From a virus, in IMG/VR virus record IMGVR_UViG_3300034523_000293, positions 1-31,324 of that record: a stretch of DNA of 31,324 nucleotides; one strand, 5' to 3'. Shown here piece after piece: positions 1-31,324 of this stretch. Every line of letters starts with the position of its first letter. Positions within the stretch are counted from its first letter, which is position 1. Below the pieces are notes generated by a model. That model saw nothing but the letters and a program-made list of their open reading frames with translations. It was not told the origin of the DNA and made no database searches. The position numbers and the translations under genes are program-made.

Positions 1-360
1 ATGCGTAAGCCAGCGTCCCAAGCAGCGGAACCCATCATTGAAATAAAGAAGAACAGTTCGACTTGGGAGGTTCATTGGGATTACCAGGAAGCCCCTGAAA
101 GCTCGGTACTGTTCAAACGGCAGGAATACCTGGGCGGCTACATTGACGGTTCCATGGATATGTTGGGCATCCTCCCCGCCAACGTCCTCTGCGCCAGCAG
201 CGTTACTGGCTCGGTTAAAAAGCTGACCGAGGAGCAGGCAACAAAGCTGCGTGACGCGCTGGAGCGTCTGCTGCTTCCAGTTGTGAAGAATGAATTCACA
301 CGCCTGCAGAAGCTGAATGAACTACCCCACCTTCGCTTGGCCGCCTCCGAATCGGTGTGA
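1..360 (+). CDS. hypothetical protein, 5' end at window edge
   Basis: This reading frame is open from the first base of the window and ends in TGA at 358-360. The visible product is about 119 residues. It begins with a charged stretch and ends with a helical segment rich in Leu, Glu and Lys (roughly residues 75-110). I do not recognise the family and see no catalytic motif, signal peptide or membrane segment. The ATG at position 1 may be the true start, but no ribosome binding site can be checked because the upstream sequence is missing. It could be chromosomal sequence flanking the prophage or a phage-end gene; nothing in it decides between these. Codon use looks normal for the surrounding GC-rich genome. 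Confidence 0.5.
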   Translation: MRKPASQAAEPIIEIKKNSSTWEVHWDYQEAPESSVLFKRQEYLGGYIDGSMDMLGILPANVLCASSVTGSVKKLTEEQATKLRDALERLLLPVVKNEFTRLQKLNELPHLRLAASESV

Positions 361-808
361 AACGCTCTGTAATGGGGCGCATCGGCTACAGCCCACAGTA
401 CTCGGGGGCTCCAGAGTAGAAACGCGTTTCGGCCATTGATCAGCGAGGCGCCTTCAAAAGAGCCCATCCGAGAATGAAAACCCACGAATTACGGTGTTTT
501 TCATTTTTTCGCCCAATGGGACCGGGGACTTCAGCTTTCCGCTGTTGAAGTACACCCATCGCACTGTTGTGCAGCCGCGCTGCATTTCTCTTCAAAACTT
601 TGCAATCTGTGAAATTGCCGATCGCCTGCAGAGCCCCACGGCCCGCTTGGGCTGCAGCTTCGTTTGCACTACTTTCGACTTTGCACAAAAAAAGGACACA
701 AACCCCGTCGGCGGGAGGGGGATAAGTGCTTTTTCTTGAAGTTTTTTTTCCTGGCGCTTGTTTTCATCACTTGATTGCTTCGCCCCCGCCTCCCTTCGTC
801 TGAGTGTC
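361..808. other. non-coding stretch between two small rightward genes
   Basis: About 450 bases with no convincing gene. The short frames here (for example a rightward one at 494-739) have no good ribosome site and an implausible protein composition. The stretch contains a small inverted repeat (TACTC 399-403, GAGTA 414-418), an A7 run at 687-693 and a T8 run at 742-749. I could not find a tRNA or a direct repeat matching the region right of the integrase, so an attachment site is possible here but not shown. Confidence 0.4.
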
Positions 809-853
809 GTGACGGAATCTGGCCAAACGCTTATACTGTTTGCATATACAGTA
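809..853 (+). promoter_or_regulatory. SOS promoter with perfect LexA box
   Basis: Positions 834-853 read TACTGTTTGCATATACAGTA. This is a perfect match to the LexA operator scheme CTGT-N8-ACAG with symmetrical TA flanks. The box overlaps a good -10 candidate (TATACT, 832-837), which is 17 bases from a -35 candidate (GTGACG, 809-814, four of six consensus bases). LexA bound here would cover the -10 element and should block transcription until DNA damage. The first gene downstream starts at 883, leaving a leader of about 40 bases. Confidence 0.85.
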
Positions 854-882
854 TTTTGCTGCGCAGGGATGAGATTGGAGTG

Positions 883-1122
883 ATGGATATGGCAACCGTT
901 GAAAGAACAGCTGCGATCGCGATGTGGACGGTACTGCTGAACGATAGCGAGGCCCTGCTAGAGAATCCTGGTGCTCAACATAAAGCGCTGCTCAGAACGG
1001 CTCATGCGCTACATCGTGCCCATGTAATCGATCAGGGAGATCTCAGCGACCTACTGGAACAAGCTGATGGGGCCTTGGCGTATGCAGTCGAAGCTCTGTT
1101 TGATCGTTCAACTGACGAATAG
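883..1122 (+). CDS. small SOS-regulated protein of unknown function
   Basis: A 79-residue protein, first gene behind the LexA-controlled promoter. The frame is open from 775, but the ATG at 883 was chosen because it follows a purine-rich Shine-Dalgarno-like sequence (TTGGAG, about 875-880) and lies just downstream of the promoter; an upstream start would lie before the transcription start. The product is almost entirely helical in appearance, with an acidic C-terminal half, no Cys, no membrane segment and no recognised domain. The next gene begins 15 bases after its stop, so the two form an operon. Its DNA-damage control makes a role in prophage induction or stress plausible, for example as an antirepressor, but this is inference from position and regulation only. 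Confidence 0.75.
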   Translation: MDMATVERTAAIAMWTVLLNDSEALLENPGAQHKALLRTAHALHRAHVIDQGDLSDLLEQADGALAYAVEALFDRSTDE

Positions 1123-1137
1123 GTAGGGGCAAATCAC

Positions 1138-1434
1138 ATGCATATGCTTGTCACCCCAATGCGGCGCCATGGCGTGGCTCTCGACGCCAAGGAACGGCGA
1201 CTCTATCCGGCGATTAGGGGCAATGTGCTGGTGAACTCAGAGATCAACAGCGAGCTGGGTCGAAGCGCCAATGTTGCACGTTTGGATGTAGGAATGCCTT
1301 TGGACCCGGATCCACTACCGAGGCTTCTGGATGCAACCCTTGCTGGGATGGCGGTTACCGGTTTTGTCTTAAGCGGAATTGAGTACATTGACGGTTGCGC
1401 CTATGCGCAATCCTGGTGGTGCCGGATAGAATAA
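1138..1434 (+). CDS. second gene of the SOS cassette, unknown function
   Basis: A 98-residue protein translated from the ATG at 1138, about nine bases after an AGGGG ribosome site. It is co-transcribed with the upstream gene (15-base gap) and so shares the LexA-box promoter. The N-terminal half is basic. The middle contains a Leu/Pro stretch (PLDPDPLPRLLDATLAG) and the C-terminus ends in an aromatic segment (SWWCRIE). I do not recognise the family. There is no helix-turn-helix obvious by eye and no signal peptide. A hairpin terminator follows directly at 1441-1461, which closes the cassette as a two-gene transcription unit. Whether it belongs to the prophage or to the host flank is unresolved. 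Confidence 0.72.
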   Translation: MHMLVTPMRRHGVALDAKERRLYPAIRGNVLVNSEINSELGRSANVARLDVGMPLDPDPLPRLLDATLAGMAVTGFVLSGIEYIDGCAYAQSWWCRIE

Positions 1435-1440
1435 GAACAA

Positions 1441-1461
1441 AAACCGCCTCAAAAGCGGTTT
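1441..1461. terminator. bidirectional hairpin terminator between convergent genes
   Basis: AAACCGC (1441-1447) and GCGGTTT (1455-1461) form a perfect 7-bp stem with a 7-base loop. Read rightward it is followed by a modest T-rich tail. Read leftward the stem runs into a T5 tract, so it should stop transcription from both the SOS cassette and the leftward gene at 1506-2486. Confidence 0.75.
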
Positions 1462-1505
1462 CTGTTCGGGCAATACAGCTATAAAAAAATTAAAAACGAT
1501 CTTGA

Positions 1506-2486
1506 TCAATCGCTATCTTCATCAATCCTTAGTCCAGCCGCATGACATAACAAGGAAAATGCTTTAAGACTATATAATTCACTTGCATAGGTTAAGTCTA
1601 TCCCGTGCAATATTAAATTTCTATTAATGCCCGCCTCATACTTACTACCAGTAACAGCTAATGGCAACTCGATAGATAATTGCGCCCATACTGCATCATC
1701 GATTACATCAAGCCAACTAGTCTTCTTTACCAATGAATCTCTTTGACTGTTTGCGTAGTCTGCGATATTTACAAACCGCTTGCTTGTTTTTGTAAACATT
1801 TCTGCAGAGGTAATTTCTCTAACAATTCCTTCAGCTTGTGAGAAAAAAACAGGCACTGATAGCGCGAACTTAGATTCCCGATGTGCATCCACCGCCGGTA
1901 AGATGGCAAAAACCCGATGCGGAAAGACTTTTAGGATCAGCTCTGCTAAATACTCAAAACCATCTCTGTATACCGCCGAAAATTCTTCATCAAGAATACG
2001 TGCTTGATCGTCGCGATTTTCGACACCGTCCAGCAAGAACGCAAGCCTTTCGTAATCACGAAACGATAAATTAGGACTGAAAAACCAGCTATGGCTTGCG
2101 ATCACTTCAAGATTTTTTGACAGATTAGGATACTTTGCCTCCCTAGCCTTCATTACATCGTGAAATTCATTACCATAATTAATTACCCTCTGAAACTCGG
2201 GAATGTTAAACCCCTGCAGAGTTTCAGCTATTTTTTTTTGCATTTCTAAGTGAGGCTTCATCACCTCCGCGATTTTGTCTTGCATAACAAGATGCGGCTT
2301 CATTATTTCAGCTATTTTTCGCTGCATCTCGCTTTGCTGTTCCATCGCCTTTGCAACCGCACCTGAAGGAAAACCAATGCGAGCTGCTTCAGCTGCCTTA
2401 ATTAAAAGATTATCGAACCCAGGGTAGGAAGTATTAAATAGGTCCATCATCTTTGGGCGTGGATTATTGATTTTGCAGTCTTCCAT
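1506..2486 (-). CDS. AT-rich accessory protein with HEPN-like RNase motif (putative defence moron)
   Basis: A 326-residue protein, clearly AT-richer than the phage genes beside it, at the end of the late operon and just inside the probable phage end. These are hallmarks of a horizontally acquired moron. The frame allows a GTG at 2498, but the ATG at 2486 better fits the AGGAG ribosome site about 11 bases upstream. Residues 54-93 hold a 14-residue repeat of the form MQxKIAExMKPHLx, two full copies and a third partial one, suggesting a coiled coil. Near the C-terminus lies NRNLILHG, giving Arg289-x4-His294, the R-x4-6-H signature of HEPN ribonucleases. An upstream segment VPVFFSQAEGI (about 211-221) resembles the helix often preceding that motif in HEPN-type abortive infection proteins. 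The domain call is by pattern only. Function in phage exclusion is inference. Confidence 0.72.
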   Translation of the reverse strand: MEDCKINNPRPKMMDLFNTSYPGFDNLLIKAAEAARIGFPSGAVAKAMEQQSEMQRKIAEIMKPHLVMQDKIAEVMKPHLEMQKKIAETLQGFNIPEFQRVINYGNEFHDVMKAREAKYPNLSKNLEVIASHSWFFSPNLSFRDYERLAFLLDGVENRDDQARILDEEFSAVYRDGFEYLAELILKVFPHRVFAILPAVDAHRESKFALSVPVFFSQAEGIVREITSAEMFTKTSKRFVNIADYANSQRDSLVKKTSWLDVIDDAVWAQLSIELPLAVTGSKYEAGINRNLILHGIDLTYASELYSLKAFSLLCHAAGLRIDEDSD

Positions 2487-2539
2487 TGCTTTTGGCACTC
2501 CTAATCGGGAGCTTCCTTATTGCACATTCGAATGATTAT

Positions 2540-3511
2540 TTAAATAGTTACTGAACCAAGTTCAGCTGAAAGCAATGCAGCTTTCACGGCATCCGCGCTG
2601 AATGCCGACGCCGTTGTTGGTGGTGGGCTGGAGCCATGAACGTGGCTGGCGATCTCGCTGGCCAACTGCTCAATCAGATCCAGCGTGTCGCACAAGATCT
2701 TAAAGATGTTCACGCTTTCAGACCCAACATGGTTTTTCGGCGCTACCAGACGCTGACTGATTCCGGCCACGCTTTTGCGTAACCCCTTGATCTTCTCCTG
2801 CATATCACCGCTGACGGCGGCGTTGTGCGTCTTGCCCACCACCAGGTTGTAATCCCGTCCTGTCGCCTGGTGCATATCGTCCAGGGCAGCAAAGGTGGCG
2901 CCACCGGCTGAATTGAGCTTGAGCGCCCCGAGGGCGTTGATTCGCTTGATGCCCCCCACTTCCTCAGTGGAATGATTCTCCACCTCCTGGACGTGGCTCT
3001 GGTACTTCTCGCGGTTGCCCAGGGCTTCCACTTCGCGTTCCAGTGAATGGTCGCGGATCTTGCCATCGGTCAGTCGGGTCCAGTTGCCGTCCGCGTCGAC
3101 GCGCTGCTGCACTGCGTCGCTGTGCTGCCACACCTGGTCACCCTTCGGCACCTTGGGCAGGCTCAGGCCGTGCGGCAGGATCGTTTGAATGTAGGGCTTG
3201 CCGGGCGAGCCATACGCGAAGCACACCACCACCTGGGTGCCTTCCTGGGGAAACGCAAACATGCCCATCTCTTCGCCGCCGGACGGCAGTGGCAACGGCA
3301 CACCGGCCAGCCGTGGTATTGCGGGATCGGCCTCACCGTCCTGGCCAAGTACTTCGATGTCAACGGCGTAGCGCGGCCGGAAGTCGTCGCACATTGAGGC
3401 GCCGGCCGGAGCATCGGCCACCCCCACCACGCGGGCAAAGCGCGGCAGGTGATAGCCGCCGGTGAGTTCAGGAAAAAGGCGTTCTACGCTGCGCTTGATT
3501 GCGTCGTCCAT
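2540..3511 (-). CDS. baseplate spike protein (gpV / gp45-like)
   Basis: A 323-residue tail protein of the baseplate-spike type, which forms the trimeric needle at the tip of contractile tails. Residues about 70-115 carry the OB-fold signature (PLPSGGEEMGMFAFP followed by a VVVCFAYGSPGKPYIQ-type strand pair) typical of P2 gpV and Mu gp45. The middle part, about 125-245, is repetitive and hydrophilic, as expected for the beta-helical shaft. Near the C-terminus is a His-x-His motif (SHVHGSSPPPT) like the metal-binding tip of such spikes. It is the last structural gene of the late operon and overlaps the upstream hub gene by 28 bases. The 41-base gap to the accessory gene downstream is AT-rich. 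Confidence 0.85.
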   Translation of the reverse strand: MDDAIKRSVERLFPELTGGYHLPRFARVVGVADAPAGASMCDDFRPRYAVDIEVLGQDGEADPAIPRLAGVPLPLPSGGEEMGMFAFPQEGTQVVVCFAYGSPGKPYIQTILPHGLSLPKVPKGDQVWQHSDAVQQRVDADGNWTRLTDGKIRDHSLEREVEALGNREKYQSHVQEVENHSTEEVGGIKRINALGALKLNSAGGATFAALDDMHQATGRDYNLVVGKTHNAAVSGDMQEKIKGLRKSVAGISQRLVAPKNHVGSESVNIFKILCDTLDLIEQLASEIASHVHGSSPPPTTASAFSADAVKAALLSAELGSVTI

Positions 3512-4194
3512 TTGATGGCCATCTGTGTGCCGGCGAGCGTGACACTGGTGATCCGCTCGCCCTGGTTGAATGATGCGCCTGGTCGCAACCCGGGTAGGGC
3601 CGAAACCATCGCGCTTTGATTGCCCTGGTAACCGTCGAATACGCTGACCGGCAACTGCAGCGGTGGGCGGGAGCCGAAGAAGCTGTCTGCCCAGGAACCC
3701 ACGAACACCTCCCCGTCGCCCTGCTGCTGCCAGATGAAGTCAGGGATGCCGAACACAGTGCCGATGCTGTCCATGGCCTGGTAACCCACCGCCAGGCTGT
3801 AGAAATACGGCGCCTTTACCTTGGTGTATGCCTGGTCCGGCACGCGGAAACGTAGGCCGGTTTTGTTGCTGATGTCGGCGAGCACGGCGCGCAGATCCAC
3901 GTGGCGCAGATTCATGGGCATGGACTTGGCCAACACAGCGGCAACCTCACGGCAAAACACGATCTGCTCAACGCCATTCACTGCGGTGCACCGCTCGACG
4001 TAGCCGATGAAGTGCCGCTGCAGGGCGGCTTCGTTGTAGCCGATGTCGAGCGTCACCAGGCCGCTGACCTGGGCACCGCCCTGGATGGTGAACGTCGCAC
4101 GCCCTGGGCTTTTCAGATCCAGGCGCACGTCGTCATTCACCAGGGGCAACACGGCGCCGCCGATCGTCAGTACCTTGTGCAGCTTCATGCTCAT
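3484..4194 (-). CDS. baseplate hub-like tail protein (gpD-like position)
   Basis: A 236-residue protein located directly upstream of the spike gene, the position of the tail hub (P2 gpD, T4 gp27-like) in contractile tails. The first 90 residues alternate short beta strands (LTIGGAVLPLVNDDVRLDLK and following), consistent with a hub barrel. A central part, about 95-170, contains LRAVLADISNKTGLRF and a bulky aromatic segment, which resemble the late-control-D family layout. It is shorter than P2 gpD (about 387 residues), so the homology is tentative. Its ATG overlaps the upstream gene's TGA (ATGA), and its 3' end overlaps the spike gene, so translation is coupled through the whole cluster. Confidence 0.65.
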   Translation of the reverse strand: MSMKLHKVLTIGGAVLPLVNDDVRLDLKSPGRATFTIQGGAQVSGLVTLDIGYNEAALQRHFIGYVERCTAVNGVEQIVFCREVAAVLAKSMPMNLRHVDLRAVLADISNKTGLRFRVPDQAYTKVKAPYFYSLAVGYQAMDSIGTVFGIPDFIWQQQGDGEVFVGSWADSFFGSRPPLQLPVSVFDGYQGNQSAMVSALPGLRPGASFNQGERITSVTLAGTQMAIKWTTQSSAA

Positions 4195-4736
4195 GAGGCG
4201 GGCCCCAGGTAGGTGTCAACTTTCTTGAGCAAGCTTTCGAAACCGGTCAGCTCCTGGGGCGCTGCGCTCGATCCATCGCCGGCGCCGGTGCCGGCAACGC
4301 CTTCACCTGGTGCGGACTGCGCCGACACGGCGTTGCCGGCGCGGCGGCTCTCGACCTTTTCAGGGTTCGATAGCTTCTCCGACAGGGTGAACTGGACGAT
4401 CCACTGCGCCAGGCTGTCGTCTTCCCGGGCGCTGACGCCATCGGAAAACGTCACCTGGCGGATGCCGAACGCGTCGGCGGTGTCGTTGACGATCCGATAC
4501 GTTTTGAGCTGGCCACCGCCTTCGGTGCCTTCGGCCAGGCGCATCAGCGTGCGCAGGTTGCTCAATTGCTTGTAGGGGATCGTCAGTGCAATCGTCAGCG
4601 TCTTGGGCTTGAAGCCCTTGTGCGACTTCTCGGTACCGCTGGTTTGCCCCGACATGTCGTCGCTGTCGATCTTGAGGTTGGCCGTCACCTTCATTCGGTG
4701 ACCGATGATTTGTTGGCCATCGAGCAACAGCGTCAT
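4191..4736 (-). CDS. baseplate complex protein
   Basis: A 181-residue protein. The frame stays open upstream to 4811, but the ATG at 4736 overlaps the previous stop in the ATGA pattern used throughout this operon and is the better start. The N-terminal two thirds look like a compact beta-rich domain (GQQIIGHRMKVTANLKIDSD onward, with a basic KPKTLTIALTIPY strand). The C-terminal part, about 130-165, is a low-complexity Ala/Gly/Ser linker ending in a short helix. It matches in character and position proteins annotated as baseplate complex proteins in Pseudomonas and Pasteurellaceae phages with HP1-type tails. Exact role is not known from the sequence; it probably joins tube and hub. Confidence 0.6.
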   Translation of the reverse strand: MTLLLDGQQIIGHRMKVTANLKIDSDDMSGQTSGTEKSHKGFKPKTLTIALTIPYKQLSNLRTLMRLAEGTEGGGQLKTYRIVNDTADAFGIRQVTFSDGVSAREDDSLAQWIVQFTLSEKLSNPEKVESRRAGNAVSAQSAPGEGVAGTGAGDGSSAAPQELTGFESLLKKVDTYLGPAS

Positions 4737-5659
4737 AGGCCCACCAATTCGCGAACAAAGCTCAGGCCCTGCAGGGAGCCCACCAGCATGACGCCAGACG
4801 TCATAACCCATTCATGACCGGGTGCGCCGTCGCCCTCGAGCAGCTGCGCGCGAAGTTCGTCGGCGTCACCTGGTCCAAGCAACCGCGACTGCATGCTGGT
4901 GTCCGGCGTGCCGCCGGCCAGCAGCTCTTTCAGCGCGTTCAGCTTCGCGTCCTGCCCCACTGACTGTTCGGCTTTGCGCTGGACCAATGCGGCCAAGTCA
5001 TCGAGCGGCGAACTGTCCGCCGCGTAGCTCTCCAGGCGGGCCAGTTGCCCGTTGATCGAGACGCTGGCCTCTTTGAGCACGGTGCAACGCTCAAGCGGCA
5101 GATCCGACCAGGGCGGCATGGCTCCGACGGTTGGCAACTCCCACTTTGAGGTATCCAGTTCGAACAGGTGCTGTGCACGTCGCTCGGCCTTCTGCAGCTC
5201 CGCAATGGGCATCAGGGCGTTGAATTTGGATAGCACGCCGGCCATCTGGTCGAAGCGCGTGCCCAGGAACAGGATCACCAGGGCGTATTGCTCGCCGCTC
5301 GGATGCGCCGGATCGGCGGTGTCCTGCAGCTTGTCTGCCAGACGCTGCACCAGGTTGGGAGCCGAAAGGAAGCGCTGGTAGCCGGAGCCCTGGCCCACCC
5401 CGCTTTGGAACGGTGTCACCACAAAGCACTTGGGAACCTCGCCGAACTGGCCGTCCAGCGCGGCGCGGCCGCTGGCGATCACTCCCTTGACCGCTTCGCC
5501 GATCAGGCTCAGATCAGTGGTGACCTGGCCGGCAAGGCTCCCAAGGCGCTCGGACGCACCGGCGAGCTGGGCCGTGGCCATATCCTTGGCCCCGGTCATT
5601 TGTTCCATCCACTGCGTGGCCTCGGCAGGCCACTGCATGGTCACCGGCGTCCAGCTCAT
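4733..5659 (-). CDS. conserved phage tail/baseplate-region protein, unknown function
   Basis: A 308-residue protein between the fibre chaperone and the baseplate complex gene, with ATGA overlaps at both ends (start at 5659, stop at 4733). The N-terminus has several Trp and Met residues, followed by Ala-rich helices (about 20-75). A central segment (about 120-165) contains hydrophobic ALVILFLGTRFDQMAG and helices rich in Ala and Gln. The C-terminus has a hydrophobic stretch (VMTSGVMLVGSLQG, about 285-298). I do not recognise a catalytic motif or a named domain. Its place in the operon argues for a structural or assembly role in the tail; nothing more can be claimed. Confidence 0.6.
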   Translation of the reverse strand: MSWTPVTMQWPAEATQWMEQMTGAKDMATAQLAGASERLGSLAGQVTTDLSLIGEAVKGVIASGRAALDGQFGEVPKCFVVTPFQSGVGQGSGYQRFLSAPNLVQRLADKLQDTADPAHPSGEQYALVILFLGTRFDQMAGVLSKFNALMPIAELQKAERRAQHLFELDTSKWELPTVGAMPPWSDLPLERCTVLKEASVSINGQLARLESYAADSSPLDDLAALVQRKAEQSVGQDAKLNALKELLAGGTPDTSMQSRLLGPGDADELRAQLLEGDGAPGHEWVMTSGVMLVGSLQGLSFVRELVGL

Positions 5660-6162
5660 GCGCTGGCCATCACTTCGGTAAACGCCTGTTCATAGGCAGT
5701 CGCGAAGTGCTGCTGGATGTCGATCGCTTCGATATCGGCGATGGTCGCGGCGTCATCGATGGAGGCTTGTACCTGGCGCTCCCCCCGGAAACAGGCGCGG
5801 CGATGAACAGCCACCGCTTTGACGATCGGCGCGATGGTTTCCAGGTCAACCCGCTGCCAGCCGTTTTTGGCTTTCCAGTCAGCGTCTGGAATCAGCCCCG
5901 CCGTCAGATCGGTGTAGATACTGCTCAATTGCGCCTGGCTTTCCCGGTCAGTCGATACGCGTAGGCCGTTGTCCAGTATCAGGCCGTCAGTCTCAAACGC
6001 GAACCGGTGATCGGCCAGCGATTCCAACAATGGCGGTCTGTTCAACCCCAGCACTATGCGCACGGCCTCGGCTTCATCCGCGACATTGAATGTCGAGTCG
6101 TATGGCGGGTTGTCACTGACGATGCGAGCGTTGCCATCGGTAAGGTTTCGTAATTGATACAT
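5656..6162 (-). CDS. tail fibre assembly / DUF4376-like protein
   Basis: A 168-residue protein immediately downstream of the long tail fibre gene (8-base gap), the standard place for a fibre chaperone. The N-terminal half is short-stranded and variable. The C-terminal half (about 90-165) is helical with a DWKAKNGWQRVDLETIAP-type segment, a typical DUF4376 arrangement of tail fibre assembly proteins in Pseudomonas phages. Such proteins help fold or trimerise the fibre tip and may remain attached to it. A ribosome site (AGGT) precedes the ATG at 6162. The stop overlaps the next gene by the ATGA pattern. Confidence 0.65.
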   Translation of the reverse strand: MYQLRNLTDGNARIVSDNPPYDSTFNVADEAEAVRIVLGLNRPPLLESLADHRFAFETDGLILDNGLRVSTDRESQAQLSSIYTDLTAGLIPDADWKAKNGWQRVDLETIAPIVKAVAVHRRACFRGERQVQASIDDAATIADIEAIDIQQHFATAYEQAFTEVMASA

Positions 6163-6170
6163 GGTCTACC

Positions 6171-8477
6171 TCAGTCAATGCGCAGGAGCGAGTTGGTAAA
6201 TGTGTAGGGCGGTAAAATCCCGCCATGGATGTAAAAGGAATCCCCGGCTAATGCGAAAGCTGACCTTGTACGTGCGGTGGGCAGATTACTGAGTTGTGTC
6301 CAGTCATTGATCTGCGAGTCATACATCCAACAATCATTGAGCTGGTCAGTATTGGAGTTCCCCTTCGCTCCGCCGAATACATAGAGCAGTTCATTGAATA
6401 CGCACACTGCTGCTCTCGAGCGAGCCGGCGGCTTTTTGGCTCGTTCGCTCCATGTGCCATCGGACAGGTTGTAAGCCCAGAAATCGTCTTGAAGGAGTGG
6501 AAAGTTTGGCAAGGCTATACCGGCGAAGTAGTGAATCTTCTCGTTCAGAACGACCATATGCCCGTCTTGTCGCTCGAGGGGACCGTTGAGCGAAGGCAGC
6601 GTTGCCCACTTGTCAGTTACAGGATCGTAGACGCGCATGGTCTTCGAATAGCTCCCGTCATTTTGGCCGCCATAGACGTAGAGTTTTCCTCCCATGGCAA
6701 CCGCACCGTGAAGATAGACGGGAGTGCCGCCGGTTTTTGCAGTCCATTTGTCTGTGGCAGGGTCATAGACCAACAATGTGCCCAAGGGCTTATAAGTGGC
6801 GCCTGCGAATCTGCGACCACCGAAGCAATAAAGCTTCCCGCCGATAGCGGTCAACGAGTGACCGAATCGGCCTTCTGGCAACGAAGCTTTTTGAAGCCAG
6901 GCATTCGTCGACGGGTTGTAGCACCACAGATCGGCAAGGCCATCGCCGCTAGAACCGGAATCAACACCGCCGACGATGTAAAACAAGCCGTCCACACTTG
7001 CAGCAGCATGATTCGATCGAGGCGTCGCGCCGCCAGCAGCGTTGGTGAATTGAACCTTGAATTGGGCTGCGGTTTTGAAACGCACCATAGGCGACCATTC
7101 GGTTTCACCCAGGGTTTGCCCCCGATACTTGACCTTCACATCCGCCCAAGTGTCGGTAGGCAGGTTTTCGGAAGGCTTGAAACTGGTCAGCGGATTAGAG
7201 ACCCAGCCGCTATCAAACAGAACCAGGCCGGTGTCGATTGCAGTGATCTGGAATCGGCTCTGCAAATGCACATCCGCGCCGCCGTAGACGCTGAATGGGT
7301 CACTTTGAATGGTCACGCTACGGCTGACCTGCTCCTGGCCATCGGTAGGGGACACGATGCTAGGCCGACGGATGTACGTGGTCGCAGTATTGAACGTCGA
7401 CGCCACCGGCTCGCCGGAAACCAGCGTTTCGCCGCTGTAATAAGCACGAGTGTAGTGGCGCTTGCCTGGGGCTAGCAGGACTTCAGAGTCAGACAAGCGA
7501 ATGCTGGTCAGTTCTGTGGCGCTGGTTTTGTCGAACACCAACTGGGTGAACGCAACGTCCAGGGCGACCTGCCAGCGTGTCAGCTTATGAATATCATATG
7601 CGACCGGGTAGACCTCAAAGGCAGATGCTGTCAGTACCAGGTCAAGGCTGACGCCGGTAGCCTGGTTGGCCGGACTGACGATGGTTGGGGCGAGAATCGC
7701 CGCAGCTCCGATGGGGATCCGGAACTTGGACACGGCGTCGTCCCGGCGCACCTCTAACGTTGCTACAACTGCTGTGGAGACAGTGGGGATGATCAAGGTC
7801 AACGTGTCGCCGGCAATGCTCACGGTTCCGACCGTGGTGGTGGCCGAAAAGGCGCTGAATCGGCTGAAATCGGTGATCTTGTAGGCATTGGCACTGCCTA
7901 CATAAACCAATGTCGGGCCATCCAGGCTCACCGCTTGCGGCGGGTTCCAGCTGTCTGCATCGATCTTGCTGTCCAGTGCCGACTGCAACTGGGCGAATCG
8001 TTCGTCAATACTGGCGAACTGAGCCGAGAAGTCGAACTGCCAGGTGCTCGCCGGCACGTTGATACCGGTCAGCGCCTGGGCGCCGTTGTACTCAAGCACG
8101 ATGTTGCGGGTCAGGTTATTACCCGTCTGCACCGGGGGAATCTCGCGGCGCTTTTGCTGACGGGGCACGGACGCGGCAATGACCAGGACGTCTTCTGCAG
8201 ACAGCAGACCGATCCAGTTAAAGTCAAAATCACCGATATCGCTGCCCAGCATCAGGCTGTACACCACCTGGTTGGGGTTCAGGTAACCCTGACGAGTGAC
8301 CGCCTGGGTGTGAACGATCAGCTCCGCCGCTGGCAAGCCTGCAGCACGGTCGATCGGCAGCGTGGTGTCGAGGCCGGGAATGTTCGCCAATACAAAGCGA
8401 GTGACGTCCAGGATCTGTAGGGTGCCCTGTTTCTGGGCAATCAGGCTTTCGCCTGCCAGGGTAATGCTAGCCCCCAT
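6171..8477 (-). CDS. tail fibre with P2 H-like N-terminus and C-terminal Kelch propeller
   Basis: A 768-residue receptor-binding fibre. Residues about 1-150 match the phage tail-collar/fibre N-terminal domain (DUF3751-like, as in P2 gpH), which attaches to the baseplate. Residues 150-180 look like a short coiled coil. Two or three beta-sandwich (Ig/fn3-like) modules follow at about 180-470; the phrases IVSPANQATGVS (266-277) and IVSPTDGQEQVS (374-385) mark repeated modules. From about 485 to the end there are six Kelch-type blades with Gly-Gly pairs near 503, 553, 603, 702 and 752, and a degenerate Ala-Gly at 652, about 50 residues apart, each followed by Tyr and Trp. The whole fits a six-bladed propeller as the receptor-binding tip, instead of the more usual collagen-like or glycosidase tips. 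The chaperone gene follows. Confidence 0.88.
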   Translation of the reverse strand: MGASITLAGESLIAQKQGTLQILDVTRFVLANIPGLDTTLPIDRAAGLPAAELIVHTQAVTRQGYLNPNQVVYSLMLGSDIGDFDFNWIGLLSAEDVLVIAASVPRQQKRREIPPVQTGNNLTRNIVLEYNGAQALTGINVPASTWQFDFSAQFASIDERFAQLQSALDSKIDADSWNPPQAVSLDGPTLVYVGSANAYKITDFSRFSAFSATTTVGTVSIAGDTLTLIIPTVSTAVVATLEVRRDDAVSKFRIPIGAAAILAPTIVSPANQATGVSLDLVLTASAFEVYPVAYDIHKLTRWQVALDVAFTQLVFDKTSATELTSIRLSDSEVLLAPGKRHYTRAYYSGETLVSGEPVASTFNTATTYIRRPSIVSPTDGQEQVSRSVTIQSDPFSVYGGADVHLQSRFQITAIDTGLVLFDSGWVSNPLTSFKPSENLPTDTWADVKVKYRGQTLGETEWSPMVRFKTAAQFKVQFTNAAGGATPRSNHAAASVDGLFYIVGGVDSGSSGDGLADLWCYNPSTNAWLQKASLPEGRFGHSLTAIGGKLYCFGGRRFAGATYKPLGTLLVYDPATDKWTAKTGGTPVYLHGAVAMGGKLYVYGGQNDGSYSKTMRVYDPVTDKWATLPSLNGPLERQDGHMVVLNEKIHYFAGIALPNFPLLQDDFWAYNLSDGTWSERAKKPPARSRAAVCVFNELLYVFGGAKGNSNTDQLNDCWMYDSQINDWTQLSNLPTARTRSAFALAGDSFYIHGGILPPYTFTNSLLRID

Positions 8478-8489
8478 GGGGAAATTCCT

Positions 8490-9089
8490 TTAGCGGGTAA
8501 CCAGGGTCATCTGGTCAGAGTTGAATTCGCCGGCGGCCACGGACAGGCGCACCGATTGAGTGGTGTCGAATCGGGCGACCAGAGTCATCTGGTCGTTGTT
8601 GAACTCGTAGGCGACCAGGGACATGGAAACTGCGGTGGTGGCGACGAACTCATAGCGCCGGCACGTGCGGCCGTACTGGTGCACGATCATGTCCAGCAAG
8701 GCCGGGTTGTCGGATAGCTGTGAATCGCTCAGGTGCAGCTGGACGATGTCCCAGTCCCGGTCGGGCATACGCTCGACGATGCGCACGTACCCCACGCCGA
8801 GGCGCTGCAGGATCCGCTGGAAGCCAACGACCGAACCGGCGTCGACCGCGTTGATGAAGGCGTACTTGACCCGCAGGCGATACAAGGCCTCGGACTCGCC
8901 TCGAAAGCGGGTGATATCGCGCTGCCAGGCCAGCAGATCAAGCACGGTCAGGTGGCACGTCTCGGCGTCCATTTGAAGCAAAGGCCAGCGCAGCCAGCCT
9001 TCTACTGATTCCCACCAGGACTGGGCTGCAGCCTTGAGCTTGGTGGCTTCCTCGCCGTCCAGCCAGAACGGCAGCTCGATCTTGATCAT
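8490..9089 (-). CDS. tail protein I-like baseplate protein with C-terminal repeat
   Basis: A 199-residue baseplate wedge protein of the P2 gpI type (phage tail protein I), encoded between baseplate J and the tail fibre exactly as in P2-like phages. Supporting features are the Trp-rich N-terminus (WWESVEGWLRWP, about 25-36), the segment LLAWQRDITRFRGESEALYRLRVK (written here only as a position, 52-75) and the following VDAGSVVGFQRILQRLG helix. These fit the family that links fibre and baseplate. The last 40 residues are unusual: EFNNDQMTLVAR (162-173) recurs as EFNSDQMTLVTR (188-199), a 26-residue period. The ATG overlaps the J stop (ATGA). Twelve bases separate its stop from the fibre start. 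Confidence 0.78.
   Translation of the reverse strand: MIKIELPFWLDGEEATKLKAAAQSWWESVEGWLRWPLLQMDAETCHLTVLDLLAWQRDITRFRGESEALYRLRVKYAFINAVDAGSVVGFQRILQRLGVGYVRIVERMPDRDWDIVQLHLSDSQLSDNPALLDMIVHQYGRTCRRYEFVATTAVSMSLVAYEFNNDQMTLVARFDTTQSVRLSVAAGEFNSDQMTLVTR
8500..8604. repeat. in-frame 78-bp direct repeat inside the tail I gene
   Basis: The sequence ACCAGGGTCATCTGGTC at 8500 recurs with one base change at 8578, a spacing of 78 bases (26 codons). On the coding strand this encodes the duplicated DQMTLV motif at the end of the tail I-like protein. The unit looks like a recent in-frame duplication in a fibre-adjacent region. Confidence 0.8.
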
Positions 9090-10258
9090 GCGAACACCAC
9101 CTCCAGCAACTTCAGGCGGGGGATCGCCAGGGCCGAGATGATGTCGTCGTTACCAAACTTCATCGACTCGATGCTGGGGAATTGTTCGTGTAGCTCTTCA
9201 ACCAGGCGGCTGAACGAAAAACGTGACTGTGGCCAGGTCAGTGTTGGGGTGTAGTCTCGCCCGGTGCTTTCGCGGAACGCGGCACGGATGAACAAGGCGA
9301 TGTCGGCTTTCAGGGCTGCGCGCTGCGCCTCGGTCAGATTGGCGACCGGCCACACCTGCAGACTGACGTCATGCTTGGTTTCAGGCATGACCAGGACCAG
9401 CATTGAATCCCCGTGGCCATGGTTGCCCTCGTCCATGATTCGGGCGTTGATTTGCTGCAGGTAGGTATCCGCCGGCGCGTCCGCTTCAAACAGCACGTAG
9501 GCGTTTGCACTGCCCGGGCCGCGCGGGGCCCCGTGTTCGAAGTACACGCCATTGGCCGATACACCAGGGAACGCAGCGATCAAGGCGCGGTACACCGCAT
9601 CGGTGTGCCACTGGTTAACCGCGCTGAACTGGTTTCGCGCACGTAGGCGCAGATCGTCATCCAGCTCTGCATCGGAACCCGGGGTGGCCAGCCAGCCGTC
9701 AAGGTTTACCACCTGGACAACGCCCGGTACCGGGACCGGCAACACAGCGTAGTAGCCCGGAGCCAGGTTAAACCCACTGCCTGCCTCGATCGCGGTCACC
9801 GGGATCAGCACCTGTGATTCGCCCTCGGCGAAGCTGCCCACGGCCGTGGTCACCAGTTCGTAAACGTTGCCGTTGATCGAGGCCGACTGAACCCGCGTGC
9901 CGATCGGGATCTCGAACGAACCCACGGTCGTGGCCCTGCTGAACAACAGCGAGCCGATCGCCTTGGTCGGGGCTTTGCGCTCGACGTTCACCGCCCAGGC
10001 CAACATGTCCAACCAGGTGCTGGTGGCCGTCTTCAAAAAGAAGTTCGGCAACACCGTGCCGGTGACGAAGGTAAGGATCCACAGCACCGGCTTGGTGACC
10101 AGGGCAGTGATCACCCGCCAGAATGGCGAATAGGCGCTGGTGTTGGCCAGCTTGCTGCCTTGGGCGGTCACTTCGGCTTCCCATGCCGCTTTCAGGGCGG
10201 CCTCGGTTGTCGGAATGCCCGCGTCCGCCAGGGCCTTTTTGAAGTCCACGTCGCTCAC
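9086..10258 (-). CDS. baseplate J protein
   Basis: A 390-residue baseplate wedge protein of the P2 gpJ/Mu gp47 (baseplate_J) family. Diagnostic parts are PIGTRVQSASINGNVYELVT (about 133-152), the region with ITAIEAGSGFNLAPG-like wording typical of the family, and the ELDDDLRLRARNQF segment (about 208-221) followed by the conserved GVSANGVYFEHGAPRGPGSANAY stretch (start near 240). The family joins with gpI and gpW-type proteins to form the baseplate around the spike. The start codon is GTG at 10258 in a GTGA overlap with the upstream stop. The stop overlaps the tail I ATG. Confidence 0.85.
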   Translation of the reverse strand: MSDVDFKKALADAGIPTTEAALKAAWEAEVTAQGSKLANTSAYSPFWRVITALVTKPVLWILTFVTGTVLPNFFLKTATSTWLDMLAWAVNVERKAPTKAIGSLLFSRATTVGSFEIPIGTRVQSASINGNVYELVTTAVGSFAEGESQVLIPVTAIEAGSGFNLAPGYYAVLPVPVPGVVQVVNLDGWLATPGSDAELDDDLRLRARNQFSAVNQWHTDAVYRALIAAFPGVSANGVYFEHGAPRGPGSANAYVLFEADAPADTYLQQINARIMDEGNHGHGDSMLVLVMPETKHDVSLQVWPVANLTEAQRAALKADIALFIRAAFRESTGRDYTPTLTWPQSRFSFSRLVEELHEQFPSIESMKFGNDDIISALAIPRLKLLEVVFA

Positions 10259-10572
10259 AGCGTCACCTCCATATCCCCGAACTGCAGGGTTTTGGCGGTG
10301 ACCAGGTACTGACCGGCAGCCAGTTCGCTGATCTTCGCGGTACCTGGTACCAGGCGCACGTCGTTCTCCACCAGCAGCTCCAGCTGCTGGATGCAGTCGC
10401 GCTGTTTCAGGCGGTTGCGTTCGGCCACCAGGGTCACCAGCAGCCCGCTTTCGCGGATCATGTGGCCGATGTCCTGGGCAATGCAGGCGCGATCTTCGAC
10501 CGGCAGCGGCTGCCGGGACAGGTCCAGTGCCAGGTCGTTTTCAGTGATCAGCAGATCGATGTATTCGCTCAT
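10255..10572 (-). CDS. DUF2590 family baseplate protein
   Basis: A 105-residue protein between tape measure and baseplate J. Its sequence (YIDLLITENDLALDLSRQPL at the N-terminus, an IAQDIGHMIRESGLL core and a ECTL-like beta end) fits DUF2590, a small family found only in this position in HP1/K139-type phage tails. Functionally it corresponds to the gpW/gp25-like wedge protein that nucleates the sheath. The ATG at 10572 overlaps the tape-measure stop (ATGA). The end overlaps the GTG of baseplate J. Confidence 0.75.
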   Translation of the reverse strand: MSEYIDLLITENDLALDLSRQPLPVEDRACIAQDIGHMIRESGLLVTLVAERNRLKQRDCIQQLELLVENDVRLVPGTAKISELAAGQYLVTAKTLQFGDMEVTL

Positions 10573-12656
10573 CCGCCCACCGCCATACTCATCATGTTTT
10601 CCACTTCCAGCGGGGTCATAGGCTTGGCCGTGTTGATGTTGAGGGTCTCCACATGCGTGCCCTTGTTTTGGGTCTGGTTGTTGGTGTTCTGGATGCTGCG
10701 CAGCAACCCGCCCTGGGGCACGGCCGTCGGACGCGAAGGTGAAATGCTCTGCACCGTCGACGCCATGCGCTTGCGCGCCTGCTCGGCGTCGTCATTCGCG
10801 GCGGGGGCCATAACGAGTGGCGGAACCACAGACAAGTGATTACGCGCCGCCAACGGCTGCTGGGACGCCTGAAGCGCCCGGTCCACTGCCGGCGTGCTTG
10901 GCACTTGCGCTTCAACGCCGGGAATCTCCGGAGCCTTGGGCATATCGCCGAAGGCCGCATCAATCTGCACGCCAGGGATCTTGTTCAGCATCTCGATCAG
11001 GCCGTTGATCGCGTCTTTGAAAATGCTGACGATGCCGTCCCACGCTGCGCTGGCCATGCCCGTCCAGCCCCCGATCGAACCGAACCAATCCGACAGCGCC
11101 TGTAACTGGCCGGCGATCCACTTGAACGCGGCCGTGTTCATCAGCGCAGCTGTCCATTGGTCCCAATAGACGACCGCTGCGGCGACGGCCGCAACCAGGG
11201 CGACAATGCCGATGACGATCAGCAGCACCGGGTTGGCAAGCATGGCTGCGTTGACAAGCCAGATCGCGCCCTGCCACAGCAACATGCCGACTCTGACCAG
11301 TCCCATCCAGGTGTAGAGCGCCGCCAGACCCAGGACAAAGCTTGCGATCAGCACGGTGTGCACCAGGAACATGGCGATCGAGCGGAAACCCGTCCAGGTC
11401 AGCACCTTCCAGATCGTCACCATCGACAGCCAGACCATTTTCGCCAGGCCCACGCTAAAGGTCATCGCAGCCATAGCGGCGGTCAGACCGAGGATCACCA
11501 GCACGGTGATGCCGATCACGCGGGTGATGTTGGGGAACAGCTGGGTCCAGCGGGTCAGCGTGCCGGCGATGCCCACCAGCTTGTCCATCAACGGGGCGAG
11601 CATGGGGATCAGGGCCTGGCCGAAGGCAATGCGCAGCGCCAGGACTGCAGCGCCGAACTGCTGCCACGGGTCAACCATGGCCTTGGCCATCTTTTCAGCA
11701 CTCTCCAAGCCTCGGACTTTGCCCAGCTGGTCGAGGCCGTTTTTGAATCGGTCGGTGTCCTTGGCCAGGGCGTTGATCACCCGGGCCCCTTCTCCGCCGA
11801 ATGCCTCAGTCAGCTTGGTGCCGGCGGCGGCACTGGTCAGGTCACCGAACTTGCCTTCCAGCTTGGCCAGAATGTCCGCCATCGGCATTAGCTGGCCGTT
11901 CTGCTCGGTGAATTTCATCCCAAGCTTGTCCGATGCTGCGCCAATGTTCTCGAAAAACGACTTGTACAGCCCGCCGGCGTCGCCGCCTTCCATGGTGCTG
12001 CTCAGCGTGCCAATCACCGCGAACTGCTCGGCAATATCGACGCCGGCAGTCGTGGCGAGCTGGCCCACTTCCTTGAACGCGTCCTTGAGCTGCGCGCCGT
12101 TGGTGCGAAACAGCTGCGCCGCCAGTGCCGTCTGACCGCCCAGCTTTTCGACCCACTGGCTTTTGCCCATGGCATCGGCCGAGGTTTTGAACAGGTTGTA
12201 CATGGTGCCGACGTAGGCGCCCATGGTCTCGGCGTCGGACTTGGTGGCCTTGGCCAACAGATTGCTAGTGTTGGTGAAGGTAGCCAGCTGGGTGCCGGTC
12301 AAGCCTTTGATAGCGCCCGAGATGCTGTAGGCCGAGGCAACAAAGTCGCGAGCGTTCTCCCCGTAGTTCACGGAGAACTCCAACGACTTTTGATTGAGGG
12401 ACGTCAGCGCATCTTCGGCAACCCCCAGCGAGCGAACATCGCCCAGGGCGCGGTTCACCTCCAGCGCCGGCTCCAAGGAAGCTGTAATCCCCTTGGCTGC
12501 ACCAATCATCCCGCCCAGGCCAAGACCCATCTGCTTGATGTTGTTCTCGCCCTGGGTCGCCAGGTCGGAAAAGCTGGTTTTCACCTTGCCCAGGGGCGCG
12601 CTGACCTTGTCGGTCAGACTGAGGATGAAAGCCAAGCGGGCGCTGCGGTCAGCCAT
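10569..12656 (-). CDS. tail tape measure protein
   Basis: A 695-residue tape measure. It is the longest tail gene apart from the fibre, and in this protein class length sets tail length. The N-terminal 330 residues match the TP901/P2 gpT core: ARLAFILSLTDKVSAPLGK at the start, then long Ala-rich helices with a GKFGDLTSAAAGTKLTEAFGGEGARV motif near 275. A hydrophobic central block of several potential membrane helices (about 375-500) follows and is thought to enter the host inner membrane during DNA injection. The C-terminus is Pro/Gln-rich and ends with a short amphipathic segment. The ATG follows the frameshifted chaperone reading frame by 6 bases, the classic chaperone-tape order. Confidence 0.9.
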   Translation of the reverse strand: MADRSARLAFILSLTDKVSAPLGKVKTSFSDLATQGENNIKQMGLGLGGMIGAAKGITASLEPALEVNRALGDVRSLGVAEDALTSLNQKSLEFSVNYGENARDFVASAYSISGAIKGLTGTQLATFTNTSNLLAKATKSDAETMGAYVGTMYNLFKTSADAMGKSQWVEKLGGQTALAAQLFRTNGAQLKDAFKEVGQLATTAGVDIAEQFAVIGTLSSTMEGGDAGGLYKSFFENIGAASDKLGMKFTEQNGQLMPMADILAKLEGKFGDLTSAAAGTKLTEAFGGEGARVINALAKDTDRFKNGLDQLGKVRGLESAEKMAKAMVDPWQQFGAAVLALRIAFGQALIPMLAPLMDKLVGIAGTLTRWTQLFPNITRVIGITVLVILGLTAAMAAMTFSVGLAKMVWLSMVTIWKVLTWTGFRSIAMFLVHTVLIASFVLGLAALYTWMGLVRVGMLLWQGAIWLVNAAMLANPVLLIVIGIVALVAAVAAAVVYWDQWTAALMNTAAFKWIAGQLQALSDWFGSIGGWTGMASAAWDGIVSIFKDAINGLIEMLNKIPGVQIDAAFGDMPKAPEIPGVEAQVPSTPAVDRALQASQQPLAARNHLSVVPPLVMAPAANDDAEQARKRMASTVQSISPSRPTAVPQGGLLRSIQNTNNQTQNKGTHVETLNINTAKPMTPLEVENMMSMAVGG

Positions 12657-12662
12657 GGGGGT

Positions 12663-13117
12663 TTATCCGTTCAGCGCATGGGCAATACCGTTTGCAACGG
12701 CGATCTCCATGCGTCTCCAGTGTTCGTCCTCCAGCCACTTGGCCACCCCCATGTTTTCAATGGTGGGTTCGGTACCAGGTAGCCAGCGATTGGTCAGGGC
12801 CAGCAACTGGCCCAGCCCGTCTTCCGTCAGGCTGTCAGCGTGGCCGAGGACTTTTTTACGATGATGTCGAGGTCAGGCGAGTACTCCTCGAGCAGAGCGC
12901 CGGCCAGTTCCATCACCGTCACAGGGTTGGCCAGCAGAGGTTTCAGCGAGGCGCGCTCTTCCTGCTTGACGGTGCTGACCAGCAAGTTGTTGGCCGGCGC
13001 CACCTTGTTGTTGTTCGTGGTGCTGTTGAAGTACTTGGTCACATCCTGGGGCGTGAGGCTGAAGGTGAAATCGCGGTCGCCGATTTCCAGGGTGATGTCG
13101 CGGTTTACGTCAGTCAT
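12663..13117 (-). CDS. tail assembly chaperone, -1 frameshift fusion product
   Basis: The tail chaperone is translated in two forms. Translation starts at the ATG at 13117. At a slippery A-AAA-AAG heptamer (12857-12851) ribosomes can slip back one base and continue in the -1 frame to a TAA at 12665-12663. The fusion has 89 upstream plus 62 downstream residues, 151 in all. The downstream frame has no start codon near its beginning, yet it encodes a sensible protein (LTEDGLGQLLALTNRW, later VAKWLEDEHWRRMEIA) that reaches within 6 bases of the tape measure. This is the same design as lambda G-GT and P2 E-E'. Both products wrap the tape measure before tube polymerisation. The frameshift is read directly from the sequence; its efficiency is unknown. 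Confidence 0.82.
12827..13117 (-). CDS. tail assembly chaperone, short form
   Basis: The unshifted product is 96 residues and ends at TGA 12829-12827. Its sequence (ITLEIGDRDFTFSLTPQDVTKYF at the start, then an Asn-rich NNNKVAPANN turn and an EERASLKPLLANP helix) fits the small phage tail assembly chaperone family (TAC_10 type). It would be the major product, with the frameshifted form as a minor fraction. A 36-base gap separates it from the spanin gene upstream. Confidence 0.82.
   Translation of the reverse strand: MTDVNRDITLEIGDRDFTFSLTPQDVTKYFNSTTNNNKVAPANNLLVSTVKQEERASLKPLLANPVTVMELAGALLEEYSPDLDIIVKKSSATLTA
12851..12857 (-). promoter_or_regulatory. programmed -1 ribosomal frameshift site
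   Basis: On the coding strand the zero-frame codons are GTA AAA AAG, so A-AAA-AAG is in the correct phase for tandem slippage of both tRNAs. A CAGCC...GGCTG hairpin can form about 16 bases downstream, farther than the usual 5-9, so its role is uncertain. Confidence 0.8.
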
Positions 13118-13153
13118 GGTTCGTTTCCGTGGGTTGGGTGTGAAAAAAAAGGG

Positions 13154-13642
13154 TCAGGGTTTCGCCGGTGATCGCTGGACCACGTCGCGGATGTACTCCT
13201 GCAGGCCGAGCACCATCTGCCGGGTCAGGGCGAGCTGGCCGACGAGGGTGAAATAATCCGGTCGAGCGTCTGCTGCGAGTTCGGCGGTGCCTGCATCAGC
13301 CAAGCGGGCGCCGCCGGCGGTGGCGGGCACTGCGGGACTGCAGGTGGCACGGATGCGCAGCCGCTGACGGCCATCGTCAACATCGCGGCGCAGAGCGTCG
13401 ATTTCAGCGAGTGCATGGTTCAGTTCCTCGGTGTTTTTTTGGTCGACCTGGTCACGGGCGGCGAGCTGTCCGCCGCTAATGCGGGCGGCTTCACGCAGGT
13501 CACTGACTTCGGATTGGGCGCTGTCACGCTCCCGGCGGGCATCGTCCAGCTGTCCGCCCTGGAAATAGAGAGCAAGCATGATGAGTACGCTGCTCAACAG
13601 CTTGAGCAGCGGCCAGGCGAACTCCATAAGGATGGTTTTCAT
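13154..13642 (-). CDS. Rz-type inner membrane spanin
   Basis: A 162-residue i-spanin. One N-terminal membrane helix (about residues 9-27) is followed by a long charged coiled coil (about 30-95), the standard Rz topology with the coiled coil in the periplasm. A C-terminal part, about 100-162, continues past the coiled coil. The frame is open to a GTG at 13651, but the ATG at 13642 makes the ATGA overlap with the endolysin stop seen elsewhere in the operon. Together with the nested lipoprotein it bridges the two membranes and disrupts the outer membrane in the last step of lysis. The Rz1 gene lies entirely inside it in another frame. Confidence 0.85.
   Translation of the reverse strand: MKTILMEFAWPLLKLLSSVLIMLALYFQGGQLDDARRERDSAQSEVSDLREAARISGGQLAARDQVDQKNTEELNHALAEIDALRRDVDDGRQRLRIRATCSPAVPATAGGARLADAGTAELAADARPDYFTLVGQLALTRQMVLGLQEYIRDVVQRSPAKP
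13225..13416 (-). CDS. Rz1-type outer membrane spanin lipoprotein, nested in Rz
   Basis: A 63-residue lipoprotein encoded wholly within the Rz gene in a different frame. It has a short signal peptide (residues 1-19) and a good lipobox AVSGC with the acylated Cys at 20. A proline-rich mature part follows (VPPAVPQCPPPPAAPA). Such a short, Pro-rich lipoprotein inside Rz is diagnostic for Rz1. It should be anchored in the outer membrane inner leaflet and pair with the Rz C-terminus. Gene finders often miss it. Confidence 0.85.
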   Translation of the reverse strand: MHSLKSTLCAAMLTMAVSGCASVPPAVPQCPPPPAAPAWLMQAPPNSQQTLDRIISPSSASSP

Positions 13643-14163
13643 TTCAGACACAGCTCCATTTCGGCCAACCGGCGGTTGTGCAGACCCTGGACAAACTGTT
13701 TTCGACCGTTGGGCAGGGTCACGTAGGCCCAGACCGGCGTGCCGTCCGGCGCCCAGGCCAACGCTTTGCAGCCCTCAGCAATGCGGCCGGCGTTGATCAG
13801 GCTCACGGCCCGACTGGCGCACGTGGACGGCACCCCAAGGTTGTGGCCATGACTGCTAAGGGCGTCGAACGTGTTCTGCCCGATCGCCTGGTTGGTCAGG
13901 CAGTCGGCCAGGGCCAGTTGGCCTTTGCTGATCACCAGGCTTTCCACTTCGGCGCAACGGGCGTCTGACCAGTAGTCACCAACGACCACCGGGTACGGGC
14001 TGGAATGCTTGGTGATGCCTTTGCAGACGGTGGGCAAACCCCGGGCCAGCTTGTCGGCATACACCGTGTTCTGGCCGGTACCTTCCCAAGTGCCCAGGAA
14101 CAGCACCAACGTGGAGCTGCAGAGCGCGATTGCGCCGGTGGCGATCTTCTGGCGCAGGCTCAT
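13639..14163 (-). CDS. SAR-type endolysin (GH24 lysozyme)
   Basis: A 174-residue muramidase that cuts the glycan of peptidoglycan. The frame opens at 14214, but the ATG at 14163 overlaps the upstream stop (ATGA). The N-terminus (about 7-25, IATGAIALCSSTLVLFLGT) is a weakly hydrophobic, Ala/Gly/Ser-rich segment, as in signal-anchor-release endolysins that reach the periplasm through Sec without a holin hole. The catalytic triad of the T4-like/P1 Lyz type is visible: Glu27 in TWEG, Asp37 in YADKLA and Thr45 in PTVCKG. A Cys at 15 inside the anchor and Cys47 beside the active site recall the disulfide switch of P1 Lyz. Spanin genes follow directly. Confidence 0.88.
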   Translation of the reverse strand: MSLRQKIATGAIALCSSTLVLFLGTWEGTGQNTVYADKLARGLPTVCKGITKHSSPYPVVVGDYWSDARCAEVESLVISKGQLALADCLTNQAIGQNTFDALSSHGHNLGVPSTCASRAVSLINAGRIAEGCKALAWAPDGTPVWAYVTLPNGRKQFVQGLHNRRLAEMELCLK

Positions 14164-14492
14164 GGCAGCAACACCCGCAGCAGGGTTGGGCCCACCATTT
14201 GCAAAATGGCCCACAGGGTGCTGGCGATCGCCAACGCCCAGGTGATTTTCTTGCCGATATCGGAAACCACAACGGTCAGTTTTTGCTGGCCCTCGTTGAG
14301 CTGCGACAGCTGCCCCGACATGTGCTCAAACTGCTGCTCAAGCTTGGTAACGCGGGTGGGCACGGTTCCGTGGTGCCGCTCCAGTTCGCTCACGCGGTAC
14401 TCGATCAACATCACGTCACGCTCGATCCGACCGGTGCGTGTAACGTCCGCACCTGGATCAGTTAGGGGCTGCTGCTGCAGCGTCGTGGACAT
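14160..14492 (-). CDS. coiled-coil protein with C-terminal membrane helix, putative holin-like
   Basis: A 110-residue protein placed directly before the endolysin. The ATG at 14492 overlaps the zinc-finger gene's stop (ATGA), so the longer frame up to 14534 is not used. Residues about 25-80 form a probable coiled coil (ELERHH, VTKLEQQFEHMSGQLSQL). Residues about 83-108 form one hydrophobic helix (ITWALAIASTLWAILQMVG). This layout resembles the XhlA-type accessory proteins of phage lysis systems, and the position is right for a holin or pinholin. With a SAR endolysin, a small membrane protein that collapses the membrane potential would suffice. Function is inferred from topology and context. 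Confidence 0.62.
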   Translation of the reverse strand: MSTTLQQQPLTDPGADVTRTGRIERDVMLIEYRVSELERHHGTVPTRVTKLEQQFEHMSGQLSQLNEGQQKLTVVVSDIGKKITWALAIASTLWAILQMVGPTLLRVLLP

Positions 14493-14701
14493 CAGCGGTT
14501 TCCTTGCTCTACAAGCGTCTGGCAAGGCACGCAACGCCGGATCCCGCCCAGCGCCTGGCGCTTTTCAGGGATCGGTTTGTCGCAGTCCTCACAATGGGTG
14601 CGGCTTGGCCCGGACGGGCGCGCGCTGGCGAGCTGTGCAGCGATAGCCAGGTCACGCTGCCGTTGCTCCAACGCCTGGGCGCGATCGAAGGGGCAAACCA
14701 T
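14492..14701 (-). CDS. TraR/DksA family zinc-finger protein
   Basis: A 69-residue protein with a four-Cys zinc finger, Cys37-x2-Cys40 and Cys57-x2-Cys60, spaced as in the TraR/DksA C4 family. A basic/acidic helix precedes it (residues 7-25). Phage members of about 70-75 residues, such as P2 orf82, occur in this same late-operon region. By family, they may bind the RNA polymerase secondary channel without ppGpp and shift host transcription; this is not shown for the present protein. Its ATG overlaps the last base of the tube gene's stop (TGATG). Confidence 0.82.
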   Translation of the reverse strand: MVCPFDRAQALEQRQRDLAIAAQLASARPSGPSRTHCEDCDKPIPEKRQALGGIRRCVPCQTLVEQGNR

Positions 14702-15153
14702 CAGGTCAGGCCCTCGATCTCAGCAGCGGACAGGTAAGGCACGCCGTTGATCTTGATGAAGTCCGGACTGGTGACGTCGAACGGCACCTTGTGTTTGTTC
14801 TTCTCGCCGCCCTTCTGGTCGACGCTGAGCAAGCTGGAGATACGGACCTTGCAGCCGAACGCTTCGACACGCAGTTCCTCGTCGCCGGCCTTGGCGAAGA
14901 ACACGATGTCGAACGGCTCCAGCTCGCGGAAACTGCCGGCGCTCTTGGCCTGCTCGATCAGCAGATTGAAGTTGGTGGTGTCCAGCTCCAGTTCGCCCGC
15001 TGCGGCCACGTCGCCGTCGACGTGCCCGTTGGGCACGCCCTTGGTCTGGGCCACGGTGCTGTTGTCGGTGATGTCCAGGGTGCCGGTCTCGACGTGAACG
15101 AGCAGGTCGCCCAGGTTCACGTCGAAGTTCTTGCCGCCAATCTTTGCAGCCAT
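14701..15153 (-). CDS. tail tube protein (DUF2597-like)
   Basis: A 150-residue protein directly after the sheath gene, the place of the tail tube subunit in contractile phages. It is beta-rich with alternating short strands (GKNFDVNLGDLLVHVETGTL, then DITDNSTVAQTKGVPNG), and the length is close to P2 gpFII (172) and HP1-type tubes. The wording matches the DUF2597 family seen in Pseudomonas and HP1-type phages. It would stack in hexameric rings inside the sheath. The start at 15153 is separated from the sheath stop by 6 bases. Confidence 0.75.
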   Translation of the reverse strand: MAAKIGGKNFDVNLGDLLVHVETGTLDITDNSTVAQTKGVPNGHVDGDVAAAGELELDTTNFNLLIEQAKSAGSFRELEPFDIVFFAKAGDEELRVEAFGCKVRISSLLSVDQKGGEKNKHKVPFDVTSPDFIKINGVPYLSAAEIEGLT

Positions 15154-15159
15154 CAGGTG

Positions 15160-16278
15160 TTACTCCGCGTCGGGGGTCGAAAGGTCCAGCGCGATGTTCG
15201 CGACCAGTTCTTTCGGGCAGTTAAGGGGGGTGAGCTTGATGTACGCCTCCACGGAGGTTTTGCTCTTCCAGGTCAGCACGATGTCGCCGTCTTTGGGCTG
15301 CTCGATGTCGCCCGGGAAGACCTGGCCAGCGAAAGTGGTGGACTTGGCCATCGCACGCAGCGGGGCCATCAGCGCACTGATGTTCACCGCCATGCTGTTG
15401 GCCGAGTTGTTCAGCCGGCGATCGGCAACACGGCGAATCAGCAACGGACGGATGGCACGGGCGGCCTTGTCAGTGATGCGCAGGTATTCGATGACCTTGA
15501 AGTCGCTGTCGGGGCTGTCCAGCATGTTGCCGTCGCCGAAAAACACGCCCGGGTAACCCACGTAGGTCTGGGTCACGGTGAAGCGCGCTGCGTCCAACGT
15601 GGAGCGGGTAGCGGACTGCAGCGGCACGTCTTCGGCGTCGGTTGGCGTCGGGCCCAGCCCCAGGACGGCACCGGTTGCCACGCGCATCGGGCTGTCCGCC
15701 ACGCTCACGGAGGCGTCGGCTAAGCGGCCCGCCAGCACGCCCAGGTCATTGCCATGCAGTTGCGGAACGACCATCACACGAGGCGCCGAAACGTCTTTGA
15801 CCAAGGCCTTTTGTTCCAGGGCGTACTCCGCCCAAGTCTGTGTGGCCTTATCAATGCCCACCGTGGCGGCGATGAAGAACGCCCGGCCGGCGTAGGTGTT
15901 TTGGATCAAAACCGCCGCGTCGTTCATCGCAGTGAGTTCGGCGGCCGTGGTCACCGGCGTAGTGATGGCCACCGCTTCAAATTCATAGCCAGCCTGCAGG
16001 GCCTTGGTCAGTGCAAGCTGCCAAGTCCCTTCGGTGGCCAGCGGCGCAGCCAGGCAGGCCCAGCTGTCACCGCCATTGGCGCGTGCAGCGATGAGCTGGG
16101 TTTTCAGCTCGCTTTCAGCAGCGCCCAGCTCAATGTCAAAATCGCTGTCGGTATTGAGCGGGAGCAGCCCGCCGGCGTTTTTGGCCGCTGGGCCGATGTA
16201 CAGGAAGTAACGTTCGATCCCCGTCACGGCACCTTGGCCGAGATTGAGGTTGCGAACTTTGACTGTGCCGAGTGCCAT
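15160..16278 (-). CDS. contractile tail sheath protein (DUF2586-like)
   Basis: A 372-residue protein of the DUF2586 family, the sheath of HP1/K139-type tails. The N-terminus (VRNLNLGQGAVTGIERYFLYIG) and the C-terminal part (SVEAYIKLTPLNCPKELVANI) resemble the ends by which sheath subunits mesh with neighbours. The centre contains an extended Ala-rich domain (about 80-200). The order sheath then tube, both after tail completion proteins, is the normal one. Start ATG at 16278 has a GAGG ribosome site about 12 bases upstream. It is the most highly expressed tail gene in such phages by family knowledge. Confidence 0.78.
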   Translation of the reverse strand: MALGTVKVRNLNLGQGAVTGIERYFLYIGPAAKNAGGLLPLNTDSDFDIELGAAESELKTQLIAARANGGDSWACLAAPLATEGTWQLALTKALQAGYEFEAVAITTPVTTAAELTAMNDAAVLIQNTYAGRAFFIAATVGIDKATQTWAEYALEQKALVKDVSAPRVMVVPQLHGNDLGVLAGRLADASVSVADSPMRVATGAVLGLGPTPTDAEDVPLQSATRSTLDAARFTVTQTYVGYPGVFFGDGNMLDSPDSDFKVIEYLRITDKAARAIRPLLIRRVADRRLNNSANSMAVNISALMAPLRAMAKSTTFAGQVFPGDIEQPKDGDIVLTWKSKTSVEAYIKLTPLNCPKELVANIALDLSTPDAE

Positions 16279-16293
16279 AAAAGCAGTGCCTCG

Positions 16294-16974
16294 TTAGCGG
16301 GGTGAGTTAAGGATTTGTTGCAGCACCAGGTTCACCAGCGCGCTGGTTTCCGACTCGGTACCGGGGCCGAGAAACTGGCGCTTGGGCAGCTTGATTTCCC
16401 AGCTTTGCGCACCGGATGACTCGGACTGTTCGTCGTCCAGGATGCGGATCAGCAGACCCGCCTTGGCGTAGTTCACGTGTTCCTTGATCCACGCTACGGA
16501 CGGGCGCGTAAGGGTTTTCTTGCCCGCCTGGCGAGTCTTGAAACCGAGGCGGCGCAAACGCTTGGCCTGCTTGTCAGTCGCGGCCAGACCTTCGGGAACC
16601 TTGTTCCACTGGCGCATCTGCGCGGCGGTACGGCGCTCGGAAACCCCGTTGTGCTGCTGCGTAGCCACCCACCGAGTCAGCGCGTTGCGCCAGCCCAGTT
16701 CGGCTTCATCGGAGTTCACGCGGGTGACCTCGAGCAGCTTGCCCAGGCCGGCTTCCATCTTCTTTTTGCCCTTGCTCGACCCTTTGCGGGCCTCAAACGG
16801 CGAGCCGTCCAGGTTTTGCTGGTTGCGGATCCGCTGGCGGCTCGCGCTGCGAACGCGCTTGCTGACGTTGTTGAGCAGACGCCGGCGCAGTTGAGGCGGC
16901 AGATTGAGCAGCGCCAGCTGTTCTTCAGCACCCAGCAGGCCACGTATGTCCAGGTCGAAAGTGCTACGCGCCAC
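16294..16974 (-). CDS. phage virion morphogenesis protein (gpS-like tail completion)
   Basis: A 226-residue basic protein of the P2 gpS / virion morphogenesis family, acting at the neck where head and tail join. The sequence is rich in Arg and Lys, with a KRVRSASRQRIRNQQNLDGS segment near 39-58 and a KGSSKGKKKM stretch near 65-74, matching the family core (DGSPF is its best-conserved part). P2 gpS is about 150 residues, so this form has an additional C-terminal region. Start is GTG at 16974, overlapping the upstream gpR-like gene by 11 bases, so no ATG is needed. Confidence 0.8.
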   Translation of the reverse strand: MARSTFDLDIRGLLGAEEQLALLNLPPQLRRRLLNNVSKRVRSASRQRIRNQQNLDGSPFEARKGSSKGKKKMEAGLGKLLEVTRVNSDEAELGWRNALTRWVATQQHNGVSERRTAAQMRQWNKVPEGLAATDKQAKRLRRLGFKTRQAGKKTLTRPSVAWIKEHVNYAKAGLLIRILDDEQSESSGAQSWEIKLPKRQFLGPGTESETSALVNLVLQQILNSPR

Positions 16975-17407
16975 GGCCGGTCACCTCGCCCTTCTCGGCC
17001 ACCCACAGCTCAAACGGTACGAATGCCCAGGTCTGACCAAAGGCCTCGATCTCGCCGGCTGGATCCTCGGTGAGGTACTGCGGCTCGCTGAACTGCAGCT
17101 TGACGTCGACGTCGGCCAGATCGTTGTCGAGCATGGTCACGTCGAACACGACACTGGGCAGCCCGTCGCGGTCCTGGTCGTGGTTTTCCAGCCAGCTACC
17201 GACCAAGGCCATCAGCCGCGCCGGATGATCGGCGAACCGCTCGATCACGATGGTCGCGCTGTAGTTCATGTCACCCATGCGCATGCCCTGGACGTCCGGC
17301 TTCCAGATCAATTCCAACTGCACCTGGTCAGTCCAGCTATCGAGCTGTTCCGGCGCGACCAGGTTGCGATCGAGCAGGTAGCGGGTCAGGGTCTGGAGCT
17401 TGATCAC
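16964..17407 (-). CDS. tail completion protein R-like
   Basis: A 147-residue protein of the P2 gpR type. It begins MIKLQTLTRYLLDRNLV and has a central acidic stretch (NHDQDRDGLPSVVFDVTMLDNDLADVDVKLQF region), as in the P2 R family, whose members start with a short LxxLRxxL-type helix. It works with gpS to finish the tail so that it can join the head. The start is GTG at 17407 (GTGA overlap with the gpL stop). Confidence 0.75.
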   Translation of the reverse strand: MIKLQTLTRYLLDRNLVAPEQLDSWTDQVQLELIWKPDVQGMRMGDMNYSATIVIERFADHPARLMALVGSWLENHDQDRDGLPSVVFDVTMLDNDLADVDVKLQFSEPQYLTEDPAGEIEAFGQTWAFVPFELWVAEKGEVTGRGA

Positions 17408-17865
17408 AGCAGCGCCGCCGTGATGCGGCCACGGCCCTGGAGCGACCGCACAGCGGCCTGGCTAAAGGCGAGGAAGGTTTCGCCGCGTTCCGGGGCTTCC
17501 TTGCCGGTGTTTTCGGCCAAATCTCGGCGAGTAACCGTGGCAAATTGGGTCAGCAGGCTGGCCTTGGCGCGGGTATAGACGGCGCGTTTGTACAGCGCCA
17601 CTTGATGGGTGCGCTCCGGCAAGACGGTGGTGTCTGCAGACTCAACGCTTGACACGCCAGCGCCCTGCCAGCGCGCTTTGCACTTCGCCAGATCGAGGTT
17701 CACCTCGTGCATGGCGGTGTTTAGGTCAGTGGCCAGCATGTCAACCAGGTACTCCGCCGGCAGGCGGTAACTCTTCTGGAACTCGGACGCAGAGAGGTCC
17801 GGCCAAAAGCCGTCATTCTTGATGCCTTGCTCCACAAAAGTGGTGGGTTTGCCTGAAAAGCTCAT
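17404..17865 (-). CDS. head completion/stabilisation protein L-like
   Basis: A 153-residue head-completion protein of the P2 gpL family, which stabilises the filled capsid at the portal vertex. Visible family features are the FWPDLSASEFQKSYRLP beginning (about 21-37), the YLVDMLATDLNTAMHEVNLDLAKCKARWQ region and a C-terminal helix (RGETFLAFSQAAVRSLQGRG). Length is close to P2 gpL (169). A gap of 96 bases separates it from the small terminase gene, the largest gap inside the head-gene part of the operon. I see no gene in it; it has only a GC-rich CCCC-GCT-GGGG hairpin near 17941-17951. Confidence 0.8.
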   Translation of the reverse strand: MSFSGKPTTFVEQGIKNDGFWPDLSASEFQKSYRLPAEYLVDMLATDLNTAMHEVNLDLAKCKARWQGAGVSSVESADTTVLPERTHQVALYKRAVYTRAKASLLTQFATVTRRDLAENTGKEAPERGETFLAFSQAAVRSLQGRGRITAALL

Positions 17866-17961
17866 GCTGACCGCTCAAATAGGGCGGGGAGCCTGTTTTC
17901 AGTGGGACGGTCCATAAATGGGCGGCTCACTTCCACAGGTCCCCGCTGGGGGGGTAGTCGG

Positions 17962-18687
17962 TTACTCGGTGGCCGGGTTAGCGGCCGCTTGTTTTGCCAG
18001 GGCCTTGCGGACCTTTTCGATGCGGGTGTCGTTGCCGGCCTGGGCGTACAGCTCCGTTGAGCGCTCCAGGTGCTTGAGTGCGACCTCAAACTGCCCTGCC
18101 TCCATGGCGCGCATACCGATCAACTTGTGGTACTTGCTCGGGATCTGCTCCGTCAGTTGCCACTTACCGTCAACCAGGGGCAGCAGGTCAGAGAGGTAAG
18201 GCTCTGGGCTGCGGTTGGCTTTGTATTCGGCGTAGGCCCACTCACATACGACGTCAGCTACAAAGGTCTGTAGATCCCGGCGTCTGAAGCGCTCCGGCAT
18301 CGGCTGGCCCTGCTCCATCAGGAAGTCGGCCAGCTCCAGGGCGTCATCGAACTGGGCCGTATCGAACAGCCAGACCATGACCTGCACCGCAACACGGTTC
18401 GGGAAGTTCAGCCCCGATTCGCAATAACGCTGGACGTACTCCTGATACTTGGGCAGCAGCTCTTCGCGCTTGAGCGACTGTTTGCTGGCCAGGTTCTTGA
18501 GGTCGCTCAGTCGCGCCAGGTCCTGGTCCAGCGCGGCTTCCTGCAGCAGCAGGTGCTTGCGCGCATTGGCCGGGCTGCTCAGGGCTTCCGCTGGCGAGTA
18601 AGGCAAAGCTGCGGAGACGGCTGCCGCCACAACGGCAGCGCCTCCCATGGCGATGGTGCGGCGCTTATGCGCCAGGGCCAGACTCAC
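17962..18687 (-). CDS. terminase small subunit (gpM-like)
   Basis: A 241-residue protein of the P2 gpM type (terminase endonuclease/small subunit), which recognises the packaging site on phage DNA. A hydrophobic Ala-rich N-terminus (GGAAVVAAAVSAALPYSP, about 15-32) precedes long helices and the FRRRDLQTFVADVVCEWAYAEYK segment near 138-160, the most conserved part of the family. The C-terminus is a helical ERSTELYAQAGNDTRIEKV-type repeat. P2 gpM has 247 residues. Start is GTG at 18687, overlapping the capsid stop (GTGA); an ATG at 18648 would give a shorter protein. Confidence 0.85.
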   Translation of the reverse strand: MSLALAHKRRTIAMGGAAVVAAAVSAALPYSPAEALSSPANARKHLLLQEAALDQDLARLSDLKNLASKQSLKREELLPKYQEYVQRYCESGLNFPNRVAVQVMVWLFDTAQFDDALELADFLMEQGQPMPERFRRRDLQTFVADVVCEWAYAEYKANRSPEPYLSDLLPLVDGKWQLTEQIPSKYHKLIGMRAMEAGQFEVALKHLERSTELYAQAGNDTRIEKVRKALAKQAAANPATE

Positions 18688-19703
18688 GCAACCAGCTCCA
18701 CGTTTTCGGTCATGGCGAACTTTTCCAGCTGCTCGATCACATAACCTTCGTTGCGGCTGTTGTAGTCCTCGACGCGGGAGCGCTTCGGATTATCGATGGT
18801 CTGCTTACGCCAGCTGGAGTCCTGGAAGTAGATCGACAGGTTGTCCCAACTGGTGACGACCACGCCGTTGACCGGGAAGAACGGCACGCTGAAGCTCGGC
18901 AAGCCGCCATAGGTGGCGATTACCTGGGCTTCTTCGATGCGCTCTTTTTCGGTAGGGGTGTCGCCCTGCTTCGAATATAGCTTGGCCTTGTCAGCAGCCA
19001 GCAGGTCGGTACCGATGATCGCGATCAGGTCGCCGGCATCGCGCAGACGCTCGTCCACCAGTTGCTTGGTGTCGTGTACCAGGGCGTCGAGGTTGGCGTA
19101 GTCGCCACCGGCGCCGAGGGTGACCTTACCAGCCACTTTGCCTTCCTTGAGGACTTGGGCCGGGATCTGCTCGCGGGCCTGTTGCAGCCAACCCTTGTTG
19201 ACGTCCTGCAGCATCGGATACAGGGCAATATCGGTCTGCACTGCAGCATGGGTGCCGTGGAAGCCAACCATAATGCGGTCCAGCGCGATCTGCTTTTGCA
19301 CAGCAGCGGAATAGCGCTGATGGAAGTCCGGGAACTTGGCCCAGGCATCGATTTTGGCGTACGGCAAGCCCACGTCGGATTCGGTCGACGACAGCTCGTA
19401 GGTGTCCTGATCCAGCGACGACGCATCTTTGGCTTCGCGATCGGTGGTCTTGGTGTTGGTGCGGCCTGTGACCGGACCCGACACGCCAATGAAGACCTTC
19501 TGGCCTTTGATCTCGGTCACCGGAATGACGTTGATCCGCTCCAGGAAGTCCGACTTAGCTGTGATGGCGTCGTTCAGCTCCTGGGCAATAGTCGGATCGA
19601 CGCTGAACATCTTGGTAGCCAGGTCGACGCCATAGCTTTCCGCGATGGCGACCTGCAGTTCTGCGAACATTTGGGCGCCAAAGGCGCTCAGGGAGTAAGC
19701 CAT
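18684..19703 (-). CDS. major capsid protein (P2 gpN family)
   Basis: A 339-residue major capsid protein of the P2 gpN family (P2 N has 357). Matching features are the SVDPTIAQELNDAITAKSDFLERINVIPVTEIKGQKV region at about 33-72 and the conserved C-terminal NGVVVTSWDNLSIYFQDSSWRK region (start near 286). In P2 the N-terminus is removed by the scaffold protease during maturation, and the 307-residue-type mature form builds the T=7 shell. The scaffold gene lies one base upstream (19705), and the small terminase follows with a 4-base overlap, as in P2. Confidence 0.92.
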   Translation of the reverse strand: MAYSLSAFGAQMFAELQVAIAESYGVDLATKMFSVDPTIAQELNDAITAKSDFLERINVIPVTEIKGQKVFIGVSGPVTGRTNTKTTDREAKDASSLDQDTYELSSTESDVGLPYAKIDAWAKFPDFHQRYSAAVQKQIALDRIMVGFHGTHAAVQTDIALYPMLQDVNKGWLQQAREQIPAQVLKEGKVAGKVTLGAGGDYANLDALVHDTKQLVDERLRDAGDLIAIIGTDLLAADKAKLYSKQGDTPTEKERIEEAQVIATYGGLPSFSVPFFPVNGVVVTSWDNLSIYFQDSSWRKQTIDNPKRSRVEDYNSRNEGYVIEQLEKFAMTENVELVA

Positions 19704-19704
19704 G

Positions 19705-20625
19705 TCAGAGCACCCGCTTCTTGGTAGTGGCTACCGGGCCGGGATTGCGCGGCAACTGGCGACCGGTTGAGTTGTTCTGCAGGGCGCTGAACTGCTTCTG
19801 CAGCGCATCCAGCTTGGCAAGTACGGACTGATTGCCCTTGCCCTTGCGGCGGAATTCCCGCTCTTCCTCGGCGGTGGCCACGATGTCGTCGACGGCCGTG
19901 CTGACGTCATCGATCAGGTCTTGATCGGGCTCAGGTGCATCGGCGGCGGCAGGCTCAATGACGGCTTGAAGGCCGGCAGCGACAACCAGCAGCTGCGCCA
20001 CCAGGGCCGTCAAAGCCGTTGCTGTAGCTTCATCCATTGGGGGTTTGCTCTCTGTGTTGGGTGGAGTGGTTTCGGTGGGCAGCACTTCCGTGGCGAACCG
20101 CTTGAAAAAGCCGGTCAGGGCATTGATCAGTCCGGTTTCGGCGGTGGGTTGGCTGTCGTCCTGCAGGCGGCCGAGTTCGACCGAGGCGGCGTAATAGGAA
20201 GCGCGGGTGTTCTGGTGCGAGAAATACAGTTCCTGGGTACCGACGCTGGCCGGCTGGTCAGTAACGCCCATTCCTGTCAGGTAGGCTTTGCCTTTGCCAC
20301 GGAAGTCCGGGGTGATCTCAATGCTGGTGAACAGCTTCTGGCCCTGGTCATTCAGGTACAGCAGGCGGTCGTTGGGCTTCAACTGCGCTTCCAACGCCAC
20401 TTCGCCCGGCTCCAGGTCTTCGGCTTCTTCCACCAGGCGTACCGCGTAAACGGTGCCGTGGGAGCCTGGCCAGCGTTCGTGGTCGCACCAGATCACCGCC
20501 GTGTAGAACGACGGCTTGTAGGTTTCAGCGATATCGCGCAGTTCCTGGGGAAGGATCACGCGCCCATCAACGGTGGCTCCGCTGGTGGCGACACGTTTCC
20601 AGAACGATACAAGGGAACGGGGCAT
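19705..20625 (-). CDS. capsid scaffolding protein / prohead protease (gpO-like)
   Basis: A 306-residue scaffold with an N-terminal serine-type autoprotease, as in P2 gpO (284 residues). Candidate catalytic residues fit P2: Asp20 in VDGRVILP, His49 in WCDHERW and Ser101 in FTSIEITPDF. The middle (about 165-240) is an Ala/Glu/Pro-rich stretch. The C-terminus has a coiled coil (about 265-285, VLAKLDALQKQFSALQ). The frame is open to a TTG at 20643, but the ATG at 20625 better matches the family start (PRSLVSFWKRVATSG) and was chosen. It is the first gene of the leftward late operon. Confidence 0.85.
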   Translation of the reverse strand: MPRSLVSFWKRVATSGATVDGRVILPQELRDIAETYKPSFYTAVIWCDHERWPGSHGTVYAVRLVEEAEDLEPGEVALEAQLKPNDRLLYLNDQGQKLFTSIEITPDFRGKGKAYLTGMGVTDQPASVGTQELYFSHQNTRASYYAASVELGRLQDDSQPTAETGLINALTGFFKRFATEVLPTETTPPNTESKPPMDEATATALTALVAQLLVVAAGLQAVIEPAAADAPEPDQDLIDDVSTAVDDIVATAEEEREFRRKGKGNQSVLAKLDALQKQFSALQNNSTGRQLPRNPGPVATTKKRVL

Positions 20626-20786
20626 GGATTTGACTGCGCTCAATCACTGAATGAGCCGCCAAGATAGGGAGCCGTCAGCCCTCAAACAAACGGTTCAAAT
20701 GCGCGTTTCTCCTATATTTGAGATATAGGCGGATCACGGAATTTAACCCCGCGTTTCCAGCGTTTTCGCCGCATAGACTGCGGCCC
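20626..20786. promoter_or_regulatory. divergent late control region with perfect dyad
   Basis: The 161-base region separates the scaffold start (leftward) from the terminase start (rightward). CCTATAT (20711-20717) and ATATAGG (20723-20729) form a perfect 7-bp inverted repeat with a 5-base centre, AT-rich in a GC-rich neighbourhood. Such a dyad between divergent late operons is a natural binding site for the Ogr-like activator encoded at 23700. The classic P2 site TGT-N12-ACA is not present here, so the recognition sequence may differ. Promoter elements themselves were not obvious. Confidence 0.6.
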
Positions 20787-22844
20787 ATGTACTACTCGAC
20801 CGAAGTTAAAGAAGCCGCCAAACGCCTGTTTCTGCGCCGCTGTAAGGCCAAGGAAATTCAGGCGCAGCTCAACCTGCCCAACATTCGGATCGTCTACTAC
20901 TGGATCCGCCAGGGCGGTTGGGAAGACATGCTGTCGGACGAAGAACCGCTGACGGCCGTCGGCCGGCGGATCACCCTGCTCTTGGACAAAGTGGGCAGCC
21001 TGTCCAAAGACGATCTCAACGAACTGGACCGACTGACCATCGTTCGCGAACGCCTGCTGAAACAAGCGGCCAAGCCCACACCGGTGGCGGCATCCAACGG
21101 CGACGACATGGGCGAGCCCCAGGAACCACGCAAGCGATCGCGTGGCGAACGCTCCAGCCGTGGCGAGGGCGGCGAGAGGAAAAAGGAAAAGAAGGCCAAG
21201 AACGATATCAGCGGTCTGACCGAAGTCGACTTCCTGGATAAGTTCATCAGCAAGATGTACCGCTATCAGCAGGAGCTGTTTGCCGCCAAGCAAAACCCGC
21301 TGACCAGCCGGATCCGCAACATCCTCAAAAGCCGCCAGGTAGGCCTGACCTACTACTTCGCCGGCGAAGCGTTCATGGATGCGGTGCTGACTGGTGACAA
21401 CCAGGTGTTCCTGTCGGCCAGCCGCTCGCAGTCGGAGATTTTCCGCAGCTACATCATCCAGTTTGCCAAGCAATGGTTCGATATCGAGCTGACCGGCAAC
21501 CCGATCACGCTCAGCAACGGCGCCGAACTGCGCTTCCTGTCGACCAATAGCAGCACCGCCCAGGGCTACCACGGCCATGTGTACGTGGATGAGTACTTCT
21601 GGATCCGCGACTTCGAAAAGCTCAGCACCGTGGCCAGCGCCATGGGTACCCACAAGAAGTGGCGCAAAACCTACTTCTCGACGCCCAGCGCGGTATCGCA
21701 CCAGGCATACCCGTTCTGGTCCGGGGAGGAATTCCGCAACAGCAAACGCGGCAAGAAAGCCGGCGGCACCTGGCCCACCGAGGCGTCCTACACCCAGGGT
21801 GCGCTGTGCCCCGACGGCCAATGGCGCAAGACCATCACCATCCAGGATGCGATCGATGGCGGCTGCGATCTGTTCGACCTCGAGCAGCTGCAGCTGGAGT
21901 ACGACGAAGACAAATTCCAGCAGCTGTTCTACTGCAAGTTCATCGACAGCAGCCAGAGCGCGTTCGGTCTCAAGGATCTGGAGCGCTGCTACTCCGACCT
22001 GTCGTTGTGGGAAGACTACAACCCGGAGTTGGATCGACCTTTCGGCAACAGCCCAGTGTGGCTTGGCTACGATCCGAGCCGCACCCGCGACGACGCCACG
22101 TGCGTGGTGGTCGCCCCGCCGCTGGAACCCGGGGCGAAATTCCGCATTCTGGAGAAGCACAGCTGGCGTGGGCATTCGTTCAATTACCAGGCCGCCCAAG
22201 TCAAAAAGCTCACCGAGCGTTTCAACGTGCAACACATCGGTATCGATATCACCGGCGTGGGCTATGGCGTGTTCGATCTGGTGCGCGACTTCTACCCTAA
22301 AGCCACGCCGATCCATTACAGCCTTGAGACCAAGAACCTGCTGGTACTCAAGGCCCAGGACACGATCCAGGGCAGCCGCATCGAATGGGACGCCGGGTGG
22401 ACCGACATCGCCCAGGCGTTCCTGACCATCAAGCGTGGCACCACCACCAGTGGGCAAGTGACCTACAGCGCTTCGCGCACCGACGCCACCGGCCACGCCG
22501 ATATCGCCTGGTCGATCATGCATGCCCTGTTCAACGAACCCCTCAACACCAACAAGCGGCGCCGTAGCCGCTACGTCACGAGCGGAACCAATGCCCAAGC
22601 CACGACACAAAAAACCCCAAACCAGCCCACAGGCGCGACAGCCGCAGCCCATGCGGGCGTTCACCTTCGGGGAACCCGAACAGGTGCTGTCCGGCAACAT
22701 CGGCGAGTACCTGGGGGTATTTCTCAGCGACGACGGGGTGATCTACAAACCGCCAGTGTCGCGGGCGGGCCTGGCCAAGCTGCTACGCGCCAACGCGCAC
22801 CACGGCGCCATTCCCAAGTTCAAGCGCAACCTGCTGCTGCGTGA
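20787..22844 (+). CDS. terminase large subunit (gpP-like ATPase/nuclease), 3' extended over the portal
   Basis: A 685-residue packaging motor of the P2 gpP family (P2: 590). The ATG at 20787 gives the family start. The N-terminus (1-50) is a DNA-binding domain with ECRE-like helices. Residues 181-188 are the unusual Walker A (KSRQVGLT) and VYVDEY (265-270) is the Walker B with Asp268-Glu269. C-terminal nuclease acids are likely Asp429 (GYDPSRTRDD), Asp487 (IGIDITGVGYG) and Asp572 (HADIAW). The expected family end is near residue 600. Here no stop occurs there, and the frame runs about 84 codons into the portal gene, adding an Arg/Gln/Ala-rich tail that looks like off-frame translation. It may be a lost stop or a sequence error. 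Confidence 0.88.
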   Translation: MYYSTEVKEAAKRLFLRRCKAKEIQAQLNLPNIRIVYYWIRQGGWEDMLSDEEPLTAVGRRITLLLDKVGSLSKDDLNELDRLTIVRERLLKQAAKPTPVAASNGDDMGEPQEPRKRSRGERSSRGEGGERKKEKKAKNDISGLTEVDFLDKFISKMYRYQQELFAAKQNPLTSRIRNILKSRQVGLTYYFAGEAFMDAVLTGDNQVFLSASRSQSEIFRSYIIQFAKQWFDIELTGNPITLSNGAELRFLSTNSSTAQGYHGHVYVDEYFWIRDFEKLSTVASAMGTHKKWRKTYFSTPSAVSHQAYPFWSGEEFRNSKRGKKAGGTWPTEASYTQGALCPDGQWRKTITIQDAIDGGCDLFDLEQLQLEYDEDKFQQLFYCKFIDSSQSAFGLKDLERCYSDLSLWEDYNPELDRPFGNSPVWLGYDPSRTRDDATCVVVAPPLEPGAKFRILEKHSWRGHSFNYQAAQVKKLTERFNVQHIGIDITGVGYGVFDLVRDFYPKATPIHYSLETKNLLVLKAQDTIQGSRIEWDAGWTDIAQAFLTIKRGTTTSGQVTYSASRTDATGHADIAWSIMHALFNEPLNTNKRRRSRYVTSGTNAQATTQKTPNQPTGATAAAHAGVHLRGTRTGAVRQHRRVPGGISQRRRGDLQTASVAGGPGQAATRQRAPRRHSQVQAQPAAA

Positions 22845-23634
22845 ATTCATCCCGTCCGAGGGCTGCAGCACGCAGACCATGGGACGGGCCAGCCTGGACT
22901 ACATGGTGTTTGGCGAGGCGTATTTCTACCGCGATACCAACGCCTTCGGTGAAGTGTTGGAGATGCAGCACCTGCCAGCCATCAACATGCGGGTGAAGGT
23001 CGACGGCGGATTCAGGATGCTGTTGGCCGACAGCAAATTCATGGACTTCGACCAGGACGAAATTGAACACGTCCTGGACTACGACGTGGAACAGAACATC
23101 TACGGCGTGCCTGACTACCTGGGCGGGCTGCAGGCGCTGTTGCTCAACGAGGCCGCGACCCTGTTCCGCCGGCGCTACTACAGCAACGGCGCGCACGCGG
23201 GATACATCTTCTACACCAACGATCCGGACCTGACCGAGGAAGACGAGGAGAACCTGCGCGCGCAGATCAGCGCGAGCAAGGGCGTGGGCAACTTCCGCTC
23301 AATGTTCGTCAACATCCCCAACGGCAAGGAAAACGCGATCCAGATCATCCCCGTGGGGGACTTCCAGGCCAAGGACGAGTTGGAGAAGGTGAAGAACATC
23401 ACGCGCAACGACGTGATCGCTGCCTGGCGAATGAACCCTGCCCTGGCCGGGATCATCCCGGAAAACAGCGGGGGGTTTGGGGATATCGAGAAGATCGATC
23501 GCGTGTACACCAGCAACGAGATCAGGCCGATCTGTCAGCTGTTCAACCAGTTGAACGACACGCTTCGGCGCGACAGGAAAATATCGTGGCAAGAAACCAA
23601 AACACCAGTCGATAACACTGGGCGAACGTCTTAA
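22591..23634 (+). CDS. phage portal protein (gpQ-like, PBSX family)
   Basis: A 347-residue portal of the PBSX/P2 gpQ family (P2 Q has 344), which forms the dodecameric channel for packaging and tail attachment. The ATG at 22591 follows a GAGCGGA site, and the downstream residues MRAFTFGEPEQVL match the family start region. The frame is open upstream to 22522, but that start lies within the terminase core and gives an unlikely N-terminus. Conserved parts are YMVFGEAYFYRD (about 104-115), the central KNITRNDVIAAWRMNPALAG core (about 270-289) and the GGFGDIEKIDRVY motif (about 295-307). It overlaps the extended terminase frame by 254 bases. Confidence 0.9.
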   Translation: MPKPRHKKPQTSPQARQPQPMRAFTFGEPEQVLSGNIGEYLGVFLSDDGVIYKPPVSRAGLAKLLRANAHHGAIPKFKRNLLLREFIPSEGCSTQTMGRASLDYMVFGEAYFYRDTNAFGEVLEMQHLPAINMRVKVDGGFRMLLADSKFMDFDQDEIEHVLDYDVEQNIYGVPDYLGGLQALLLNEAATLFRRRYYSNGAHAGYIFYTNDPDLTEEDEENLRAQISASKGVGNFRSMFVNIPNGKENAIQIIPVGDFQAKDELEKVKNITRNDVIAAWRMNPALAGIIPENSGGFGDIEKIDRVYTSNEIRPICQLFNQLNDTLRRDRKISWQETKTPVDNTGRTS

Positions 23635-23642
23635 AGCAGCTA

Positions 23643-23673
23643 TTGCCACTACAAAATGTGGCAAAATAGTGGC
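23643..23673 (+). promoter_or_regulatory. clustered GTGGC inverted repeats upstream of the Ogr-like gene
   Basis: Immediately after the portal stop, TTGCCAC (23643-23649) and GTGGCAA (23658-23664) form a perfect 7-bp dyad. GCCACTA (23645-23651) also pairs with TAGTGGC (23667-23673), so three copies of GTGGC/GCCAC sit in 31 bases. No T-run follows, so a terminator is less likely than an operator or a packaging/cos-linked element. It lies about 30-55 bases before the ATG of the activator gene. Confidence 0.5.
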
Positions 23674-23699
23674 TATTGGCTGCCCTGGGGAGGGACACA

Positions 23700-23948
23700 A
23701 TGAGAGTTGTATGCAAATGCGGGAATAAGGGCCGGATTGCTTCACGCGAAGAACTATCGCGGGATTTTGCAAAGCTCTATTGCCAGTGCCTCGACGCAAC
23801 GTGCGGGCACACATGGGTAGCGAATTTGACGTTTTCACACACGCTCAGCCCTTCCGCTCAATCCTACGAAAGAATGCTGTTTGATCGTTTGAGGGATATG
23901 CCCAGAGCGAAACAACGGGAGTTATTCGATCAGTTGGGCGCGGCATGA
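23700..23948 (+). CDS. Ogr/Delta-like zinc-finger late transcription activator
   Basis: An 82-residue protein of the Ogr/Delta family, which in P2 binds upstream of late promoters and contacts the RNA polymerase alpha subunit. The metal site is formed by Cys5, Cys7 and Cys30-x4-Cys35, with Cys28 nearby. The family C-terminal phrase LTFSHTLSPSA (about 42-53) is present. The first pair is Cys-x-Cys, not the usual Cys-x2-Cys. The ATG at 23700 is preceded by GGGGAGGGA, an excellent ribosome site. It is encoded downstream of the portal, so it can be made from the rightward terminase-portal message, which would give positive feedback on late transcription. Confidence 0.85.
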   Translation: MRVVCKCGNKGRIASREELSRDFAKLYCQCLDATCGHTWVANLTFSHTLSPSAQSYERMLFDRLRDMPRAKQRELFDQLGAA

Positions 23949-23971
23949 TAGGGCCGGGAACGCCAGCCCTA
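23949..23971. other. small hairpin between convergent genes
   Basis: TAGGGC (23949-23954) and GCCCTA (23966-23971) form a perfect 6-bp stem directly after the activator stop. There is no T-run, so it is a weak terminator candidate at best. The 55-base convergent gap holds no gene. Confidence 0.35.
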
Positions 23972-24003
23972 GAGGCCAACGCCTAAGCTACAAAGCGAGC
24001 GGG

Positions 24004-24201
24004 TTAGCTGATTGCTCTGTCGATGTGAGAGGGGTCGGGAACTTCCAAAAGTAGTTCCGACATACGCCTCACATGATTCTGATCTTCTACAGACATACGT
24101 CGGTAAAGCTTGATCAACCGTAGCTCCATCGAAGTAAGCGCGTGCCAATCAACTGCATCAGATTTTGTGTAATTGCCTTCAAATTTTGCTCGATCCAACA
24201 T
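24004..24201 (-). CDS. small protein resembling the repressor C-terminal tail
   Basis: A 65-residue protein downstream of the repressor on the same strand (100-base gap). It has its own ribosome site (GGAG, 8 bases before the ATG). Residues about 26-50 match the repressor's last third: both share E-x3-I-x2-Y-R, then D-Q-x3-R-R-M-x-E, in the same spacing. It lacks the helix-turn-helix, so it is not a second repressor but could pair with it. Paralogy or partial duplication is inferred from this pattern only. Expression and function are unknown; it may also be a remnant of an ancestral longer gene. Confidence 0.65.
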   Translation of the reverse strand: MLDRAKFEGNYTKSDAVDWHALTSMELRLIKLYRRMSVEDQNHVRRMSELLLEVPDPSHIDRAIS

Positions 24202-24301
24202 GCGTACGACTCCATTGGTGCATGAATGAGTCGACGTTATCGGGCGGAGATCCGCCGAGGCACAGAGGTGAATGCAACCAATGTTAACAATTCGTTACAG
24301 C

Positions 24302-24661
24302 TCAATTGCGGATGCGAGACTCCATAACAGCCATCGCTTCCAGCATGCGACGAATCATTTTTTGGTCGTCTTCAGGAATGTTTCGGTACTGATCGATTAT
24401 TTGAGCTTCTACTCCACTCAAATCCGATATCTGTTTTTGACCGGTAAGGACGAAACCAATGTCGATACCAAGGCCCGCAACCGCCATGAGATAAGCCGTA
24501 TCAGGGTTCCGAGCCCCGCGTTCATAGCTGCCCTGGGTATTTCGATTTACGCCGCCGGCCAGTGCCAAATCTTCCTGACTTAGACCTAACCTAACCCGCT
24601 CGTCGCGCAAGCGGTCACCTGGTGAGCGATCACTCTCAGGACTGAATGAACAATTTTTCAA
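24302..24661 (-). CDS. CI-like HTH lysogeny repressor, TTG start
   Basis: A 119-residue XRE/Cro-CI-type DNA-binding protein. Residues about 16-71 form the helix-turn-helix (LRDERVRLGLSQEDLALAGG, then NRNTQGSYERGARNPD). A short helical tail (about 84-112) follows. There is no S24 peptidase domain, so RecA-stimulated self-cleavage is not expected. The start codon is TTG at 24661; GAGGG lies 6-7 bases before it, and no ATG exists until residue 59, after the HTH. It is divergent from the small HTH gene at 24749, forming the usual prophage switch. It should hold the rightward early promoter silent; control by an antirepressor is possible. Confidence 0.85.
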   Translation of the reverse strand: MKNCSFSPESDRSPGDRLRDERVRLGLSQEDLALAGGVNRNTQGSYERGARNPDTAYLMAVAGLGIDIGFVLTGQKQISDLSGVEAQIIDQYRNIPEDDQKMIRRMLEAMAVMESRIRN

Positions 24662-24748
24662 GCTATCCCTCTGTACAAGATCAAATTAGCGTGCATAATC
24701 ACCACCTATGAACACGAAACAACTCATATCAACAGGAGTGAACGCACT
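24662..24748. promoter_or_regulatory. divergent operator/promoter region of the lysogeny switch
   Basis: This intergenic region carries a rightward promoter candidate with TGTACA (24672-24677) and CATAAT (24694-24699) separated by 16 bases. TGTACA is itself a palindrome within the larger TCTGTACAAGA and could be the repressor half-site. The ribosome site AGGAG (24734-24738) belongs to the gene at 24749. A leftward promoter for the repressor must also lie here but was not clearly found. Confidence 0.6.
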
Positions 24749-24949
24749 ATGCACGCGCCAGTTACACCGGAGCAAGCCCGCGCAGCGCTTGATCGACAGG
24801 GGATGAGCATTGCGGAATTCAGCCGTATCCATAGCCTGAACAAAAATTTGGTTAGCGACCTTTTAAACGGGCGTCGAAAAGGTCGCCGAGGGGAGGCACA
24901 TCGCGCCGCCGTGTTGCTGGGGATCAAAGACGGCGTGATTGCACAGTAA
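24749..24949 (+). CDS. small HTH protein, BcepMu gp16-like (Cro position)
   Basis: A 66-residue protein first in the rightward early operon. It matches the small phage-associated family often named after BcepMu gp16: TPEQARAALDRQGMSIAEFSR at the start, then NKNLVSDLLNGRRKGRRGEAHRAAVLLG. It has a compact helix-turn-helix about residues 20-45. Position opposite the repressor suggests the Cro role, switching off the repressor promoter in lytic growth. AGGAG is 10 bases upstream of the ATG. Its TAA overlaps the ATG of the next gene (TAATG), so the two are translationally coupled. Confidence 0.78.
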   Translation: MHAPVTPEQARAALDRQGMSIAEFSRIHSLNKNLVSDLLNGRRKGRRGEAHRAAVLLGIKDGVIAQ

Positions 24950-25458
24950 TGGCCACGGTACTGAGGGAACAGCAGAAGATGAAAAGTCGAGTTCTAAAAA
25001 CGCGCCGGGAAGTGGTCAGCGCAATCATTTGCAGCTACTCAGGTGGCCGCGAATGCGCCGCCGCATGGATCGGCCTGCCGCTAAAAAAGTTTGATAACCA
25101 CGCTTATGAGAACAACAGCTGCCGCCCGCTGACCGACGCGCAAATCTTCCAGCTGGAGCAGGTCACGGGCACTCACCACTTGCCCAATTATGTCGCAGCA
25201 ATGTACGGCGGCATGTTCGTCCCAGTGGTCCATCCAGACAGACTGGATAACGTGGAGATGTACGCACGGGCCATGCAGAGTTCAGCCAAACAAGGGACGG
25301 TCGACCAGATCATTGCCCAGGCACTTGATGACGGGGTGATCACCGACGTTGAGGCCGAGCTGATCCAGAACGCCCACACCTTGCACATGGCCGCACGCAC
25401 CGCCGAAGTGTATGCCGCGATTGATCTCTACCGCGCAAAATCGGGGAAAGCCAAATGA
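24949..25458 (+). CDS. YmfL/CII-like phage regulatory protein
   Basis: A 169-residue early protein of the YmfL-type phage regulatory family. The core TRREVVSAIICSYSGGRECAAAWIGLPLKKFDNHAYENN (given as position, about 18-57) and the following CRPLTDAQIFQLEQVTG are typical. It probably binds DNA and controls early genes or the lysis/lysogeny choice. The C-terminal half is helical and acidic. The ATG at 24949 overlaps the previous TAA. A second ATG at 24979, with GAGGGA upstream, would give a 159-residue form and cannot be excluded. It ends in an ATGA overlap with the next gene. Confidence 0.75.
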   Translation: MATVLREQQKMKSRVLKTRREVVSAIICSYSGGRECAAAWIGLPLKKFDNHAYENNSCRPLTDAQIFQLEQVTGTHHLPNYVAAMYGGMFVPVVHPDRLDNVEMYARAMQSSAKQGTVDQIIAQALDDGVITDVEAELIQNAHTLHMAARTAEVYAAIDLYRAKSGKAK

Positions 25459-25820
25459 CCACCCAAACTAATGCCCTGGACTATCAGGAATGCATGCAGA
25501 ACGCCGCGCTGGCTTTCCTTGAGCGCCATCAAGCCGAGCACCTGGGCGACCTGTCGGCGCTTCTTAACCGCGCCATCAACCACCTGGTGACCAGCTTCGA
25601 CGTGGCCGAATCGGTTGCAACCAGACTGACCTCCCTTGCCCACATTGAGCTAATGGAAATCGCTTTCCGTCAGCGTCTCATCTTGGACCATAGCACCGAG
25701 ACCGTTGTAGTGATCCGCGATCCAGTTAAAGGGCATTGCTGGTCCGTGCCTGTCAGTCTGATCTATCAACGCGTCCTGAACACCCCGGACAACGTCCGTC
25801 TGCGCTCCGCGCACTCGTAA
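25455..25820 (+). CDS. hypothetical early phage protein
   Basis: A 121-residue protein with ATG at 25455 overlapping the previous stop (ATGA). Helical in the first 80 residues (ECMQNAALAFLERHQAEHLG, later NRAINHLVTSFDVAES), then a short beta-rich end (TVVVIRDPVKGHCWSVPVS). No named domain is recognised. It sits in the early operon between a regulator and the replication gene, so it may be an auxiliary replication or control factor. Followed by a 75-base gap with no clear promoter before the next gene. Confidence 0.6.
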   Translation: MTTQTNALDYQECMQNAALAFLERHQAEHLGDLSALLNRAINHLVTSFDVAESVATRLTSLAHIELMEIAFRQRLILDHSTETVVVIRDPVKGHCWSVPVSLIYQRVLNTPDNVRLRSAHS

Positions 25821-25895
25821 CACCCAACCCAAACCAAACGCCGGCCCCACGTCTCGTGGGTTTGGGTGAACTGCGCCCGCGATCGAGGTTTCCTG

Positions 25896-26129
25896 ATGGT
25901 AAACGCCGTAATTGTCACCACTCAACTGCCCCCGGCCGAGGCCGAAGCGTTGCTGGCCGCGCTGCGTGAACAGTACCGCTTGAGCCTCAATGAACATTGG
26001 TACGACGACCAATTCCGCTTTGTAGCGGACGGTCTTCGCCACGGCGCAATCCTCGCCCACGTCCCGGTAATGGCAGCACAAAAACGCCTGATGGCCGCGC
26101 TCTCTCACAGCTTAAAAGCAGCGAAATAA
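25896..26129 (+). CDS. small early phage protein, unknown function
   Basis: A 77-residue protein beginning at the ATG at 25896, where GAGG lies 8-9 bases upstream. The frame is open to 25866, but that start lacks a ribosome site. It has the character of a small alpha/beta protein: a strand (VNAVIVTTQLP), an Ala-rich helix (EAEALLAALREQYRLS) and a second strand (YDDQFRFVADG). Its stop overlaps the ATG of the primase gene (TAATG). No family is recognised. Confidence 0.6.
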   Translation: MVNAVIVTTQLPPAEAEALLAALREQYRLSLNEHWYDDQFRFVADGLRHGAILAHVPVMAAQKRLMAALSHSLKAAK

Positions 26130-28840
26130 TGTCAATGATGAATGAAGATATCCGCTCCCAACTACTTCAGCGGCTGGAAGATGACTTCGGCCTGAAGCTA
26201 CGTGTAGGCACGAATTACATGCGGGGCGGTGTTTGCCCTGCCTGCAACAAGAAAGAGCTGTATGCCCGCCACGACAAGCCCTGGCAGATCCGCTGCGGCC
26301 GACCGGAGCGCTGCGGCCATATCGAGCACGTCAAAGAAATCTATGAGGACCTGTTTGAGGACTGGAGCAAGCGTGCGCCGGCTACTGACAACGATCCGAC
26401 CGTAACCGCACGTGCTTACTTGGAATTTGCCCGTGGTTTAAATGCCGGAGCTATGACCGGTTGGTTCACCCAAGAGAACTACGTCAACCACGAAACGAAA
26501 GAGTCTAGTGCCACGATTCGATTCCCCCTGCCGAATGGTGGCTACTGGGAGCGCCTGATCGATCGCCCTTCCCGCTTCGGCAAGATGAAAGCCCGTTTCA
26601 AGCCCCAATATAGCGCCCAGGGCGAGTTGTGGTGCCCGCCGAGCGTGGACCTGGCCAAGGTGAAAGAGCTGTGGATTGTCGAGGGAATCTTCGACGCCAC
26701 CGCCCTGGTGCAAAACGACGTCGACGCGGTGTCGGCCATGTCGAGTGTGAACTTCCCAGTAGAAGCGCTGAAACGTCTGGTCGAGCAGCGACCAGGCAAA
26801 CTGCCCACTTTGGTATGGGCCCTGGACAACGAGCCAACTGCTCGCGGCTACCTGCTGCGCTGGGTCAAACAGGCGCGTGAAATGGGCTTCACCTGCAAGG
26901 CAGCGCTCATTCCCCAGCGGGATAAGAAAGTCGACTGGAACGACTTGCACCAGCGCTGGCAGTTCGAAGAAGAAGGTAAAGCACGCAATGACAAGCGCAA
27001 GCGTGACCTGGATGCAGCGCGCCATGAGGGTGACTTGCTGCTGGCCCCCTCGCCGAAAGAAAAGGCGCTGCTGATGTACACCTGGGAGGAAGGTTTCCCA
27101 GAGTTCGCTTTTGACTTCGGCAACCAAACCTACTGGGCCAAGTTCGATTTGTCGAAGCTCGAGGAAGAACAAAAGGCACTGGCAACCAGCGAAGACCACG
27201 AGGATCAACAGCTCAACGACAAGGCTGCACGCCGCAAGGTGCTGCAGAACGTCTGCAGCTTGAAGCTCTTGGCCAACTGCCGTTTTGAGGCGCTGTACAA
27301 GCAGGTGAACGACGTCACCAACGAGGCGTGGTTTTACTTCCAGGTGTTGGGGATCCACGACGACCATGGCGAGAATTACACGTTCACGCCGAAGCAAATC
27401 TCCTCAAGCAGCGAGTTTAAAACCCGCTTGATGTATTCGGGCGCGACCTGGCTGGGCACGCAAAAGCACCTGGACCAGATCATTATCCGTCAAACCGAAC
27501 GCCTGAAAACCGTCGAGACCATCGACTTCCTGGGCTACAGCCGCGATCACAAGGCGTACATCTTCAACGACATCGCTATCCACGGCGGGTCTATTTACAA
27601 GGCCAACGACGAGGACTATTTCGAATTCGGAAAGCAGCGGGTCAAATGCCTGATGAAGTCGGTAAAAATCAAAATGGCCTTGGACAGTAAGGGCTATCGC
27701 GAAGACTGGCTGCCGGACCTATGGACTGTCTTTGGCGAGAATGGCGTTCTTGCCCTCACCTATTGGTTTGGCTCGCTGTTCGCCGAACAGATCCGGGCCG
27801 AACATGAAAGCTTTCCGTTCCTGGAAATGTCGGGTGAGCCCGATTCGGGCAAAACCACGCTGATCAAGTTCATCTGGAAGCTCTTCGGGCGGACCTACGA
27901 GGGTTTCGATCCGGCCAAAAGTTCGTTCTCAGGCTTGAGCCGAGCAATGGGCCAGGTGGCCAACCTGCCCTTGGTCCTTCTTGAGGCTGACCGAAACACC
28001 AACGAGGACAATACCAAGGCCTTCGAGTGGGACCAGTTCAAGGACTTCTATGGGGGCGGCACCCTGCGTACCCGGGGCGTCAAGTCCAACAGCAACGATA
28101 CCTACGAACCGCCGTTTCGCGCGTCCATCGTAATCGCTCAGAACGCCATCGTTACCGGCCACGAAGCGATCATCAGCCGTATCGTCCGCTTGCCGTTTCT
28201 CAAGCCGGTGATCACCGACAAGAGCCGCAAGGCTGCTGACGCAATTGTTCAGACCGAGCTGGAGCACGTCAGCCACTTCATGGTGAAGGCAATGCGCGCC
28301 GAGCCGCTGGTGCTCAAGCGCTTCGCGGAACTGTATCCCCAATACCGCGCTGAGCTTTGGGCCAGCCGTAATCTGGCATCCGATCGGGTCATCAAGAACC
28401 ACAGCATGATGCTTGCCCTGCTGGACTGCCTGCAGCTCGTCATCGCAATCCCGGATCACATGGTCCAGGCCTGCCGCAAATACCTTCTGAAAGCAGCCAA
28501 CGAGCGCCAGGCGGCGATCAGCACCGATCCGAAGGAAGTGAACGAGTTTTGGCAGGTGTTTGATTACCTGGAATCGCTGCCCTCTGCCCCGATGGTCAAC
28601 CACAGCAAAAAGCCTGGTTTGATCGCCATCAATCTTAACCAGTTCGCCGAGGTCGCCCTGGAGCACCGCCAGCGCATTCCGGACCTGGCAGTGCTGCGCC
28701 GACTGCTCAAAGACTGCCGAGCGCACCATTGTTTGGACACTCAGAAACGCGTGGAAAGCGCGATCCGAGCACGTCAGCAGGATATGGCGCCGACTGCTCA
28801 CATCCCGTCGACCATGCGTTGCTTCATCTTCCGGGAGTGA
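26129..28840 (+). CDS. primase-helicase replication protein
   Basis: A 903-residue replication protein that combines primase and helicase in one chain, like P4 alpha-type proteins. The ATG at 26129 overlaps the previous TAA; the frame is open further upstream but that is shadow. Zinc-ribbon cysteines are Cys36-x2-Cys39 and Cys56, Cys62 in the N-terminus. A TOPRIM domain spans about 179-272, with Glu185-Gly186 (WIVEGIFD) and Asp233 in WALDNEP as likely catalytic acids. The C-terminal ATPase has Walker A at 569-577 (GEPDSGKTT) and a Walker B-like LVLLEADR at about 614-622. This would be the single replication initiator of the phage, loading onto its own origin. No separate DnaB- or DnaC-like gene is present. 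Confidence 0.88.
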   Translation: MSMMNEDIRSQLLQRLEDDFGLKLRVGTNYMRGGVCPACNKKELYARHDKPWQIRCGRPERCGHIEHVKEIYEDLFEDWSKRAPATDNDPTVTARAYLEFARGLNAGAMTGWFTQENYVNHETKESSATIRFPLPNGGYWERLIDRPSRFGKMKARFKPQYSAQGELWCPPSVDLAKVKELWIVEGIFDATALVQNDVDAVSAMSSVNFPVEALKRLVEQRPGKLPTLVWALDNEPTARGYLLRWVKQAREMGFTCKAALIPQRDKKVDWNDLHQRWQFEEEGKARNDKRKRDLDAARHEGDLLLAPSPKEKALLMYTWEEGFPEFAFDFGNQTYWAKFDLSKLEEEQKALATSEDHEDQQLNDKAARRKVLQNVCSLKLLANCRFEALYKQVNDVTNEAWFYFQVLGIHDDHGENYTFTPKQISSSSEFKTRLMYSGATWLGTQKHLDQIIIRQTERLKTVETIDFLGYSRDHKAYIFNDIAIHGGSIYKANDEDYFEFGKQRVKCLMKSVKIKMALDSKGYREDWLPDLWTVFGENGVLALTYWFGSLFAEQIRAEHESFPFLEMSGEPDSGKTTLIKFIWKLFGRTYEGFDPAKSSFSGLSRAMGQVANLPLVLLEADRNTNEDNTKAFEWDQFKDFYGGGTLRTRGVKSNSNDTYEPPFRASIVIAQNAIVTGHEAIISRIVRLPFLKPVITDKSRKAADAIVQTELEHVSHFMVKAMRAEPLVLKRFAELYPQYRAELWASRNLASDRVIKNHSMMLALLDCLQLVIAIPDHMVQACRKYLLKAANERQAAISTDPKEVNEFWQVFDYLESLPSAPMVNHSKKPGLIAINLNQFAEVALEHRQRIPDLAVLRRLLKDCRAHHCLDTQKRVESAIRARQQDMAPTAHIPSTMRCFIFRE

Positions 28841-28845
28841 TCGCC

Positions 28846-29136
28846 ATGCACATCCAATTGATTGTTGAGCGGGAACAGGACAACGCAGTCGAGGAGATCC
28901 GCCGGATCAACGCGGTAATGGTTCAGCTGGGTTACGAGGGCAGAACCGTGTTTGCCGAAGCCTACGGCGCTGACGGCCTCGTCCAAATCCTTGATGTTCG
29001 GGCCACCGGTGGCCAGAGCGAGATTCTCGTTATGGACTGCTCTCGGGAACAAGTGCAGGCCGTACTGGAGTGGCAGTCCTGCAACGACGAAGGGGAATTT
29101 CAAGACCTGGTTATTCACCTGGTGCGAAGGGCATGA
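28846..29136 (+). CDS. hypothetical early phage protein
   Basis: A 96-residue protein starting at the ATG at 28846, five bases after the primase stop, with GGGAG overlapping that stop as ribosome site. The frame is open from 28729, inside the primase gene, but that start is unlikely. It has a helical N-terminus (EQDNAVEEIRRINAVMVQLG), a strand and turn centre, and an acidic C-terminus (CNDEGEFQDLVIHLV). Function not recognised. It lies in the same operon as the primase. Confidence 0.6.
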   Translation: MHIQLIVEREQDNAVEEIRRINAVMVQLGYEGRTVFAEAYGADGLVQILDVRATGGQSEILVMDCSREQVQAVLEWQSCNDEGEFQDLVIHLVRRA

Positions 29137-29182
29137 GCCTAAGAACCGGACCGGACACCGGCTACGCCGGCAACTGAAGGGC

Positions 29183-29206
29183 ACCGAGGAGTTACAGCTC
29201 CCCGGT
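29183..29206 (+). other. hairpin after the primase-linked genes
   Basis: ACCGAGGAG (29183-29191) and CTCCCCGGT (29198-29206) pair in eight of nine positions around a six-base loop. No T-run follows, so it may be a weak terminator, an mRNA-stabilising hairpin, or have no function. The 95-base gap here holds no other signal. Confidence 0.35.
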
Positions 29207-29231
29207 ACCAACCACCACTGAGGGCAACACC

Positions 29232-29474
29232 ATGCAAGCAGAGCACCAAAGCAGCAGCGATCCGAAGGCTACCACAGCGCCGGCAGAAGGACTGCAGGCG
29301 GCGCGCCACCTGATGGCCATCCGCATCGTCGGTACCGCGCTTTTCGATTACCAGGTCCACAAGACGCCCGACGCCCGGATCCGCCTCGAGGCAGTCACCA
29401 CCATGGCCCACCTGCAGGGTGATCTCACTGCAGTTGAGAGGGCATTTGTGTCGCAGTTGCTGGCCAATCAATAG
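29232..29474 (+). CDS. hypothetical phage protein
   Basis: An 80-residue protein starting at the ATG at 29232, with GAGGG about 9 bases upstream. The N-terminal 20 residues are Ser/Ala-rich and probably unstructured. The rest is helical (GLQAARHLMAIRIVGTALFDYQVHK, then RLEAVTTMAHLQGDL). No domain is recognised. It lies between the replication gene and the integrase block, a place that often holds small accessory genes. Confidence 0.55.
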   Translation: MQAEHQSSSDPKATTAPAEGLQAARHLMAIRIVGTALFDYQVHKTPDARIRLEAVTTMAHLQGDLTAVERAFVSQLLANQ

Positions 29475-29508
29475 TCCAGCAGTTTGCATCCCAACTTCTA
29501 ACAATCAT

Positions 29509-29539
29509 GCCCCGGCGGCAGCGCTAGACTGCCCGGGGC
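29509..29539 (+). promoter_or_regulatory. strong GC hairpin upstream of the DUF4224-integrase pair
   Basis: GCCCCGG (29509-29515) pairs with CCGGGGC (29533-29539); GGCAG and CTGCC extend the stem with a two-base bulge. The loop contains GCTAGA. There is no T-run, but it lies 24 bases before the next gene and may terminate, attenuate or shape the leader of the integrase transcript. A promoter element (TAGACT, 29525-29530) inside it is a weak candidate. Confidence 0.4.
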
Positions 29540-29563
29540 GCACCAGCTTTCAGAGGGCTAGTA

Positions 29564-29776
29564 ATGAACTCCCGATCGGACAATGTTCTGGTATTCACCG
29601 ACCTGCAGCGCATCACCGGTTATCAACGCCGATCTGATGTTGAACGCTCGCTGATCGACCAGGGCATTCGCCTTTTCCGTGGTCGTACAGGACCTTGGAC
29701 AACGCTGGACCTTATCAACCAAGCCGCAGGTATGAAGCCCGCAACTGCAGAGCGATACGACGCCGACATCCTATGA
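29564..29776 (+). CDS. DUF4224 small DNA-binding-type protein
   Basis: A 70-residue protein immediately before the integrase, starting at the ATG at 29564 (AGAGG ribosome site about 9 bases upstream). The body (FTDLQRITGYQRRSDVERSLIDQGIRLFRGRTGPW) follows the DUF4224 pattern: a LxxITGYxRxxxxxxxLxxxGI winged-helix core as in small excisionase-like proteins. Members sit next to tyrosine integrases and are good candidates for directionality factors. The stop overlaps the integrase ATG (ATGA), so the two are co-expressed. Confidence 0.72.
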   Translation: MNSRSDNVLVFTDLQRITGYQRRSDVERSLIDQGIRLFRGRTGPWTTLDLINQAAGMKPATAERYDADIL

Positions 29777-30921
29777 GGAAAGCAAGGAAGCGGAAGCATA
29801 ATCCGCACATTCCCCCCCACATCGATCAGGCCGCTCTCCCAGCGGCCATTTACTTTGATCATCGCAACGCCGGCGTCTGGTACACGCTGCATTACGACGA
29901 GACCGGTAAACAGCGCCGGCGCAATGTGGCACCTGCTGACGTGACCTTGGCCGAGCTGCACCAGATCATGGAGCAAACCTCGGGGGTCGACCAAGGCACC
30001 TTGCGTTACCTGTGCGCGCAATTTCACCAGAGCGATCGTTACAAGAAACTCAGCCTCAAGACCCACAACGACTATTGCTATTCGCGAGACGTCCTGCTGG
30101 GCATCCCGACACGGCTGGGCAAACCCTTGGGGGATCTGCTGGTGAAGAAATTCACGGCGGCGTTGATCCAGCGGATTGTCGATCGCCTGGCCGACGAAGG
30201 CACGCCGTCCAAAGCGGCGCATGTCCTGCGCTACCTGCGCCGGGTACTACAGTGGGGCCGCAACCGGGGCTACCTCGACAGCAATCCGGCGCAGGGTATT
30301 GAAGCGCCTGTGGAGCGCAAGCGCCGGCGCTTGCCGGAACACCTGGTCATGGAATCGCTGGTCGACCGTGCGCTGGCGTTTGGACGGCTGGCCAGGAACG
30401 AGAAAGGCGGCTGTCCGGAGTATCTGAGCTATGTAATGGAGATCGGTTACCTATGTCGTTTGCGGGGCATCGAAACCATCACCCTGACTGACGCTCATGA
30501 ACTGGCTGAAGGGATCATGACCAACCGCCGCAAGGGCAGCCGTGACAACATCGTGCGCTGGACGCCGCGCCTGCGGGCAGCTTGGGAAGGGGCAAAGGCC
30601 TACCGGGCCAAGATATGGGACCGCAAATCAACGGTGGTTCCAATCCGTCCCGATCGACGCTACATCATTGTGGCCAGCCACGGAGGCCCGTTGCGCAAAT
30701 CCAGCCTGGATACAGCCTGGCAACGGTTCATCACCTCAGCCATCGAGGACGGCACCATCACGGCCGAGCAGCGCTTTGGCCTGCATGACCTTAAGCGGCG
30801 TGGTATCACAGACACTGCCGGCAATCGGGCGGATAAACAGGAGGCCAGCGGTCACCGGGACGGGGCAATGATGGATGTCTACGATCTCAGCGTCCCACTG
30901 GTCAATGCCTCTCAGACATAG
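29773..30921 (+). CDS. int: tyrosine integrase
   Basis: A 382-residue tyrosine recombinase that inserts and excises the prophage. The frame is open further upstream, but the ATG at 29773 overlaps the DUF4224 stop. The N-terminal 70 residues are an arm-type DNA-binding region with many Arg and Lys. A SAM-like core-binding domain is at about 70-180. Catalytic residues are Arg231 (LCRLRGIE), Lys254 (NRRKGSR), His338 with Lys341 (HDLKRRG), His361 (SGHRDG) and Tyr370 (MDVYDLS). The second Arg of the triad is Lys here, as in a known HDLK subgroup of phage integrases. It is encoded at the far end of the early operon, next to the probable attachment site. Confidence 0.9.
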   Translation: MRKARKRKHNPHIPPHIDQAALPAAIYFDHRNAGVWYTLHYDETGKQRRRNVAPADVTLAELHQIMEQTSGVDQGTLRYLCAQFHQSDRYKKLSLKTHNDYCYSRDVLLGIPTRLGKPLGDLLVKKFTAALIQRIVDRLADEGTPSKAAHVLRYLRRVLQWGRNRGYLDSNPAQGIEAPVERKRRRLPEHLVMESLVDRALAFGRLARNEKGGCPEYLSYVMEIGYLCRLRGIETITLTDAHELAEGIMTNRRKGSRDNIVRWTPRLRAAWEGAKAYRAKIWDRKSTVVPIRPDRRYIIVASHGGPLRKSSLDTAWQRFITSAIEDGTITAEQRFGLHDLKRRGITDTAGNRADKQEASGHRDGAMMDVYDLSVPLVNASQT

Positions 30922-31010
30922 CGATATAAGGACCTGATGAAGCTTGATGCCTTAAACCAAGACCGTGCTCAGTGGTATGCCACGCCCCCATCCTTTGGCG
31001 GCCAGCAGAA

Positions 31011-31036
31011 GCAAAAAAGCCCGCCAGAGCGGGCTT
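31011..31036 (-). terminator. rho-independent terminator (mainly leftward)
   Basis: AAGCCCGC (31017-31024) and GCGGGCTT (31029-31036) form a perfect 8-bp stem with a 4-base loop. Read leftward the stem is followed by T6 (complement of 31013-31018), a textbook rho-independent terminator for the leftward gene at 31082-31324. Rightward only a short T-rich tail follows, so termination after the integrase would be partial. Confidence 0.85.
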
Positions 31037-31081
31037 GCCTGTTGGGCGCGATTGAACATAGGGCACGTTATGAGCACTAGG

Positions 31082-31324
31082 TCATTCGTCTTCCGACGCC
31101 AGATCTGCCGCCCAGGATACTTTCAGAGCCAGCTGGTTGGCTGCTTCGTGAAGATCCGCGACTAGTTTTTCACTGGTTGCAGTTAGCTCGTTGAGCTTGT
31201 CGACATCCATATCCCCCGGCGGTGTGTTCAGATCGATGGTCAGCGCCGCCTGAGTAAATTTTACCCGTGCCTCGTTGTAGGCCTCCAAAGCTTCCTTGAA
31301 ACGGTCGGTGTCGATCATTGGCAT
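31082..31324 (-). CDS. hypothetical protein, 5' end near or beyond the window edge
   Basis: A leftward gene of at least 80 residues, probably outside the prophage. Candidate starts are the ATG at 31318 (MIDTDRFKEALEAY) and one at 31324 at the very edge; a start outside the window is also possible. The protein is an acidic helical one with the repeated style EALEAYNEAR, LNELTATSEKL and ANQLALKVSWAADLASEDE. No Cys, membrane segment or named domain is seen. It ends 45 bases before the terminator at 31011-31036, which serves it. Function is unknown. Confidence 0.65.
   Translation of the reverse strand: MPMIDTDRFKEALEAYNEARVKFTQAALTIDLNTPPGDMDVDKLNELTATSEKLVADLHEAANQLALKVSWAADLASEDE

Follow-up and report, generated by a model that had tools for sequence, protein, structure and literature searches.

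What kind of protein is encoded by a lone AT-rich gene at the end of a prophage late operon, and does it serve the phage that carries it or the host in which that phage resides? The gene lies in a virus record 31,324 bases long (we refer to this whole stretch as the window), which encodes a contractile tail and has capsid genes of the P2 type; the host of the integrated virus is a Pseudomonas-type bacterium. The original prediction, made from the sequence alone, was that the gene encodes a HEPN-like RNase that blocks competing phages. The reading that we favour, and to which we assign a probability of roughly 0.6, is that this is a temperate-phage gene for a one-protein abortive-infection HEPN RNase with a variable sensing half, a reading modelled on known systems of this kind. 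The likeness of the protein to RNA-cutting "suicide" enzymes and its position in a slot of often antiviral genes suggest that it probably helps the host to resist competing viruses.

The cargo gene and its slot

The cargo gene occupies positions 1506..2486 on the minus strand, a strand that the original prediction did not give. Its start codon, ATG, is at 2486 and its stop codon ends at 1506, and translation confirms an open reading frame of 326 residues, which matches phrog_28904 and is a predicted HEPN ribonuclease; if translation started instead at an in-frame GTG (2498), the protein would have 330 residues. The claim that its base composition is unlike that of its neighbours holds, as its GC content is 0.410 and its GC3 0.377 versus 0.57-0.65 and 0.67-0.82, respectively, in the late genes checked. 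The ribosome site ascribed to it is also present, in the form of a possible AGGAG 11 nt 5' of the ATG (2498..2502, minus strand), although this spacing is long. The gene was correctly placed past the last structural gene and ahead of a terminator: it begins 53 nt downstream of a gpD-like baseplate gene of the same direction (2540..3511, minus strand; phrog_4011, E 1e-132), and a terminator-like hairpin of 15 pairs lies 3' of it (1435..1467, minus strand; fold z = -5.7 against shuffles). A consensus scan of the gap between the baseplate and cargo genes found no promoter, which for a GC-rich host type is weak evidence. The label "P2-type" fits the capsid genes; the baseplate gene is nearest to the phi3/HP1 group, and its closest counterparts are in Pseudomonas phages UFJF_PfPro (72%) and phi3 (63%), followed by HP1-like and related phages. 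Elsewhere in the window, about 520 bp between the phrog_9349 and phrog_6137 genes (361-882) are devoid of a convincing gene and contain promoter- and terminator-like matches; this stretch may have a regulatory role or be an attachment region.

The baseplate gene is the left border of a slot, a border kept across our survey of 80 loci that share this gene (L039-L118). The right border in the window is a convergent phrog_5560 gene (1138..1434, plus strand), assigned by its phrog match and by comparison with related loci. In the 30 loci where phrog_5560 is likewise the convergent far border, the slot has a median length of 1,540 bp (334-2,455) and a GC content of 0.44, compared with 0.615 and 0.564 for its borders. 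An ORF of 100 aa or more is present in 23 of the 30 slots, and the ORFs are found in both orientations (6 versus 21). Across all 80 loci there are 90 AT-rich ORFs, 78 of them distinct. This high variability of the slot in some 80 related prophage loci bears out the original description of the cargo gene as a moron: it is accessory cargo. One related locus, L141, has the same gene order as the window, that is, baseplate gene, homologue of the cargo gene, phrog_5560, phrog_6137 and phrog_9349.

A scan of 73 slot cargo proteins revealed HEPN domains of the ApeA, RiboL-PSP, LA2681 and MAE_28990 kinds, as well as GmrSD, RloB, Schlafen-AlbA, AbiL-like and AriA-like ATPases and DUF4238. Other cargo has acyltransferase, Hcp or Tlde1 domains, and judging by these domains the slot cargo is partly non-defensive. 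By the same kind of evidence, the slot is a cargo site of HP1/phi3-like prophages which is filled mostly by different AT-rich genes, several of them from defence families. A comparable site is the P2 defence hotspot between gpA and gpQ, where a DUF4238 protein protects against T7 (PMC9122126). Both sites hold variable cargo in P2-related prophages, with many defence genes and with DUF4238 in each, but they differ in position, the one described here being located after the gpD-like gene. A limited literature search found no description of a slot after gpD, and the slot is apparently undescribed. The survey thus indicates a second cargo hotspot of P2-related prophages, after the last late gene, much of whose cargo looks defensive.

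Several cargo genes of the slot, candidates for new defences, belong to no obvious family; examples of cargo just downstream of the gpD-like gene are L046:3973-4929, L065:7001-8989 and L112:7415-8365. Three loci (L104:7381-8420, L108:7385-8424 and L109:7385-8424) carry two-gene cargo composed of a type VI secretion Hcp-like protein and a second protein, probably the one that matches the Tlde1 domain. In two further loci (L064:7264-9267 and L073:7264-9267) the slot gene encodes a 668-aa acyltransferase with an SGNH domain, which probably modifies surface polysaccharide (lysogenic conversion). One kind of cargo recurs between loci (L088:6982-7797, L103:7712-8593, L105:4608-5489, L106:6990-7811 and L113:6982-7797). 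It encodes about 270-295 aa, has a near-host GC content (0.52-0.55) and a shared WNNPxGTHTRHF stretch, and contrasts with the AT-rich one-off cargo.

A family with a conserved motif and a predicted HEPN core

Both segments of the protein to which the original prediction drew attention were located: NRNLILHG at residues 288-295 (1602..1625, minus strand), with R289-x4-H294 as the putative RNase active site, and VPVFFSQAEGI at residues 211-221 (1824..1856, minus strand), a conserved helix with the acidic E219. The guess drawn from R-x4-H was a good one, but the motif taken alone does not exceed chance: shuffles of the cargo protein contain R-x4-H in 34% of cases and R-x4-6-H in 72%. We therefore rejected the motif, present in a third of shuffles, as stand-alone evidence for HEPN, and the case must rest on homologues.

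The family was opened by tblastn against plasmids, which gave 8 distant matches. The first homologues aligned together (A2) showed no stretch with enough conservation for scanning, and alignment A3 was used; pattern scans guided by alignments led to 28 loci in genomes of several phyla and to about 30 contigs of viruses. A scan of viral contigs with the cargo protein as sole query gave no match, and tblastn of the cargo protein and two family members against annotated phages found no record with the family. Residues G220, N288, R289, H294, G295 and Y300 are identical in all 53 aligned homologues, position 290 is H in 49 and N in 4, and position 219 is always acidic (D in 49, E in 4). This conservation is partly built in, because the scanning patterns contained the motif. 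Two sets are free of such selection. In every aligned plasmid relative from plain tblastn the R and the H are kept, and in the genome matches from a whole-domain HMM search R-x4-H is kept in 15 of 15 loci, including distant loci that lack N288. Since some of the HMM-matched genomes were already in the profile, the distant matches L163, L164, L165, L174 and L175 are the most informative. Unlike the motif alone, its conservation in these alignments is not at chance level.

The family is scattered across bacteria, prophages and plasmids, with relatives on plasmids and also at chromosomal sites that are not in late operons. It is rare, being present in 4 of 274 genomes of one class and in 2 of 399 and 11 of 397 genomes of two orders, counts in which every genome draw includes its known-positive centre genome. 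P2-like prophages also carry members at other sites, either about 4-5 kb past the capsid gene on its downstream side or some kilobases from the portal and terminase genes (L128, L131, L133, L136, L148, L151, L152; L132, L134, L154). The only library model that covers the cargo protein is phrog_28904 (E 3e-20, residues 66-321), whose function is unassigned in the phrog library. No Pfam or NCBIfam family covers the cargo protein or its homologues, and no PADLOC model matches the cargo protein up to E 5, in agreement with the earlier remark that this is not a nameable family. The homologues have weak PADLOC matches to ZorA and models like it (best E 3e-5), most likely derived from coiled coil; we set aside weak acyl-CoA dehydrogenase, ZorA and SMC matches as coiled coil or chance. 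The family was not found in a limited literature search. The family itself is new, its kind is known, and it adds to the HEPN effectors a widely spread group which current annotation libraries do not name and which defence-finding tools for that reason overlook.

In the full-length AlphaFold2 model the N-terminus has low confidence and the C-terminal half is confident, with acidic position 219 on helix 207-226. Residues 122-326 modelled alone from 53 sequences gave a nearly all-helical structure (205 residues; pLDDT 91, pTM 0.90) in which the motif lies in a short helix ahead of the last long helix. Within it we delimit a HEPN-like core, residues 186-326 (1509..1931, minus strand), from the AlphaFold2 models, the HEPN structure matches and the DUF4209 alignment. 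In the Foldseek check proposed earlier neither model had a significant match against the PDB, with no E-value below 0.1. Among viral models there was a single significant match, to a DUF4209-named protein (E 9e-9). A sequence search of solved structures returned mainly designed helical bundles, which matched the N-terminal coiled coil.

It is possible to argue from these data that the protein is not HEPN at all and has a different helical fold in which R-x4-H arose by coincidence of function. The HEPN domains of Csm6, AbiV and HepT align within residues 186-326, at 3.3-4.5 A for stretches of about 100 residues and with Z of 2.9-5.0, values also attained by unrelated helical proteins, and even the best scores with solved structures (Z 4.6-5.0) are tied with such proteins, so that these scores are insufficient alone to prove the HEPN fold. 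The match between a genome-derived DUF4209 alignment and the cargo family is likewise weak (P 0.032; 1 of 200 column shuffles equals it), and neither the cargo protein nor its homologues reach the cut-off of PF13910 (DUF4209), for which reason the family is filed as a relative of DUF4209 and not as a member; the N-terminal part of DUF4209 proteins is also unlike that of the cargo protein. Against a non-HEPN fold, the extended DUF4209 profile alignment superposes R-x4-H on R-x4-H with similar preceding helices, and DUF4209 (C6orf70-like) is a HEPN family according to Anantharaman et al. (PMC3710099). The most compact matches among solved structures are HEPN proteins, all on one consistent stretch, and the stretch of Csm6 that is matched (247-411) includes its catalytic R372, N373 and H377 (PMC7101355). 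The sequence hallmarks of HEPN proteins (PMC3710099) are all found in the cargo family: the motif, a polar N, D or H directly following its R, and an acidic position on helix 2. We consider a non-HEPN fold quite improbable. The several independent lines agree, though none proves the point alone, and the sequences and models together make it very probable that a divergent HEPN domain makes up the C-terminal half. The HEPN-like domain of the original prediction thus stands on the conservation of R289 and H294, the in-register DUF4209 alignment and the HEPN structure matches, and not on the solved-structure scores, which are too low.

Proposed function and its alternatives

From the family and the genomic context we infer RNase activity, dimerisation, N-terminal sensing and a role in defence. 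The HEPN half would dimerise, and R289, H294, N290 and the acidic residue of the preceding long helix would carry out metal-independent RNA cleavage. The long, fast-diverging helical N-terminal half would presumably keep the enzyme inactive and sense infection. Infection of the lysogen by a competing phage would release the enzyme to cut RNA, and the cell would stop or die before the competitor multiplies.

The nearest analogue is Tha of Staphylococcus phages 80alpha/PhiNM2, a tail-activated HEPN system with the inhibitor Ith (PMC11087260). Tha is also a single prophage protein, similar in size (301 aa versus 326 aa), with an N-terminus devoid of a recognisable domain and a C-terminal HEPN domain with R-N-x3-H (R265NSIMH270 in Tha, R289NLILH294 in the cargo protein). 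We tested Tha as a relative and found no homology (BLASTP E 0.22 over 11 residues at the motif; hhalign probability 0.3%), and its genomic location is unlike that of the cargo gene. Csm6, AbiV and HepT differ in another respect, as the cargo protein has neither a CARF domain nor a nucleotidyltransferase partner. That the gene comes last in the late operon and has no clear promoter of its own would fit late expression, which is awkward for defence of a lysogen. This position also raises the problem of autoimmunity, which in Tha is solved by Ith; no inhibitor or antitoxin was identified for the cargo protein.

As the last gene of the late operon, the cargo gene may instead encode a HEPN RNase for the phage's own lytic programme, where it would act in late RNA turnover or host shut-off and not in the defence of lysogens. 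Its co-direction with the late operon 53 nt past the baseplate gene, the shared terminator and the gap with no strong promoter match all speak for this. The slot is not conserved, however: relatives carry different cargo there, in either orientation, which places it outside the core programme, and the relatives on plasmids and chromosomes are not in late operons. We regard a lytic role as unlikely. A slightly less likely explanation still is a prophage-stabilising toxin-antitoxin pair of which the protein would be the toxin; many HEPN proteins act as type II toxins (PMC3710099), and a toxic RNase requires control. Yet neither in the window nor in L141 is there an adjoining partner gene, the neighbours in both being the structural baseplate gene and, on the opposite strand, conserved phage genes, and the neighbours of other relatives vary from locus to locus.

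The changing front half

The N-terminal half of the cargo protein contains three 14-residue repeats, MQRKIAEIMKPHLV, MQDKIAEVMKPHLE and MQKKIAETLQGFNI, at residues 54-95 (2202..2327, minus strand), predicted to form a long helix. The suggestion that this repeat region senses a phage trigger found no support in comparison with the closest homologue. A comparison at the same locus had been proposed, and L141 did provide a homologue in the same slot, 46% identical to the window protein from about residue 81 onward, but its N-terminus is unrelated, with no detectable similarity before that point; the 14-residue repeat is therefore not a conserved sensor. With the same slot, the same RNase half and unrelated N-termini, the window and L141 proteins constitute a natural pair for studying the triggers of single-gene HEPN systems. 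Other relatives have front halves of their own, such as a repeat of about 30 residues in L008 and a coiled-coil-like repeat in L016.

A constant effector half joined to a changing front half is what would be expected of sensor-effector defence proteins, and relaxed constraint on a coiled coil looks similar. In its widest form, which we put forward tentatively and hold to be somewhat doubtful, the proposal would be that of a scattered HEPN family in which a constant RNase half is combined with exchangeable or fast-evolving fronts that sense different signals (coiled-coil repeats in phages, a SEC-C motif in Hymenobacter BREX operons), with the slot as a new hotspot of HP1/phi3-like prophages.

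The N-terminal SEC-C motif is found in two Hymenobacter relatives (L006:3692-4573 and L035:7686-8570), and these matches are genuine. On plasmid L006 the annotation places the homologue in a BREX operon, flanked by pglX and pglZ, L035 has the same ORF spacing as L006 together with BrxL, and in L034 BrxL is two genes upstream of the homologue; relatives also adjoin other defence-family genes. The Hymenobacter SEC-C homologue is a HEPN effector apparently integrated into BREX.
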